A stretch of 64,000 bases of DNA from Alphaproteobacteria bacterium (lineage in GTDB: Bacteria; Pseudomonadota; Alphaproteobacteria; JAAEOK01), in contig JAAEOK010000073.1 of assembly GCA_024244705.1 (NCBI GenBank), positions 1 through 64,000 of the forward strand. The letters run 5' to 3'. Positions 1 through 64,000 of this stretch are shown in pieces (within the stretch, counting starts at the first letter, position 1; the number at the start of each line of letters is the position of its first letter). The translations under genes and the position numbers were made by a program. The notes under the pieces are model-generated. The model searched no databases. It was given only the letters and a program-made list of their open reading frames with translations, and was not told where the DNA came from.

Positions 1-174
1 ACGCATGGAATGCATCACGAACGGTCAGTGCCAAACAAAACAGCACCGCCGCCCGCGCATCCCTTCCAGATTCACAATCTCAAACAACAATAAACATTAG
101 CCAAGCGCCAAAAAAACAAACGCCAGACCAAAAAACACGGCACGGGAGCGGGCTCCCGAGCCGTGCTGCAGGGC
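1..174 (-). ncRNA. 5' leader of a leftward rRNA-type operon (partial)
   Basis: On the minus strand, downstream of a consensus promoter, there is a boxA-like element TGTTGTTTGA (80-89). It is followed by a G-rich boxC-like stretch, GGATGCGCGGGCGGCGG (46-62). This arrangement of boxA-like sequence and purine/GCGGGCGGC block is typical of rRNA operon leaders in Alphaproteobacteria, where it recruits the antitermination complex. No reading frame is evident on this strand. The 16S gene itself would lie beyond position 1, so the assignment is an inference from the leader alone. Confidence 0.55.
131..165 (-). terminator. terminator-like hairpin at the start of the leftward leader
   Basis: Arms at 153-165 and 136-148 pair over 12 base pairs with one A/A mismatch around a 4-base loop. 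On the minus strand the stem is followed by six T residues. It sits only about 10 bases after the predicted start of the leftward transcript. It could be an early attenuator or a 5' stabilising structure. No gene to its right on the minus strand needs a terminator. Confidence 0.5.
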
Positions 175-178
175 CGGG

Positions 179-207
179 TTTATACTGGCCGGACCCCAAC
201 CTGTCAA
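179..207 (-). promoter_or_regulatory. consensus sigma-70 promoter reading left (rRNA-type)
   Basis: Reading the minus strand, the -35 is TTGACA (202-207) and the -10 is TATAAA (179-184), with a 17-base spacer. This is a near-perfect vegetative promoter. An AT-richer stretch lies just upstream of the -35. Transcription would start near 172-174 and run out of the left edge. Strength and position fit a stable-RNA operon. Confidence 0.7.
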
Positions 208-255
208 ACCCTTTATCAAATCTCTGTAACTTTTCGCTAACTCTGCGTTAAGCCG

Positions 256-285
256 TTGACAGCTATAAGTGATTTGAGGAATGTT
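256..285 (+). promoter_or_regulatory. possible promoter for the M23 peptidase gene
   Basis: TTGACA at 256-261 is followed 18 bases later by a weak -10-like AATGTT (280-285). It lies about 170 bases upstream of the TTG start at 454. The -10 match is poor, so this is only a candidate. Confidence 0.25.
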
Positions 286-453
286 AGGGCTATCGCGAGC
301 GCCCGCAGGGAGGCGGCGCAGCGAGACTTTCTGGGGGACCGATCAAGGCCTCTTGAATGGTACATTCGCGCGGAAATCGGATATCCACGCTGCAGCTACT
401 TTTGCGCGCCACGAAATGACTTGAGCTAAACATCAAAATAAACGTGGAAGCCC

Positions 454-2046
454 TTGGAAAATAAACAAATTAAGATTGACAGACTCGCGAGTAGCGGGCA
501 ATTTGACAATGATCAGCGGACCCACGACGCAACGGGCGAAAGTGTGTCACCGGTAGCCGAGCGCTATGAAAGCAAGGTGCCGAAACCGGCATTGCCACGC
601 GGACGCGTCGCGGCCTTGCGCGCCGCCATGATGCTTCCTCTGCTGGCCCTGGCGACGGCGAGCGTTGCCGGCCTCCTCGGTTACAACGAAGCCAAAACAT
701 TCAAATCGTTCAAATCGGCGAACGCGAGCCTGCCGACCAAGGACATGACCGATCCGCCGGCACCGTTGTTCGTGACCGCGGCGGTCCCGGCTCCGGCGCC
801 GACACGGATCGCGCCACAGATGTGGGGCACGGCCGACCTGGATTCCCTGCGCGATGCGGATAGCTTGGTTCGCCTGGTCGGTGTCGCCGATTGGCGCCTT
901 GAAGAAAACCTGATGCGCGAGCGCAGCCGGCAAATCATTCGTGTCGGCAAAGGCGACACCTTGAGCACGTTGTTGACCGGTGCCGGCGTCGCACGCGAAG
1001 ACGCGTTGCAGACGGTGAGTGCGCTGAAGCGGGTTTACGACCCGCGGCGCATTTGGCCGGGCCAAGAGATCGCCTTGAAATTCGATCCGCTGGTCGATGA
1101 TCCGGCCGGGTATCAGGGCCTCAGCATCGATCGCAGTTACGATCGGCAGATCGTCGTCGCGCGCGACGACGATGGCAGCTTCGGCGCCAAGGAAGTTCGT
1201 CGTGCGCTGACGCAGGAACCGCGAATCGGCGGCGGCGTGATCACCAGCAGCCTGTTCGAGACCGGCGCGGCCGCGGGCATGCCGCCGGCCGTCCTGGTCG
1301 AGATGATTCGCGCGTTCAGCTACGACGTCGACTTCCAGCGCGAGATCCGACAGGGCGATTCGTTCGAAGTCCTTTACGAGCGGATCAAGGATGACACCGG
1401 CGAAGTCGTGCACCCGGGCAAGGTGGTCTACGCGGAGCTCGTGTTGAGCGGCAAGGAAAAGCGGTTATTCCGGTTCACACCGAAGAGCGGGATCACCGAT
1501 TTCTTCCACGACAACGGGCACAGCGTTCGGCGCGCCCTGCTACGGACACCGATCGACGGCGCGCGCATTTCGTCCGGTTTCGGCAAGCGCCGGCACCCGA
1601 TCCTCGGCTACAACAAGATGCACAAGGGCCTGGATTTCGCGGCCGCGCGTGGCACACCGATCTACGCCGCCGGCGACGGCAAGATCGAGAAAGCGGGACG
1701 CAACGGCGGCTACGGCAAGTATGTCCGCATCCGCCACAGCGGCGACTACAAGACGGCCTACGCCCATCTCCACCGCATCCAAAAGGGCATCAAGCCCGGG
1801 AAACGCGTCAAGCAGGGCCAGGTCGTCGGCTATGTCGGTTCGACCGGGCGGTCGACCGGCCCACACCTGCACTACGAGGTTCATGTCAAGGGCCGTCAGG
1901 TCAACCCGCTGAGCGTGAAGCTGCCGGCCGGAGAGAAACTCAAGGGCAACGAACTCGAGGCGTTTCGGACCGCGAAGGCGGAAATCGAACGGACCTATGC
2001 TAGCGTTGCCGGCGTCACACGAGTCGCTCAGAACGCCCACCAATAG
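454..2046 (+). CDS. M23 family metallopeptidase (murein endopeptidase)
   Basis: A 530-residue membrane-anchored peptidoglycan endopeptidase of the LytM/M23 type, expected to cut cross-links in the periplasm. One membrane segment lies around residues 59-77, after a charged cytoplasmic tail. A LysM/OapA-like region occupies about 155-215. The C-terminal M23 domain (about 365-485) carries all zinc and catalytic residues: H390 and D394 in HKGLDF, H438/H440 in AHLH, and H471/H473 in HLHYE, so it looks active. The chosen start is TTG at 454. A GTG at 444 is out of frame, and the next in-frame ATG codons are near residue 59, inside the membrane segment. The gene is divergent from the leftward rRNA-type leader. 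Confidence 0.9.
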   Translation: MENKQIKIDRLASSGQFDNDQRTHDATGESVSPVAERYESKVPKPALPRGRVAALRAAMMLPLLALATASVAGLLGYNEAKTFKSFKSANASLPTKDMTDPPAPLFVTAAVPAPAPTRIAPQMWGTADLDSLRDADSLVRLVGVADWRLEENLMRERSRQIIRVGKGDTLSTLLTGAGVAREDALQTVSALKRVYDPRRIWPGQEIALKFDPLVDDPAGYQGLSIDRSYDRQIVVARDDDGSFGAKEVRRALTQEPRIGGGVITSSLFETGAAAGMPPAVLVEMIRAFSYDVDFQREIRQGDSFEVLYERIKDDTGEVVHPGKVVYAELVLSGKEKRLFRFTPKSGITDFFHDNGHSVRRALLRTPIDGARISSGFGKRRHPILGYNKMHKGLDFAAARGTPIYAAGDGKIEKAGRNGGYGKYVRIRHSGDYKTAYAHLHRIQKGIKPGKRVKQGQVVGYVGSTGRSTGPHLHYEVHVKGRQVNPLSVKLPAGEKLKGNELEAFRTAKAEIERTYASVAGVTRVAQNAHQ

Positions 2047-2148
2047 CAGCCTTTCGGACCTGAATGCGGGCGCCGGCCAGCGTCGCGCCGCCGCATCGGC
2101 CGTAACCCAACCTGAGTCGGATCGATCGATGGCGGGTGGAGCCTGATC

Positions 2149-2862
2149 GTGAATCCGTGTGTCAGCGACTTTACCCTTGGGGTCGTCATGCTCGACACGC
2201 GCTTTCCGCGACCGGTCGGCGACATCGGCAATCCGGCGACGTTCCCGTTCGCGACCCGGTATCGCACGGTGCCAAAAGCTACGGTTGCGTCGGTCGCAAC
2301 CGCGCAAGACATAGCCGAGAGCCTGGTCGGCGCCGTGACCGGCGCGGCGCTCGACCTCGCCGCCGAGGGCGCCGATCTGATCGCCACCAGTTGCGGTTTC
2401 CTGGCCCCGCTTCAGGACCGGCTGCAAGCGCGCGTCGCGGTCCCCGTGCTAACCTCGTCGCTGCTGCTTCTGCCAACCATCCGGGCCCGCTGCGGCGCGG
2501 GGCCGGTAGGAATTCTCACCTTCGATTCGCGCCGCCTTTCGCCGCGCCATTTCGGCCCCTATTTCGATTCCGGCGACGTCGTCGAGGGGATCGAGAGCGG
2601 CGCCGAACTCTATACCGTGATCGACGAGGACCGGGACCAATTGGACGTCGAGCGCGCCGCCGCCGATACCGTTGCCGCCGCGCAACGCCTGGTGGCTCGG
2701 TATAACGGACTCCGTGCGATCCTGTTCGAATGCACGAATCTGTCGCCCTACCGCGACGCGGTCGCCGCCGCCACGGGCTTGCCGGTCTTCGACATCAATC
2801 AGGCGATCGTCGACCACGCCGGCGGCCACGAACTTCTTGGCTGCGGGGCGCGGAACGCCTAG
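2149..2862 (+). CDS. aspartate/glutamate racemase family protein
   Basis: A 237-residue soluble protein of the Asp/Glu/hydantoin racemase superfamily. Two cysteine motifs expected of this fold are present, TSCGF near residue 84 and FECTNLSPY near residue 193, consistent with a two-cysteine proton-transfer mechanism or a related isomerase/decarboxylase activity. It starts at GTG 2149. The gene lies 48 bases upstream of a TRAP solute-binding protein on the same strand, so it probably shares that operon. Its substrate may be what the transporter imports. The exact reaction (amino acid racemase, maleate isomerase or hydantoin racemase) cannot be read from the sequence. Confidence 0.75.
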   Translation: MNPCVSDFTLGVVMLDTRFPRPVGDIGNPATFPFATRYRTVPKATVASVATAQDIAESLVGAVTGAALDLAAEGADLIATSCGFLAPLQDRLQARVAVPVLTSSLLLLPTIRARCGAGPVGILTFDSRRLSPRHFGPYFDSGDVVEGIESGAELYTVIDEDRDQLDVERAAADTVAAAQRLVARYNGLRAILFECTNLSPYRDAVAAATGLPVFDINQAIVDHAGGHELLGCGARNA

Positions 2863-2910
2863 CATAGCGCCAAGCCATCTACCAAGAATCGAACTCCAGG
2901 GAGTGCAATC

Positions 2911-3897
2911 ATGAACTATACGACGGCACGAATCATGTCCGGGATCGCAGCGCTCGGCATCATTTATGCAGGCACTGCAGCAATGGCGGCGGAGAAATGG
3001 GACATGCCGCTGGCCTATTCGGCAACCAACTACCACTCGCAGAATGCGACCAATTTCGCGGCGGCGGTCACAGAGGCGACCGGCGGTGAACTCGAGATCG
3101 TAACGCACCCATCCGGTTCGTTGTTCAAGGGCGGCGAGATATTCCGCGCCGTTCGTACCGGACAGGCACCGATTGGCGAGCGCTTGATTTCCGCTCTCGG
3201 CAACGAGGACCCGATCTTTGAAATCGACGCCCTTCCGTTTCTCGCCACCAGCTTCGACGGCGCATTCAAGCTCTATCAGGCATCGAAGCCGGCGATGGTG
3301 GCGGTGCTCGAAGAGAAGGGCTTGAAACTTCTTTATGCGGTGCCGTGGCCGCCCCAGGGCCTCTACATGAAGACCCCGGTCACCAGCACCGCCGATATGA
3401 AGGACGTCAAATTCCGCGCCTACAATGCGGCGACCTCCCGATTGGCCGAGTTGATGGGAGCCGTGCCGACGAAGATCGAGGCCGCCGAACTGACCCAGGC
3501 CTTTGCCACCGGCGTTGCCGACAGCATGATCTCGTCCGGATCGACCGGCTACGACCGCAAGATCTGGGAACACGTCAAGTACTGGTACGACGTCCAGGCT
3601 TGGCTGCCGAAGAACATGGTAGTGGTCAATCTCGAGTCGTGGAACACGCTCGACGCGCCGACCCAGGGCGTCGTTCTCGGCGCCGCCGCAATGGCCGAGA
3701 TCGCCGGTTGGCAGAAAGCCGAGGAATTGGCCGGTTGGTACGCCGAACAATTGGCGGCCAACGGCATGGTGGTCGAGGGGCCGGGCGAACAGCTGCGGGC
3801 CGACTTCATGGCGATCGGCGAGACCATGACCAAGGAATGGCTCGAGCGCGCCGGCGATGCCGGTGCGGCGGTCGTCGAATCCTACAATCAGATGTAA
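2911..3897 (+). CDS. TRAP transporter substrate-binding protein (DctP family)
   Basis: A 328-residue periplasmic solute receptor of a tripartite ATP-independent transporter. A signal peptide covers about residues 1-26, ending at AMAAE. The body has the DctP pattern, with KFRAYN near residue 170 supplying the arginine that usually binds a substrate carboxylate. The protein captures an organic acid and delivers it to the membrane subunits encoded next. A GGGAG ribosome-binding site lies ahead of the ATG. A long hairpin follows the gene. The ligand is unknown; the preceding racemase-family gene hints at an amino acid or a related acid. Confidence 0.9.
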   Translation: MNYTTARIMSGIAALGIIYAGTAAMAAEKWDMPLAYSATNYHSQNATNFAAAVTEATGGELEIVTHPSGSLFKGGEIFRAVRTGQAPIGERLISALGNEDPIFEIDALPFLATSFDGAFKLYQASKPAMVAVLEEKGLKLLYAVPWPPQGLYMKTPVTSTADMKDVKFRAYNAATSRLAELMGAVPTKIEAAELTQAFATGVADSMISSGSTGYDRKIWEHVKYWYDVQAWLPKNMVVVNLESWNTLDAPTQGVVLGAAAMAEIAGWQKAEELAGWYAEQLAANGMVVEGPGEQLRADFMAIGETMTKEWLERAGDAGAAVVESYNQM

Positions 3898-3908
3898 GCT
3901 TACAGCTG

Positions 3909-3940
3909 TGGCTGCGGCGGTCCGGGGACTGCCGCAGCCA
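3909..3940 (+). other. intercistronic stem-loop between TRAP genes
   Basis: TGGCTGCGGC (3909-3918) pairs perfectly with GCCGCAGCCA (3931-3940). The loop can extend the stem by four more pairs, leaving a 4-base loop. No T-run follows, so it is probably not a terminator. Such stems after a binding-protein gene often stabilise the upstream message and keep binding-protein levels above those of the permease. Confidence 0.6.
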
Positions 3941-3961
3941 ACTTGATCAGGGTTCTTATCA

Positions 3962-4495
3962 ATGACCGTGCTTCACACCCTCGACCGGTTTCTCGACCGG
4001 CTCTACGGGTGGTGCGGATATGTCTCGGCCGGCCTCTTGGTCCTGCTCGCCGGGCTTGTCACGACGAGCATCGTCAGTCGTCTGTTCAGCGTGTTCATTC
4101 CCGGAATTACGGAGTATTCCGGCTATACCATGGCAGCGGCGAGCTTTCTCGCCTTCGCCTATACCTTCCGCGAAAACGGCCACATTCGCGTCGCCATACT
4201 GCTCGGCGCGCTGCACGGCCGGCGACGTTGGGCCCTGCAATTATGGTGCCTCGCGGCGGCCACGATCATCGCCGGCTATTTCGCCTATTACATCGTCAAG
4301 ATGGCCCATGTGTCCTGGAAGCTCGGTGACCGCAGCGAAGGCGCCGACGCTACCCTGTTGTGGATACCGCAGGCGGTGACCGCCTTCGGCGCCGCCATCC
4401 TGGCAATCTGCATCGCCCACCATCTGATCCGATTCGTTTTCGCTACCGAACCGGCGGCTGCCGACAGCGAGATCGAAGCGCCGCCAGAGCCATGA
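3962..4495 (+). CDS. TRAP transporter small permease (DctQ family)
   Basis: A 177-residue integral membrane protein with four hydrophobic segments (about 20-40, 52-72, 92-112, 136-156), the usual size and topology of a TRAP DctQ subunit. It couples the periplasmic receptor to the large permease. Its stop codon overlaps the start of the next gene in an ATGA, indicating translational coupling. The acidic C-terminal tail is typical of the family. The identification depends partly on the neighbouring receptor and DctM genes, because DctQ sequences are poorly conserved. Confidence 0.88.
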   Translation: MTVLHTLDRFLDRLYGWCGYVSAGLLVLLAGLVTTSIVSRLFSVFIPGITEYSGYTMAAASFLAFAYTFRENGHIRVAILLGALHGRRRWALQLWCLAAATIIAGYFAYYIVKMAHVSWKLGDRSEGADATLLWIPQAVTAFGAAILAICIAHHLIRFVFATEPAAADSEIEAPPEP

Positions 4496-5799
4496 ACGAG
4501 CTTTATCTGACACTGATATTCATGGCGATCCTGTTCTTCTTCCTCGGAACGGGGATCTGGGTTGCGCTCAGCCTGATCGGCGTGGCCGTGGTCGGCATGT
4601 TGCTGTTTACCTCGAGGCCGGTCGGCGACGCCATGGCGACGACGATCTGGGGCGCCAGTTCGTCTTGGTCTCTGACCGCCTTGCCCTTGTTCATTTGGAT
4701 GGGTGAGATCCTGTTCCGCACCAAGCTATCGGAGAATCTGTTTCGTGGTCTCACGCCCTGGATGCAGCGCCTGCCGGGCGGGCTCCTGCACGTCAATATC
4801 GCCGGCTCGGCGATCTTCGCGGCCATCTCCGGCTCATCCGCGGCAACCGTCGCCACGGTCGGCAAGATGTCGATACCGGAACTCCGAAAACGGCAATACC
4901 CCGAACGCATGATCGTCGGCACGCTCGCTGGAGCCGGCACGCTCGGCTTGCTGATACCGCCCTCGATCACGCTGATCATCTATGGCGTCACGGTCAACGA
5001 ATCGATCGCCAAGCTGTTCATTGCCGGCATCCTGCCGGGCATTGGGCTGGCACTGATGTTCATGGGCTATGTCGCGATCTGGGCGATCGTCAAGCAGCAG
5101 AAAGGAGAGGCCGACGCGCGGCACTATAATTGGGGTGAGAAGCTACGCGCGCTTGGACTTCTGGGGCCGGTGATCGCCCTGATTCTCGCGGTGATGGGGT
5201 CGATCTATTTGGGCTACGCGACGGCCACGGAAGCGGCGGTCCTTGGCGTAATCGGTGGCCTCGTGCTATCGGCGGCACAGAAATCACTGAACTGGGATTC
5301 GTTCTTCGCGTCGCTACTCGGCGCGACCCGAACGTCGGCGATGATCGCCTTCATCCTTGCCGGCTCGTCGTTCCTGTCGCTGGCGATGGGGTTCACCGGT
5401 TTGCCGCGTGCCTTGGCCCTATGGATCGGCGCCCTCGAATTGAGCCCGATCGCGCTGATCGCGGCGTTGACGGTTTTCTATATCGTGCTCGGCTGCTTCC
5501 TCGACGGTATTTCGGCCGTGGTATTGACCATGGCGGTGATCGAACCGCTGGTGCGCCAATCCGGCTTCGACATGATCTGGTTCGGCATCTACCTGATGGT
5601 GGTCGTGGAGATGGCGCAGATCACGCCGCCGATCGGCTTCAACTTGTTTGTTTTGCAAGGCATGACCGGGCACGACATGGGCTTCATCGCGCGTGCCGCG
5701 ATCCCGCTTTTTTTCATCATGGTCCTGGCCGTCGCCGTGCTCGTCGCCTTCCCTGGGATCGCGACCTATCTGCCCAGCATCATGTCGGCGCGGCCGTGA
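4492..5799 (+). CDS. TRAP transporter large permease (DctM family)
   Basis: A 435-residue polytopic membrane protein with about 12 hydrophobic segments, the ion-coupled transport subunit of the TRAP system. Family hallmarks include the glycine/serine-rich stretch SGSSAATVATVG and the LIPPSI hairpin in the first repeat, mirrored by ITPPIGFNLFVLQG in the second. The ATG at 4492 overlaps the dctQ stop codon. The reading frame stays open further upstream, but that extension merely shadows dctQ. The operon ends here, with an imperfect stem in the convergent gap before clpB. Confidence 0.92.
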   Translation: MNELYLTLIFMAILFFFLGTGIWVALSLIGVAVVGMLLFTSRPVGDAMATTIWGASSSWSLTALPLFIWMGEILFRTKLSENLFRGLTPWMQRLPGGLLHVNIAGSAIFAAISGSSAATVATVGKMSIPELRKRQYPERMIVGTLAGAGTLGLLIPPSITLIIYGVTVNESIAKLFIAGILPGIGLALMFMGYVAIWAIVKQQKGEADARHYNWGEKLRALGLLGPVIALILAVMGSIYLGYATATEAAVLGVIGGLVLSAAQKSLNWDSFFASLLGATRTSAMIAFILAGSSFLSLAMGFTGLPRALALWIGALELSPIALIAALTVFYIVLGCFLDGISAVVLTMAVIEPLVRQSGFDMIWFGIYLMVVVEMAQITPPIGFNLFVLQGMTGHDMGFIARAAIPLFFIMVLAVAVLVAFPGIATYLPSIMSARP

Positions 5800-5824
5800 T
5801 TTCGGCTTCGCGGGCCGAAGGCAC

Positions 5825-5853
5825 GCGGACCAATGTAGAGCCACATTGGCCGC
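5825..5853. terminator. stem-loop in the convergent gap between dctM and clpB
   Basis: GCGG plus CCAATGT (5825-5836, one bulged A) pairs with ACATTGG plus CCGC (5843-5853) around a 6-base loop. It sits between two convergent genes, where a bidirectional terminator would be expected. No T-run is present on either side, so termination efficiency is uncertain. Confidence 0.4.
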
Positions 5854-5887
5854 ACGCGCGGTATCGATCGTTCCCGTTGAAAGGCCG

Positions 5888-8488
5888 TTAAGCGGCCTCG
5901 GCCCTGACCGCCTCGCCGTTGATGACGAGGCCACCGTCTCCGGTCGCAACCTCCACCGTGTCGCCGTCCTTGATGCGGCCGGCCAGGATCTGCTCGGCGA
6001 GCGGATTTTGCAGGTGCCGCTGGATTACGCGCTTCAACGGACGCGCCCCATAGACCGGGTCGTATCCGGTGTTGGCCAGCCACTGCAAGGCCCGTTCGTC
6101 GAGGGCGAGGTCGATCTTGCGATCCGCCAGGAGCGCCGTCAGATGGCTCAATTGGATATCGACGATATCCTTCATCTGTTCCCGGGTCAGCCGGCGGAAC
6201 AATAGAATTTCGTCGAGGCGGTTGAGAAATTCGGGCCGGAACGCGGCACGCACCACTTCCATCACCTGCCCGCGCATCGAGTCGACATCCTCGCCCTCGC
6301 CGAGATTGGCCAGGGCTTCGCTGCCCAGATTGGAGGTCAGGATGATGAGCGTGTTGCGGAAATCGACCGTGCGCCCTTGGCCGTCGGTGAGGCGCCCGTC
6401 GTCGAGCACCTGGAGCAGCACATTGAAGACGTCGGGGTGAGCCTTTTCGATCTCGTCGAACAGGATGACCTGGTAGGGCCGCCGCCGCACCGCTTCGGTG
6501 AGCGAACCGCCCTCCTCGTAACCGACATAGCCGGGGGGCGCACCGATCATGCGCGCCACCGCATGTTTTTCCATATATTCCGACATATCGACGCGCAGCA
6601 ATGCGGTCTCGTCGTCGAACAGGAATGCGGCAAGCGCCTTGCTGAGCTCGGTCTTGCCGACGCCGGTCGGCCCCAGGAACAGGAACGACCCGATCGGCCG
6701 GTCGGGGTCCTGCAGTCCGGCGCGCGCGCGACGAACCGCATTGGAAATCGCAACGATCGCCTCGTCCTGACCGATCACGCGCAGATGGAGGTCGTCTTCC
6801 ATGCGCAACAGCTTCTCGCGCTCGCCCTCCAGCATCTTATCGACCGGAATGCCGGTCCACCGGGAGACGATGCTGGCGATCCCATCGGCGGTCACCTCTT
6901 CATTGAGCATCGCGCCACCCTCTTCCGGCGCCTCTTCCGCCGTTTGCAGACGCTTCTGCAGGCCGGGAATGAGGCTGTAGGCGAGTTCGCCGGCGCGGGT
7001 CAGGTCACCGTTTCGCTGGGCGATCTCCAGTTCGTTTCTGGCTTGGTCGAGCTCCTCCTTGATCCTCTGCGCGCTGGCCAACTTTTCTTTCTCGGCCTGC
7101 CAGACCGCAGTCAGATCGGCGGATTTCCGCTCCAGCTCGTCGAGCTCCTCGCCGAGCCTGCCAAGCCTGTCCTTGGATGCCGCATCGCTTTCCTTCTTGA
7201 GCGCTTCCTGCTCGATCTTGAGCTGAATGATGCGCCGGTCGAGCTCATCGATGTCCTCGGGCTTGGAATCCACCTCCATGCGCAGCCGGCTGGCGGCCTC
7301 ATCGACCAGGTCGATGGCCTTATCGGGCAGGAAGCGGTCGGTGATGTAGCGGTTGGATAGGGTCGCGGCGGCGACGATGGCGCCGTCGGTAATACGGATG
7401 CCGTGATGCAGTTCGTACTTTTCCTTCAGCCCGCGCAGGATCGAGATCGTGTCCTCGACGGTCGGTTCGGCGACGAACGCCGGTTGGAACCTCCGCGCCA
7501 GGGCGGCATCCTTCTCGATATGCTTGCGATATTCGTCAAGCGTGGTGGCACCGACACAATGCAGCTCGCCACGGGCGAGCGCCGGCTTCAGCATGTTGGA
7601 GGCGTCCATGGCGCCTTCGGCGGCGCCGGCACCGACCAATGTATGCAGCTCATCGATAAACAGGATGACCTCTCCCGCCGCCGCGGACACTTCCTGCAAC
7701 ACCGCCTTGAGGCGCTCCTCGAACTCGCCGCGGAATTTGGCGCCGGCGATCAAGGCGCCGAGATCGAGTACCAGGAGCCGTTTGTCGCGCAGGCTTTCCG
7801 GCACATCGCCATTGACGATGCGTTGCGCCAAGCCCTCGACGATCGCGGTCTTTCCGACACCGGGCTCGCCGATCAGAACCGGGTTGTTCTTGGTTCGCCG
7901 CGACAGCACCTGGATGGTGCGGCGGATCTCCTCGTCGCGGCCGATCACCGGGTCGACATTGCCTTCGCGCGCCTCCTTGGTCAGGTCGCGCGTATACTTC
8001 TCCAATGCCTGGTAGCTGTCTTCCGCGGTCGCGCTGTCGGCGGTTCGCCCCTTGCGAATCTCGTTGATCGCCTCGTTCAGCTTCTGCGGCGTTAGCCCGG
8101 CCTTTTCAAGGATGTCGGCCGGCGCCGTTCCCGATGCAAGCGCCAGGGCGAGCAGAATTCGCTCGGCGGTGACGTAACCGTCGCCCGCCTTCTCGGCCAA
8201 TTCTTCGGCCTGTTCGAACAGCCGCGCGGTCTCCGGCGTCAGTTGAAGCTGTCCGCTGCCGCCTTCGACCTTGGGTATCTTGGCGAGCGTTGCTTCCGCG
8301 CCCTGGCGGGCCGCCTCGGGATCGCCGCCGGCCACCCGAATCAGGTTGGCGGCCAGGCCTTCCTTGTCCTCGAGGAGCGCCAACAGGACGTGCTCCGGCT
8401 TGAACTGCTGGTGGCCACGCCGAAGCGCAAGCCCTTGCGCCGCTTGTACGAAGCCGCGCGAACGGTCGGTATAGTTTTCGAAATTCAT
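5888..8488 (-). CDS. clpB: ATP-dependent chaperone ClpB
   Basis: An 866-residue Hsp100 disaggregase that threads aggregated proteins through a hexameric pore together with DnaK. Order: N-terminal Clp repeat domain (about 1-145); first AAA+ module with Walker A GEPGVGKT near 207-214; coiled-coil middle domain (about 400-525); second AAA+ module with GPTGVGKT near 607 and pore loop GYVG; then the C-terminal small domain. Length matches the family. The middle domain separates it from ClpA/ClpC, and there is no ClpP-binding tripeptide loop that I recognise. A heat-shock-type promoter lies about 80 bases upstream. Confidence 0.97.
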
Positions 8489-8568
8489 CGCTCTATTCTC
8501 CCTGGCCCCCTCCTAGAGGCGGGCCGAAAACAGGGCCCCGATTGGGCACCCATGATCTCCAACTCTGT

Positions 8569-8597
8569 ATATGGCCCCGAAAAGTGCCGACTCAAGG
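8569..8597 (-). promoter_or_regulatory. RpoH (sigma-32)-type promoter of clpB
   Basis: On the minus strand CTTGAG (8592-8597) is followed after 15 bases by GGCCATAT (8569-8576). This resembles the heat-shock pattern CTTGAA / CCCCATAT, with six of eight -10 positions matching. It gives clpB a leader of about 70 bases. Heat-shock control of clpB is established in proteobacteria; the site here is a reading of the sequence. Confidence 0.55.
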
Positions 8598-8730
8598 TTT
8601 TCACTTGTCGCAAAATCGCGCGCGATGCACTTAATGATCGCGGCGCCACGATGGCGCCGGAGCGATCGGCGGATCGCCGTCTTTATCGTACCCGATCCGC
8701 GTCGGTATCGCATCGAGCAGGAGCCCCAAC

Positions 8731-9486
8731 ATGACCACAGTGGCACGCATATGTCGCTATCCGGTTAAGGGCCTGGACGCCCAAGACCTCGATCTGGTTT
8801 TGCTTCGATGCGGTGCCGGACTGCCCCACGACCGCGCGTTCGCGATCGCGCACGGCGGCACGCGATTGGACGACGGCACACCGGGATGGCAGCCCAAGGA
8901 TCGGTTCTTGATGCTGATGCGAAATGCTCGGCTTGCCCGACTGCGTACGGAATTCGATGACAACACCGGCACCCTGACCATCCTCCGGGACGGCAAACAG
9001 GTGGCTCGCGGCAACCTTACCGAACCCTTGGGACGGCAGTTGGTGGAACAGTTTCTTGCCGCCTACTTTGGCGACGAAACGCACGGCGCGCCGAAGATCG
9101 TCAGTGCACCCGAAGTCAGTTTCACGGACACGCCTGATAATTTCGTGTCGCTTGTCAATCTGGCCTCGGTCGAAGATATCGAACGGGTTGTGCGGCACCC
9201 GGTCGATCCGCTGCGGTTCCGCGCAAACCTCTATATCGATTCGGCATCGCCGTGGATCGAATCGAATTGGCCGGCAAGGCGTCTAGCCATTGGCACCGCA
9301 ATCCTCGAAGTCGTCGAATCGATCGAACGCTGTGCGGCAACCAACGTCAATCCGGACACGGCCGAACGCGATCTCAATATTCCAAAGAGTCTGATGGACG
9401 GATTCCGCCATGTTGAATGCGGTATCTATGCCCGGGTCGTCGAGGACGGACGAGTCGCCATCGGCGATGGCATCACGATCAATTAG
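8731..9486 (+). CDS. MOSC domain-containing protein
   Basis: A 251-residue protein with the N-terminal MOSC beta-barrel (IcRYPVKGLDAQDL at the start) and a MOSC catalytic domain in the second half. RFRANLYIDS near 165 and the single cysteine in ERCAATNVNP near 208 fit the sulfur/molybdenum-cofactor binding pattern of YcbX/mARC-like proteins. It probably handles Moco or sulfur transfer, or reduces N-hydroxylated compounds with a redox partner. There is no ferredoxin domain, unlike YcbX. It is divergent from clpB and stops 6 bases from the convergent DUF4167 gene. Confidence 0.82.
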   Translation: MTTVARICRYPVKGLDAQDLDLVLLRCGAGLPHDRAFAIAHGGTRLDDGTPGWQPKDRFLMLMRNARLARLRTEFDDNTGTLTILRDGKQVARGNLTEPLGRQLVEQFLAAYFGDETHGAPKIVSAPEVSFTDTPDNFVSLVNLASVEDIERVVRHPVDPLRFRANLYIDSASPWIESNWPARRLAIGTAILEVVESIERCAATNVNPDTAERDLNIPKSLMDGFRHVECGIYARVVEDGRVAIGDGITIN

Positions 9487-9492
9487 GGGTTA

Positions 9493-10062
9493 CTAGGATA
9501 CCAGCGTTTGATCGCCGTCCGCGGGTTCGGCGTCGGTTTCTTCCGTTGCCTTGCGGCGGCGCTGGCGCCCATTTCCTTTGCCGTTACCCTTGGCCGGAGC
9601 CGCGGCGGCTTCGGTCTCGGCCGGCGGCTCGTTGGCGGCCGGCTCTTTGGCGGCCGGCTGGGCAGCGGCCGGCTCAACCGGTTCGGCGGTATCGGCCCGG
9701 GGCTCCTCGCCGGCGGAGACTTCCGCCGACGGAACATGGTCGCCGCCACTCTGGGCGGCGGCCGCCGCTATCTCGGGCTGCTCACCGTCACCATTCATGC
9801 GCGGTCGTTGGGTACCATCACCGCCATTTGCGTTGACGATGCGGAAATAGTGCTCGGCGTGCTGGAATAGGTTCTCCGCCGTAATGCGGTCACCCGAACC
9901 CGCCGCGTCCCGCCCCAGTGTGAGATATTTTTCATAGAGCTGATGGGCGTTGCCGCGCAACCGGCCATTGGGTCCATTGCTGTCGAAGGTTTGGAAGCGT
10001 CCGGATGGCTGCTTTCTGCCTGTCCGTCCGCGCGAACGTCTATTGTTGGTTCCTTGCCTCAT
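9493..10062 (-). CDS. DUF4167 domain-containing protein
   Basis: A 189-residue basic-then-acidic protein. The conserved DUF4167 part is N-terminal (about residues 1-80): an Arg/Gly/Asn-rich start MRQGTNNRRSRGR, then GNAHQLYEKYLTLGRDAA and AENLFQHAEHYFR. The rest is a low-complexity Ala/Glu/Pro tail ending in a KGNGRQRRRK basic patch. The family is almost confined to Alphaproteobacteria and usually sits beside prmC and prfA, as here. The RGG-like N terminus suggests RNA binding, but no function is established. The start at 10062 is chosen over upstream codons because it begins the conserved region and has AGGA upstream. Confidence 0.85.
   Translation of the reverse strand: MRQGTNNRRSRGRTGRKQPSGRFQTFDSNGPNGRLRGNAHQLYEKYLTLGRDAAGSGDRITAENLFQHAEHYFRIVNANGGDGTQRPRMNGDGEQPEIAAAAAQSGGDHVPSAEVSAGEEPRADTAEPVEPAAAQPAAKEPAANEPPAETEAAAAPAKGNGKGNGRQRRRKATEETDAEPADGDQTLVS
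9628..9675 (-). repeat. imperfect tandem repeat inside the DUF4167 gene
   Basis: The motif GCGGCCGGCTC and its variants recur three times at about 15-base spacing, encoding the repeated Glu-Pro-Ala-Ala pattern of the C-terminal tail. Its multiple of three bases keeps the frame, as expected for a slippage-generated low-complexity tail. Confidence 0.5.
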
Positions 10063-10105
10063 GGATCCTGCACAAATTTCCGTTGTTGGTTCCACGCACG
10101 CTACT

Positions 10106-10128
10106 GCCTGTCCCCTTCCAGGACAGGC
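10106..10128. other. small inverted repeat upstream of the DUF4167 gene
   Basis: GCCTGTCC (10106-10113) pairs perfectly with GGACAGGC (10121-10128) across a 7-base loop. It lies about 45 bases upstream of the DUF4167 start, in the 192-base gap after prmC. It could be an operator or a 5'-UTR hairpin. No T-run follows, so it does not look like a terminator. Confidence 0.35.
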
Positions 10129-10254
10129 TCACCCATGAGCCCGATCTCTGCACAACGGCCGATGACGGGATTACCCGGGTGGCGCCCGTGCGTATGGCGC
10201 CGTTTACCCTTCCTAGAAACGTAGTCGCGAGCCGGCCAAAAGCCAACCTTTTTT

Positions 10255-11130
10255 TCACACTGCATACGACGTGCCAATGGCAGCGGATAGCACGCGATCG
10301 ATCCCGGCGAGGTCACGGTAGCGTGGGCCCGGCTCCAGGTCGGCGGCCCGAAGGAGCCCGTCGACCCGGTCTGCCTGCCCGGCGCCGATCTCGACAAGAA
10401 ACGATCCGGCCGGGCTGAGAAGCGATCTTGCGAAGGGCAACAAGCGCCGGTACGCGGTGAGCCCGTCGTCGCCGCCATCTAGCGCTGCCCGTGGTTCGTG
10501 ATCTCTCACCTCGGGCATCAAGCCGGCGATATCGGCGGATGGGATATAGGGTGGATTGGCGACGATGAGGTCGAACGGACCGGCAAGGCTATTTCCCCAA
10601 TCGTCGGCGACGAATTTCGCGCGGTCGCTCATCCCAAGCGCGGACGCGTTACCGGCGGCGACCCGACAGGCGGGCATACTGATGTCGACGCCGACGCCGC
10701 GGGATCTCGGCAACTCGCTGAGGAGCGCCAGCAAGAGACAGCCACTACCGGTTCCGAGATCGAGGATGCGCAGCGGCATATCGTGATCGTCGATCGCCGC
10801 CAACGCGGCTTCGACCACCGTCTCGGAATCGGGGCGCGGCGTGAGGATTTCCGGCGTGACCGCGAATTCAAGGCTCCAAAACTCGCGCCGACCCATTATT
10901 TGCGATATCGGTTCCCGCCCGGCCCGACGATCCAATAACGATTCGAAAGTCTGGGCGATCTCCGGCGCCAGCCGATGTTGCGGCCGCCTCAGTAATGTCG
11001 CCGGCGCGGTGTCGAGAGCGGCCGACAGCAGCAGCCGGGCCTCGCGGCGAGGATCGTCGATGCCCAATGCGGCAAGCCGATCGGCTCCCCGGCGCAGCGC
11101 CCGATCCACGGTGACCGCGGCTATCGTCAT
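10255..11130 (-). CDS. prmC: peptide chain release factor N5-glutamine methyltransferase
   Basis: A 291-residue enzyme that methylates the glutamine of the GGQ motif in release factors. An N-terminal helical substrate-recognition domain (about 1-90) is followed by a Rossmann methyltransferase domain. The SAM-binding motif is DLGTGSGCL (about 124-132), and the catalytic NPPY is at 192-195. The start codon overlaps the prfA stop by 4 bases, so the modifying enzyme is coupled to its substrate RF1. Confidence 0.96.
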
Positions 11131-12206
11131 GCGTCCGCCCCCGCGAGTCGTTGTGCCTGGTCCTCCGCGGTCAAGGCGTCGGCGACCTCGTCGAGCACCT
11201 CGCCCGCCATCATGCGATCGAGCTTGTAGAGGGTCAGATTGATGCGGTGGTCGGTCACCCGGCCCTGGGGGAAATTGTAGGTACGTATGCGTTCGGATCG
11301 GTCGCCGCTGCCAACCATATCCTTGCGTTGAGCGGCCCTCTCGCTCTCCGCGATCTGGCGCTCGTGATCGTAAAGCCGCGCCCTCAGGATCTTGAGCGCC
11401 TTGGCTTTGTTCTTGTGTTGAGATTTCTCGTCCTGCTGCTGAACGACGATGCCGGTCGGGACATGCGTGATTCGAACTGCGCTGTCCGTGGTATTGACCG
11501 ACTGTCCGCCGGGTCCGCTCGAGCGATAGACATCGATTCGCAGATCCTTGTCTTCGATCTGGACGTCGATATCCTCGGCCTCCGGAAGCACGGCCACGGT
11601 CGCCGCAGAGGTATGAATACGCCCGCCCGATTCGGTCTCCGGCACGCGCTGTACTCGGTGCACGCCGGATTCGTATTTGAGGCGGGCGAAGACGTCCTTG
11701 CCCACAATCGACGCGGTCGCCTCCTTGTAACCGCCAATGCCGGTTTCGTTGACGCCCATGATCTCGAATTTCCAGCCATGCGACTCGGCGAACCGCTGAT
11801 ACATGCGAAACAATTCAGCGGCAAACAACGCCGCTTCGTCGCCGCCGGTTCCGGCACGAACCTCGAGGATGGCGTTACGCGCGTCGGCCTCATCCTTTGG
11901 CAACAGCAGAGTCTTGACCTCGTGCTCGAGCTCGGGGAGCTGCGCCGAAAGCTCCTGATATTCTTCCTCGGCCAATACCTTTACCTCGGGGTCCGAATTC
12001 TCGTCGTCGATGATCTCCTGCGCTTCCGTAAGCTCGCGATGCGCCGCCTGGAACGCTCTGATGCTGTTCACGATCGGGGTCAGATCGGCGTATTCCTTCG
12101 ACAACTGGGCGAACCGCTCGGGATCATCGCTGCCCCCGGCGCTCAAGAGTTCGGTCAATTCTTCGTAGCGCGCGACGACGCGGTTCAGATTGTCCTCGAA
12201 ACTCAC
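11127..12206 (-). CDS. prfA: peptide chain release factor 1
   Basis: A 359-residue RF1 that releases peptides at UAA and UAG. The GGQ peptidyl-tRNA hydrolysis motif is at 233-235 in [11 protein letters not shown]. The stop-codon recognition tripeptide reads PET at 189-191, in the RVPxTE context where PxT is the RF1 signature. The length is standard. It overlaps hemA upstream and prmC downstream by 4 bases each, so the three genes form one coupled unit. Confidence 0.97.
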
Positions 12207-13501
12207 TCCTCATTCTCCTTGTCTCCGTCGCCAAACCCAAAGCTCCGGTCCTGCAACCGAAACAGGCGCCTGACCAGGCGGTCGGCCTCCGCGCTACCAC
12301 CGGGATCGGCTGCGAGCTGGCGCAGCACTTCCGACGGGTCGTGCAGCAGCCTGTTGATCAGCCGCCGTGTTGCTTCCTCCGCGTCATCCTCGCCCGCCGA
12401 TAAGACCTCCGCTCGCACCTCGTCGAAATGCTGGCGCAACGCCACCAGCGCGGGCGCGATTTGTCGTGCCTGCTGCCGACCGATGAAGGCCCGGACCTCA
12501 TCATCGACGATCGCCCACGCCTGACGGGAGGCCGCCTCGCGGTACGCGCGCCCGGCCAGCGCGACATTCTCGAGATCATCAAGGTCATACAAGAAAAGGT
12601 CGTCAAGCCGGTTGACCGCCGGTTCGACATCGGCCGGCACTGCAGCGTCGATCAGGAACATGGGTCGCCGGCGGCGTTTGCGCAACGCGCTTTCCATCAT
12701 CTCGGAGGTCAGCAGCGAGCTGCCGGCGCCCAATGAGGTGATGATGATGTCGGCGGACGGCAGCGCGGCGGCGAAATTCTCAAACGCGTGGTGATGGCAT
12801 TCCAGTCGCCGGGCGACGGCCTCGGCCCGTGACGATGTCGGATGGGCGACAACGAGCCGGGATAATCCGGCGTCCCGCAGCCGCATCGCGAGGGTCTCGC
12901 CCATTTCGCCAACCCCCAACAGCAGCGCCGAGCAACGATCGAGATCGCCGTGAACGTCTCGCGCCACTTGGACCGCCGACGACGCGATCGAAACCGGCCG
13001 CTGCCCGATGGCGGTCTCGGCACGCACCCGCTTTGCCGCCCCATATGCCGCCTGAAGAGCGCTCTCCAGCTCGGGACCGGTCATGTTCGACGCCCGCGCC
13101 AGTCGATGTCCGGCGCGAACCTGGCCGAGCACTTGGCTTTCGCCGATCATCATCGAATCGAGTGATGCGGTGACCGCAATGATCTGACGCATCGCCTGCT
13201 GGCCGCTGTGGATGTAGAACGCATCGGAAAGATCGGCGACCGCCATTCCGCTGCGCCTTGCAAATTCGTCCACGATAATGCGGCCGGCCGATTCGGGGTC
13301 CGGATGGGCTCCCTGCACTTCGACCCGGTCGCAAGTCGACAGCACGATGGCCTGTCCGATACCGGCCGCCCGTAGAGCGGCGAAGAATTCCGCCGCCGCC
13401 GAATCCTCGACGAACAAACGGTCGCGGAGGACGACTGAACTCGACCTGTGATTGGCGCCGACCACAAACAGATCGGCCGGCGCTAGAGCGGAGCCGGCCA
13501 T
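12203..13501 (-). CDS. hemA: glutamyl-tRNA reductase
   Basis: A 432-residue enzyme that reduces glutamyl-tRNA to glutamate-1-semialdehyde, the first step of tetrapyrrole synthesis by the C5 route. The N-terminal catalytic domain has GANHRS near 15-20 and the nucleophile C57 in STCDRVEV (usually STCNR). [11 protein letters not shown] follows near 127. An NADPH-binding domain ([13 protein letters not shown]) and a C-terminal helical dimerisation domain complete the normal architecture. This is not ALA synthase, the enzyme usually called HemA in Alphaproteobacteria. It lies 7 bases downstream of hisS and overlaps prfA. Confidence 0.93.
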
Positions 13502-13508
13502 CCTTGCG

Positions 13509-14753
13509 CTACTCGTGCTGTGTAAAGAAGTCGACGAGCCGATCGAAGGGAACCGAGTCTTGTTCGCCGCTGTCGAGATCGCGAACCGTCGCGCCGGCCT
13601 CGTTCAACTCGTCATCGCCGACGATGACGGCGAAACGCGCGCCGATCCGATTGGCGCGCTTCATCCGCCGCGACAAGTTCCCCCGATAACCGACATCGAC
13701 GGCAATTCCGGCGCGTCGCAATGACGACGCCAAGACCGCCGAACGCCGTTCGGCCTCGGCGCCGATCGGCACGAACGCGACCGGGCGTGGCGGTGCCGGC
13801 GCGTCCTGGGCGAGCATCGCCAACCGCTCGATGCCGCCGGCCCAGCCGATGCCCGGCGTGTCCGGTCCGCCCATCTGTGCGATCAGGCCGTCGTAGCGGC
13901 CACCGGCTATGACCGCACCTTGCGCGCCGAGGCGGTCGGTCGTGAACTCGAATGCGGTATGGCAATAATAATCGAGACCGCGCACCAATCGCGGGTTGAT
14001 CTCAAATTCGATGCCTAGATCATCGAGCCCTTGTCGGACACGGTCGAAAAACTCCCGCGACCGGTCATTGAGATAATCGGTATAGACCGGTGCGTCGGCG
14101 ATGATTTCGCGGTCGGCGGCGTCTTTGGAATCCAAAATGCGCAGCGGGTTTCGGGTCAGCCGGTCTCGGCTGTCCTCGGAAAGCCGGTCGCGGCGATCTT
14201 CGAGAAAGGCGACCAACGCGTCGCGATAGACGGCACGGCTCTCCGCGTCGCCGAGCGTGTTCAGTTCGAGCATGGTGGCATCCCTGATTTCCAGCTCATC
14301 CAGGATATGCGCGCCGACCGCGATGACTTCGATATCAGCCTGGGGTTCGTCGACGCCGAGAATTTCGACGTCGATTTGATGAAATTGGCGCAACCGCCCT
14401 TTCTGCGGACGCTCATAGCGGAACATCGGCCCGCTGACGAAAAATTTGAGCGGCAGGCTCTGTTGCAACCCGCCGGAGATAAACGCCCGCGCCACGCCGG
14501 CGGTCGCCTCCGGGCGCAATGTCAGTTGGTCCCCGCCGCGATCCTCGAATGTGTACATCTCCTTGGACACGATGTCGGAAGTCTCGCCGAGAGTCCGTTT
14601 GAAAACCTCCGTGAACTCGAAAATGGGCAGGGAGATCTCCTGGAACCCGTAAAGCGCCGCGGTCCGGCGCGCGGTGTGCACGACATGTGCATGGCGCCGC
14701 GCGTCGTCCGGCAGCAAATCATGTGTGCCGCGGACCGGCTGCAGCTGGGCCAA
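13509..14753 (-). CDS. hisS: histidyl-tRNA synthetase
   Basis: A 414-residue class II aminoacyl-tRNA synthetase. The N-terminal motif PVRGTHDLLPDD is characteristic of HisRS. Motif 2 is visible as FRYERPQKGRLRQFHQID (about 111-128). The histidine-specific segment LVRGLDYYCHTAFEF lies near 258, and the C-terminal anticodon-binding domain covers about 325-410. The length is usual. It is 18 bases downstream of ispG in the same orientation. Confidence 0.97.
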   Translation of the reverse strand: MAQLQPVRGTHDLLPDDARRHAHVVHTARRTAALYGFQEISLPIFEFTEVFKRTLGETSDIVSKEMYTFEDRGGDQLTLRPEATAGVARAFISGGLQQSLPLKFFVSGPMFRYERPQKGRLRQFHQIDVEILGVDEPQADIEVIAVGAHILDELEIRDATMLELNTLGDAESRAVYRDALVAFLEDRRDRLSEDSRDRLTRNPLRILDSKDAADREIIADAPVYTDYLNDRSREFFDRVRQGLDDLGIEFEINPRLVRGLDYYCHTAFEFTTDRLGAQGAVIAGGRYDGLIAQMGGPDTPGIGWAGGIERLAMLAQDAPAPPRPVAFVPIGAEAERRSAVLASSLRRAGIAVDVGYRGNLSRRMKRANRIGARFAVIVGDDELNEAGATVRDLDSGEQDSVPFDRLVDFFTQHE

Positions 14754-14771
14754 GACTTTCCCCCGAACAGA

Positions 14772-15917
14772 TTATTCCGCGGCGACCGTCGCCGATTCTT
14801 CCGCCGCACCTTGCTCGGCCTTGGCCGCTTCGAGCTCCGCCGCCTTCTCCTCGACCAGCCTGACAAGATGATCGACGATGTCTTCGTTCTGCAGGCGGTG
14901 GTGAGGTTGCCCGGCGATATAGACTTGATGGGTGCCTTTGCCCCCGCCGGTGAAACCGATATCCGTTTCGCGGGCCTCGCCCGGCCCGTTGACGACACAG
15001 CCGATAACCGAAACCGTCAGCGGCGTGGTGATATGGGCCAGCCGATCCTCGAGCACCCTGACGGTTTCGATGACGTCGAAGTTCTGACGCGCGCACGACG
15101 GGCACGAAATGACGTTGACGCCACGGTGGCGCAAATTGAGGCTTTTCAGTATATCGAAGCCGACCTTGATCTCCTCGACCGGATCGGCGGACAGTGAAAC
15201 CCGGATGGTGTCGCCGATACCGGCCCACAACAGAGAGCCGAGTCCGATCGATGACTTGATGGTGCCGGTCCGCAGCCCACCGGCTTCGGTAACGCCGAGA
15301 TGAAGCGGATAGTCGCAGGCCTCGGCGAGTCCCATATAGGCCGCCACGGCGAGGAATACATCGGAAGCCTTGCAGCTCACCTTCATCTCGAAGAAGTCTT
15401 CGTCCTCGAGAATCCGGATGTGGTTGAGCGCACTTTCGATCATCGCCTCCGGGCAGGGTTCGCCATAACGTTCCAGCAATTCCCTTTCAAGGCTTCCGGC
15501 ATTGACGCCGATACGGATCGAACAATTGTGGTCCTTGGCCGCCTTGACGACCTCCTGCACGCGCTCGCGACTGCCGATATTGCCGGGATTGATCCGCAGG
15601 CAGGCCGCGCCCGACTCCGCCGCCTCGATGGCGCGTTTGTAGTGGAAATGGATGTCGGCCACGATGGGGACCGTCACCTCCGGGACGATCTTGGCCAGCG
15701 CCTCGGTCGAGCCTTCGTCCGGGCACGAAACGCGCACTATGTCGGCGCCGGCAACCTCCAAGGCCCGGATCTGCATAATCGTGGCCTCGGCGTCCGTAGT
15801 CAGCGTGTTGGTCATCGACTGGACGGCGATCGGGGCGTCACCACCGATCAAGACATCGCCGACGCGGACTTGGCGGCTCTTGCGCCTTTCGATGTCCCTA
15901 TAGGGTCGTAAGCTCAT
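14772..15917 (-). CDS. ispG: 4-hydroxy-3-methylbut-2-en-1-yl diphosphate synthase (flavodoxin-type)
   Basis: A 381-residue enzyme of the MEP isoprenoid pathway that converts MEcPP to HMBPP. The N-terminal TIM barrel begins with the region around [13 protein letters not shown]. The C-terminal iron-sulfur domain supplies C272, C275 and C307 plus E314 as 4Fe-4S ligands ([18 protein letters not shown]). It has the short two-domain bacterial form. An Ala/Glu-rich tail of about 25 residues follows the conserved part. Confidence 0.97.
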
Positions 15918-16055
15918 GGCTCATTCTTTCATTCGTCCAGTGTTGCCAAGGGTCTCGCACCTGGTCGCGTGACCCCGTCGTCGCCGCTATATACTCTAAT
16001 TAGAAGGCCAGCCCAAGCGCCGTCCGATCAATGCATCGACGGCGTAGGGGTCCGA

Positions 16056-17555
16056 TTACCGTGGCGCAGCGCGGCCTTCCCGTAGAAGCATCGGATTGAG
16101 GAAAACGTTGTCGCGGGTCGCGCCACGCGGCCCGATCGAGGGCACGGAAACATTATCGACGCTGATCTTCAGCGACCCGGCGCTGTCGGTCCCTAACAGC
16201 AGGCCGGTGCGGTTCGGCACCCGATAGGTGTCGCCGGGATAAAGGATGCCATCGAACAGAACTTCGCCGGTCGTGCTGTGGATTCTGATTTGGGTCTTTT
16301 CCTTGGCGGTAAATGTCACCCGCGAATCCGATGACGGCGCGCCATAGGTGTTGGCCGGCGTGGTCGGCTCGACCGGCGGCGGCTCGACGGGCAAAGCGGC
16401 GACTTGATTTGCGTTGGGTGCCGGTTCTGCGCTCGCTGCTGCAACCGGTGGCGCGGGCTGCGCTGGTTCAAGCTGTGCCGGCTGAACGGGTTGGGGCGGC
16501 GGTGCGGTGGCATTCCCATCCGCAGACACCGACCCGGTCGCTTGAGATGGATCGACGGTGACGACCGGTGCCGGTCCGCTTACCTCGTAGGGGAGGATCT
16601 TGGGGCGCGGTTTGAATAGGGCTTCACCGGTACCACCGTCGCCCCCCGTGCCCAGACCGATCGAAACCGATGTACCCGTCGCCGACGACCTTTGGGGCCA
16701 CAGATTACCGCTGGCAATGGGCGGATTGATAACCCGGGCGATTTCGTCGGTGCCCGACTGGGCCGCCGACGGGTCGCGGAAGTCGACCTTGACTTCGAGG
16801 GAATTCGATTCGGCATTCGGCTCAACGCCATTCGATGTCGACGCGGTCGCCGACGGCACCTCGGAACTCGCCGATTCGACCCCACCCTGGCCGCCGGCAA
16901 AAATCGCATATACGACGACGCCGACAACACCGACAACACCGATCAGGAACCCCGCAGCGATCGCCCGGCCGATCGGGAACCCGCCTCTCGTCCCGCGGAC
17001 CTGCCTGGACGCGGCGGGGGCGATCCGAACCGGCGCCTTGGGCTTCGGCGGCGGAGGTGGTGGCTTGGCGATGGTGGTCACGCGCTCGATCGGCGGAAGG
17101 GCGCTCCCGACCTTTTTGCGCTTGGGCTCGACGATAGGTGGCGGCACCGCCAACGATTCTGCCTTGAACCGACGAACCATTTCGTCGGCATCGAGATCGA
17201 CGAGTTCGGCATAGGCGCGGACGAAGCCAACGGCATAGGTCGTGCCGGGCAACTGATCGAAACTTTCGGTCTCTATCGCCTCGAGATAGGCCTTTCGGAT
17301 GCAAAGATCGGCCTCCACATCGCCCAGCGAGAGGCCAAATTTTTCGCGTGAGCGGCGGAACAAGCCGCCAAGCGATTCGGATCCATCGGCGTCCATCGGC
17401 GCATCGCCTTCGGCCACGGCGCGAAGGTGTTCCGGCCGATCCTTGCCGGCTGGTGAGATTTGTGACGAATCACCGGCACCGCCGGAATGGATTTGGGATT
17501 CCGGGTCGGTTTGTGGCGTCTCCCTCGAAACCGGTATGATCTTCGGCGTCGACAT
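16056..17555 (-). CDS. RodZ-like helix-turn-helix membrane protein (DUF4115)
   Basis: A 499-residue bitopic protein resembling RodZ, which links MreB to the cell-wall elongation machinery. A cytoplasmic Xre-type HTH_25 domain (about 60-140; LFRRSREKFGLSLGDVEADL) is followed by a Pro-rich linker and one membrane segment near 219-240 (GVVGVVGVVVYAIFAG). A long Pro/Ala/Ser-rich periplasmic region precedes the C-terminal DUF4115 beta domain (about 400-480). The ATG at 17555 is preferred to a TTG 33 bases upstream. Compared with E. coli RodZ (337 residues) the linker is greatly extended. Confidence 0.82.
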   Translation of the reverse strand: MSTPKIIPVSRETPQTDPESQIHSGGAGDSSQISPAGKDRPEHLRAVAEGDAPMDADGSESLGGLFRRSREKFGLSLGDVEADLCIRKAYLEAIETESFDQLPGTTYAVGFVRAYAELVDLDADEMVRRFKAESLAVPPPIVEPKRKKVGSALPPIERVTTIAKPPPPPPKPKAPVRIAPAASRQVRGTRGGFPIGRAIAAGFLIGVVGVVGVVVYAIFAGGQGGVESASSEVPSATASTSNGVEPNAESNSLEVKVDFRDPSAAQSGTDEIARVINPPIASGNLWPQRSSATGTSVSIGLGTGGDGGTGEALFKPRPKILPYEVSGPAPVVTVDPSQATGSVSADGNATAPPPQPVQPAQLEPAQPAPPVAAASAEPAPNANQVAALPVEPPPVEPTTPANTYGAPSSDSRVTFTAKEKTQIRIHSTTGEVLFDGILYPGDTYRVPNRTGLLLGTDSAGSLKISVDNVSVPSIGPRGATRDNVFLNPMLLREGRAAPR

Positions 17556-17732
17556 CACCCTATTCCCGTTCCCGCAACGGCGGTTCAAATCGCCGGGATC
17601 GACAATCTTACCACGTAACCTAATCCCGGCATCACAGTTCCGGGCGAAAAATCGAACTCCGCCGGAACACGCCCGGGCTGACAGACCACACGACCCCGCA
17701 GCGAATGATGCACGGCGCAGGTCTGTCTTTCA

Positions 17733-17760
17733 AGATTACACGCACAATTATTACTATCAA
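17733..17760 (-). promoter_or_regulatory. candidate promoter for the rodZ-like gene
   Basis: On the minus strand TTGATA (17755-17760) and TAATCT (17733-17738) are separated by 16 bases. They lie in the 228-base gap between ptsP and the rodZ-like start, inside an unusually AT-rich patch. The implied leader is about 170 bases. Confidence 0.4.
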
Positions 17761-17783
17761 ACTACCGCCGCTGCAGGCAACGC

Positions 17784-20054
17784 CTAGATGTGTACGCCGT
17801 GCGCCACGGCCAATGAGCGCAGAGCGTGGCGCACACTGTGGTCGGGCCGGGTCAACAGGCCCAAGACCTCGGATTCCACTCGTCCCAGGTCCAGGCTCCG
17901 CACCATCGCCTTGACCGGCCCGATGGCCGACGCGGGCATCGACAACGCGCGATAGCCGATCGCGATCAGGGCCATCGCCTCCAGCGGTCGACCGGCGATT
18001 TCGCCGCAAATCGACAATGGAATGTCTTGATCGCGGCATTGTTGGGCAATTTGTCTCAACAACGACAGAACCGCCGGGGACAGCGCATCATAACGGTCCG
18101 CCATGCGCGGATCGGACCGATCGCTGGCGAAAACGAACTGCACCAAATCGTTGCTTCCCACGGACACGAAATCGACCCGGTCCAGCAATGCCGGCATTTG
18201 CCAGACCAGCGCCGGAACCTCGAGCATGACGCCGATTTGGACGGTTTCGGGGAGCGGCTGGCCCGCGCTCTCGGCGATCGACAATTCGTCGCGGACGATA
18301 TCGCGCGCGGTCTCGAATTCCGCCACTTCTGCGACCATCGGAAACATGATTCGCATCACGCGACCGGCGCCGGCCCTGATCAGGGCGCGGATCTGCCGTT
18401 GCAACATCGCCGGTTGATCGAGGCCAATGCGCAGGGCGCGCCAGCCGAGGGCCGGGTTTTCACTCGGCCCGCCCTCGAAATAGGGCAACGGCTTGTCACC
18501 GCCGATATCGAGCGTGCGGAACACGACCGGCTTGCCGTCGGCCTGATCCAGAACCCGACGATAAAGATCGCATTGCGCGTCCACGTCGGGAAAGTCCGAG
18601 CGCACCATGAACGGCAATTCCGTTCGGTAGAGGCCGATCCCATCGGCGCCGGTGACAGTCAATTGCGGCAGATCGATCAGCAGCCCGGCATTGAGCGAAA
18701 GCGACAGGCTGGCGCCGTCTCTGGTCTCGGCGGGCAGGTCCCGCATTTGGGCATAGGTTTCCTGCTGGCGCCGGCGCGTCGCCATGCTGCGGGCGAAAGT
18801 GTCGCGTACCGCCCCACCGGGGCGAAGGAAGACCTGCCCATTATCGGCATCGACGATGACTTCGTCGTTGGGCTCAATCACGCCGAGCAGCCCCTTCAAA
18901 TCCCCGACGACCGGAATTTCGAGCGCCCGCGCCACGATCGCGACATGCGCCGTTGGCGAGCCCTGTTCGAGCAGCACCGCTCTCAGGCGCTGCCGGGGAA
19001 AGTCGAGCAAATCGGCCGGGCCCAATGAGCGCGCCACCAGAATCGCGTCCTCGGGTGCGTCGAAATCCGCTTCAATCGGTTCGCCGCCGATCAGTTGCTT
19101 GAGCAGCCGGTTGGCGAGATCGTCGAAATCCTGCATGCGCTCCCGTAGATAATGATCGGACACCGCCGACATGCGGCGGCGAATATCCTCCTGCACCTTG
19201 CTCACCGCGGCCTCGGCGGTGAGGCCCGAATTGATAGCCTCGAGGATGCGTTCGCGCCACCCGGTGTCGCGCGCGAACATGCCGTAGGCTTCGAGAATAT
19301 CCCGGGATTCCGGACCCGCGGTCTCGATCAGCGCGGCCAGTCCATCGATCTGCTCCTGGACCGCGGCCAGCGCCTGGTTCAACCGCTCGCGTTCGACCCC
19401 CATGTCGTTGGCGAACAATCGATCGACATCGAGATGCGGCAGCAACAACCGCGCATGACCGATAGCCAGGCCATCGCTCAAACGAAGTCCTTGGAGGCGC
19501 AACGGTTTGGCGGCGAAGCCGTTGACCGTACCGGTCTCCTCGGGCAGCTCCAGGCCGCCGCTGGCGACGAGTTCGGCGAGGACCATGGCCACCGTTTCCA
19601 TGGTTTCTATTTCTTCGTCGCTATAGGCGCGAAGGGTGCGGTTTTGGACCACCACGACGCCGAGGACGCGACCGCCGCGAATAACCGGGACGCCGAGCAT
19701 GGAGTGGTAGATCTCCTCACCCGTCTCCGGCCGGTAGGCGAAGGCCGGATGGATTTGGGCGTCGGCGAGAGCGAGCGGCCGGGCATGGCGGGCAATGTCG
19801 CCGACCAGTCCTTCGCCGACGGCCAGGCGTGTCTTATGCACGGCATCCTGCTTGAGGCCTTCGGTGGCAAACAATTCGAGGACATTGCCGCTGCGGCGAA
19901 TGTAGATCGAGCACACCTCGGCCACCATCTCGGCGGCGATCAGGTGGACGATCCGATCGAGGCGCTGCTGGGCGTCGCCACCGCCCGACATGACGTCACG
20001 CAGGCGTCGCATCAAGCTGCGCGCGCCGGCCCAAGTCGTGATTTGTGCGGTCAC
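17784..20054 (-). CDS. ptsP: phosphoenolpyruvate-protein phosphotransferase PtsP (enzyme I-Ntr)
   Basis: A 756-residue nitrogen-PTS enzyme I that takes phosphate from PEP and passes it to NPr. An N-terminal GAF sensor domain (about 20-165) precedes the EI modules. The phospho-accepting histidine is H370 in SPTAHVAIVA. The PEP-binding barrel carries the active-site cysteine in SICGEIAGRP near the C terminus. The GAF domain identifies EI-Ntr rather than sugar PTS EI. No NPr or EIIA-Ntr gene lies in the window. It is 50 bases downstream of lysC, an arrangement common in Alphaproteobacteria. Confidence 0.96.
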   Translation of the reverse strand: MTAQITTWAGARSLMRRLRDVMSGGGDAQQRLDRIVHLIAAEMVAEVCSIYIRRSGNVLELFATEGLKQDAVHKTRLAVGEGLVGDIARHARPLALADAQIHPAFAYRPETGEEIYHSMLGVPVIRGGRVLGVVVVQNRTLRAYSDEEIETMETVAMVLAELVASGGLELPEETGTVNGFAAKPLRLQGLRLSDGLAIGHARLLLPHLDVDRLFANDMGVERERLNQALAAVQEQIDGLAALIETAGPESRDILEAYGMFARDTGWRERILEAINSGLTAEAAVSKVQEDIRRRMSAVSDHYLRERMQDFDDLANRLLKQLIGGEPIEADFDAPEDAILVARSLGPADLLDFPRQRLRAVLLEQGSPTAHVAIVARALEIPVVGDLKGLLGVIEPNDEVIVDADNGQVFLRPGGAVRDTFARSMATRRRQQETYAQMRDLPAETRDGASLSLSLNAGLLIDLPQLTVTGADGIGLYRTELPFMVRSDFPDVDAQCDLYRRVLDQADGKPVVFRTLDIGGDKPLPYFEGGPSENPALGWRALRIGLDQPAMLQRQIRALIRAGAGRVMRIMFPMVAEVAEFETARDIVRDELSIAESAGQPLPETVQIGVMLEVPALVWQMPALLDRVDFVSVGSNDLVQFVFASDRSDPRMADRYDALSPAVLSLLRQIAQQCRDQDIPLSICGEIAGRPLEAMALIAIGYRALSMPASAIGPVKAMVRSLDLGRVESEVLGLLTRPDHSVRHALRSLAVAHGVHI

Positions 20055-20104
20055 TTCAATGCGGCCGCGCGGTCGACGTTGACAGCGCCGCCGCCGGCGC
20101 CGTG

Positions 20105-21325
20105 TCAGTCGGCGTCGAGCCCGTAGGCGGTGTGGAGGGCGCGTAGCGCAAGTTCGGCATATTCCTCCGCGATCAATACACTGACTTTGATTTCCGAGGT
20201 CGATATGACCTGGATATTGATGCCCTTTTCCGCAAGGGTGCTGAACATACGTTGTGCGACGCCGGCATGGGATCGCATGCCGACGCCGATGACCGACACC
20301 TTGACGACATGCGGGTCCGGCGTGATTTCGCGATAGCCGATATCGTCGCTGTTGGCGGCCAAGACCGTCACCGCTCGATCCAGGTCGGACTTCGACACCG
20401 TGAAGGTAAGATCCGTCGTCGAGCCATCGGCCGACACATTCTGAACAATCATGTCGACGTTGATGTTGGAGTCTGCGAGCGGGCCGAATATGGCCGCTGC
20501 AATCCCAGGTTTGTCCGCCACATTTGCAAGCGTTATCTTGGCCTCGTCGCGGTTGTAGGCAATGCCACTGACGATTTCTTTTTCCACGATTTCTCCCTCA
20601 TCCACGACCAGCGTCCCCGGTACATCGTCGAAACTCGACCGCACCTGCAAACGGACCTGATGCTTCATTCCCATGGTTACGGCGCGGGTCTGCAGGACCT
20701 TGGCCCCGAGCGACGCCATCTCAAGCATTTCCTCGTAGGTGATCTTGTGTAGCTTCTTGGCCTTGGAGACGATCCGCGGGTCGCACGTATATACGCCGTC
20801 GACATCGGTGTAGATGTCGCAACGGTCGGCTTGAAGCGTGGCCGCCAAGGCGACCGCCGAGGTGTCGGAACCGCCGCGTCCCAGCGTGGTGACGCGATTG
20901 TCGGAGCCAACGCCTTGGAACCCGGGCAGAATAGGAACCTGACCGGCGATCATTCGGCGGTCGATTTCCCGCGCGTCGATGTGCTCGATTCTGGCTTTGC
21001 CGTGGCTGCCGTCGGTGCGCACCGGAATCTGCCAGCCCAGCCAAGAGCGGGCGTCGATCCCCATTTGCTGCAATGCCATGGCCAAGAGGCCGCAGGTAAC
21101 CTGCTCGCCAGCCGAAACGACAACATCGTATTCGCGCGCGTCGTGCATCGGCGCCACCGCCTCGGTGAGGCGGGCCAGCCGATTGGTTTCGCCGGCCATT
21201 GCCGATACGACGACGGCGACCTCGTTGCCGAGGTCGATCTCCCGCTTGACCTTTTCCGCGACACCGCGGATGCGATCGACATCCGCCACCGACGTCCCGC
21301 CGAACTTCTGCACAATGCGCGCCAT
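20105..21325 (-). CDS. lysC: aspartate kinase
   Basis: A 406-residue enzyme that phosphorylates aspartate at the head of lysine, threonine and methionine synthesis. The kinase domain begins with VQKFGGTSV and includes GRGGSDTSAVALAA (about 155-168). Two C-terminal ACT domains (about 265-400) bind allosteric amino acids; ISTSEIKVSVL is typical of the second. The size matches class II LysC without a fused homoserine dehydrogenase. It is the first gene of the leftward block and divergent from ubiG. Confidence 0.97.
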   Translation of the reverse strand: MARIVQKFGGTSVADVDRIRGVAEKVKREIDLGNEVAVVVSAMAGETNRLARLTEAVAPMHDAREYDVVVSAGEQVTCGLLAMALQQMGIDARSWLGWQIPVRTDGSHGKARIEHIDAREIDRRMIAGQVPILPGFQGVGSDNRVTTLGRGGSDTSAVALAATLQADRCDIYTDVDGVYTCDPRIVSKAKKLHKITYEEMLEMASLGAKVLQTRAVTMGMKHQVRLQVRSSFDDVPGTLVVDEGEIVEKEIVSGIAYNRDEAKITLANVADKPGIAAAIFGPLADSNINVDMIVQNVSADGSTTDLTFTVSKSDLDRAVTVLAANSDDIGYREITPDPHVVKVSVIGVGMRSHAGVAQRMFSTLAEKGINIQVISTSEIKVSVLIAEEYAELALRALHTAYGLDAD

Positions 21326-21485
21326 GGGCGACCTTTCGTCCCGCTCCTCATTGGGGTGTTGTCTGAGATGGGCCGCGACCGGCCCGCCGATCCGGCCGGT
21401 GTTATTGCCGTATCACCAGCGGGTATTCATACTGTCAGTCATGGCAGCGGCGCAATAGGGCGCGCTGTGGCGGAGGACGGCACCC

Positions 21486-22265
21486 ATGGCGGCGGCGAAG
21501 GCCAAGGCGAAGCGCATATCGCGCGGCTCCACCATCGACGACGACGAAGTCGCGCGCTTTGCCGCATTGGCCGAGGATTGGTGGGATCCCACCGGGCCAC
21601 TCCGTTCGCTGCACAAGTTGAACCCGGTTCGCCTCAAATTCATCCGCGATCGCGTAGCCAACCATTTCGGACGAGATCCGCTCGACCCGGCGCCGCTGCA
21701 CGGTTTGCGGCTGCTCGATATCGGTTGTGGCGGCGGGTTGCTGTGCGAACCGATGCGACGGCTCGGCGCCTCGGTCGTCGGCATCGACGCGGCCGAGCGA
21801 AATGTTGCCGTGGCCCGTATTCACGCCGAGCAAGGCCGGCTCGATATCGACTATCGTCATGGCAGCGCCGAAGACCTCGCCGCCAGCGGCGCGCGCTTCG
21901 ACGTCGTCCTTACGATGGAAGTCGTCGAGCACGTTGCCGACGTCGAGCTGTTCCTCTCGGCCTGCGCCGACCTTCTCGATCCCGGCGGCTGCCTGGTCGC
22001 GGCGACCATCAATCGGACGGCCAAGGCGTTCGCACTGGCGATTGTCGGCGCCGAGTACGTCCTCGGCTGGCTGCCGCGAGGTACCCACGACTGGCGCGAA
22101 TTTGTCCGTCCGTCGGAAATGGTGGAGGCGCTGCGCGCCGGCGACGTCGCCGTCAACGAACTGACCGGCGTGATCTATAACCCGATCAACGACGCTTGGT
22201 CGACGAGCCGCGATCTCGACGTCAACTACATGGCGTTCGCCACCAAGCCGGCCGGCGGCGATTGA
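21486..22265 (+). CDS. ubiG: bifunctional ubiquinone O-methyltransferase UbiG
   Basis: A 259-residue SAM methyltransferase that carries out both O-methylations in ubiquinone synthesis. Family features are FAALAEDWWDPTGPLRSLHKLNPVR (read as overlapping short motifs FAALAEDWWD and LHKLNPVR), motif I LLDIGCGGGLL near 78 and the VLTMEVVEHV stretch near 143. A strong GGAGG sits 8 bases before the ATG. The divergent neighbour is lysC. The gene converges on the DUF1178 gene, ending 10 bases before it. Confidence 0.95.
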   Translation: MAAAKAKAKRISRGSTIDDDEVARFAALAEDWWDPTGPLRSLHKLNPVRLKFIRDRVANHFGRDPLDPAPLHGLRLLDIGCGGGLLCEPMRRLGASVVGIDAAERNVAVARIHAEQGRLDIDYRHGSAEDLAASGARFDVVLTMEVVEHVADVELFLSACADLLDPGGCLVAATINRTAKAFALAIVGAEYVLGWLPRGTHDWREFVRPSEMVEALRAGDVAVNELTGVIYNPINDAWSTSRDLDVNYMAFATKPAGGD

Positions 22266-22275
22266 ACGATAGAGT

Positions 22276-22713
22276 TTAGTGTTCGGTGCGGTCGACCCAG
22301 GGTATGCGCTGGACCTCGATGCCTTCGTCGCGGAGCGCGTCATGTTCTTCCTTGTCCGCTTCCCCGTAGATGCCGCGCTCTTCGGTCTCGCCGTAGTGAA
22401 TGCGGCGCGCCTCCTCGGGAAACTTCTCGCCGACATAGTCGCAATTGGATTCGACCTTGCGGCGCAATTCCAGCATCGCTTCGCGTGCCTTGCGCGCCAC
22501 CATGACCGTCTTGTGGGCATCGGCCGGCGCCGATTTCTCGGATCCGGAGTGGGCTAGACGGGGTGCCATGATTGCCTTTTCGACCTTGGCGCCGCCACAG
22601 GCCGCACAAGCGACCTCCCCGGCCGCCGCAAGCGCATCGAAACTGTCGCTGCTGCGAAACCACGCTTCGAACGCGTGGGTGCACTCCTGGCATTGTAGTT
22701 GGTACTTGATCAT
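22276..22713 (-). CDS. DUF1178 family protein
   Basis: A 145-residue protein with an N-terminal zinc-ribbon-like part: C12 and C15 in CQECTHAFEAWF, then ACAACGG, both C-x-x-C pairs. A mostly helical, charged remainder contains ESNCDYVGEKFPEEARRIHYGE, typical of DUF1178. The family is widespread in proteobacteria and often neighbours ubiG, as here. No biochemical function is established. The start at 22713 begins exactly at the conserved MIKYQLQC. Confidence 0.88.
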   Translation of the reverse strand: MIKYQLQCQECTHAFEAWFRSSDSFDALAAAGEVACAACGGAKVEKAIMAPRLAHSGSEKSAPADAHKTVMVARKAREAMLELRRKVESNCDYVGEKFPEEARRIHYGETEERGIYGEADKEEHDALRDEGIEVQRIPWVDRTEH

Positions 22714-22803
22714 CGATAGCCCAATGGCACCGGTGGAGGTCACAATTCGTCCGCAAACCTATATTTTGGGCGCCGGCGGTCGCCTGGCAAGAGGAAATGC
22801 GTT

Positions 22804-23361
22804 ATGACAAGGCACCATAGAAGAGGTTTGCCTGCGCCTTGGATTGTGCGGTTCGGCGCCCTGATCCGAACTGGCGGCACGGTACTGGATGTCGCCTGCG
22901 GCAGCGGTCGGCATACGCTCCACTTTCTCGAACGCGGGTATCATGTCGTCGCTTCGGACATCGACGTGTCCCGCCTCGATGACCTCACGGAATTTCCATA
23001 CCTGGAAATCGTACAAGCTGACCTCGAAAGCGGTGCCTGGCCGTTCGCCGGCCGGACCTTCGATGGTATCGTCGTCGCGAATTATCTCTACCGGCCGCTG
23101 TTCCCGCTCTTGTCGGGAGCATTGGCGCCCGGCGGCGTCCTCCTCTACGAGACGTTTGCCCACGGCAACGAACGGTTCGGACGGCCGCGCAACCCCGACC
23201 ACCTGCTGCGACCGGGAGAATTGCTCGATGCCTTCGGTCCGGCGCTTCATGTTATCGCCTTCGAGCAGGGGATTATCGACCCGCCGCAACGCGCCGCAAT
23301 TCAACGACTCTGTGCCGGACGCGCCGAACAGGGCGATAAACTGTGGCCGCTCGCCCCATGA
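22804..23361 (+). CDS. class I SAM-dependent methyltransferase (TehB-like)
   Basis: A compact 185-residue Rossmann methyltransferase. The SAM motif VLDVACGSGRHTLHFLERG lies near residues 27-45, followed by the acidic D57 of ASDIDVSRL and the motif II/III region IVVANYLYRPLFP. The substrate is not evident; TehB-type enzymes act on small oxyanions or thiol compounds. AAGAGGAA precedes the ATG. It is divergent from the DUF1178 gene and followed by the peroxiredoxin gene. Confidence 0.78.
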   Translation: MTRHHRRGLPAPWIVRFGALIRTGGTVLDVACGSGRHTLHFLERGYHVVASDIDVSRLDDLTEFPYLEIVQADLESGAWPFAGRTFDGIVVANYLYRPLFPLLSGALAPGGVLLYETFAHGNERFGRPRNPDHLLRPGELLDAFGPALHVIAFEQGIIDPPQRAAIQRLCAGRAEQGDKLWPLAP

Positions 23362-23401
23362 CCGCACCGCCGCGGCGTCCTCCAACTACGCCTCATGGCG
23401 G

Positions 23402-23430
23402 TTGAAATCGATGGCGCGAGCGCCAATTAT
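23402..23430 (+). promoter_or_regulatory. candidate promoter for the peroxiredoxin gene
   Basis: TTGAAA (23402-23407) is followed 17 bases later by AATTAT (23425-23430). The start codon is about 33 bases downstream, with GGGAGG as ribosome-binding site. A short palindrome GGCGCgaGCGCC lies within the spacer. No OxyR-type site is recognisable. Confidence 0.4.
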
Positions 23431-23462
23431 CAGGGCGTACCCTGTTTATTTTTTGGGAGGAT

Positions 23463-24128
23463 ATGATGGCATTGCGCCTGGGCGATGATGTGCCCGATTT
23501 TCAAGCCGAGACCACCGAAGGAACGATCGGTTTCCACGACTATCTCGGCGATAGTTGGGGGATCTTGTTCTCGCACCCCAAGGACTTCACCCCGGTGTGC
23601 ACCACCGAGCTCGGATACATGGCCGGTCTCAAACCTGAGTTCGACAAACGGAACACGAGAATTGTCGGGCTCAGCATTGACCCTGTTGGCGACCACGAGA
23701 AATGGGTCAAGGACATCGAGGAGACCCAGGGCCATACGATCAACTATCCCCTGATCGGCGATACCAACCTGGAAGTCGCAAAGCTGTTCGACATGATCCA
23801 CCCCAACGCCAGCGGCACCTCCGAAGGGCGGACCGCGGTCGACAACGCGACAGTGCGATCGGTATTCATCATCGGACCCGACAAGAAGCTCAAGGCGACG
23901 ATTACCTATCCGATGAGCACCGGCCGCAACTTCGACGAGGTGCTGAGGCTGCTCGATTCGTGCCAGCTGACCGCCAAGCACAAGGTCGCGACCCCGGTCA
24001 ATTGGCAGGAGGGCGATGACGTCATCATCGTTCCCGCGGTCAAGGACGACGAGGCGCGGGAGAAATTTCCCGACGGCTGGAAGTCGCCCAAGCCCTATAT
24101 CCGGATCGTCCCCCAGCCCAACGACTGA
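23463..24128 (+). CDS. peroxiredoxin (Prx6-type)
   Basis: A 221-residue thioredoxin-fold peroxidase that reduces hydrogen peroxide and alkyl hydroperoxides. The peroxidatic cysteine is C46 in DFTPVCTTELG, and the long C-terminal arm ending in PKPYIRIVPQP is typical of the Prx6 (1-Cys) subfamily. A second cysteine, C167 in LDSCQLTAKHKV, lies where many members have another residue. Two adjacent ATG codons (23463, 23466) could start translation. A strong terminator follows. Confidence 0.94.
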   Translation: MMALRLGDDVPDFQAETTEGTIGFHDYLGDSWGILFSHPKDFTPVCTTELGYMAGLKPEFDKRNTRIVGLSIDPVGDHEKWVKDIEETQGHTINYPLIGDTNLEVAKLFDMIHPNASGTSEGRTAVDNATVRSVFIIGPDKKLKATITYPMSTGRNFDEVLRLLDSCQLTAKHKVATPVNWQEGDDVIIVPAVKDDEAREKFPDGWKSPKPYIRIVPQPND

Positions 24129-24150
24129 CCGGGGAAAGGCCGTGAACGAG

Positions 24151-24182
24151 AACGCCCCGCCAATAACCGGCGGGGCGTTTTT
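24151..24182 (+). terminator. rho-independent terminator of the peroxiredoxin gene
   Basis: AACGCCCCGCC (24151-24161) pairs perfectly with GGCGGGGCGTT (24169-24179) across a 7-base loop and runs into five T residues. It follows the peroxiredoxin stop by 22 bases and separates it from the AsmA-like gene. Confidence 0.9.
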
Positions 24183-24278
24183 CTATCGGTCCGGCCGATC
24201 GCCGACGGCGGCCGCACGAGCCCACGGCGACGGCGGAATGTGCTACTGTAGGGTGTTGGCAGCGGAAAGGATTCGGTC

Positions 24279-26312
24279 GTGAAACTTAAATGGATCTTGC
24301 TCGGGTTGGCGGCGGTGGTCATCGTCGCCGTCGGCGGCATCATTGCCTACCTTTCGACGCTCAACTTCGATGATCTGCGCGAAATCGTGCGCACCGAGGC
24401 CAAAAAGGCGACGGGTCGCGACCTCGTCATCGCCGGACCCATCGAGCTGGATATATCCTTGGCCCCGGCCATCCGCATTCAAGACGTCTCGTTGTCCAAC
24501 GCGGAATGGGCCGGCGACGCGGAGATGGTCACGGTCAAGGAATTCGATCTCAAGGTTTCGCTGACCGATTTGCTCGGCGGCGAAATTCGGGTCGAGCGCC
24601 TGATCCTGGTCGAGCCCCGAATATCGCTGGAAACCGATGCCGAGGGGCGTGGCAACTGGGAGTTCGATTCAACCGAGGCCGAGGCAGCGAGCGGCGACGA
24701 CGAGATCGAGCTCGCCAGCTTCGACCGGGTCGAAATTCAGGACGGATCGGTCAGCTTCAAGGACGGCCGCAGCGGGACCACGCAATCCCTCGCCCTCAAA
24801 TCATTGACCGCCACCGCCGAAAGCATGAGCAGTCCGGTGCAACTCGCCGTCGACGGAACCTATGACGCGACGGACTTCTCCGCCGAGGGCACGATCGGCG
24901 CGCTGCGGACCCTCAACGAGGGTCCCTATGCGGTCGATCTCAAGGGCATGATCGGGGGCGCCGAATTCGCGGTCGCCGGATCCGCCGCCAAGCCGTTATC
25001 GGGCGATGGCGTAGAGGCGAGCATTAGCGTGAAAGGCGACAGCCTGGCGAAATTGGCGGCGATCGCGGGCGCCGATGCCCCCGCCCTTGGCCCGATCGAC
25101 CTGTCGGCCAAACTGGTCAAGAGCGGCGCCGATATCGGCCTCTCTGAAATCGATGCCCGTCTCGGCCCCAATCATATCTCCGGCGATATCGCTCTCGTCT
25201 TGGGCGAATCCCGGCCCGCGATCAATGGCGCGCTGACCGTCGAAACGCTCGACCTGACGAGCCTTGCTCCGCCGGCAAAAGACGCCGCCGGCGAAGCCCC
25301 CGCCGGGCGCTTCGTCTTTACCGAGGACCCCCTGCCGCTCGACGGCCTCCATGCGGTCGACGCCGACCTCGAACTGCGCATCGGATCGGCGATTCTCGCG
25401 TCGGGCCTCCGAGCCGAGAATCTACGCGCGGCGATAAAGTTGGCAAACGGGCGACTGACCCTGTCGCCGCTCGTCACCGGATTGTCCGGCGGCACCGTCG
25501 ACATCAACCTCGATCTCAACGATTCCAAAGGTCCGCCACGGATCAACGCGCGCCTCGACGCCCGCGCCATCGATTTCGGCCGCTTGTTGAAGGACATGGA
25601 CCTGAGCCAGGACGTGACCGGAAAACTGGACGGCAAAGCGGCGATCCAAGGCGCCGGGGCGTCGCCGCGGGCGATCGCCTCCGGCCTCAACGGCAGCCTC
25701 GAGATCGTCCGCGGCCAGGGCACCATCGACGACCGCCTGTTCCGCATCGCGGCCGCCGGTCTCGACGACATCCTGTCGCCGATGATGGGCGAGGATGACA
25801 AAATGAAACTCAATTGCCTGGCCATCAAGTTCGACATCGTCGACGGCCTTGCGACCAGCAAGGCCCTCATCGTCGACACCGACGCGTTCACCATCCTCGG
25901 CGGCGGCACCATCGATCTCAAGACCGAGGAAATCGACCTCACCTTCGACACCGAATCGAAGGGCGTCAACCTGACCAGCCTGGCCACCGCGTTCAATGTG
26001 CACGGCACGCTGGCGCAGCCTTCCGCGAGCCCCGATGCCGCCGCCATGGCGGTCGGCGCCGCCAAGATCGCCGGCACCGTTTTTATGCCGATCCCGGCGA
26101 TCGTGAGCATGATCGGCGATTCGCAGCTTAGCGGCAGCGATCAAAATCCGTGTCTGGTCGCCCTCGAAAAAGCGCAACAGCAAGCCGCCGAAGGGGCCCC
26201 CGCCGATGGCGACAAAACGGTTGTCGAAGACGCGGCCGAGGGCATCGGCGGCGCCGTCGAGGACGTCGGCGAAGGAATTTCCGAGGGCCTGAAGAGTTTG
26301 TTCGGCGACTAG
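24279..26312 (+). CDS. AsmA family protein
   Basis: A 677-residue inner-membrane-anchored periplasmic protein. One N-terminal membrane segment (about 4-23) is followed by the AsmA N-terminal domain and a long repetitive beta-rich region. The C-terminal AsmA part (about 530-600) includes FTILGGGTIDLKTEEIDLTF. Members are thought to be bridge-like lipid carriers between inner and outer membranes. The tail is rich in Ala/Glu/Gly. It starts at GTG 24279 with AGCGGAAAGGA upstream. It converges on the nitrilase gene. Confidence 0.88.
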   Translation: MKLKWILLGLAAVVIVAVGGIIAYLSTLNFDDLREIVRTEAKKATGRDLVIAGPIELDISLAPAIRIQDVSLSNAEWAGDAEMVTVKEFDLKVSLTDLLGGEIRVERLILVEPRISLETDAEGRGNWEFDSTEAEAASGDDEIELASFDRVEIQDGSVSFKDGRSGTTQSLALKSLTATAESMSSPVQLAVDGTYDATDFSAEGTIGALRTLNEGPYAVDLKGMIGGAEFAVAGSAAKPLSGDGVEASISVKGDSLAKLAAIAGADAPALGPIDLSAKLVKSGADIGLSEIDARLGPNHISGDIALVLGESRPAINGALTVETLDLTSLAPPAKDAAGEAPAGRFVFTEDPLPLDGLHAVDADLELRIGSAILASGLRAENLRAAIKLANGRLTLSPLVTGLSGGTVDINLDLNDSKGPPRINARLDARAIDFGRLLKDMDLSQDVTGKLDGKAAIQGAGASPRAIASGLNGSLEIVRGQGTIDDRLFRIAAAGLDDILSPMMGEDDKMKLNCLAIKFDIVDGLATSKALIVDTDAFTILGGGTIDLKTEEIDLTFDTESKGVNLTSLATAFNVHGTLAQPSASPDAAAMAVGAAKIAGTVFMPIPAIVSMIGDSQLSGSDQNPCLVALEKAQQQAAEGAPADGDKTVVEDAAEGIGGAVEDVGEGISEGLKSLFGD

Positions 26313-26327
26313 GAAAAATAGAAAACT

Positions 26328-27185
26328 TCAGCCGCGCTTTTGCCCGGCAACAGCCGGCAATTCCGGCGCCGCAAACGGTCGGTCGTGCGACAGCGACGGC
26401 ACCATGCGGCGGCATTCGGCGACCCGCGCCGGATCAATGGTCGCGGTGACCACCCCGACGTCTTCGCCGCCGTCGGCGAGAATTTCGCCCCACGGATCGA
26501 CGATCAGCGAATGGCCGTAGGTCTTGCGCCCGGCCTCGTGGGTCCCGGTCTGGGCCGGCGCGAAGACGAAACATCCGGTTTCGATCGCCCGCGCCTGAAG
26601 CAGCGTATGCCAATGGGCGCGCCCGGTGGTGCGGGTGAACGCCGAGGGCACGGACAGGAAGCTCGCGCCAGCCTGCGCCAAGGTCCGGTAAAGCTGAGGA
26701 AAGCGAAGATCGTAGCACACCGTCATGCCGAGCAGCCCCCACGGCGTCGGCGCCAGCACCGCGCGGTCTCCGGGGGCCACCGAATCCGATTCGCGATAGG
26801 CCTCGCCGCCGCGCAGGTCGACATCGAACAGGTGAAGTTTGTCGTAGCGCGCCACCACGTCGCCGCTCGCATCGAGCAGGATCGAACGATTGGCGACCTT
26901 GTCGGCACCGGCACGGCAGGTCAGCGATCCGATCAAGAGCCAGATCCCGAGCTCCGCCGCCAAGGCGCCATAGACCGGCATCGCGATGTGATCCTTCTCG
27001 TCGAGCGCCCGCGCCACCTTGCGGGCGTCGTCGAGTTCGATCGCGGTGACGTTTTCCGGCAAGCACACGAACGCCGCGCCGCGGCCATGGGCCTCGCGGA
27101 TCAGCGCGCAGGTCAGTTCGAGATTGGGCTCGATTTCCCGCCCCGCCGTATTCTGCACGCAGGCCGCGATGAAGCTGTCGCTCAT
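26328..27185 (-). CDS. carbon-nitrogen hydrolase (Nit2-like amidase)
   Basis: A 285-residue nitrilase-superfamily enzyme with an intact catalytic triad: E44 (CLPEN), K116 (YDKLHLFDVD) and C157 (TVCYDLRFPQLYR). The sequence is closest in pattern to Nit1/Nit2 omega-amidases, which remove amide nitrogen from deaminated glutathione or alpha-ketoglutaramate. Translation is coupled to grxC by a 4-base overlap. The pairing of a glutaredoxin with a Nit homologue fits a glutathione-repair role, which is an inference. Confidence 0.9.
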   Translation of the reverse strand: MSDSFIAACVQNTAGREIEPNLELTCALIREAHGRGAAFVCLPENVTAIELDDARKVARALDEKDHIAMPVYGALAAELGIWLLIGSLTCRAGADKVANRSILLDASGDVVARYDKLHLFDVDLRGGEAYRESDSVAPGDRAVLAPTPWGLLGMTVCYDLRFPQLYRTLAQAGASFLSVPSAFTRTTGRAHWHTLLQARAIETGCFVFAPAQTGTHEAGRKTYGHSLIVDPWGEILADGGEDVGVVTATIDPARVAECRRMVPSLSHDRPFAAPELPAVAGQKRG

Positions 27186-27442
27186 GGCATCCCCGTCAGG
27201 ATGCGGTCCAAATCACCGTTGTGCTCGAGGGCGTGGAGCGAATTGCAGTCGCCGATATGGTCGCCATCGACGAAGATCTGAGGCACCGTGTGAGAGCCGG
27301 CCAAATCCAACATTTCCTGCCGCTTCGCCGGGCTGAACGTGACGTCGATCTCATCGAACTCGACCAGCTTGCCCTTCAGCAACTTCTTCGCTTGGCTGCA
27401 ATAGGGGCACATAAAGGCCGTATAGATGGTCACTTTCGGCAT
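27182..27442 (-). CDS. grxC: glutaredoxin 3
   Basis: An 86-residue dithiol glutaredoxin using glutathione to reduce disulfides. The active site CPYC is at 12-15. HTVPQIFVDGDHIGD (about 50-64) supplies the cis-Pro loop and glutathione-binding residues. Size and motifs match GrxC. It is part of the leftward set comF, cupin, grxC, nitrilase and overlaps the nitrilase start by 4 bases. Confidence 0.95.
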   Translation of the reverse strand: MPKVTIYTAFMCPYCSQAKKLLKGKLVEFDEIDVTFSPAKRQEMLDLAGSHTVPQIFVDGDHIGDCNSLHALEHNGDLDRILTGMP

Positions 27443-27523
27443 CGAACTTGATTTCTCCGGCGCACCGCTGCGGCACTCACCCGCTGAATATAGGACGCGT
27501 CGGGGCGAATGAAAACGGCGCGG

Positions 27524-27865
27524 TTAGGGATTGGCCGCCTCGCCGCCCTCGGGCCCGTAGAACATGACCCACACGGCGAGATCCTCGGAGAAATCCTCGA
27601 ACCTGTGGGTTTCGTGCGCCGGCACGAACAGGGCATCGCCGGGACCGAACGCCAGGCGATCCTGTCCGACGACAAACGTGCCGCTGCCTTGGACCACGAC
27701 ATAAAGCTCATCGCGGCTATGGGGCTGTTGCGGGTCCGAGCCGCGCGGCGCGTAGACCTCCAACGCCAGGCTGCCGTGTTCGAACATGACGGTAAACCGT
27801 TCGCCGTCCGGCCCCGGCAACTTCGCCTCGCCGTCCTGCCACCGGAAATGCCATTTGTGGGTCAT
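27524..27865 (-). CDS. cupin domain-containing protein
   Basis: A 113-residue single cupin barrel. Metal-binding motif 1 is present as PHSRDELYVVVQGSG, with the histidine and glutamate ligands, and motif 2 as PAHETHRFEDF. It probably binds a metal, but substrate and reaction are unknown. The start is the ATG at 27865; the frame stays open upstream but only as a shadow of comF. Located 14 bases after comF, so probably co-transcribed. Confidence 0.82.
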   Translation of the reverse strand: MTHKWHFRWQDGEAKLPGPDGERFTVMFEHGSLALEVYAPRGSDPQQPHSRDELYVVVQGSGTFVVGQDRLAFGPGDALFVPAHETHRFEDFSEDLAVWVMFYGPEGGEAANP

Positions 27866-27879
27866 GTTGCTACTCCATC

Positions 27880-28638
27880 TCAGAACGGTTCGCCGGCGCG
27901 CACCACGCGCGCCAGGGTGAGGACATCGACGGCCTTGGCGGCGGCGCGCACCAGGACGCGGGCGCATTCGGCCACGGTCGCCCCGGTGGTGTAAACGTCG
28001 TCGACAAGCAGCACGCGCTTTCCGTCGATTTGGTTGCCGGGCCGCATGGCAAATGCGCCCTTGACGTTGCGGCGCCGGGCGCTCGCATTCATGCGCACCT
28101 GGGACGGCGTGGCGCGATGGCGAATCAGCAGGTCGGGGACCACTAGGCCGGGCGCCCGCGGCGCGAGGTAACGGGCCAACAGCGCAGCCTGGTTGAAGCG
28201 GCGCGAGAACAGACGCCGGCGATGCAGGGGCACCGGCGCGATGATATCGGCATCGGCGATCAAGGCCGCGCCCGATCGCGCCATCCATTCGGCGAACGCG
28301 GGCGCCGCCTGTGTCCTGTCGGCGTGTTTGAAACCGAGGATGATATCGCGGCTTTCCTCGCCATAGATGAATACGGCGCGCGCGCGGTCGAAGGGCGGCA
28401 CCGTCGCGGAACAGACCCCGCACAGCGCGTCGGGGCCCGGGTCGTGATCGAACGGCAGCCCGCAGGCCGCGCACAGAGGCGGCGCGATGAACCTGATTTC
28501 GGACCAGCAACCGGCGCACAACGCCCCCGCCCGGTCAACGCTGAGGCCGCATTTCAGGCACCTCGGCGGGAACAGGACATCGAGGACACGGCCCATCCGG
28601 TACCGTGATACTGCGCCGGTCGAAACAGAACGGGTCAT
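27880..28638 (-). CDS. comF: ComF family protein (phosphoribosyltransferase fold)
   Basis: A 252-residue protein with an N-terminal zinc-ribbon double set of cysteines (CLKCG, CAGC, CAACG, CGVC) and a C-terminal PRTase domain. The latter has the PRPP-binding loop VLLVDDVYTTGATV near 212-225. In competent bacteria ComF aids uptake of transforming DNA; the alphaproteobacterial protein may instead act in salvage or stay DNA-linked. It heads the leftward comF-cupin-grxC-nitrilase set and is divergent from the methyltransferase gene 65 bases away. Confidence 0.9.
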   Translation of the reverse strand: MTRSVSTGAVSRYRMGRVLDVLFPPRCLKCGLSVDRAGALCAGCWSEIRFIAPPLCAACGLPFDHDPGPDALCGVCSATVPPFDRARAVFIYGEESRDIILGFKHADRTQAAPAFAEWMARSGAALIADADIIAPVPLHRRRLFSRRFNQAALLARYLAPRAPGLVVPDLLIRHRATPSQVRMNASARRRNVKGAFAMRPGNQIDGKRVLLVDDVYTTGATVAECARVLVRAAAKAVDVLTLARVVRAGEPF

Positions 28639-28702
28639 CTTCCGATGTCAATCCGTTCCGGCGATTCTGTCAATGCCGTCGCGCTCATGCCATATAGAAA
28701 AC

Positions 28703-29620
28703 ATGCAGGATGCGGCCCAAGTCTTCGACCGTGCCGTCGTCCGCCGTCATCGTCGACGGGCGGCAGCCTGCCTGGCATCCCACGATTTCCTGATCCGCGA
28801 AATCGCCGAACGGCTGGCCGACCGCCTGGTCGACGTCAAGCGGCGGTTCCCGCTGGCCCTCGACGTCGGCTGCCACAGCGGCCAGATCGGCGGCGTCCTT
28901 CACGGCCGCGGCGGCATCGACACCCTGATCCAAACCGACCTCGCGGTTGAGATGGCGGAGCGCGCGAGCGGCCTGCGTGTCGCCGCCGACGAAGAATTCA
29001 TGCCCTTTGCCGATCACAGTCTCGATCTTGTGCTCAGCAACCTGTCGCTGCATTGGGTCAACGACCTGCCGGGGGCGCTGATCCAGATTCGCCGCATGCT
29101 GCGCCCCGACGGCCTGTTCCTGGCCAGCCTGCTCGGCGGCGAGACCCTGCATGAGTTGCGCAGCGCGCTGCTCGATGCGGAACTCAAGGTCAGCGGCGGG
29201 GCCGCGCCGAGGGTTTCGCCTTTTGCCGACGTCCGCGACGCCGGCGGGCTGCTGCAGCGGGCCGGGTTCGCCTTGCCGGTCGTCGATACCGATACCGTGA
29301 CGGTGACCTATGCCGACGCCATGGCGCTAATGCGCGACTTGCGTGGCATGGGCGAAACCAGCGCCGTGCGGGAGCGGCCGCTGGGTTTCACCCGGCGTGA
29401 TGTCCTGGCCCGGGCCGCCGCCATCTACGCAACCCAATTCGGCGACGCGGCGGGACGCATCCGCGCCACGTTCCAGGTCATCTACCTGACCGGGTGGGCG
29501 CCCGATATAGAGTCCCAACAACAACCGCTCCGGCCGGGTTCGGCGCGGACGCGCCTCGCCGACGCCTTGGGAGCCGACGAACGGCCGGCCGGCGACAAAA
29601 CGCCGCGGCGCAAGCCATAG
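28703..29620 (+). CDS. NDUFAF5/BioC-like SAM-dependent methyltransferase
   Basis: A 305-residue protein with the SAM motif ALDVGCHSGQIG near 47-58 and NLSLHWVNDLPGALIQIRRM, a signature shared by BioC and the mitochondrial complex I assembly factor NDUFAF5. The middle and C-terminal part (LLGGETLHELR, FTRRDVLARAAAIY) follows the NDUFAF5 pattern. Bacterial homologues may therefore modify complex I; the human protein hydroxylates an arginine of NDUFS7. The start at ATG 28703 is chosen because conserved sequence begins there (MQDAAQVFDR). A -10-like CATATA ends only 7 bases before it, so the message may be leaderless. Confidence 0.82.
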   Translation: MQDAAQVFDRAVVRRHRRRAAACLASHDFLIREIAERLADRLVDVKRRFPLALDVGCHSGQIGGVLHGRGGIDTLIQTDLAVEMAERASGLRVAADEEFMPFADHSLDLVLSNLSLHWVNDLPGALIQIRRMLRPDGLFLASLLGGETLHELRSALLDAELKVSGGAAPRVSPFADVRDAGGLLQRAGFALPVVDTDTVTVTYADAMALMRDLRGMGETSAVRERPLGFTRRDVLARAAAIYATQFGDAAGRIRATFQVIYLTGWAPDIESQQQPLRPGSARTRLADALGADERPAGDKTPRRKP

Positions 29621-29637
29621 TCCGGTCCGGTGTTCGG

Positions 29638-29856
29638 TTAGATCTCGGACGCGAGATCGATATCGAGGATGCTCATGTGGAAGTCGTAGGATAGATCTTC
29701 GTCCTCATCGTCGCGGTAGATAACGCCGATGAATTCATCGCCAAGATAAACCTCGACGGAGTCGTCCTTGCCCTTCTGTGGCGTGAGTTTCAAGTTGTCG
29801 AGCTGAAACTTCTGCCGCAGGTAGTGTTGGACCCGTTGAATTTCCGATGGGTTCAC
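29638..29856 (-). CDS. DUF3126 family protein
   Basis: A 72-residue conserved small protein typical of Alphaproteobacteria. It starts at GTG with GGGGAGA upstream. The sequence shows a helix (EIQRVQHYLRQKFQ) followed by beta strands with VEVYLGDEFIGVIYRD and an acidic stretch DEDEDLSYDFHM. No function is known. It lies between the convergent methyltransferase gene and the mutT-argJ cluster. Confidence 0.88.
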   Translation of the reverse strand: MNPSEIQRVQHYLRQKFQLDNLKLTPQKGKDDSVEVYLGDEFIGVIYRDDEDEDLSYDFHMSILDIDLASEI

Positions 29857-29911
29857 GGATTTCTCCCCAGTTTCATGCCGGCACTATAATGGCAAAGCGG
29901 TGCGCTGCCCA

Positions 29912-30316
29912 TCACAGAAGATCGCGCAACATCGCCACCAGGGGCCGGTCCGCGGGCGGCATCGGATAGTCGGCGATGCGGTTGGGACGGACCCAGGCCA
30001 ATTGCTGGCCTTCGCGTGACTGCGCCCGGCCCTTCCACACCCGGCACACGTAGAGCGGCATGAGGAGGTGAAAATCGTCGTAGGCGTGCGACGCGAACGT
30101 GAACGGGGCCAGGCAGCTCTCCACCGTATCGATGCCGAGCTCTTCGTCGAGTTCCCGGATCAGCGCGGCTTCGGGAGTCTCTCCGGGTGCGACCTTGCCG
30201 CCGGGGAATTCCCATAGGCCCGCCATCGTCTTGCCCGGCGGACGTTCTTGCAGGAGAACGCGGCCGTCGCTGTCGATCAACGCCACCGCCGCGACCAGGA
30301 TGATGGGGAGTGTCAT
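29912..30316 (-). CDS. mutT: (deoxy)nucleoside triphosphate pyrophosphohydrolase, MutT-type Nudix
   Basis: A 134-residue Nudix hydrolase that removes 8-oxo-dGTP from the nucleotide pool. The Nudix box begins at GGKVAPGETPEAA and ends with RELDEELGI (about 39-62), containing all catalytic glutamates. It is the usual MutT length. The ATG at 30316 overlaps the stop of the GNAT gene in an ATGA. Confidence 0.92.
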   Translation of the reverse strand: MTLPIILVAAVALIDSDGRVLLQERPPGKTMAGLWEFPGGKVAPGETPEAALIRELDEELGIDTVESCLAPFTFASHAYDDFHLLMPLYVCRVWKGRAQSREGQQLAWVRPNRIADYPMPPADRPLVAMLRDLL

Positions 30317-30882
30317 GGCCGGCAATCCGGGCGAGCGATCTCGCCGACCATCACCTCCCAGCACCGACCGCGGGCCGGCGCCTCCTCCATCTCGCGGCCG
30401 ACGAAGACCAGGCCCGCCTTTTCCAGGGCGCGCAGGGAACGTGAATTCTCCGGCACCACACTGGCGCGAATCCGGTCGAGCGCCAAATTCTCGAACCCAT
30501 ATCGAAGAACGGCGCCAACCGCCTCGACGATAAACCCGCGGCCCCAGTATTCGCGGCTGAGAAAGAACCCGATTTCCGCGCACCCGGCCTCGTCGCCGAG
30601 AATCAATCCGATCATGCCCAACGCCGTTCCCTGTTCGCGCAGTGTGATCAGGAAAATGCGTTCACGACCATCGTTCCAGCCATCGTCAGCGGTCACCAGA
30701 AAGGCCTCGGCATCGCCGACCGTGTAGGGATGGGGAATGCGCGCGGTGAACCTGGACACCTCGGGGTCGCCGGCAAGACTGGCGATCGTTTCCGCGTCGC
30801 CGCCAACCGGCCGCCGCAGGCAGAGCCGCGCCGAAGTCAGGATCGTGTCGCCGGAACAGAGCTCAGGATCGATAGTCGGCAT
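30313..30882 (-). CDS. GNAT family N-acetyltransferase (RimJ/RimL-like)
   Basis: A 189-residue acetyltransferase with the RimJ-like opening (ILTSARLCLRRP), the acetyl-CoA-binding segment EYWGRGFIVEAVGAVLRYGFE and the NSRSLRALEKAGLVF motif. It probably acetylates a protein N terminus or a small amine; the substrate is unknown. Its start lies 20 bases inside the 3' end of argJ and its stop overlaps the mutT start, so argJ, GNAT and mutT form one coupled unit. Confidence 0.88.
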   Translation of the reverse strand: MPTIDPELCSGDTILTSARLCLRRPVGGDAETIASLAGDPEVSRFTARIPHPYTVGDAEAFLVTADDGWNDGRERIFLITLREQGTALGMIGLILGDEAGCAEIGFFLSREYWGRGFIVEAVGAVLRYGFENLALDRIRASVVPENSRSLRALEKAGLVFVGREMEEAPARGRCWEVMVGEIARPDCRP

Positions 30883-32092
30883 TGATCGAGATATAGCCGT
30901 GAGTCAGATCGCAGGTCCACACCCGGGCCCGTCCGCGACCGATGCCGACGTCGATCTCGATATGGATCTCCTCGCCCTTCATATGGGCGGCGACGGGCGC
31001 CTCGTCGAAGTCGGGCACACGGCCGCCGTCGCGGGCGACGTCGATGCCGCCGATGCGGATGGTCAAGAGGTCGCGGTCGGCGCGCTCGCCGGCCTTGCCG
31101 ACGGCCATGACGATGCGCCCCCAATTGGGGTCCTCGCCGGCGATGGCGGTCTTGACCAGGGGCGAGTTGGCGACCGCCAGGCCGATCCGCCGCGCCGCGC
31201 CCTCGGATGCGGCGCCGGCAACGTCGATGGTAACCAGCTTGTGCGCGCCCTCGCCGTCGCGCACGACCTGTTTGGCGAGATCCTGCAGCAGATCCTCGAG
31301 CTGGCTTCGGAAATCCGCCAACAGCGGATCGGTCACTGCCGAAACGCGGGCATGACGTACCTGTCCGGAAGCGCAGAGCAGGACCGTGTCGCTGGTCGAG
31401 GTGTCGCCATCCACCGTGATCGAATTGAACGAACGCGCGTTGGCGCGCGTCAGCATGCGCTGCAAAACGGTTGGGGGGATCTTGGCGTCGGTGAAAACGA
31501 AGGCCAACATCGTCGCCATATCCGGCGCGATCATGCCGGAGCCCTTGGCGATCCCGTTCAAACGCACGCGCGCTCCGCCGATCACGGCCGTTCGCGTTGC
31601 GCCCTTCGGGAAAGTGTCGGTGGTCATGATCGTCTCGGCGGCGTTCAGCCAAGCGCGTCCCGAAAGCTGTCGCCGCAATTTCGGCAATGCGGCGACGATG
31701 CGCCCGACCGGTAGCGGCTCTCCGATAACCCCGGTCGAGGCGACAAACACCTCGTGTCGCCGACAGCCGACGAGCCTTGCCGTCGCCGAGACCGTGTCCA
31801 GAACCGCTTGCTCGCCACGGCGGCCGGTAAAGGCGTTGGCGTTGCCGGAATTGACGACGACGGCCCGCACGCGGCCCTTGGCCATGGCCTGGCGGCTCCA
31901 CAACACCGGCGCCGCGGCGGTCAACGAACGCGTGAACACCCCGGCCACCGTCGATCCTGGGGCCAGTTCCACCAACAGCAGGTCTTTGCGTGTCTTATAT
32001 CGGATCCCGCATCCGATCCCTTTGGCGCGGACGCCGGAAAGAGGCCGGAGATTTGGGAACGCTTCCGGTGCGAGCGGCGAACGTGTGGCCAC
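30863..32092 (-). CDS. argJ: bifunctional ornithine acetyltransferase / N-acetylglutamate synthase
   Basis: A 409-residue enzyme that recycles the acetyl group in arginine synthesis. The precursor self-cleaves at the Ala193-Thr194 bond in DMATMLAF; Thr194 becomes the nucleophile. VASTGVIGEPLP (about 117-128) provides the conserved oxyanion-hole residues. The C terminus ends with the usual YISINADYRS. The length is normal. It lies 40 bases downstream of the parvulin gene. Confidence 0.97.
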   Translation of the reverse strand: MATRSPLAPEAFPNLRPLSGVRAKGIGCGIRYKTRKDLLLVELAPGSTVAGVFTRSLTAAAPVLWSRQAMAKGRVRAVVVNSGNANAFTGRRGEQAVLDTVSATARLVGCRRHEVFVASTGVIGEPLPVGRIVAALPKLRRQLSGRAWLNAAETIMTTDTFPKGATRTAVIGGARVRLNGIAKGSGMIAPDMATMLAFVFTDAKIPPTVLQRMLTRANARSFNSITVDGDTSTSDTVLLCASGQVRHARVSAVTDPLLADFRSQLEDLLQDLAKQVVRDGEGAHKLVTIDVAGAASEGAARRIGLAVANSPLVKTAIAGEDPNWGRIVMAVGKAGERADRDLLTIRIGGIDVARDGGRVPDFDEAPVAAHMKGEEIHIEIDVGIGRGRARVWTCDLTHGYISINADYRS

Positions 32093-32132
32093 GGATCCCC
32101 TTCCTTGCCCGCACCCGGTCTTGGCCGGGCGC

Positions 32133-32984
32133 TTATTCCTGTGTCGGCGTTTCCTCGATCGGCGAACCGTCGAACTCGAAGCGCTCTATTTCCTGGCCTC
32201 GACGCAGATCGACGATACCCTCTGCGATCGCGATCTGCGATAAATCGTTGAACAACTGCTCGCGCATCTCTTCGAAGCCGGGCGGCGCCTTTTCACGCCG
32301 ATCCTCGACCTTGATGACGTGCCAGCCGAATTGCGTCTTCACCGGGTCCGGCGTGACCGCGCCCGGTTCCAGCGCGAACGCGGCGTCGGCAAACTCGGGC
32401 ACCATGACATCGGCGGTGAAATAGCCGAGATCCCCGCCCTGGGCAGCGCTCGGACCGATCGATTTGTCTTCCGCTATCTTTTCGAAGTCAGCGCCGTCCT
32501 TTGCCAAGTCGGCGATGATCGCCACCGCTTCGTCCTCGCTTTCGACCAGGATATGGCGGGCGCGGATTTCCTCTACCGCCGGGATATCCGCCAACGCCTC
32601 CTGATAGCGCGCGTCGAGAGCATCATCGGTCACCTTCTCGTTGACCAGGCGGGTGAAGTAGATCTCACGAAAGACCTGGCTCCTGGCCTGATCGAGCCGC
32701 GCCTGAACCTCTTCGTCATCGGCATAGTTGAGATCGCCGGCACGATCGGCGATCAACGAGTCATCGATCGTGCGATCGAGCAGGATGCCGTACAATTGCT
32801 CCAATGGAATCGCCTGGTATTCGGCCGGCAAGCTGCCATGGGCGGCAATGATCGCGGATTGGCGAATTTCTTGCCCATTGACCCGGCCGACGACCGGATT
32901 TTCGCTGTCCTGGGCGGACGCGACCGTGGCCCCGGCCATCAATAACGCGGTCAGGCCGACGACAGGAATGTGGCGAAACAACAT
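32133..32984 (-). CDS. periplasmic parvulin-type peptidylprolyl isomerase
   Basis: A 283-residue secreted chaperone/isomerase of the PpiC/SurA/PrsA class. A signal peptide covers about 1-24 (ends VASAQ). An N-terminal helical chaperone part is followed by a rotamase domain (about 130-230) with RARHILVESEDEA and GGDLGYFTADVMVPEF, then KTQFGWHVIKVEDRR. It helps proteins fold after Sec export. The divergent neighbour is secA, consistent with a secretion-related role. Confidence 0.92.
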   Translation of the reverse strand: MLFRHIPVVGLTALLMAGATVASAQDSENPVVGRVNGQEIRQSAIIAAHGSLPAEYQAIPLEQLYGILLDRTIDDSLIADRAGDLNYADDEEVQARLDQARSQVFREIYFTRLVNEKVTDDALDARYQEALADIPAVEEIRARHILVESEDEAVAIIADLAKDGADFEKIAEDKSIGPSAAQGGDLGYFTADVMVPEFADAAFALEPGAVTPDPVKTQFGWHVIKVEDRREKAPPGFEEMREQLFNDLSQIAIAEGIVDLRRGQEIERFEFDGSPIEETPTQE

Positions 32985-33134
32985 GGGTTCAACCCCCCGA
33001 ATCAGTATGGCGGCGTACGCTTGCGGCCGCCCGGCCGACGATAGGCCCGGTTCCCGGCCGCATCATGCACATCATGGACTTCGGCACAAGAGAACGCCGA
33101 AATGAGGCGTCGATAGGGCGCCGTGGGTTGGTCG

Positions 33135-33163
33135 TTGACAGGACGGTTTGGGCCCCCTATCTG
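33135..33163 (+). promoter_or_regulatory. promoter of secA
   Basis: TTGACA (33135-33140) and TATCTG (33158-33163) are separated by 17 bases, a good vegetative promoter. It lies about 80 bases upstream of the secA ATG in the 260-base divergent gap. Confidence 0.65.
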
Positions 33164-33244
33164 TCACTCACCTCCGCGGAAAACCGCAATCGGATGAGGT
33201 CGAGGCGTTCCCAACTCGGCGGTCTGCTCCAGTGATTGGACGAT

Positions 33245-35989
33245 ATGTTAGGTAATCTGGCTCGGCGATTTTTAGGCTCTGCGAACGAACGCTATCTCAA
33301 GGGGTTGCTCGGCGACGTCGAAGCGATCAACGCGACCGAGCCGGAGGTCCAAGACCTGACCGACGAGCAATTGCGGGCCCGCACCGATTGGCTGCGCGAG
33401 CGGCTCGGCCAAGGCGAAGAACTGGATGACCTCCTGGTCGACGCCTTTGCCACCGTGCGCGAGGCTGCCAAGCGTGTCCTCGGCGAACGCCATTTCGATG
33501 TTCAGTTGATGGGCGGCATCGTTCTTCACCGCGGCATGATCGCCGAAATGAAGACGGGCGAGGGCAAGACCCTGGTCGCGACCCTGGCGGTTTATCTCAA
33601 TGCGCTCGCCGGCCGCGGCGTCCATGTCGTCACCGTCAACGACTATCTGGCGCGCCGGGATTCGGAGTGGATGGGGCGTATCTACAATTTCCTCGGCCTC
33701 AATGTCGGCTGCATCGTCCATGGCCTCGACGACGACGAGCGGCGCCTGGCCTATGCCGCGGACGTGACCTACGGCACCAACAACGAATTCGGCTTCGACT
33801 ACCTGCGCGACAATATGAAGTTCAGCCTGGACCAAATGGTCCAGCGCCCATTCAACTTCGCCATCGTCGACGAGGTCGACAGCATCCTGATCGACGAGGC
33901 GCGCACGCCGCTGATCATTTCGGGCCCCGCCGAGGATTCTTCGGCAATGTACAAGTCGGTCGACGTCCTGATCCCCAAATTGGCTCCGGAGGACTTCGAA
34001 AAGGATGAAAAATCGCGCGCCGTCACCCTGACCGAAGATGGCGCCGGGCATATGGAACAGTTGCTCGCGGAAGCGGGCTTGATGGAGGGCGAGAGCCTCT
34101 ACGACATCGTCAACGTGTCGCTCGTTCACCATGTCAACCAGGCACTCCGCGCCCACAAATTGTTCGAACGCGACACCGACTACATCATCAAGGACGACAA
34201 GGTCATCATCATCGATGAGTTTACCGGCCGCATGATGGAAGGGCGGCGCTATTCGGAAGGCCTGCATCAGGCGCTCGAGGCCAAGGAGGGCGTGAAAATC
34301 CAGGTCGAGAACCAGACGCTGGCCTCGATCACCTTCCAGAATTACTTCCGGCTCTATCCGAAGCTCGCCGGCATGACCGGCACGGCGATGACGGAAGCCT
34401 CCGAGTTCGAGGATATCTACAAGCTCGAAGTGGTCGAAATCGCGACCAACCTGCCCTGCATCCGCGACGACCAGGACGACGAGGTCTATCGCACGGCGAA
34501 GGAGAAATATGGCTCGATCGTCGAACTGATCAAGGAATGCCGGGAGCGGCAACAGCCGATTCTGGTTGGCACCGTCAGTATCGAGAAATCCGAGGTTCTG
34601 GCCGATCAGTTGAAACAGGAAAAGGTGCCGCACAGCGTCCTCAACGCCCGTTACCACGAGCAAGAGGCGCAAATCATCGCCCAGGCCGGAAAGCCGGGCG
34701 CGGTGACCATCGCCACCAACATGGCCGGGCGCGGCACCGACATTCAACTCGGCGGCAATATCGAGATGCGCCTCGCCGAGGAACTGGACGGCGTCACCGA
34801 CGAGGCCGAGCGCACCCGCATCGAAGCCGATATCCGTGCCGAAATCGCAGCCGCCAAGGATGTCGTCAGGAAAGCCGGCGGGCTGTTCGTCATGGGCACC
34901 GAGCGCCATGAGAGCCGGCGCATCGACAACCAGCTTCGCGGCCGTTCCGGCCGTCAGGGCGATCCCGGCGCGTCGCGGTTCTTCCTCTCGCTCGAAGACG
35001 ATTTGATGCGCATTTTCGGCTCCGATCGCATGGACGGCATGCTGCAAAAGCTCGGCCTCAAAGAGGGCGAGGCGATCGTCCACAGCTGGATCAACAAGGC
35101 GCTCGAAAAAGCCCAGCAAAAAGTCGAGGCGCGCAACTTCGAGATCCGCAAAAACTTGCTCAAGTTCGACGACGTGATGAACGACCAACGCAAAGTCGTC
35201 TATGAGCAGCGCAAGGAGGTCATGCAGGCGGAGGACATCTCCGGCACCATCGAGGACATGCGCCACGAGGTCGTCTCGTTGATGGTGACCAAGTGCATCC
35301 CCGAGAAGGCCTATGCCGAGCAATGGGATATCGACACCCTGCACGAGGAAACCGTGCGCCTGACCGGGCTCGACCTGCCGATCAAGGACTGGGCGCAGGA
35401 GGAAGGCATCGCCGATCAGGAGATCGAAGAACGGATCCGCCGCGAAGCCGACCGCAAGATGGCCGAAAAAGCCGCCAATTACGGCCCCAGCGTGATACGG
35501 GTGGCGGAGAAATCCTTGCTGTTGCAGATCCTCGACCAACTGTGGAAGGACCACTTGCTATCCCTCGACCATCTGCGGCAGGGCGTCGGTCTGCGCGCTT
35601 ACGGTCAGCGCGACCCGCTCAACGAATACAAGCGCGAAGCGTTCAACATGTTCGAGGACATGCTGGGCCGCTTGCGCGAGACGGTAACCGGGTTCCTGTT
35701 CCACCTGCAGATTCGCTCGGAAGAATCGGTGGCGGCCATCCCGCAGCCGAGCGAACCGCGTGAAATCCACGAGACCCGCATCGATCCGGCCTTGCAGGCG
35801 GCAGACGAGGCCGCGGTGCCGCGGCAGGCCACGGGCACCGACGGGCCGGTGCCAACGCGCCCGGTGAGTCGCCGCGCTTCGGCGATCGTCGATCCCAACG
35901 ACCCGTCGACCTGGGGCAAAGTGCCACGCAACGCGCCCTGCCCGTGCGGCTCGGGCAAGAAATACAAGCACTGTCACGGTAAGGTCTAG
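33245..35989 (+). CDS. secA: preprotein translocase ATPase SecA
   Basis: A 914-residue motor that drives unfolded preproteins through SecYEG. NBD1 has Walker A MKTGEGKT near 103 and [14 protein letters not shown] near 208. NBD2 carries [14 protein letters not shown]. The helical scaffold and wing domains follow. The C terminus carries the zinc-binding SEC-C motif [15 protein letters not shown], which binds SecB. The ATG at 33245 matches the family start [16 protein letters not shown]; a TTG three codons upstream is less likely. The length is standard. Confidence 0.98.
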
Positions 35990-36000
35990 CGGGCGGCGAG

Positions 36001-36753
36001 GTGGGCGATCCCGCCGATACGCCGGCCGACGACGCCACCTGGACCGAGGCCGATTCGGAACTCTTCATCGAGGTCGGCCGTGCTTTCACGCCGGAGCGCG
36101 AACGACAGCACAATATCGTCTGTCATCTCATTGCCGCGGCGGCCCCGACCGGCCTGATTGTCGAGCTCTGCTGCGGCGCCGGCGAGCTGGCCAAGGCCGT
36201 GCTCGAACGCGCGCCCGCCATCCGCCTTGTCGCCTTCGACGGCTCGCCGGCCATGATCGATCACGCCCGCGCACTCTGCATCGACCATCGGGACCGCATC
36301 GAATTCCGCCACTTCGACCTCAAGGCGGACGATTGGCGAAGATTCGACGATCGGCCCGCGGCAATCTATTCCTCGCTCGCCATCCACCACCTCGACGGCA
36401 GGGGGAAATTACATCTATTCAAAGACTTATTCGAAGCACTTCGGCCCGGCGGACGTTTCGTCATCGCCGACCTGATGCTGGCCGCCTCGGAGACGGGTAT
36501 GGAGGTGTCGGCCGCTTGCTGGACGGCCGAGGTCGCCGTCCGGTCGCAAGCCCTCCACGGCGACGACCGTGCGGCTCGATCGTTCGACGACCGGCACTGG
36601 AACTATTTCCTCTATCCCGACGACGAGCCGGGCGACAAGCCGTCGACGGTGGCCGAGCATTTTGATTTGCTCGCCGCAGCCGGCTTTGTCGAAGCCGATC
36701 TCCACTGGATGGTGGCCGGCCACGCCATCCTGTCGGCCAGCAAGCCGCGATGA
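36001..36753 (+). CDS. class I SAM-dependent methyltransferase
   Basis: A 250-residue methyltransferase starting with GTG 12 bases after secA. The SAM motif LIVELCCGAGELAKAVLE lies near 45-62, followed by the acidic AFDGSPAMIDHA and IYSSLAIHHLD. An insertion after RFVIADLML and a C-terminal segment with HWNYFLYPDDEPGDKPST resemble small-molecule (tRNA cmo5U or ubiquinone-type) methyltransferases. The substrate is unknown. It probably shares the secA transcript. Confidence 0.78.
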   Translation: MGDPADTPADDATWTEADSELFIEVGRAFTPERERQHNIVCHLIAAAAPTGLIVELCCGAGELAKAVLERAPAIRLVAFDGSPAMIDHARALCIDHRDRIEFRHFDLKADDWRRFDDRPAAIYSSLAIHHLDGRGKLHLFKDLFEALRPGGRFVIADLMLAASETGMEVSAACWTAEVAVRSQALHGDDRAARSFDDRHWNYFLYPDDEPGDKPSTVAEHFDLLAAAGFVEADLHWMVAGHAILSASKPR

Positions 36754-36870
36754 CGCTGATGCGGACCCACCGGCATCTTGACGTATAGCTGCCATGCATG
36801 CGCGACGGGCGACTCGCGCCGAGGAATGCTGTAAGCAGAAATAGATTTTTCTCGGCATCGAGCGGCGGTC

Positions 36871-37776
36871 ATGAACCTGGCTCTTTACCTCATCGTGGTG
36901 CTGTTTTGGGGCACGTCCTGGATCGTGATCATCCTCCAGGTCGAGACTATGCCACCGGTCCTGTCGGTGCTCTACCGGTTCGCCGTCGCGGCGACACTGA
37001 TGATCACGTGGGCGGCGCTGCGCGGCGAAAAATTTCGCTTTTCACTCCGTGAACACGGCCTGCTCGCGATTCTCGGGCTGGCCATGTTCTCGGGCAACTA
37101 TGTCCTGTTCTATGAAGCCGCCGCTTTCGGTCTGACCACCGGGCTGATCGCCGTCATCTTTTCGACATCGGTGATCATGAACCTGATCAACGCGCGCATA
37201 TGGCTCGGCCACCGCGCCGATGGCCGGGTGGTGATCGCGGCTATGCTCGGAATAACCGGGATCGTCGTCGTTTTCTGGCGTGATATCCGGGCGCTCGGTA
37301 TCGACGATGCGAACGGCCTGGCGATCATCTACGGGATCGCCGGGACCTATCTGTTTTCCCTCGGCAACATGGTTTCGACGCGGCTGCAGTCTCACCGCCT
37401 GCCGGTGGTGGCGACAAGCGGCATCGCCATGGCCTATGGAGCGATTGCCCTGACCGTGTTCGCCTTCGCTGTCGGCGTGCCGTGGCGTTTCGACCCCTCG
37501 CCCGCATATATCGGCTCGCTGGCCTTCCTCGCGGTCTTCACAACGGTCATCGGATTCGCGTCTTACCTGACCCTTTTGGGCCGCATCGGTGCGCCGCGGG
37601 CGTCCTACGTGACGGTCATATTCCCGATCATCGCCCTCGGCCTTTCGACCCTGTTCGAAGATTACCAATGGACGCCGTGGGCGCTGGCCGGAGTGGTCCT
37701 GATCCTGGCCGGAAACGTTGTGGTCCTCACCCGGCCGTCGCGTGCCGTGGCGGCCGCGCCGCAGATCGCCGCCTAG
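36871..37776 (+). CDS. DMT superfamily permease (EamA domain)
   Basis: A 301-residue inner-membrane transporter with ten predicted helices made of two EamA repeats. The first helix contains the typical VLFWGTSWIVI, and the second repeat has TSGIAMAYGAIALTVFAFA and FTTVIGFASYLTLLGRIGA. Such proteins export amino acids or other metabolites; the substrate is not predictable. It follows the methyltransferase by about 115 bases without an obvious terminator. Confidence 0.85.
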   Translation: MNLALYLIVVLFWGTSWIVIILQVETMPPVLSVLYRFAVAATLMITWAALRGEKFRFSLREHGLLAILGLAMFSGNYVLFYEAAAFGLTTGLIAVIFSTSVIMNLINARIWLGHRADGRVVIAAMLGITGIVVVFWRDIRALGIDDANGLAIIYGIAGTYLFSLGNMVSTRLQSHRLPVVATSGIAMAYGAIALTVFAFAVGVPWRFDPSPAYIGSLAFLAVFTTVIGFASYLTLLGRIGAPRASYVTVIFPIIALGLSTLFEDYQWTPWALAGVVLILAGNVVVLTRPSRAVAAAPQIAA

Positions 37777-37780
37777 AGCA

Positions 37781-38119
37781 CTATTGCGGACAGCCGATAT
37801 CGAGATAATTGATCGCCAGGGTCTGGCCTTGCTGACAGGTCGAAAGCTCGACCAGCGCGCCGCAGACGCAGATCGGATCGCCGGTATCGACGCCTTCGAT
37901 GTCGCCGAGCAGGCTGTAAAGATCACCCTTGTCGCTGCGGAAGGCAGGACATTCGACGCCTTCGCTGGTCAGCGTACCGGCAATGCAAATTTCCTCCTTG
38001 CCGGGGCGTTCCGGCGGCGGCGCGGCCTCATCGATGCCTTCGTTCTGTCCGCAGTCATTGAGCACCAACGCGATCATCACCATCATCAGCGATGTAACCT
38101 TAAACACCATAGCGGTCAC
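37781..38119 (-). CDS. small cysteine-rich secreted protein, function unknown
   Basis: A 112-residue protein with an N-terminal hydrophobic segment (about 5-20) ending at LVLNDC, then seven more cysteines spread to the C terminus (EEICIAG, VECPAF, PICVCGA, STCQQG, IGCPQ). The expected location is periplasm or envelope, probably with disulfides. The LNDC sequence is not a standard lipobox, so lipidation is doubtful. The GTG start at 38119 overlaps the accA stop in a GTGA with AAGGGG upstream, pointing to coupling; an ATG at 38110 is an alternative. I do not recognise a characterised family. Confidence 0.65.
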
Positions 38120-39072
38120 CCTAGCCCCTTCTGACCCATGGCTACGAATTTTTGACGCCTGCGCGACCGCAGCTCGTCACCGTCCACCGCCCCTAGCTTA
38201 ACAAGTTCACCGTCGAGCGCATCTCCGACGCGCGTTATGGTTTCGGCCGGGTCACGATGCGCCCCGCCGAGCGGCTCCTCGACGATGCGGTCGATGACCG
38301 CCAGCTTGAACAAATTCTGGGCCGTCAGCTTCAGCGCCTCGGCGGCATCCTGCGCCTGCTCCGAGCTGCGCCACAGGATGGACGCGCACCCCTCCGGAGA
38401 AATCACCGAATAGATCGCGTGTTCCAGCATCAACACGGCATCGCCGGTGGCGAGTGCGATCGCTCCGCCCGATCCGCCTTCGCCGATGACCGCGCTAATC
38501 AGAGGCACGCGCATCGACAGGCACGATTCGATCGATCGGGCGATGGCTTCGGCCTGTCCCCTCTCCTCCGCGCCGATGCCGGGATAGGCGCCCGAAGTGT
38601 CGACCAGGGTGATGATCGGCAGGCGAAAGCGATCGGCAAGCCGCATCAGCCGCTGGGCCTTGCGATAGCCCTCGGGCCGCGCCATGCCGAAATTGTGGCG
38701 CACGCGCGATTCCGTATCGTGGCCTTTTTCATTGCCCATGATGACTACGTTCCGCCCGCGAAACCGGCCGAGACCGCCGATGATCGCCGCGTCTTCGGCA
38801 TAGCTGCGGTCGCCGGCGAGCGGTGTGAAATCCTCGATCAGCATTTTCGTATAGTCGAGGAAATGCGGCCGGTCGGGATGACGTGCGACCTGAACCTTTT
38901 GCCAAGAGGTCAACTTGGCGTAGGTCTGCTTGAGCAGCCGTTCGACCTTTTCCTGCAGGTCCGATACTTCGTCGGCAATATTCAACTCGCCGTCATCGCT
39001 GAGATGGCGCAGCTCCTCGATTTTGCCTTCGAGTTCGGCGATCGGCTTCTCAAAGTCGAGAAATGTCGGCAT
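38116..39072 (-). CDS. accA: acetyl-CoA carboxylase carboxyltransferase subunit alpha
   Basis: A 318-residue subunit that with AccD transfers carboxyl from biotin to acetyl-CoA, giving malonyl-CoA for fatty acid synthesis. The N-terminal helix [16 protein letters not shown], the central [15 protein letters not shown] and the oxyanion-hole region [12 protein letters not shown] are characteristic. The length is standard for bacteria. Its stop overlaps the start of the small cysteine-rich gene. A gap of about 100 bases separates it from malyl-CoA lyase. Confidence 0.97.
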
Positions 39073-39174
39073 GTCGTTCCGCTGTCACCACGGAGCGCAG
39101 CCCCGACGTCTTCGCCGACGCGCCGCGTCCCCTTCGATCCGCCGTTATATCGGTCGCCGCGGCAACCTGTCCAT

Positions 39175-40206
39175 CTACTTGGCTTTTGAGCGGCGCTTGC
39201 CGGCCTTCGGTTTGCCCGCCGCGGATTTGCCTATCGCCTTGATCTGGCTGGCTTTCTTGATCATGACCTCGGCCTGCTTGATCGACGCAATGTCGATCAG
39301 CCGGCCGTCGAGTGCGACTGCTCCCTGACCCTTCGCGGTCGCCTCCTTCATCGCCTTGATGATGCGGCGCGCCTTGTCGACCTCTTCCTTGGACGGGCTG
39401 AAGACCTCGTTGGCGAGTGCAATCTGGGCCGGGTGGATCGCCCATTTGCCCTCGCAGCCCAGGACCGCCGCCCGATGCGCTTGGGCGCGGAAGCCTTCGG
39501 GGTCCGAGAAATCGCCGAACGGGCCATCGATCGGACGCAGCCCGTTGGCGCGCGCCGCGACCACCATCCGGGCGATGGCATAGTGCCACATGTCGCCCCA
39601 ATGAAAGTCCCGCGGCGCATCGCCATCGGCATCGGTGAGAACGCCGTAATGCGCATTGGGGCCGCCGATATTGGTGGTCCGGGCCTTGGTCGAGGCGGCA
39701 TAGTCGGCGACGCCGAAATGGAGCGATTCGTTGCGCCGGCTGGCGGCCGCGATTTCATCGACGTTCATCATGCCGAGCGCGGTTTCGATAATCATCTCGA
39801 AGCCGATGCGTTTCTTGAGGCCCTTGGCGTCCTCGATCTGGGTGACCAGCATGTCGACGGCATAGATGTCGCTTGCCGTACCGGCCTTGGGGATCATGAT
39901 CAGGTCGAGCTTGTCGCCGGCCTGCTCCATGACGTCGACCACATCGCGATACATGTAGTGGGTATCGAGCCCGTTGATCCGCACCGACATCACCTTGCCG
40001 CCCCAGTCGATATCGTTGAGCGCTTCGATGATGTTCTTGCGCGCCGCTTCCTTGTCATCCGGCGCGACCGCGTCCTCAAGGTCGAGGAAGATGACGTCGA
40101 CAGCCGATTTCGCGGCCTTTTCGAACAGCTCCGGTCGGCTCCCCGGCACCGCGAGTTCGCTGCGGTTGAGTCGCGCCGTGGCGGCGGAAACGATGTGAAA
40201 ACTCAT
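39175..40206 (-). CDS. mcl: malyl-CoA / beta-methylmalyl-CoA lyase (HpcH/HpaI family)
   Basis: A 343-residue TIM-barrel lyase that splits malyl-CoA into acetyl-CoA and glyoxylate, or methylmalyl-CoA into propionyl-CoA and glyoxylate. Conserved segments are NRSELAVPGSRPELFEKAA, FLDLEDAVAPDDK (metal/CoA site), RINGLDTHYMYRDVVD, DGPFGDFSDPEGF and GKWAIHPAQI, closely matching the Rhodobacter Mcl1 pattern. A lysine-rich tail of about 25 residues is extra. The enzyme works in the serine cycle or ethylmalonyl-CoA pathway. A GAGAGGGG ribosome-binding site precedes the ATG. Confidence 0.88.
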   Translation of the reverse strand: MSFHIVSAATARLNRSELAVPGSRPELFEKAAKSAVDVIFLDLEDAVAPDDKEAARKNIIEALNDIDWGGKVMSVRINGLDTHYMYRDVVDVMEQAGDKLDLIMIPKAGTASDIYAVDMLVTQIEDAKGLKKRIGFEMIIETALGMMNVDEIAAASRRNESLHFGVADYAASTKARTTNIGGPNAHYGVLTDADGDAPRDFHWGDMWHYAIARMVVAARANGLRPIDGPFGDFSDPEGFRAQAHRAAVLGCEGKWAIHPAQIALANEVFSPSKEEVDKARRIIKAMKEATAKGQGAVALDGRLIDIASIKQAEVMIKKASQIKAIGKSAAGKPKAGKRRSKAK

Positions 40207-40320
40207 GCTTACCCCTCTCTTGGCGGCGGCGGCGGCGCTCGTCCAGGCGCCTCAGAAACAAGGTCGCTGAAAAGAGCCGATGGCGTCTCGGATGTCAACC
40301 CGCCGCAGGCGGCCGGGGCG

Positions 40321-41250
40321 TTATTTGCGCTTCCGCGCCAGCGGGTGGTGCTCCCGGACCAGGGCGTTCAACCGTTCACTGATGACGTGGGTATAGATCT
40401 GAGTGGTGGAAATGTCGGAATGCCCCAGCATCTCCTGGACGCTGCGCAAGTCGGCGCCGCGGTCGAGCAAATGGGTGGCGAAGGCATGCCGCAGGACGTG
40501 GGGCGATACCCGCCGCGGCTCGATTCCAGCAGCGGCGGCGAGTTCTTTGAGCAGTTGGCCGAAGCGGTGGCGGGTCAGGTGGCCGCTCGCCGCCCGCGAC
40601 GGGAACAACCATTTCGATTCGGCACCGCCCTTGAGGTGGCGCCGGCGGACCGCCCGGTAGGCGACCAACGCGTCGCGCGCCGGGTCGCTCAACGGGACCG
40701 CGCGCTCCTTCTCTCCTTTGCCGCGAACGATGAGAAACCGCTGATCCCGGCTGACCGCGGCCAGCGGCAGGCCGACCAGCTCGGACACCCGCAGGCCGGT
40801 GGCGTAGAGGGTTTCCAGCAAGGCGACTAGACGCGCGCCCTCGGCTCCCTCGCGGGCCTGCGCCGCCGCCAACAGGCGGTCGACTTCGTCGATCGAGAGG
40901 ATTTTTGGCAACGGTTGCGCGCGCCGCGGCGCGTCGATGGCGGCGGTCGGGTTGTCGGCGCGCAGGCCCTCGGTAAACAGGAACTTGTAAAACTGGCGCA
41001 GCGTCGACAGGCGGCGGGCGACGGTCCGGCTCGTCATTCCGGCCGCCGCCTGGGCGTCCAGGTAGGCGCGGACGTCATCGTCGGCCGCGGCGTCGAGCGC
41101 GACCCCGCGCGCCGTCGCGATGGCGATGAACCCCTCCAGGTCACGGCGATAGGCGTCCACGGTGTTGGCCGATGCGCCGCGCTCGGCGACGACCATTTCG
41201 AGGAATGCGCCCGCCAAGGGCGGCAATGTCGGCTTTGCGGCGGCGGTCAC
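40321..41250 (-). CDS. xerD: tyrosine recombinase XerD
   Basis: A 309-residue site-specific recombinase that resolves chromosome dimers at dif with XerC. An N-terminal SAM-like core-binding domain (about 10-105) precedes the catalytic domain. All active-site residues are present: R154 (GLRVSEL), K178 (GKGEKER), H251/R254 (HVLRHAFATH), H277 (LGHSDI) and nucleophile Y286 (TTQIYTHV). The length and chromosomal context (next to aroK) fit the housekeeping XerD rather than a phage integrase. Confidence 0.93.
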   Translation of the reverse strand: MTAAAKPTLPPLAGAFLEMVVAERGASANTVDAYRRDLEGFIAIATARGVALDAAADDDVRAYLDAQAAAGMTSRTVARRLSTLRQFYKFLFTEGLRADNPTAAIDAPRRAQPLPKILSIDEVDRLLAAAQAREGAEGARLVALLETLYATGLRVSELVGLPLAAVSRDQRFLIVRGKGEKERAVPLSDPARDALVAYRAVRRRHLKGGAESKWLFPSRAASGHLTRHRFGQLLKELAAAAGIEPRRVSPHVLRHAFATHLLDRGADLRSVQEMLGHSDISTTQIYTHVISERLNALVREHHPLARKRK

Positions 41251-41272
41251 CTCATTACCCGGAACCGTTATC

Positions 41273-41413
41273 CTAGCGGTCGAACCGATCGTTCGGGATG
41301 GTCTTTTCGACCGTCTTCGTCGGCGCCGGCAAGTCCCAGGTGCCGAGGAAGACGATGCCGCCGGCGACGCAGAGAACGGCGAGAATTATCAGCGCGAGAA
41401 CGAATTTCTTCAT
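41273..41413 (-). CDS. 46-residue membrane peptide upstream of xerD
   Basis: A short gene reading MKKFVLALIILAVLCVAGG at its N terminus (one membrane segment), then GTWDLPAPTKTVEKTIPNDR and a final FDR. AAGGAA lies 8 bases before the ATG, and xerD follows 22 bases after the stop. A basic start, one helix and an amphipathic tail with a WDLPAP...VEKxIPNDRF-like pattern look like a real conserved small protein; I believe similar peptides occur next to xerD/aroK in related bacteria. The function is unknown. A single-pass inner-membrane location is predicted. Confidence 0.7.
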   Translation of the reverse strand: MKKFVLALIILAVLCVAGGIVFLGTWDLPAPTKTVEKTIPNDRFDR

Positions 41414-41580
41414 CGATGTTCCTTAACGTGGTAACCCGTTCGAACCACGCGCCCCCTTTACGCGGTCTGGCCGGGTGCCGATATTGTGATAGAGTTGCAA
41501 TAGGGCAATTCTACGATGCTTTGGCCAGACGACAACCATTCTGATGGACACGGAACGATTCGGGCCCCGATTGACGGCCA

Positions 41581-42138
41581 ATGACTCCTTATAACCTCCC
41601 GGAAGTGACCAAGACCATCGTGTTCGTCGGCTTGATGGGCGCCGGCAAGTCGTGCATGGGGCGCAACCTCGCCAAGCTGCTTGGGCTGGCCTTTATCGAC
41701 GCCGACGCCGAAATCGAAAAGGCCGCCGGTTGTTCGATCGAGGATATATTCGATCTCCACGGCGAGGCCGCCTTCCGCGACGGCGAACGGCGGGTGTTGA
41801 GCCGGCTCCTCGATGGGCCGGTCTGTGTTCTCGCCACCGGCGGCGGCGCGTTCATGGATGACGAAACGCGGCAACGTATACGCGACCGGGGAATTTCGAT
41901 TTGGCTGCGCGCCGAACTCGACGTATTGCTGGAACGGACCTCGCGCCGCGACAACCGCCCGCTGCTCAAGACCGGCGATTCGCGAGCCATCCTCAGCCGG
42001 CTGATGGAAGAGCGGTACCCGGTCTACGCCCAAGCGGATATCACCGTCGACAGCGTCGACGGCCCGACCGAGGCGACACTGCAGCGTGTCCTCGAAGCGC
42101 TCCGCAACCACCTGACCCGCGCGGAGATACCCGCATGA
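41581..42138 (+). CDS. aroK: shikimate kinase
   Basis: A 185-residue enzyme of aromatic amino acid synthesis that phosphorylates shikimate. Walker A is GLMGAGKSCMG (about 17-27), the shikimate-binding DADAEIEKAAG lies near 40-50, and VLATGGGAFMDDETR near 82-96. LERTSRRDNRPLL is the lid and adenine-binding region. The stop overlaps the aroB start (ATGA), so both shikimate-pathway enzymes are co-translated. The gene is divergent from the small membrane peptide and xerD. Confidence 0.96.
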   Translation: MTPYNLPEVTKTIVFVGLMGAGKSCMGRNLAKLLGLAFIDADAEIEKAAGCSIEDIFDLHGEAAFRDGERRVLSRLLDGPVCVLATGGGAFMDDETRQRIRDRGISIWLRAELDVLLERTSRRDNRPLLKTGDSRAILSRLMEERYPVYAQADITVDSVDGPTEATLQRVLEALRNHLTRAEIPA

Positions 42139-43244
42139 CCACGGACGAACGCATTTCCCTCGATCTCGGCCCACGCGGCTACGACATCGTTGTCGGTGCC
42201 GGGTTGATCGCGCGTGCCGGTCCGCTGCTGCAGCCCGTCCTGGTGTCCGATCGGGCCATCGTGGTCACCGACGAAACGGTCGGCGGTCTCTACGGCGATG
42301 CGCTGGCCGCGTCGCTTGCCGGCGCCGGTATCGACAACGCGCGCATCGTCCTGCCCGCGGGCGAGGGAACAAAGGATTTCGTTCATCTCGAACAACTCAT
42401 CGATGCCTTGCTGGGGCGGCGGATCGAGCGCACGACGACCCTGGTCGCGCTGGGCGGCGGGGTTATCGGCGATCTTACCGGTTTGGCCGCCAGCATCGCT
42501 CTGCGAGGCCTCCCCTTCGTCCAAATTCCGACCACCCTGTTGGCACAGGTCGACAGCTCGGTCGGCGGCAAGACCGGCATCAACACTTCCCACGGCAAGA
42601 ACCTGGTCGGGACCTTCTACCAGCCCCGATTGGTCTTGGCCGATACCGAAACCTTGGACTCGTTGCCGCAACGCGAATTGCTCGCCGGCTATGCCGAGGT
42701 GGTGAAATACGGCCTCATCGGCGATGCCGACTTCTTCGATTGGCTGGTCGAGCATGGCGCCTCGATTACCGCCGGCGACGCCACCGCACGGCGTCACGCG
42801 ATCACCACCAGCTGCCGTGCCAAGGCGCGGATCGTCGCCGCGGACGAGCGCGAGGCCGGTCCGCGTGCGCTGCTCAACTTTGGCCATACTTTCGCCCACG
42901 CCCTCGAAGCCGGGGCCGGCTATTCCGGCGCTCTGCTGCACGGCGAGGCGGTGGCGATCGGCATGGTCCTGGCCTTCGAGCTTTCGGCGCGGCGCGGCCT
43001 GTGCCCGCCAGAGGATGTCACCCGGGTGCGCCGCCACCTCGCCGATATGGGCCTACCGACGACCCCTGCCGAACATGCCGGGGGCGGTGCGGCGGCTCTG
43101 ATCGACCACATGCGTGCCGATAAGAAGGTCGCCGGCGGCCGGGTCACCTTCGTCCTCGCGCGCGGCATCGGCCAAGCCTTCCTCGCCCCCGACGTCAGCC
43201 TCGCCGAGGTCGAGGAAGTGTTGGCGCAGGCCATCGCCGCCTGA
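42135..43244 (+). CDS. aroB: 3-dehydroquinate synthase
   Basis: A 369-residue NAD- and zinc-dependent cyclase that makes 3-dehydroquinate from DAHP. The NAD-binding region is VALGGGVIGDLTGLAAS, the active-site stretch includes PTTLLAQVDSSVGGKTGIN, and zinc ligands occur in ELLAGYAEVVKYG, NFGHTFAHALE and HGEAVAIGM. The ATG at 42135 is chosen from the 4-base overlap with aroK and the start of homology; the longer upstream frame is a shadow of aroK. Confidence 0.97.
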   Translation: MTTDERISLDLGPRGYDIVVGAGLIARAGPLLQPVLVSDRAIVVTDETVGGLYGDALAASLAGAGIDNARIVLPAGEGTKDFVHLEQLIDALLGRRIERTTTLVALGGGVIGDLTGLAASIALRGLPFVQIPTTLLAQVDSSVGGKTGINTSHGKNLVGTFYQPRLVLADTETLDSLPQRELLAGYAEVVKYGLIGDADFFDWLVEHGASITAGDATARRHAITTSCRAKARIVAADEREAGPRALLNFGHTFAHALEAGAGYSGALLHGEAVAIGMVLAFELSARRGLCPPEDVTRVRRHLADMGLPTTPAEHAGGGAAALIDHMRADKKVAGGRVTFVLARGIGQAFLAPDVSLAEVEEVLAQAIAA

Positions 43245-43278
43245 TTCCTATTCCACAGCAAACCAACGAAATAGCACC

Positions 43279-44577
43279 ATGACCGGTACTTATCTGATTT
43301 ACGGCGCCATCCTGGCGCTGCTGTTCCTCTCCGCCTTCTTCTCCGCATCGGAGACGGCGCTGACCGCCGCCTCGCGGCCGCGGCTCCACCGCCTGGCAGC
43401 CGACGGCGACCAGCGGGCCGATACCGTCAATCAATTGCGCGAGCGGAAGGAATTGCTGATCGGCGCCATCCTGCTTGGCAACAACCTTGTCAACATCATG
43501 GCCTCGGCGTTGGCGACCGGCGTCTTGGTGACCTGGTTCGGCGCCACCGGCGTCGTCTACGCCACCATCGTCATGACGGTGCTGATCCTGATCTTCGCCG
43601 AAGTGCTGCCGAAGAGCTATGCCATCCACCACGCCGACACCATGGCGTTGCGGGTGGGCCCGGTGCTGCGCCCCTTCGTTTCCGTCCTCGGCCCGATCAC
43701 GATGTCCATTCAGTCCATCGTCAGCCTTACCTTCCGCGCCTTCGGCGTCGGCTACGACACCCATCTCGACCCCGAACATGGCGAGCAGGAATTGCGTGGC
43801 GCGATAGACCTCTACGAAGGCGCTGGGGTGGAGATCGCGCACGAACGCAAGATGCTGCGCAGCGTGCTCGACCTCAACGACGTAGAAGTCGGCGAGATCA
43901 TGACCCACCGCAAGAGCGTGGTCACCATCGACGGCGACCTGCCGCCGGCGCAGATCCTCGACGACGTCCTGGCCAGCCCCTATACGCGTATTCCGCTGTG
44001 GCGAGACGACCCCGACAACATTTTCGGCATCCTCCACGCCAAGGCGCTGCTGCGCGAGGTGCGGGCCTTGGACGGCGCGGTCGACAAGCTCGACATCGAA
44101 CGCATCGCGACCACGCCGTGGTTCGTTCCCGAGACGACCGACCTGTTCCACCAACTGCAGGCGTTTCGCGAACGCCAGGAACACTTTGCCCTGGTCGTCG
44201 ACGAATATGGCGCACTCCTCGGCATCGTCACCCTGGAGGACATTCTCGAGGAGATCGTTGGCGAGATTACCGATGAGCACGATGTCGAGCTGCCGGGCGT
44301 GCGGCCGCAGCCGGACGGCACGCTGATCGTCAACGGCGATGTCACCATCCGCGATCTGAACCGGGAATTCGAATGGTCGCTGCCGGACGAGGAGGCATCG
44401 ACAATCGCCGGGCTGGTCATGCACGAGGCGCGGGTCATTCCGACGGTGGGGCAAAAGTTCAGCTTCTTCGGCTTCCAGTTCGACGTGCAGCGCCGCCAGC
44501 GCAACCAGATAACGCTCATTCGAATCCACCCCCCGCCCCCCGACGACGGCGACACGGAGGCCGCCGGCACCGGTTGA
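43279..44577 (+). CDS. CorC/HlyC (CNNM-type) transport protein with CBS domains
   Basis: A 432-residue membrane protein. The N-terminal DUF21/CNNM transmembrane domain (about 5-190; LFLSAFFSASETALTAASR) is followed by a CBS pair (about 200-330) and a CorC_HlyC C-terminal domain (about 345-425) with FGFQFDVQRRQRNQI. Family members transport or regulate Mg2+/Co2+ efflux. The ATG at 43279 starts the conserved region. It lies 34 bases after aroB; aroK-aroB-corC is a common alphaproteobacterial order. Confidence 0.9.
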   Translation: MTGTYLIYGAILALLFLSAFFSASETALTAASRPRLHRLAADGDQRADTVNQLRERKELLIGAILLGNNLVNIMASALATGVLVTWFGATGVVYATIVMTVLILIFAEVLPKSYAIHHADTMALRVGPVLRPFVSVLGPITMSIQSIVSLTFRAFGVGYDTHLDPEHGEQELRGAIDLYEGAGVEIAHERKMLRSVLDLNDVEVGEIMTHRKSVVTIDGDLPPAQILDDVLASPYTRIPLWRDDPDNIFGILHAKALLREVRALDGAVDKLDIERIATTPWFVPETTDLFHQLQAFRERQEHFALVVDEYGALLGIVTLEDILEEIVGEITDEHDVELPGVRPQPDGTLIVNGDVTIRDLNREFEWSLPDEEASTIAGLVMHEARVIPTVGQKFSFFGFQFDVQRRQRNQITLIRIHPPPPDDGDTEAAGTG

Positions 44578-44633
44578 CGGGGCCATGCCCGCGCCTATAT
44601 TCGCCGCTACCGTTGTTGAGACACGAGGACGCC

Positions 44634-45182
44634 ATGCCGCTTTCCGAGTCCGTCGACCGCGAGCCGATGCACCACCGGACCGTCGACTGCCACGGCTACC
44701 ACCGCGCCGACGGATTGTGGGATATCGAGGGCCGCGTCAGGGACGTCAAGGCATACGATTTCCGCAACGAGCACCGTGGCATCCTGCGCGCCGGCGATGC
44801 GGTCCACGACATGTGGATTCGCGTCACCGTCGATGACGATTTGCAGATCATCGACGCCGAAGCGGCCACCGACGACCACCCGTTCCCGACTTGCCCGGCG
44901 ATTACGCCGGCATTCCGAAAACTGATCGGGCTCCGCATTGGCCCGGGCTGGATGGGTGAGGTGCGCAGGCGGCTCGGCGGCACCCAGGGTTGTACCCACC
45001 TGGTCGAGCTCTTGGGCCCCATCGCGACGACCACCTACCAGACGATCTTCCCGGCCCGCGATCGGAAGGAGCGGGCAAATCCCAACCGGACCAAACCCGG
45101 GCACCTCGACACCTGTCACGCTCTGGCGAGCGACGGCCCGGTTGTCAAGCAGCACTGGCCGGAGTTCTACACTGGGAGTTGA
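44634..45182 (+). CDS. DUF2889 domain-containing protein
   Basis: A 182-residue protein with DUF2889 features: DCHGYHRADGLWDIEGRV at the start, ILRAGDAVHDMWIRVTVD near 50-67, and GCTHLVELLGPIATTTYQT near 121. The paired cysteines and histidines (CPAI, GCTH, LDTCHAL) could bind a metal. No function has been assigned to the family, though members sometimes lie in aromatic-degradation clusters. It follows the CorC-like gene by 56 bases. Confidence 0.82.
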   Translation: MPLSESVDREPMHHRTVDCHGYHRADGLWDIEGRVRDVKAYDFRNEHRGILRAGDAVHDMWIRVTVDDDLQIIDAEAATDDHPFPTCPAITPAFRKLIGLRIGPGWMGEVRRRLGGTQGCTHLVELLGPIATTTYQTIFPARDRKERANPNRTKPGHLDTCHALASDGPVVKQHWPEFYTGS

Positions 45183-45730
45183 AGGCATTCATCGGCGCGA
45201 TGACCGGTGAATTGGTCCATCGCCACGGACAATTCGGCGCCATGGCGATCGATGATCGGCTGGTGATTCTGCCGCCATTCGCCATCAGCTGAGCCGAACC
45301 GCGCCGCGAAACCTTCCCAGACCCGATATTGCAAGCCGTGGGCTCGTCCGGCCGCCGCCGATGCGAAACCCGAGGCCATATTGTCGACACGATCACGTCT
45401 CACCCTGCACCTACTTTGCGATGTCCCGTCGCCCTATGGCTTCGCGTGCGAAGTTGCATGAATCGCATGGAAATGGGCCGCCGGCGCCCGTCCGCGGCGT
45501 CCCGCAGTCGGTTCGTGCCCGATTATTGTCACCAACCGGACCGATCGGGAGCCCTATAGTTTAACAAGGTGGACGTGATGGCTGGGTACCAAACTGAAAT
45601 GCGCGACCGGACGGTGCCGATCGGTCGTGGCGTTGGGCGGGGCCTAGGCTCCGCCGGTACCTGTGGTGAATCCCACAGACCTGTTGCGGGAATCCGTGGA
45701 CGCTCTACCTGTGGCTGAGGAGAAACACGG
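45183..45730. other. 548-base stretch with no convincing gene
   Basis: No frame here shows a recognisable family. A 46-codon plus-strand frame at 45578-45718 follows AGGTGG, but its Gly/Arg-rich product resembles nothing I know. ACCTGTGG occurs twice (45658-45665 and 45707-45714), and CTGTGG/CCACAG (45661-45666, 45673-45678) can form a small hairpin. A TATAGT at about 45554 may be a -10 without a well-placed -35. The stretch may hold the leader and promoter of the small gene at 45731. Confidence 0.5.
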
Positions 45731-45973
45731 ATGGATGATTTAAGGGTCTATCGCCTGGCGAATTTCCTGATCCGGAATTACGGCACCGCGGCGCCGCGGG
45801 AGGCGGCCAGGCGGGCGGATGAGTTGCAAGCGAAAGGTGACAGCAGTCGAAATCGGCTATGGCTGAACGTGCACGCGGCAACACGGCGGCTTTTGGGTGA
45901 CACCTATGCGGGCAAAACGCTGCCATCCAAGGTATCCTCGCCCATTCCACGGCGGACACAAGACGGTTCCTGA
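45731..45973 (+). CDS. small hypothetical protein
   Basis: An 80-residue mostly helical protein: VYRLANFLIRNYGTAAPREA, then ARRADELQAKGD and RLWLNVHAATRRLL. This layout (two helices around an Ala-Pro turn, then a third) resembles short alphaproteobacterial proteins of unknown function in the DUF6961-like size class; the match is by eye and uncertain. GAGGAG lies 8 bases ahead of the ATG. The C-terminal 20 residues look unstructured. A perfect hairpin begins 4 bases after the stop. Confidence 0.6.
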   Translation: MDDLRVYRLANFLIRNYGTAAPREAARRADELQAKGDSSRNRLWLNVHAATRRLLGDTYAGKTLPSKVSSPIPRRTQDGS

Positions 45974-45999
45974 AAAATGGCCCCGCCGAAGCGGGGCCA
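45973..45999 (-). terminator. strong leftward terminator with UUCG loop
   Basis: TGGCCCCGC (45978-45986) and GCGGGGCCA (45991-45999) pair perfectly over nine bases. Read on the minus strand the loop is TTCG and the stem is followed by five T residues (complement of the A-run at 45973-45977). It therefore ends a leftward transcript. On the plus strand there is no T-run, though the stem may also help end the small gene just upstream. Confidence 0.75.
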
Positions 46000-46130
46000 A
46001 GGATATGACCCAGACAGGGAGGTGCCTGCGACGTTCCTATGCAACGGCAGATAAACCCCGCACGCAGTGACGATTCTCACACCGCAAATCAATTCATCCA
46101 TACCGCTAAAGTCTGAGGCCACCGCGCGCT
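45978..46130 (-). ncRNA. candidate small RNA ending at the leftward terminator
   Basis: The minus strand between about 46130 and the terminator has no supportable protein gene but contains potential stems. One example is CTGC..CGTT..AACG..GCAG around 46031-46055 on the minus strand. A transcript terminating at 45978 must start to the right of it, and the next gene (46220) is on the plus strand. I could not identify a clear promoter and it does not match an RNA family I can recall. The right boundary is a guess. Confidence 0.25.
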
Positions 46131-46219
46131 CCGGTTGGGCATTTCGAAAGTGTCGACATCTATCCGATTCAGTGGTGGAGTGGCGGCGACGCGGTTAGGC
46201 ACAGAAAAAGGGATCCGCG

Positions 46220-47746
46220 ATGTCGCGTAGAGAACGCCGCCGGCCGCGCGCAACCGGCGTTGTCCAGGCGCCGTGGCGCCGCATTCGGGTTCCTTATCCG
46301 CCGCTTGAGGTTCTGAGCCGGGAACAGGTCGAACTCATCCACGACCGTGCTCTTGCCATTCTCGAGGAGCTTGGTCTCGAGGTTCTGAGCGAAGAGGCGC
46401 TGCCGATCTTCCGCGATGCCGGCTGTGATCTGAGCCCGGCCGACGCGGGAACCATGGTGCGCTTCTCCCGCGGGCTGGTCGAGGATTTGATCGGCCGTGC
46501 GCCCGCGCAGATCGCGCTCCACGCCCGCAACCCCGAACGCGACATCGTAGTCGGCGGTGAATGGATCAATTTCACCACCGTCTCCGGGCCTCCAAACGCC
46601 TCGGATCTCGCCGGTGGCCGACGGCCGGGTAATTTCCAGGACCAGACCAACCTGATCAAGCTCGCTCATCAATTGAACGCCGTCACGATGCTCGCATCAC
46701 CCTCGGTCGAGGCCCAGGAGCTGCCGGCCGAGAGCCGCCATCTTGACGTGTCTCGAAGCTTCGCGACGCTTACGGATAAATGCTGGGGCGCGCGCGCCAT
46801 CGGCCGTCGCCGCGTCCTCGATGCGGTCGAGATCAACCGCCTCGCGCGCGGGCTGACCGTGCGAGAGGCGTTCGACCGGCCAGGCATCGTCGCCAACATC
46901 AACACCAACTCGCCGCGGCGGGTCGATGCCGAGATGATCGGCGGCCTGATGGGTCTGGTCGAGGCCGGCCAACCGGTGATGATCACCCCGTTCACGCTGT
47001 CGGGCGCGATGAGCCCGGTCACCCTCGCGGGCAGCCTGGTGCAGCAGCATGCCGAGGCGATGGGCATACTCGCCTATGTCCAGATGGTCCGCCCCGGCGC
47101 GGCGATGGTCTATGGCGGGTTCACCTCGAACGTGGACATGAAGTCGGGGGCGCCGGTTTTCGGCTCGCCGGAATATGTGCGCGCGGTTATCGCCGGCGGC
47201 CAGCTCGCCCGCCATCTCGGCCTGCCTTACCGGTCGAGCAACGTCAACGCCTCCAACGCGGTCGACGCCCAGGCGACCTATGAATCGCTGATGTCGCTGT
47301 GGGCGGTCGTCCTCGGCCATGCCAACATCGTATGGCACGGACTGGGCTGGCTCGAAGGCGGATTGACCGCCTCGTTCGAGAAAATGGTGCTCGACGCCGA
47401 GATGGTGCAAATGATGGCGGCCGCCCTGGAGCCGTTGAAATTCGACGACGACGAACTTGGCCTCAAGGCGATCGAGGAGGTGCCTCCCGGCGGCCATTTC
47501 TTCGGCGTCGGTCATACGCTGGAGCGCTACGACCGTGCGTTCTATGCGCCGATCCTATCCGACTGGCGCAACTTCGAGAGCTGGGAGGAAGCCGGCTCGC
47601 CCGACGCCACCCAGCGCGCGCACGAAACTTACAAGCAACTCCTGGCGGCCTACGAGGAACCCACGCTGGAGCCCGAGCGCATCGAGGCGATCGATGCTTT
47701 CGTCGCCAAGCGCAAGCAGGAAATCGAAGCCAAAGGTCTCGCTTAG
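46220..47746 (+). CDS. trimethylamine methyltransferase (MttB) family protein
   Basis: A 508-residue TIM-barrel protein of the MttB superfamily, with PYPPLEVLSREQVELIHDRA at the N terminus and MITPFTLSGAMSPVTLAGSL and FGSPEYVRAVIAGGQLARHL in the middle. The frame has no internal TAG, so it lacks pyrrolysine and belongs to the non-Pyl group. Characterised non-Pyl members demethylate glycine betaine or other quaternary amines and transfer the methyl to a corrinoid protein. No corrinoid protein or activator gene is in the window. The substrate is unknown. Confidence 0.87.
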   Translation: MSRRERRRPRATGVVQAPWRRIRVPYPPLEVLSREQVELIHDRALAILEELGLEVLSEEALPIFRDAGCDLSPADAGTMVRFSRGLVEDLIGRAPAQIALHARNPERDIVVGGEWINFTTVSGPPNASDLAGGRRPGNFQDQTNLIKLAHQLNAVTMLASPSVEAQELPAESRHLDVSRSFATLTDKCWGARAIGRRRVLDAVEINRLARGLTVREAFDRPGIVANINTNSPRRVDAEMIGGLMGLVEAGQPVMITPFTLSGAMSPVTLAGSLVQQHAEAMGILAYVQMVRPGAAMVYGGFTSNVDMKSGAPVFGSPEYVRAVIAGGQLARHLGLPYRSSNVNASNAVDAQATYESLMSLWAVVLGHANIVWHGLGWLEGGLTASFEKMVLDAEMVQMMAAALEPLKFDDDELGLKAIEEVPPGGHFFGVGHTLERYDRAFYAPILSDWRNFESWEEAGSPDATQRAHETYKQLLAAYEEPTLEPERIEAIDAFVAKRKQEIEAKGLA

Positions 47747-47758
47747 ATTGAGCCGTCC

Positions 47759-48025
47759 TTACTCGCCCGGTGCCGTGAGGGACAGGGCCAGGGCGTGAAC
47801 CGGACCCTTAAGTTCCGCACTCAACGCATCATGGACCAAGCGGTGGCGTTCGATCCGCGAACGGCCGGCAAACGCCTGGGCCGTCATCTCGACGCGGAAA
47901 TGTGTCTCACCTTCCGGGCGTGCGCCGGCGTGACCGGCATGGAGATGGCTTTCGTCGATGACGCGGAGCGATACCGGATTGAATTCGGCGTTCAGCTTGT
48001 TTTCGATGATCCGGGCCACGCTCAT
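47759..48025 (-). CDS. BolA family transcriptional/iron-sulfur regulator
   Basis: An 88-residue protein with the BolA fold: IIENKLNAEFNPVSLRVID, then SHLHAGHAGARPEGETHFRVEM and RHRLVHDALSAEL. The conserved histidines can coordinate a [2Fe-2S] cluster with a monothiol glutaredoxin. BolA proteins link iron status, envelope stress and Fe-S trafficking. It is divergent from the J-domain gene, and the bolA/dnaJ-like/cobS/cobT neighbourhood is common in Alphaproteobacteria. Confidence 0.93.
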   Translation of the reverse strand: MSVARIIENKLNAEFNPVSLRVIDESHLHAGHAGARPEGETHFRVEMTAQAFAGRSRIERHRLVHDALSAELKGPVHALALSLTAPGE

Positions 48026-48177
48026 TCCGCCGATCCTTCTCTCCCTCGAGGGTACGCCGCCGACGCGTATGGCATCCGTTAAGTAACTGGAAACACCCTA
48101 TGAACGAGGCTTAAAGGGACGATTGTCAAGACCGACCTTTCCTTGCCACGCTTCTGACGACTGCCCATACTAAATCC

Positions 48178-48762
48178 ATGCGACGCGCCCGCGAAGAAAG
48201 CCTGAAGGCACCGCTGGACCTGCCAAAACCGGAAGGCAGGATTTGCGACGCGCCCGGATGCTCCGCGATCGCCGAACACCGGGCGCCGCAATCGCGCCAG
48301 CGGCTCGACGACTTTTATTGGTTTTGCCTCGACCACGTGCGCGACTACAACCGGGCCTGGGACTACTACAAGGGCATGACGCCGGAAGAGATCGAGTGGC
48401 ACCTCCAGCAGGACTTGCAATGGCGGCGACCGACCTGGCCGCTGGGCGGACGCGGCGCCGGGTTGCATGGTCCCACCGGCGACGCCTTCGCCGATGTCTT
48501 CGGGCTGTTCGATGAGAGCGGTGAAACGCCGGGAACACGGTGCAGGCACGAGAAAACCGTCATTAAATCGGCCGAACAGCGTGCATTGAGCCTTTTGGAC
48601 CTGGACGGACCGGCCAACCCGGACCATATCAAGGCTCGGTATCTGGAACTGGTGAAGCGGCTGCACCCCGACGCCAACGGCGGCGACAAGGCGGCCGAGG
48701 AGAAATTAAAGCTCGTCAACCAGGCCTATGCCACGTTAAGAAACAGCGCGCTCGCCCGTTAG
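48178..48762 (+). CDS. J domain-containing protein
   Basis: A 194-residue protein with a cysteine-containing N-terminal part ([28 protein letters not shown]) that may bind zinc. Its C-terminal J domain (about 135-192) has HPD at 163-165 ([12 protein letters not shown]), so it should stimulate a DnaK ATPase. It lacks the Gly/Phe and zinc-finger parts of DnaJ. In related genomes the same type of gene stands before cobS, 41 bases downstream here, which suggests a chaperone role for cobaltochelatase; this is an inference. Confidence 0.88.
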
Positions 48763-48803
48763 CGGCCGGCGCATCCGTAAACCAGCGCGACCAAAGCAAG
48801 CTC

Positions 48804-49805
48804 ATGCCCCAGACAGCAACGACATCCGATCCGATGCCCGCCGAGTCGATTCCCGACATCAAGGTTTCGGTGCGCCAAACATTCGGCCTCGACAGCGATA
48901 TGGAAGTTCCGGCGTTCAGCCAAGCCGCCGAGCTCGTTCCGCCGATCGACGACGCCTATTGTTTCGACCACGACACCACCTTGGCCATCTTGGCCGGCTT
49001 CGCCTACAACCGCCGCGTTCTGATCGCCGGCTATCACGGCACCGGCAAGTCGACCCATATCGAACAGGTGGCGGCGCGGATCAACTGGCCCTGTATCCGG
49101 ATCAACCTCGACAGCCATATCAGCCGCATCGACCTGATCGGCAGGGACGCGATCGTGGTCAGGGACGGCGTGCAGGTCACCGAATTCAAGCAGGGCCTGT
49201 TGCCGTGGGCGCTGCAGCATCCGACCGCGCTGGTCTTTGACGAATACGACGCCGGCCGCCCCGACGTGATGTTCGTCATCCAGCGCGTTCTCGAGGTCGA
49301 GGGCAAGATGACCCTGCTCGACCAAAACAAGGTCATCCATCCCCACCCCGCGTTCCGCTTGTTCGCCACCGCCAACACGGTTGGACTGGGCGACACGACC
49401 GGCCTCTATCACGGAACCCAGCAGATCAATCAGGGCCAGATGGATCGCTGGAATATCGTCGCCACGCTCAACTACCTACCGCACGAGGACGAGCAACGGA
49501 TCGTGCTGTCGAAGGTCCCGGCCTACGACACCGACGACGGGCGCCAGACGATCAGCGCCATGGTCGCGCTTGCCGACCTTACCCGCTCGGGATTCGTCAA
49601 TGGCGACATCTCGACCGTCATGTCGCCGCGCACGGTCATCACCTGGGCCGAGAACGCCACCGTATTCAATGACATCGCCTTCGCGTTCCGGGTGACATTC
49701 CTGAACAAGTGCGACGAGCTGGAGCGTCCGACGGTGGCCGAGTACTACCAGCGCTGCTTCGGCACCGAGCTGCCGGAGACCGGGGTCAAGGCTCAGCTCG
49801 TCTAG
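48804..49805 (+). CDS. cobS: cobaltochelatase subunit CobS
   Basis: A 333-residue AAA+ ATPase that with CobT and CobN inserts cobalt into hydrogenobyrinate diamide in the aerobic cobalamin pathway. The N terminus [20 protein letters not shown] is typical. Walker A is GYHGTGKST (76-84), and Walker B includes [17 protein letters not shown]. The standard length is observed. cobT follows 6 bases later. No cobalamin riboswitch is visible in the short upstream gap, so expression is probably not B12-repressed at this locus. Confidence 0.96.
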
Positions 49806-49811
49806 AGCGCC

Positions 49812-51677
49812 ATGTCCGAGAACGAAAACCCGGTCGAGGCCTTCCGCAGGACCACCGCGGCGACGATGCGCGCGATTGCCCATCGCGACGACATCAATGT
49901 GACCTTCACCGCCGAGGCGGTGGGCGGCCACGGCGCAGAGATCCATCTGCCGCTGCCGCCCCGCGATCTGCCGCACGAAGAGGTCGCCTGCGTCCGCGGC
50001 GAAGCGGATGCGACCGCGCTCCACATGCGTTTTCACGATGCCAAGGTGCATTCCAGGGTCGCGCCGCGCGGCCAGATGGGCCGCCGCATCCACGATTCGA
50101 TCGAGCGAGCGCGCTGCGAGGCATTGGGCGCCCGGCGCATGGCCGGCGTTTCGGAAAACCTGTCGGCCGCGCTGCAGCGTCGATTGTGCGCGGAGGGCTA
50201 CGACGCCGTCGCCGAACAGCAGGACAGCCAGCTTCCCGAAGTCCTGGGCTTGCTTGCCCGCGAGGCGATGACCGGCAGCTCGCCGCCGCCCCAGGTCCGC
50301 AAGGTGGTCGACATGTGGCGGCCCATCGTCGAGGCCCGCGCCGGCAAGGATATGGAGAAATTGAACCGCCGGATCGAGGACCAGGAAGGTTTCGCCGATA
50401 TCGTGCGCGAATTGATCGCCGATCTCGACCTGCCGGACGACCAGCCTTTGTCCGAGGAGCCCGACGATTCCGACGGCCAAAACGAAGACGAACTGCAGGC
50501 CGCGAGCGAAGGCGAAGAAGGCGACAGCGACGGCGAGAACGGTCAGGTTGTCAGCGCGTCGGAGGCCGATCAGAACGGATCGGAGGACAACCCGGATGGT
50601 GCCGGTGAGGATGCCGAATCAGAGCTCATGCCGGGCAGCGGCACCGAGGATGACCCTCAGCCCGGCCGCGGCCTGCGGCCGGATGAGTCCCGCTGGAACG
50701 ACCCCGATCACATTCCGTACCGCGCCTTCACCACCGAGTTCGACGAGTTCGTGGCAGCGGGAGACCTCTGCGACCCCGACGAGCTGACGCGGTTGCGCCA
50801 TCACCTCGACCAGCAGCTGTCGCATCTTCAAGGCGTGATCAGCCGCCTTGCCAATCGGCTCCAGCGCCGTCTCCTGGCCAAGCAGTCGCGGTCGTGGCGG
50901 TTCGATCTCGAGGAAGGCCTGCTCGACAGCGCGCGCCTGGCCCGGGTCGTCGTCAACCCGGTCGAACCGCTGTCCTACAAGCAGGAAAAGGAGACCGAAT
51001 TCCGCGACACCGTGGTGTCGCTGCTGATCGACAATTCGGGCTCCATGCGCGGCCGGCCGATTTCGGTGGCGGCGATGAGCGCCGACATCCTCGCCCGCAC
51101 GCTGGAACGCTGTGGAGTGAAGGTCGAGATCCTGGGCTTCACGACGCGGGCCTGGAAGGGCGGACGGGCGCGCGAAAAATGGCTGTCCGCCGGCAAACCC
51201 AGCAACCCCGGCCGACTCAACGACCTGCGCCATATCGTCTACAAATCGGCCGACGCGCCGTGGCGCCGTGCACGCAAGAGCCTCGGCTTGATGCTGCGCG
51301 AGGGCATTCTCAAGGAGAACATCGACGGCGAGGCCCTGCTGTGGGCCCACGAGCGGTTACTGGCTCGACCCGAGCAGCGCCGCGTCCTGATGGTCATATC
51401 CGATGGCGCTCCGGTTGACGATTCGACCCTTTCGGTCAATCCCGGCAACTATCTCGAGAGGCACCTGCGCGAGGCGATCGGCTGGATCGAGCGGCGCTCG
51501 CCGGTCGAGCTTATTGCCATCGGCATCGGCCACGACGTCACGCGTTACTACCAGCGCGCGGTGACCATCGTCGACGCCGAGCAGCTCGGGGGCACGATGC
51601 TGGAAAAATTGACCGAGCTGTTCGACGAAGACGGCGAACAGCCCGGCGATCAATGGCGACGCCGCGGGGCGGCATAG
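49812..51677 (+). CDS. cobT: cobaltochelatase subunit CobT
   Basis: A 621-residue partner of CobS. The N-terminal globular part (about 1-210) precedes a strongly acidic segment (about 215-300; [18 protein letters not shown]). The C-terminal von Willebrand factor A domain (about 400-610) has the MIDAS motif DNSGSMRG. The chaperone-like CobST ring activates CobN, which is not in this window. It is convergent with the dienelactone hydrolase gene, 7 bases away. Confidence 0.96.
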
Positions 51678-51684
51678 CGGCGCC

Positions 51685-52500
51685 CTATCCGCGCAGATTC
51701 TCCTTCAAGAAATCGAGCGTCCGCGTCCACGCCAGAGCGGCATCGGCTTCGTCATAGGGCGCCTGGGTCGGGTTCGCGAAGGCGTGGTTGGCCTGATACC
51801 AATAGCTCGCATTACTCTTGCCGGCCTCGGCCATCGCGGCCTCGAAGCCGGCGACCATATCCTTGGTGATCCAACCGTCCCTGTCCGCGTAATGGCCGAG
51901 TACAGGGCCTGCCAGCTTGGCGAGGGATTGCGGCGTGCGGTCGATGCCGCCGAATTCGGGCCCGACGCTGCCATAGTAGATGACGGTCGCATCGACCGGT
52001 GCCGACAGCGACGCGTTGAGCGACCATCCGCCACCGAAACACCAGCCGATGGTCGCGATCTTACCATTGGTCTGGTCGTTCGACTTGAGCCAATCTATCC
52101 AGGCGACCGCAGTCTCGACAGCGGCGGCACCATCGACATTCGACATCAGCGCCCTGGCCGCGTCGGGCGTGTCGGCGACGCGGCCGCCGTAGAAGTCGAC
52201 GGCGAGCGCGACATACCCTTCCTTGGCCAGCTCGGCGGCCACCGATTTGATCTGGTCGTTGAGGCCCCACCATTCATGGACCAGGAGAACCGCCGGCGCC
52301 GGGGTCTCGGCAGGGAGCGCCAGGGCCGCGTTGACCGCGCGTCCGCCCTTGGTGGTTGTCGAAACCGTCGTCAGGCCGGCCGCGACGGCACGCGCAATCA
52401 GCGGGTCGGCGAGGACCGCGGCCAGCGACAATCCGGCCACCGGTGCACCCGCGAGGCTCTTGATCACCGTACGCCGTCCGATATCCGCATTTGCTGTCAT
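51685..52500 (-). CDS. dienelactone hydrolase family protein, Tat-exported
   Basis: A 271-residue alpha/beta hydrolase. The N terminus has a twin-arginine signal (GRRTVIKSL followed by a hydrophobic stretch to about residue 36). The catalytic cysteine lies in IGWCFGGGWS, with the family's PAVLLVHEWWGLNDQIK motif and the histidine in NHAFANPTQ. It probably hydrolyses lactone or ester bonds in the periplasm; the substrate is unknown. It is divergent from the phytase-like gene. Confidence 0.88.
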   Translation of the reverse strand: MTANADIGRRTVIKSLAGAPVAGLSLAAVLADPLIARAVAAGLTTVSTTTKGGRAVNAALALPAETPAPAVLLVHEWWGLNDQIKSVAAELAKEGYVALAVDFYGGRVADTPDAARALMSNVDGAAAVETAVAWIDWLKSNDQTNGKIATIGWCFGGGWSLNASLSAPVDATVIYYGSVGPEFGGIDRTPQSLAKLAGPVLGHYADRDGWITKDMVAGFEAAMAEAGKSNASYWYQANHAFANPTQAPYDEADAALAWTRTLDFLKENLRG

Positions 52501-52619
52501 GTCTCGCTCCCGTGGTCGTCACAATTTGAACCGGATTTTACCGCAGCCTCGTCTCCACAACCGTGACAATATGCGGTGTCCTGTGCAAACCGACTTCACA
52601 ATCGGGTGAATTTCAGCGG

Positions 52620-53615
52620 ATGCGAAACCGGGGTTCGATTTACCGCCCATTGTTGTTGGCCGGTGTCGTTTGGATCGCAGCGCCACCGACGCTTGCCGAA
52701 CCGATATCCGTCGACGCCGAACCGATCCCCCTGTTGGCGGGCTATCCCGAGGTCGCCCAGATCGACGGTCTGGCCTACCGCGGCGGACTCGTTCTCGATT
52801 CGGACGATTCCCGATTCGGCGGCCTGTCCGGTCTCGCCGTCACTCCCGACGGCGGTCGCCTCTTCGCCGTCAGCGACACCGGTTACCTGCTGACCATGAC
52901 ACCCGTTCTCGACAGCGACGGAAATCTGGCCGGGCTCGGCGAGGTTACCCTCGAGCCGCTTATCAGGGAGAACGGGAAAGACCTCCCCGGGATCAAGCAA
53001 GGCGCCGATGCGGAAGCGCTGACGGTGTCGCGCGACGATGCCCTGGTGGTCGCCTTCGAGCACGATCACCGCCTGATGTTCTATGACGGCGACTCGCCGC
53101 CACGGCGAACCGCGGCCCCGGCGGAAATGGCGTTCGCGCCCCCGAATGGCGGCATCGAGGCGCTGACCGCATTGCCTGACGGCGGTTATCTCATGCTTTC
53201 CGAAGGGCTTGAGACCGGACCCGAGACCGTTGCCGGCTGGTTCGGCGAGCCGGGAGCATGGTCGATGTTCTTTTACCAGCGCCACGACAAGTTCCGGCCG
53301 ACCGGTGCCGCCGCGTTGGCCAATGGCGACATCATCGTGGTCGAACGGTATTTCAGCATCCTCGACGGCCAGGACACCCGCATCAGACGAATCGCGCCCG
53401 CCGATTTGGTCGCCGGCGCGGTCGTCGATTCCGCTATCGTGGCGGAACTCCGGGACCCACTGCCGATCGATAATTTCGAAGGCATCGCAGTCCACCGGAC
53501 GGGTTCCGGTGAGACGCGCCTGTTTCTCATCTCGGATGACAATTTCAATCCATTGCAGCAAACGCTGTTGTTGATGTTCGCGATCGACCCCGATGGCGGC
53601 GCCGCGGCCGAATGA
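52620..53615 (+). CDS. esterase-like activity of phytase family protein
   Basis: A 331-residue secreted protein predicted to form a beta-propeller. A signal peptide spans about 1-26 (ends TLAEP). Typical features of the esterase-like/phytase group are FGGLSGLAVTPDGGRLFAVSDTG, IKQGADAEALTVSRD, GGIEALTALPDGGYLMLSEG and FEGIAVHRTGSGETRLFLISDDNF. It may cleave phosphate or other esters outside the cytoplasm. Its stop overlaps the start of the MFS gene by 4 bases, so the two act together. Confidence 0.82.
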   Translation: MRNRGSIYRPLLLAGVVWIAAPPTLAEPISVDAEPIPLLAGYPEVAQIDGLAYRGGLVLDSDDSRFGGLSGLAVTPDGGRLFAVSDTGYLLTMTPVLDSDGNLAGLGEVTLEPLIRENGKDLPGIKQGADAEALTVSRDDALVVAFEHDHRLMFYDGDSPPRRTAAPAEMAFAPPNGGIEALTALPDGGYLMLSEGLETGPETVAGWFGEPGAWSMFFYQRHDKFRPTGAAALANGDIIVVERYFSILDGQDTRIRRIAPADLVAGAVVDSAIVAELRDPLPIDNFEGIAVHRTGSGETRLFLISDDNFNPLQQTLLLMFAIDPDGGAAAE

Positions 53616-54922
53616 ATCTTTCGGCCCCATCCTCCGCTCTCCTCCGCCGCGCGGTCGACGTCCGCGACGGGGAAATCGCCGCTCTCTTCCTCAGCTTCTT
53701 CTATTTCTTTGCTTTGCTGGCCGCCTATTACGTCCTGCGTCCGATCCGCGACGAGATGGGGGTCCAGGCCGGGGTCGAGAACCTGCAGTGGCTGTTCACC
53801 GGCACCTTCATTGCGATGCTGGCCGCGGTGCCCGTCTTCGGTGCCGTCGTCAAACGCTTTCCGCGCCGCCGCTTCGTGCCGTGGGTCTATCACTTCTTCA
53901 CCCTCAACCTGCTCGTCTTCTTCGCCGTTCTCGCGCTCGTCGACGACGTGGCGGTGCGGGCCTGGACCGCAAGGTTCTTCTTCATTTGGGTCAGCGTATT
54001 CAACCTGTTCGTCGTCTCCGTGTTCTGGAGCTTCATGGCCGACCTGTTCGATAACGCCCAGGGACGGCGGCTGTTCGGCTTCATCGCCGCCGGCGGTTCG
54101 GCCGGGGCGTTGCTCGGGCCGAGCCTGACCGCCGGGCTGGCGGTGCCGCTCGGGCCGACGAATTTGCTGCTGATCTCGGCGGTGCTGCTGCAAGCGGCGG
54201 TGCTTTGTATCGCCGGGCTGCTCCGTGTGCTGCCGCAACCCCGGGGCGCCACGTCATCCGGCCGATCGGCGCCCCTCGGCGGAAGCATATGGGCGGGGGT
54301 GACCGAAATCGCGGGATCTCGCTATCTCCAGGGTATTTGCCTCTATATCGTGTTCTATACGACGACCTCGACATTTCTGTACTTCCAACAGGCCAACATC
54401 GTCGCCGATGCGTTCGACGATCCGGGTCGGCGGACCCAGGTGTTCGCCGTCATCGATCTGCTCGTCGCGGTGCTTACGCTGGCCATTCAACTGACCGCGA
54501 CGGGGCGCTTGATGAAACGATTCGGGGTCGGATGGCTGCTCGCGTTCTTGCCCGTGCTGTCCATGATCGGCCTCGCCGTCCTCGCCGTGGCCCCGACCCT
54601 CACCGCGATCGTCGTCATCCAGGGCCTGCGTCGGGCCGGTAATTTCGCCGTATCCAGGCCAGCGCGGGAGGTCTTGTTCACGGTCGTCAGCCCAGAGCTG
54701 AAGTACAAGGCGAAGAACGCGATCGACACGCTGGTCTATCGCGGGGGCGATGCCCTGAGCGGCTGGCTGTTCAAGGCGTTGTCGTCGAATCTCGGCCTCA
54801 GCCTGTCGTGGATTGCCGCCGTGACGGTTCCGCTCGCCGCGCTCTGGCTCGTCGTCAGCCACCGGCTCGGCCGCGAACAGGACCGCCGCGCCGAAATCGT
54901 CGACCTCCCCGCTTCAGCCTGA
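53612..54922 (+). CDS. MFS transporter resembling NTP/NDP (NTT-type) translocases
   Basis: A 436-residue inner-membrane protein with about 12 helices. The YYVLRPIRDEMGVQAG motif after helix 1, and SVFNLFVVSVFWSFMADLFD in the middle, are shared with ATP/ADP-translocase-like MFS proteins of free-living bacteria. No nucleotide transport has been shown for this branch. GRRLFGFIAAGGSAGALLGP is also characteristic. Coupling to the phytase-like exoprotein suggests uptake of a product released outside the membrane, for example a nucleotide or phosphate ester; that is an inference. Confidence 0.8.
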   Translation: MNLSAPSSALLRRAVDVRDGEIAALFLSFFYFFALLAAYYVLRPIRDEMGVQAGVENLQWLFTGTFIAMLAAVPVFGAVVKRFPRRRFVPWVYHFFTLNLLVFFAVLALVDDVAVRAWTARFFFIWVSVFNLFVVSVFWSFMADLFDNAQGRRLFGFIAAGGSAGALLGPSLTAGLAVPLGPTNLLLISAVLLQAAVLCIAGLLRVLPQPRGATSSGRSAPLGGSIWAGVTEIAGSRYLQGICLYIVFYTTTSTFLYFQQANIVADAFDDPGRRTQVFAVIDLLVAVLTLAIQLTATGRLMKRFGVGWLLAFLPVLSMIGLAVLAVAPTLTAIVVIQGLRRAGNFAVSRPAREVLFTVVSPELKYKAKNAIDTLVYRGGDALSGWLFKALSSNLGLSLSWIAAVTVPLAALWLVVSHRLGREQDRRAEIVDLPASA

Positions 54923-54934
54923 CGGAGACTGCCG

Positions 54935-55861
54935 ATGCCAAACCTGAGCCGAGCCGAATTTCTGAAACTCGCCGTCGCCGGCGGTTTCGCGGCCGCAACC
55001 GGTCCCGGCGTGTTCCGGGCAACCGCCCGGGAACCGATGCGGACCAAGTCGATCCCGAAAAGCGAAGAACCTCTGCCGGTGGTCGGCCTGGGAACGTCGC
55101 GTGTCTTCAATATCGGCACCAGCGAAGCCGAGCGTGCGCCGCGGCGCGAGGTACTGGAGGTCCTGTTCGCGTCCGGCGGGCGGGTCATCGACACCTCGCC
55201 GATGTATGGCAATTCGGAGCGCGTCGTGGGCGAGCTTCTGGTCGAACTCGATGACGTCGAGCTGCCGTTCATCGCGACCAAGGTTTGGACCCGTGGCGGC
55301 GCCGACGGAATCGCGCAGATGAACGAGTCGTTCGACCTGCTGCACAAGCGGCCGCTCGACCTCATACAGGTCCACAACCTCGTCGACATGCACACTCACT
55401 TGAAGACCCTGCGCCGATGGAAGGACGAAGGCCTGATCCGATATCTCGGCATTACCCACTACACCAGCTCGGCGCTCGACGAGCTCACCCGGATCGTCGA
55501 AACCGAACCGCTCGATTTCGTGCAATGCGCCTATTCGATCAGTGTCCGCGCGGCGGAAGAACGGCTGCTGCCGGCGTGCCGCGCGCACGGGGTCGCCACC
55601 CTGATCAATCGGCCCTACGAGCGGGGCGCCGTCTTTGGCCGGGTCAAGGGCCGGCCGCTACCGGCGTGGGCGGCCGATTTCGATTGCGCGTCGTGGGGCC
55701 AATTCTTCCTCAAATTCATTCTCGGCCATCCGGGCGCCACCTGCGTCATTCCGGGCACCAGCAAGGCGAAACACATGCGCGACAATACCGGCGCCGGTTT
55801 TGGCCGGTTGCCGGACGAGGCCGAACGGGCCCGCATGATCGCGTTATGGGAAGAACTTTGA
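54935..55861 (+). CDS. aldo/keto reductase, possibly exported
   Basis: A 308-residue TIM-barrel oxidoreductase. VIDTSPMYGNSERVVGELL carries the catalytic Asp/Tyr pattern, FIATKVWTRGG the lysine region, and LIQVHNLVDMHTHLKTLRRW the histidine. An N-terminal stretch MPNLSRAEFLKLAVAGGFAAA resembles a Tat signal but has only one arginine, so export is uncertain. It lies 12 bases after the MFS gene and is probably co-transcribed. The substrate is unknown. It is convergent with rpmB. Confidence 0.85.
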   Translation: MPNLSRAEFLKLAVAGGFAAATGPGVFRATAREPMRTKSIPKSEEPLPVVGLGTSRVFNIGTSEAERAPRREVLEVLFASGGRVIDTSPMYGNSERVVGELLVELDDVELPFIATKVWTRGGADGIAQMNESFDLLHKRPLDLIQVHNLVDMHTHLKTLRRWKDEGLIRYLGITHYTSSALDELTRIVETEPLDFVQCAYSISVRAAEERLLPACRAHGVATLINRPYERGAVFGRVKGRPLPAWAADFDCASWGQFFLKFILGHPGATCVIPGTSKAKHMRDNTGAGFGRLPDEAERARMIALWEEL

Positions 55862-55913
55862 CGGTGAACGAAAATCCGGCCGCCCTCACAACGGGCCGCC
55901 GGTTGGAAACGAA

Positions 55914-56213
55914 TTAGCCGGCCGCCTCGGCCCGCGCCTTGGCTTTCTCGATCCGGCGCTTAAGGCGCCGCGCGTCGTCCGGAAGCTTGGTGTTCGGCAT
56001 CCCGAGCAGGTAGACATCGAGCCCACCTTTGTGATCGATCGTGCGGATGGCATGCGCGCTCAGGCGCAAGCTCACGACTTCGCCGAGCGCCTCGCTGATC
56101 ATCGAAGCCGTCTGCAGATTCGGCAAAAACCGACGGCGCGTCTTGTTGTGCGCATGGCTGACGTTGTTTCCGGACTGAACGCCCTTACCGGTAATCTGGC
56201 AGCGTCGTGCCAT
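55914..56213 (-). CDS. rpmB: 50S ribosomal protein L28
   Basis: A 99-residue ribosomal protein of the large subunit. [34 protein letters not shown] is the L28 signature, visible here as [15 protein letters not shown] and [12 protein letters not shown]. It has the longer alphaproteobacterial C terminus rich in Lys, Arg and Ala. It has a single N-terminal cysteine. The ribosome-binding site is GAGAGGA. Confidence 0.98.
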
Positions 56214-56277
56214 TGTCCCATCCTCTCGAAAAACAGGGGCCGTCAGCCGAACTGAGTCCGGGCGGCCCGCGGCCGGT

Positions 56278-56307
56278 TATGTAGGCCACCAGGGTAGCCG
56301 CCGTCAA
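56278..56307 (-). promoter_or_regulatory. promoter of rpmB
   Basis: On the minus strand TTGACG (56302-56307) and TACATA (56278-56283) are separated by 18 bases. The implied start is about 60 bases upstream of the rpmB ATG. Confidence 0.55.
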
Positions 56308-56325
56308 GGCCAAAGCCCGCATTTC

Positions 56326-57351
56326 TCACCCCGATTGGCGGTCGAGGAACAATGCCAGCAGCTCCTGCGCGGCGCGGCCGGCGGTTACCCGTCCCGCCGC
56401 CGCCTCTGCTTCGAGCTCGACCACCCGCGCCGCGACATCGGCGTCGGCGCGAAACGCCTCGACAAGGGTCTCGGAGATCTCGTTCCACATCCATGCCTTG
56501 GCTTGGCCCGCGCGCCGCGCCGCGATCCCGTCGGGACCGAAGGCCTCGCGGTAGGCCCCGATCGCCTCCCAAATCGCGTCGATACCGCTGCCCTCGCGGG
56601 CCGAGCACGCCAGCACCGGCGGCGACCAGCCCTGACTCATCGGCCGCAGAAGGTGGAGGGCGCTGCGATAGTCGGCGACCGTCCGGCCCGCGGTCTTGAC
56701 CAGATCGCCGTCCGCCTTGTTGACGACCAGCAGATCGGCGATTTCGACGATACCCTTCTTGAGGCCCTGCAGGTCGTCGCCACCGCCAGGCAACAGCAGC
56801 AGCATGAAAAGGTCGACCATGTCGGCGACCGTGGTCTCCGATTGACCGACACCAACGGTCTCGACGATTACGATATCGAAGCCGGCGGCCTCGCAAATCA
56901 ACATCGCTTCGCGGGTGCGCCGAGCGACGCCGCCAAGCGTGCGACCGGTCGGCGACGGCCGAATGAAAGCCGCCGGGTCGCGCGCCAGATCCTCCATCCG
57001 GGTCTTGTCGCCAAGGATCGACCCGCCGCTCAGTTTGGATGACGGGTCGACGGCCAGCACCGCTACCCGGTGTCCGCGATCGATCAGGTACTTGCCGAAG
57101 ACCTCGATAAAGGTCGATTTGCCGACCCCAGGCACGCCGGTGATACCGAGCCGGACCGAGTTGCCGGTCTTCGGCAGCAGCATCTCGAGCAGAGCGGCGA
57201 CCTCCGCACGGTGATCGGGACGTGTCGACTCGGCGCGCGTGATCGCGCGTGCCAACGCCCGTCGATCGCCCGACGTCACGCTATCCGCCAATGCCGCAAT
57301 ATCGGGAGATGCTGTCAAAGGAGAGACCGGTTCGATGGCTTTCGGAGGCAC
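56326..57351 (-). CDS. meaB: methylmalonyl-CoA mutase-associated GTPase MeaB
   Basis: A 341-residue G3E P-loop GTPase that protects and reloads B12-dependent methylmalonyl-CoA or ethylmalonyl-CoA mutase. Walker A is [15 protein letters not shown] (near 79-93). Further motifs are [27 protein letters not shown] and NKADGD (guanine specificity). The C-terminal dimerisation arm is present. No mutase gene is in the window, but CobS/CobT and the malyl-CoA lyase fit the same acyl-CoA metabolism. Confidence 0.95.
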
Positions 57352-57396
57352 GACTATACTGGGCAGACCGTCAACTGGCGAGAGCCGCTCGGAGGT

Positions 57397-58005
57397 TCAA
57401 AGCTCAACGCCGAACCGGTCCATCGCCCGCTGCCACTTGCTGCCAAGATCGTCGTCGAAGACGAATTCGGGGTCGGCCGGCACGATCACCCACCCCGGCG
57501 TTCCGAGTTCGGCTTCGAGCTGTCCCGGCGCCCAGCTCGACATACCCAGGAACAACAGTGCCCGGGCCGGACCCTTGCCGGCGACCTTGTCACGCAGCGC
57601 CTGGACCCCCACGGTAAAGGCAATATCGCCATCGACGACCAGCGTGTGTTCGGCAGCGTAGTCCGCCGAGTGGAGCACATAACCGGCATTGGCGTGGACC
57701 GGACCGCCGGCGAGAAGTCGAATACTGCCGCTGGCCGATACATCCTCATCGCCGAAGCCGCGCAAGATTTCGGCGACCGGCACGACCTGAATCGGCCGGT
57801 TGAGGACGACCCCGATGGCGCCTTCGGGGCCATGTTGGACCATGTAGATCACGGTCTCGGCGAAGCGCGGATCGGGCATCCGTTCGGTGGCCACCAGCAA
57901 CTTGCCGGTGACCACGCCGGTCGACGTCTCGGCGCCGATGTCGAAGCTCCAAGCGGTAAACGATGCCACCAGCATCAGCCATGCCGGCAGGCACCCGAAA
58001 TTCAT
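57397..58005 (-). CDS. YqgE/AlgH family protein with an N-terminal signal peptide
   Basis: A 202-residue protein. The YqgE/AlgH domain runs from GVVTGKLLVATERMPDPRF (about residue 29) through GAIGVVLNRPIQVV and LGMSSWAPGQLEAEL to the C terminus. Unusually, it is preceded by about 26 residues with a hydrophobic core (LPAWLMLVASFTAW), resembling a secretion signal; most family members begin directly at the domain and are cytoplasmic. The function of the family is poorly defined. The start overlaps the stop of the VOC gene by 4 bases. Confidence 0.85.
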   Translation of the reverse strand: MNFGCLPAWLMLVASFTAWSFDIGAETSTGVVTGKLLVATERMPDPRFAETVIYMVQHGPEGAIGVVLNRPIQVVPVAEILRGFGDEDVSASGSIRLLAGGPVHANAGYVLHSADYAAEHTLVVDGDIAFTVGVQALRDKVAGKGPARALLFLGMSSWAPGQLEAELGTPGWVIVPADPEFVFDDDLGSKWQRAMDRFGVEL

Positions 58006-58421
58006 CGCTTGTCCTCCTCGGCCCCGGGGCCGAGCGGCTGACCATAACTAAATTCGACGAAGTTTCCGTCGGGGTCGCGGACGCCGCAATAATAGCCGAC
58101 CGGATAAGGCTCCTCCCGTGGCGGCCAAACCAGGCAGCCGGCCGCCGCCGCGCGCGCGGCGATGTCGTCGATCGCGGCGCGGCTGTCGAGGGCGAAGCCG
58201 AAATGGCTGAAATTGCTGTCGGGTTGGTCCCGTCCGGGGCCGCCCGGCAGCACGACGAAGATGAAATCTCTCTCTTTCCCCGGCTCGGCGAGCCACGCGA
58301 TGCGGCCCGCCGCGTCGGCGCGTTCGTGGACGATCGTCATGCCGCAGAATGTCCGGTAGAAATCGACGCAGGCCTCGAGGTCGCGGACGTGAAGGGCGAT
58401 ATGGGTCAGTACCGGCACCAT
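58002..58421 (-). CDS. VOC (glyoxalase/bleomycin resistance) family protein
   Basis: A 139-residue protein with two beta-alpha-beta-beta-beta modules of the vicinal oxygen chelate fold. LTHIALHVRDLEACVDFYRTF opens the first module. The second contains FSHFGFALDSRAAIDDIAAR and ends with GYYCGVRDPDGNFVEFSYGQ, typical of a metal-binding glyoxalase-like site. The substrate is unknown. It is the upstream partner of the YqgE-like gene. Confidence 0.88.
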   Translation of the reverse strand: MVPVLTHIALHVRDLEACVDFYRTFCGMTIVHERADAAGRIAWLAEPGKERDFIFVVLPGGPGRDQPDSNFSHFGFALDSRAAIDDIAARAAAAGCLVWPPREEPYPVGYYCGVRDPDGNFVEFSYGQPLGPGAEEDKR

Positions 58422-58548
58422 CGCATCAGCCTAGCGCGAATTCCGTCGCCGGGAAACGGGTGCCCCGCGCCATCGGCCCCTTGGCACACCGTTCGCTCCG
58501 ATACGCGAACCCGGCGGTTCGGGTGCAGTAATTTACCGCCGAGTTCGT

Positions 58549-59982
58549 TCAAATCGTCGAATCATGCGGGCGGGCGCGACGGGTTTCGACATGCAGCGCC
58601 GCGGCACCGGCCAGCGCGTCGCGCACACGGTGAATGACGTCGCCCCAGTCGCCCGCGCGCGACTGCCGAAACAGGCGCATCGTCGGGTACCAAGGCGTGT
58701 CGTCACGGTCCAGCATCCACCGCCAGTCGGCCGCCGCCGGCAGCAATGTCCAGACCGGCCGGCCCAGGGCCCCGGCCATATGGACGGTCGAATTGTCGAT
58801 CGAGATCACCAGGTCGCAGGCGGCGACACAGCCGGCGAAGGCGGTCAGATCGGTCATGAAGTCGAGCCCCGCTTCGGCCTCGACGACCAGGCCGACATCG
58901 ACCGCCGCCCGTCGTTCGACCGCGGTGTCGCCGTATTGCAAGGACACGAAATGCACGTCCGGCACCGCCCCAAGCGGCGAAAAGTCGGTCAGCGGTATGC
59001 GTCGCCGCGCACCGGTCCGCGCGTTGTTGGTGTACCACGAGAGTCCGACCACGAGCCGGTCGTCGGTCGGCCTTGGCGACGGAGCCACCGGCCGCAGATA
59101 AGGAGTCTCCGACGGCACCGTGTGCGGGGTGGTGCCCAGAATGCGGGGCAGGCTCATCAACGGTGCCTGGACATCGAAGGGCGGCAATTGGCCTTCGGCC
59201 AGGTCGCGATAGGGGAGGAATTCGATTGCGTCGCCGAACGACGCGCGGGCGATATCGATCAAGCGCCCGTAAAGCGCGAGCACGATCCTGGCCTTGGGAT
59301 GGGCGCGGGCGATAAGCGGGACATAGCGGCAGAACTGGATGGCGTCGCCGATGCCCTGTTCCGCATGCAGCAATATGGTCCGCTCGCCGAGTGGCCCACC
59401 GTCCCATTGCGGCACCGTGAAACCCGGCTTGTGGGTCGGCAGGTCGGGCACCCGCCAGCGCCATTCGTACTCGGCCCAGCCGGCAGCGAAATCGCCCATC
59501 GCCAGCAAGGAGTGGGCATGATTGTGGTGCGCCTCGGCAAAATCCGGCCTGATCGCTATCGCTTGCCGGAAGCTGGCGATCGCTTCCTCATGGCGGGTCC
59601 AGGCCTGTAGCGTACTGCCCAGATTGTAGTGAATGTCCGCGTTGTCGGGCGCCAATGCCAGCGCCCTGCGGTAGCTCTCGATGGCCTCACCGGGGCGATC
59701 CAGCATCTGCAGCACGTTGGCCAAACTGCCGTGGGCGTCTGCATGATCGGGTGCCATGGCCAACACCACGTTCAGCTGTTCGACCGCCTCCGGAAGCCGG
59801 TCGCGTTGGGTGCTGATCACACCGAGTAAGTGAAGCGCGTCGGCATGATCCGGCTTGGCCTCGACGATCTGGCGGCAAAGATTCTCGGCCTGCCCCAATT
59901 TGCCTTGGCGATGAAGAGTTACGCCCAACCGGTAGGCATCCGCGATCGACAAGGATTGGGTCTTGTTAATGGCCACTCTCAT
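58549..59982 (-). CDS. TPR repeat protein with glycosyltransferase-9-like domain
   Basis: A 477-residue protein. The N-terminal half has about five tetratricopeptide repeats (for example HADALHLLGVISTQRDRLPE, HYNLGSTLQAWTRHEEAIAS), giving a protein-binding superhelix. The C-terminal half resembles heptosyltransferase/GT9 folds: LLHAEQGIGDAIQFCRYVP, then LVISIDNSTVHMAGALGRPVW near the end. Such proteins may glycosylate flagellin or surface polymers. The start at ATG 59982 is chosen over codons 39 bases upstream because the TPR homology begins just after it. Confidence 0.82.
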   Translation of the reverse strand: MRVAINKTQSLSIADAYRLGVTLHRQGKLGQAENLCRQIVEAKPDHADALHLLGVISTQRDRLPEAVEQLNVVLAMAPDHADAHGSLANVLQMLDRPGEAIESYRRALALAPDNADIHYNLGSTLQAWTRHEEAIASFRQAIAIRPDFAEAHHNHAHSLLAMGDFAAGWAEYEWRWRVPDLPTHKPGFTVPQWDGGPLGERTILLHAEQGIGDAIQFCRYVPLIARAHPKARIVLALYGRLIDIARASFGDAIEFLPYRDLAEGQLPPFDVQAPLMSLPRILGTTPHTVPSETPYLRPVAPSPRPTDDRLVVGLSWYTNNARTGARRRIPLTDFSPLGAVPDVHFVSLQYGDTAVERRAAVDVGLVVEAEAGLDFMTDLTAFAGCVAACDLVISIDNSTVHMAGALGRPVWTLLPAAADWRWMLDRDDTPWYPTMRLFRQSRAGDWGDVIHRVRDALAGAAALHVETRRARPHDSTI

Positions 59983-60101
59983 CGCCTGACGGGTCGCGGA
60001 ACAATTCGGTCGCCGGGCCAAAAAAAACCAACGCCACCACTCCCCGGGTCACGGTCCCATATAGACGGAAACCGTGGGATCGGCCAACTCCGCGCTTCGC
60101 C

Positions 60102-61937
60102 TCATGCCGGCTCCGGTACCGCGGCTCCACTGGCTTCGTCCTTGCCCTCCTGCTGGCGCCGCCACATCGCCGCATAGGGGCCGCCCGCCGCCAACAACTC
60201 CGCATGGCGGCCACGCTCGCAGATGCGGCCCTTGTCGAGAACGATGATCTCGTCGGCATCGACGACCGTCGACAGGCGGTGGGCGATGACCAGCGTCGTG
60301 CGGTCCGCCGAGACTTCTTTCAGGCTGGCCTGGATCTCCTTCTCGGTGTGGGTGTCGAGCGCCGAGGTGGCCTCGTCGAAGAGCAGTATTTCGGGCTGTT
60401 TGAGGATGGTGCGGGCGATCGCCACGCGCTGCTTCTCGCCGCCGGAGAGCTTCAGCCCGCGTTCCCCGACCATGCTCTGGTAGCCGTCGGGCAGGCTGGT
60501 GACGAAATCGTGGATGCGTGCCAGCCGCGCCGCCGCCTCGACCTCCGCGCGGCTCGCCTCGGGCCGGCCGTAGGCGATGTTGTAGTGGATGGTGTCGTTG
60601 AACAGCACCGTATCCTGGGGAACGATGCCGATCGCCGCCCGCAGGCTGTCCTGGGTGATGTCGCGGATGTCCTGGCCGTCGATCAGGACCCGGCCGGCGT
60701 CGATGTCGTAAAAGCGGAACAGGATGCGCGAGATGGTCGATTTTCCGGCACCGCTCGGGCCGACGATGGCCACCGTATGACCGGCCGGCACGGTGAAGGA
60801 CACGTCGCGCAGGATCGCGCGGCGGGGATCGTAGCCGAAATCGACATGGTCGAATTCGAGCTCGCTGCCGCCGCGTTGCAACGGCGCGGCGTCCGGCTTG
60901 TCCTCGACCTCGCGGCCGACATCGAGCAGGTCGAACATCGCCTCCATGTCGGCCAGGGATTGCTTGATTTCGCGATAGACGAAACCGAGGAAATTGAGCG
61001 GCAGGTAGAGCTGGATGAGGTAGGTGTTGACGAGGACGAAATCGCCCACGGTCATCGACCCGTTCTTGACCCCATTCGCCGCCATCAGCATGACCACGAT
61101 CAGGCCGATCGATATGATCAGCCCCTGGCCGATATTGAGCACCGACAGCGAGGTCTTGCTGCGCACCGAGGCGCCTTCGTAGCGCTTGAGCGATTCGTCG
61201 TAGCGGCGCGCCTCGTAGGCTTCGTTGCCGAAATACTTGACGGTTTCGAAATTGAGCAGCGAGTCGATGGCCTTGGTATTCGCCTCGGTGTCGGTGCGGT
61301 TCATCTCGCGGCGGTATTTGAGCCGCCACTCGGTTACCATCATGGTGAACACGATATAGCCGACGATGGTCACGAAGGTGACGATGGCGAACCAAAAATC
61401 GTAGAGCCCCCAAAGGATGCCGCAGACGAGAACGATCTCGAGCAGGGTCGGCAGGACATTGAACAGCATGAAGCTGAGCAGGAATTCGATGCCCTTGGTA
61501 CCGCGTTCGATCACCCGGCTGAGGCCACCGGTCTGGCGGTCGAGGTGGAATCGCAGCGACAGCGCATGGAGGTGTCGGAAGGTGGTCAAGGCGACCATCC
61601 GGATGGCGCGCTGTGCAACTTTCGCGAAGACCGCATCGCGAAGCTCGGCGAACGCGGTCGACATCAGCCTGACGATGCCATAGCCGACGACCAGGCCGAC
61701 CGGGACGACGATCAGATTGATGTTCTGAACCGACAGGATATCGACGGCCTGCTTGTAGAGGATCGGGACATAGACGTTGGCCACCTTGGCCGCCGCCAAA
61801 AGGAGCATCGCCACCACCACGCGGGCCCGCATTTCGGCCTGCCCCGTCGGCCACAGGTATGGCAGCAGCGTCCGGATCGTCGACCATTCGCTTCGTGGCG
61901 TGACCGGTGCGGTGGGATCAAATCGGTTCGGCGGCAT
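60102..61937 (-). CDS. ABC transporter ATP-binding/permease protein (Atm1/ABCB7 type)
   Basis: A 611-residue half-transporter. Six transmembrane helices lie within about 35-330. EWRLKYRREMNRTDTEANTKAIDSLLNFETVKYF is a hallmark of Atm1/HMT1 exporters (seen as RREMNRTDTEAN and DSLLNFETVKYF). The nucleotide-binding domain has GPSGAGKST, the signature LSGGEKQR and LFDEATSALD. Family members export glutathione-based sulfur compounds for Fe-S/heavy metal homeostasis. It acts as a homodimer in the inner membrane. Confidence 0.93.
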   Translation of the reverse strand: MPPNRFDPTAPVTPRSEWSTIRTLLPYLWPTGQAEMRARVVVAMLLLAAAKVANVYVPILYKQAVDILSVQNINLIVVPVGLVVGYGIVRLMSTAFAELRDAVFAKVAQRAIRMVALTTFRHLHALSLRFHLDRQTGGLSRVIERGTKGIEFLLSFMLFNVLPTLLEIVLVCGILWGLYDFWFAIVTFVTIVGYIVFTMMVTEWRLKYRREMNRTDTEANTKAIDSLLNFETVKYFGNEAYEARRYDESLKRYEGASVRSKTSLSVLNIGQGLIISIGLIVVMLMAANGVKNGSMTVGDFVLVNTYLIQLYLPLNFLGFVYREIKQSLADMEAMFDLLDVGREVEDKPDAAPLQRGGSELEFDHVDFGYDPRRAILRDVSFTVPAGHTVAIVGPSGAGKSTISRILFRFYDIDAGRVLIDGQDIRDITQDSLRAAIGIVPQDTVLFNDTIHYNIAYGRPEASRAEVEAAARLARIHDFVTSLPDGYQSMVGERGLKLSGGEKQRVAIARTILKQPEILLFDEATSALDTHTEKEIQASLKEVSADRTTLVIAHRLSTVVDADEIIVLDKGRICERGRHAELLAAGGPYAAMWRRQQEGKDEASGAAVPEPA

Positions 61938-62077
61938 GGGGCGGTCGTTCTTTCGCGGTAGAGCGGCGATTAGGTAGATCTTGTGCCTCGGACGGATTTG
62001 ACAATACGCCCCGACCGGGCGCCGGCGAAACCTCGAACGGTTTGAATGTTTGGGTCGACCAGGTCGCGCTCGCGGCG

Positions 62078-62824
62078 TTAGACCGCCGCCGGCCGGCGCA
62101 ATGCCTTGGTCATGGCGCCGAGGCTTGTCCGCTGGCGGCCGCTGTCATCGAAATTGTCCGGCGCCAGCCACGTCTCAAAAGCGGTCCTGAGTGCCGGCCA
62201 CTGCCTGTCGATGATGGCGTACCACGCGGTATCCCGGTTCCGTCCTTTGTACATGGTCGCCTGGCGAAACACGCCCTCGAAGGTGAAGCCGAGGCGTTCT
62301 GCGGCGCGTCGGGAGCCGGCGTTGAGGGCGTCGCACTTCCATTCGTAGCGTCTGTAGCCGAGCTCGTCGAAAACCCGCCGCATCATCAAATACATCGCCT
62401 CGGTCGCCATCACGGTGCGCTGCAGCCGCGGCGCATAGTGGATATGCCCGACCTCGATGACGCCGATCGCGGGCGTTATGCGTAAGTAACTGGCGGCGCC
62501 CACGGCGCCACCGGAGCGGCGGTCGACGATGGCGTGGAACAGCGGATCGTCGCCGAGGCAGCTGGCCTCCATCCATGACCGGAAATCGGCCACCGAACCG
62601 AACGGCCCGTAAGGCATGTAGGTCCACATCCGGCCTTCCGAATCCTCGGCGTTGGCGGCATGGAGCGTCTCAGCGTGACGTGCGGGATCGATCGGCTCGA
62701 CCGCGCACAGCCGGCCGGTCATTGCCGTGCGCGGCGGCGGCGGCACCGGTGCCCAATTGGGCACCGCCGCGCCGATTGGTTGGCCGAGGGCGTTTGTCGA
62801 ACCGCCCCGATCGTCGTCCGCCAA
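62078..62824 (-). CDS. GNAT family N-acetyltransferase
   Basis: A 248-residue acetyltransferase with an N-terminal extension (about 1-40) before the RimJ-like domain. GRLCAVEPIDPARHAETLHAA opens the conserved part, VIEVGHIHYAPRLQRTVMATEAMYLMM contains the acetyl-CoA loop, and KCDALNAGSRRAAERLGF is typical of the RimJ/RimL type. The substrate is unknown. It stands 3 bases after the coiled-coil gene's stop and may be co-transcribed with it. Confidence 0.87.
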   Translation of the reverse strand: MADDDRGGSTNALGQPIGAAVPNWAPVPPPPRTAMTGRLCAVEPIDPARHAETLHAANAEDSEGRMWTYMPYGPFGSVADFRSWMEASCLGDDPLFHAIVDRRSGGAVGAASYLRITPAIGVIEVGHIHYAPRLQRTVMATEAMYLMMRRVFDELGYRRYEWKCDALNAGSRRAAERLGFTFEGVFRQATMYKGRNRDTAWYAIIDRQWPALRTAFETWLAPDNFDDSGRQRTSLGAMTKALRRPAAV

Positions 62825-62827
62825 CGC

Positions 62828-64000
62828 TCAGTGGTCGCGTTGGTCGGCCCGCGCCAACAACATATAAACCTTGCCCACGTCGGCGCTCAGCAGCGTCGCC
62901 GTCAGGATGCGGTCGGGGTCGCAGTCGGCGGTTTGCGCCAACAAGGCCTCGTAGCGCTTCATGAAGGTTGAAACGCTATGCCGGAAATCCGAATTCTTCC
63001 GCATGGTTTCCCGAATCAACGGCACCGAATGTTCGTCGTTGGCGCGCGCGAGCCTTCGTACGAAGATGCCGTGGTCGCCGTCCTTGTAGAGCTTCATGAT
63101 GTTGTCGGGCAGCGACGGCTCGAACACCTGGTCGATGTCCACCGCAAGCTCGTTGAGTTCCCGGATGACGGTGGCGGACGCACGCAGAAATCCGTCGCGC
63201 CGGCCCTGCGCGACGGCTTCGCGCACGGCGTCGGTCTGCTCCGCCGCCTCGCGCGTCGCCTCAGACAATTCCTCGACCTGATTGCGGAACAGATTGACCG
63301 TTTGTTGCGCTTCCTCGGCCGTGGTCTTGACCACCGATTCGAGGTGATCCGTCGAGTGGCTCATGGTTTCGTTGAGGGTTCCGATGTCGTCATTGAGCTT
63401 GGCCGCCGTCCGCTCCATTTTCTGTAGCTGCTCCTTGAGCGCCACATCGAGCGTGCGGGCGATCTCATCGGCCACGTTCTTGATCTGCTTGCCGGCCTCA
63501 TCGGTGGCGGCGCCGACCCGAGACAGCTCGTTGTCGATCGTCTTGTCGACCAGCTTGCGCAACTCGGTGCCGATCGATTCGACCGTTCGGCCGGCGGCAA
63601 TACTCTTCTTATCCAGCGTTTCGATCTGGGTCACGACGCTGTCGCCCGAACGCTTCAGCAACGATATCTGCTTCTCCAGGGCCTCCTGAACCTGGGTGAT
63701 TCGCGTCGACATCAGCTCGGCGGTTTCACCCAGTTGCTGCGACTGCGCGCCGAATGCACTGCGGATCTCGCCGGCCTGGGCGGTCGCCCGCGCGGTCGCC
63801 TCGGCCAATTTCACGCGGTGGCCGTCGAACAGCGTTTCGACATCCTCGATTCTCTTGGCGAAATCGCGGGACGCCGTCGTGATCGTCGTCGATTCACCCT
63901 CGAGCTTGGCCACGGTCGTCTTGAGGTCGTCGGTAAACGTCGACTCGATCGACGTTTCGATCGTCTTGCGAATGCGACCGGCGGCGTCTTCCGCCATCTT
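62828..64000 (-). CDS. coiled-coil protein of unknown function (5' end beyond window)
   Basis: At least 389 residues, leaving the window at its N terminus; the frame is still open at position 64000, so the ATG at 63997 may be internal. The first 300 residues are charged, Ala/Thr-rich, with heptad-like coiled coils (KLAEATARATAQAGEIRSAF, TAAKLNDDIGTLNETM), reminiscent of apolipoprotein- or chemoreceptor-like stalks. The last 110 residues are globular (FVRRLARANDEHS, FMKRYEALLAQTADCDPDRI, LLSADVGKVYMLLARA), a tail I believe recurs in alphaproteobacterial coiled-coil proteins. A structural or polar-scaffold role is possible but unproven. Confidence 0.7.
   Translation of the reverse strand, partial: KMAEDAAGRIRKTIETSIESTFTDDLKTTVAKLEGESTTITTASRDFAKRIEDVETLFDGHRVKLAEATARATAQAGEIRSAFGAQSQQLGETAELMSTRITQVQEALEKQISLLKRSGDSVVTQIETLDKKSIAAGRTVESIGTELRKLVDKTIDNELSRVGAATDEAGKQIKNVADEIARTLDVALKEQLQKMERTAAKLNDDIGTLNETMSHSTDHLESVVKTTAEEAQQTVNLFRNQVEELSEATREAAEQTDAVREAVAQGRRDGFLRASATVIRELNELAVDIDQVFEPSLPDNIMKLYKDGDHGIFVRRLARANDEHSVPLIRETMRKNSDFRHSVSTFMKRYEALLAQTADCDPDRILTATLLSADVGKVYMLLARADQRDH

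Follow-up and report, generated by a model that had tools for sequence, protein, structure and literature searches.

The window analysed here is a 64,000-nt stretch of an alphaproteobacterial genome (contig JAAEOK010000073.1, positions 1 to 64,000 of the forward strand). Between a short plus-strand open reading frame (ORF) and the mttB gene, the window contains a hairpin followed by a T-run on the minus strand. The features of this region are as follows:

45731..45973, plus strand: ORF of 80 aa without a family, left neighbour (ORF list, family searches)
45973..45977, minus strand: T5 tail, the predicted 3′ end of the RNA (sequence)
45978..45999, minus strand: Rho-independent terminator stem-loop of nine pairs with a UUCG loop (sequence, terminator scan)
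46220..47746, plus strand: MttB-family methyltransferase gene, divergent right neighbour (ORF list, Pfam)
47759-48025, minus strand: bolA, the nearest minus-strand gene with a family, beyond mttB (Pfam)

The gene order to the right of the hairpin is mttB, bolA (minus strand), a DnaJ-domain gene and cobS. To its left, the stop codon of the 80-aa ORF (45971-45973) overlaps the T-run side by one base.

A terminator facing leftward

On the minus strand, the hairpin reads TGGCCCCGC-TTCG-GCGGGGCCA-TTTTT, with eight of its nine pairs G-C and a loop of 4 nt; it is therefore a Rho-independent terminator by definition, i.e., a G-C-rich stem-loop with a U-run directly after it. Since no T-run follows the hairpin on the plus strand, the structure works as a terminator leftward only. 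The leftward terminator of the original prediction, with nine perfect pairs, a UUCG loop and a T5 tail, is thus confirmed. The window has two places at which a perfect stem of at least eight pairs directly precedes T5, whereas 40 first-order-Markov random windows had 0.05 such places on average. That the hairpin is a chance inverted repeat without a role would agree with a generic terminator scan of 10 kb, which showed no enrichment (7 sites versus 7.8 in shuffles) and in which the longest stem was the hairpin at 45978-45999. We regard this explanation as hardly credible, given that such a stem length together with T5 is rare at random and that the 27-base terminator plus tail is repeated exactly at one other place in the genome (copy B, see below) and with 93% identity at a second (copy A). 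The sole other perfect terminator-like stem of the window directly before T5 (nine pairs, loop of 7) is located at 24153 on the plus strand.

The original prediction also stated that the stretch from the terminator to mttB is free of minus-strand genes, and no credible one was found in this gap. A 72-aa minus-strand ORF runs through the terminator, and both this ORF and a 54-aa minus-strand ORF were without Pfam matches up to an E of 1; a protein-coding reading of the gap was rejected, its two minus-strand ORFs and one plus-strand frame being without any family. The sequence of the gap was also said to form stems, and the 158-nt minus strand does fold better than all of its shuffles (-68 kcal/mol versus -57.2, z -2.87; 0 of 200 shuffles as low).

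The segment bearing the hairpin looks lineage-specific in these sequence comparisons. Among 80 cobS loci, 43 contain bolA together with DUF2889 or CNNM, so these loci show the place, and searches of all 80 at E up to 1e-4 detected no 80-aa ORF and no mttB; the closest cobS matches had 85% identity, one of them from a Stellaceae MAG. At the DNA level, 45965-46225 had no match in 57 other genomes, which are related at the class level only. Conservation, which the original prediction had proposed as a check, was accordingly not seen at this place in the relatives examined. A search of the cobS loci for CCTCCC plus a terminator gave four matches, which were judged to be due to chance. Considering the wider gene order, the 80-aa ORF, the predicted small RNA (sRNA) and mttB (window 45183-47758) interrupt an aroB-to-cobS order that is otherwise kept in relatives.

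The predicted small RNA and its relation to known families

Upstream of the terminator on the minus strand, we localized an anti-Shine-Dalgarno (anti-SD) motif within another hairpin:

45973..46032, minus strand: predicted sRNA of 60 nt, with a start derived from class II spacing (fold, inference)
46011..46028, minus strand: first hairpin, CAGGCA-CCUCCC-UGUCUG, six pairs (one G-U) and hexaloop CCUCCC (fold)
46017..46022, minus strand: anti-SD motif CCUCCC (motif search, fold)

In the computed fold, an RNA beginning at 46032 has two hairpins, CCUCCC forming the whole loop of the first and the terminator being the second, and CCUCCC has an unpaired probability of 0.97-1.0 in the 60-nt and 77-nt forms. 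Part of the motif is paired in the computed 88-nt and 94-nt forms; in this model, CCUCCC would become partly inaccessible once the transcript exceeds about 85 nt. The length of 100-150 nt originally proposed is probably too great, as class II spacing would give 60 nt and a start at the operator edge about 93 nt. Stems of at least six pairs around CCTCCC are not very rare, occurring at 4 of the 41 own-genome sites examined, the window site and copy B included. In the window, no start codon was found to be preceded by an SD-like target (CAGGGAGG, AGGGAGGT or GGGAGGTG).

Searches of the rest of the genome added the following candidates:

C28:14000-17652 (L005), minus strand, CCTCCC near 2790 and 2587: copies A and B, tandem sRNA candidates behind radC (motif search)
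C18:72347-72422 (L100, 1501-1576), plus strand: standard alpha-R8/MmgR RNA, 47.7 bits, above the Rfam cut-off (RF00519 search)
C88:12958-13037 (L101, 1501-1580), plus strand: anti-SD sRNA candidate, suhB 31.4 and SorX 29.2 bits (Rfam models)
C64, L127 3301-3504, plus strand: gene of a CRP-family regulator, followed by an operator and then an anti-SD sRNA candidate (Pfam, pattern search)

The pattern CCTCCC-N5-30-GGCCCCGCNTCGGCGGGGCC occurs at three places in the genome, namely, the window site and copies A and B, and its reversed-pattern control at none. At copy B, CCTCCC is enclosed by an eight-pair stem unrelated to that of the window; copy A has CCTCCC and the terminator and is devoid of the operator and the loop hairpin. 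Based on the orphan terminator, the nearby CCUCCC loop, the two further copies of motif and terminator, and the upstream operator shared with two other sRNA candidates, a discrete minus-strand sRNA ending at the hairpin is likely, and the small RNA of the original prediction is supported to this extent by sequence evidence. A simpler role for the terminator would be to stop antisense or read-through transcription from the right, e.g., from bolA through mttB, thereby shielding the 80-aa ORF with no discrete sRNA. Although bolA, a minus-strand gene, is convergent with mttB, its end lies 1.76 kb upstream of the terminator, and such a role would leave the motif, the hairpin loop, the copies with the same terminator and the operator unexplained; we therefore consider it very unlikely.

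The original prediction suggested comparison with 6S RNA and other Rfam families. Nothing in the window reached a threshold, and 6S RNA is not supported. The top match of the predicted sRNA was SorX (RF02784), with 22.9 bits (E 0.0044 for 701 bases; 46.6 bits needed), and this match rests on GCACCUCCCUGU and the terminator. SorX of Rhodobacter resembles the window RNA in its ACCUCCCUGU motif and in a terminator with a UUCG loop. SorX derives from the 3′ UTR of an mRNA, whereas no minus-strand gene adjoins the window RNA.

The alpha-R8 family (MmgR of Sinorhizobium, SisA-D of Caulobacter; Rfam suhB, RF00519) is like the window RNA: its members are short, carry CCUCCCU as an anti-SD core besides a terminator, and have several copies per genome. 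As described in the accessible part of PMC12559287, alpha-R8 has a terminator and a single-stranded UUUCCUCCCU behind a weak hairpin, usually has one copy beside an FGase (N-formylglutamate amidohydrolase) gene and represses by anti-SD pairing with Hfq. The window RNA may well work in the same way, by analogy. Nevertheless, it scored 14.1 bits in the suhB/MmgR model, missing the cut-off of 41; it lacks UUUCCUCCCU and has instead GCACCUCCCU, which is the CCUCCCU part only and forms part of a hairpin loop, whereas the alpha-R8 core is single-stranded and follows a hairpin. We therefore did not file it under alpha-R8, as it fails in score, core and structure. A Pfam scan of the genes neighbouring the window RNA found no FGase gene; the C18 alpha-R8 RNA is a looser instance of that arrangement, 557 bp from such a gene. 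The window RNA could still belong, in diverged form, to one of the described families (alpha-R8/MmgR or SorX) and be just another paralogue, as its sub-threshold matches to both models are full-length and as alpha-R8 siblings, according to the available text of PMC12559287, exist in multiple copies, of which some lie side by side. This is an improbable reading, since both cut-offs are missed by far, the core and the position of the motif differ as stated above, and the genome already has its own alpha-R8 RNA on C18. No common promoter motif is reported for the Caulobacter siblings in the same available text (PMC12559287), unlike the three candidates described here, which share an operator.

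The alpha-r14 or cuckoo RNAs (NfeR1, CcsR1-4) also place the anti-SD motif in hairpin loops, with stems that differ in sequence. They are defined, in passages of PMC10746234, by several hairpins, each with CCUCCUCCC unpaired. The window RNA has a single CCUCCC hairpin before its terminator and no DUF1127 gene beside it, and an assignment to alpha-r14/cuckoo was ruled out because of this one hairpin in place of several.

Three CCTCCCTG matches in other genomes are not orthologues, being MmgR (L014), BjrC1505 (L016) and one match below threshold (L015). The C88 candidate, whose suhB and SorX scores are both below cut-off, carries GAAGCCTCCCTGTTTT, as does L015. The C64 candidate scored 29.3 bits in the RF00519 search, below the cut-off, and was listed before the operator search. 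Weak own-genome RF00519 matches were disregarded, since this search also gives matches in all of the 14 control genomes when E values up to 10 are allowed.

A CRP-type operator and a linked CRP-family regulator gene

Two features of the minus strand upstream of the predicted RNA concern its promoter:

46066..46081, minus strand: CRP-type operator TGTGAGAATCGTCACT (pattern search)
46039..46044, minus strand: TTGCAT, which class II spacing would make the -10 hexamer; a weak match to TATAAT (three of six)

In the alignment, the window site and copy B have TGTGAGRWTCGTCACTGCG in common. The resulting pattern, TGTGA-N6-TCACT, which is of the CRP type, occurs at three places in the 4.5-Mb genome, namely, the window site, copy B and C64:103300-103315, whereas the reversed control occurs at one. 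Each of the three sites is followed on its own strand by an anti-SD sRNA candidate, in the order operator, motif, terminator, with 43 nt (window), 56 nt (copy B) and 127 nt (C64) from the end of the 16-bp site to CCTCCC. Since the window site and copy B suggested the pattern, the C64 site alone is an independent test. With the last base dropped (TGTGAN6TCAC), 11 distinct places were obtained, against three for the reversed control. Four of the remaining sites are inside ORFs of more than 270 aa; those at C1:9494, C42:35101 and C56:52748 lie outside long ORFs and are possible other targets of the regulator.

A sigma-70 promoter scan of 46000-46300 found nothing. At C64, a CTATATA sequence puts the operator at -41.5 from the predicted start, which is the class II position. 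At copy B, as in the window, the -10 hexamer at this spacing is weak, with three of six matches to TATAAT. The weak -10 is consistent with transcription of the minus-strand sRNA from an ordinary or other promoter, with an operator that serves the divergent mttB gene or has no role. Additionally, mttB is close, its start codon lying 139 bp from the nearer edge of the operator. Such an arrangement is nevertheless unlikely, because the copy B operator faces its sRNA with no divergent gene adjoining and because the identical order of operator, motif and terminator is kept at all three genome sites.

The C64 operator begins 74 nt past the stop codon of the regulator gene and lies between this gene and the sRNA candidate. 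The regulator is a protein of 232 aa with a cNMP-binding domain (71.3 bits, cut-off 27.5) and a Crp HTH domain (50.4 bits, cut-off 27). Its score with the NCBIfam CRP equivalog NF008732 (90.5 bits) is far under the 266 needed; thus, it is a member of the CRP family and not CRP itself. Its helix has the sequence RETVAR; according to the accessible sections of PMC10127613, RE(T/M)VGR is the motif of the main CRP cluster, and E. coli CAP reads the DNA through R180, E181 and R185. The regulator also has GE...RS residues with the same spacing as the nucleotide-binding residues given for Clr in that text, and judging from its sequence it is probably responsive to a cyclic nucleotide. The placing of the operator and the linked regulator gene support the proposed CRP-type control of the window RNA.

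CRP-family control of an sRNA in Alphaproteobacteria is already known from Clr of Sinorhizobium meliloti, which controls the promoter of the sRNA gene SMelC181, as given in the available portion of PMC10127613. Clr is, like the proposed regulator, an alphaproteobacterial CRP-family protein controlling an sRNA promoter. It differs, on the same partial source, in its operator, GTNNCNNNNGNNAC, and in missing the E of the RE(T/M)VGR motif, and that portion (PMC10127613) mentions no linkage of the regulator and sRNA genes.

Distribution of the module and proposed mechanism

With the C64 regulator as query in 35 of 80 named genomes, matches at E up to 1e-40 were obtained in 24 of the 35. Of 30 related regulator loci, 29 had enough downstream sequence (L156 was left out). 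Downstream of these 29 genes, we found a strict operator in four, a C-rich motif followed by a terminator in five and both in three, L130, L132 and L143 (Thalassospira mesophila), a co-occurrence with a Fisher p of 0.010. Oleisolibacter albus (L129) has the sRNA feature and also CTATATAAG, though no strict operator, and L158 has the operator and no sRNA feature. Adding the index locus and the two pattern-derived loci L162 and L165 gives 32 loci, with the operator present in 6, the sRNA feature in 7 and both in 5; shuffles lead one to expect 0.22 sRNA features. On these sequence counts, the linkage of regulator, operator and sRNA is genuine in some lineages yet by no means universal.

Across the class, the pattern operator-N38-68-CTCCC-N28-58-T5 was found in 12 of 385 genomes, our own included, the reversed pattern in 0 of 385 and one scrambled palindrome of the same composition in 3 of 385. 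With our own genome left out, 11 of 384 compare with 3 of 384 for the scrambled control (p 0.028), a modest enrichment. By a fixed criterion, a terminator stem is present at seven of the 11 loci (L159, L160, L161, L162, L165, L166 and L167) and absent from L163, L164, L168 and L169; one of the three scrambled-control loci also has such a stem, and another has only five pairs. Judged by eye, L164 and L169 are real and L159 is doubtful. L160 is alpha-R8-like (35.9 bits, under the cut-off of 41). A regulator gene adjoins L162, where it is divergent, and L165. For 14 modules taken together, class II spacing gives the highest mean match to TATAAT (2.57 of 6), and 4 of the 14 have a match of at least four there. 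In the accessible literature, no description of a regulator-sRNA module of this kind was found.

Taken as a whole, the model we favour, to which we give a somewhat better than even chance, is a CRP-family regulon of several small anti-SD sRNAs with the window locus as one of them. The locus would encode a short trans-acting sRNA, presumably transcribed from the minus strand. A CRP-family regulator would bind TGTGAGAATCGTCACT at 46066-46081 and would activate a promoter whose putative start lies roughly 41.5 bp away from the centre of the operator. The RNA of approximately 60 nt would form two hairpins, the CCUCCC loop first and the terminator second, and the loop would pair with the SD sequences of target mRNAs and block their translation, as do anti-SD sRNAs of Alphaproteobacteria; we infer Hfq use and the targets for the window RNA. 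At least three sRNAs of this genome would be under the operator: the window RNA, copy B and the C64 one beside the regulator gene.

More tentatively, a CRP-family regulator with an adjacent anti-SD sRNA may be an old module in part of the Alphaproteobacteria, from which the operator could have spread to the window and radC sRNAs; a second-messenger signal might then be converted into translational repression by co-regulated sRNAs of diverse sequence. Anti-SD sRNAs are numerous in Alphaproteobacteria. If the model is true, the shared CRP-type operator and the linked regulator gene would give one set of these sRNAs a definite input, which is probably a cyclic nucleotide.
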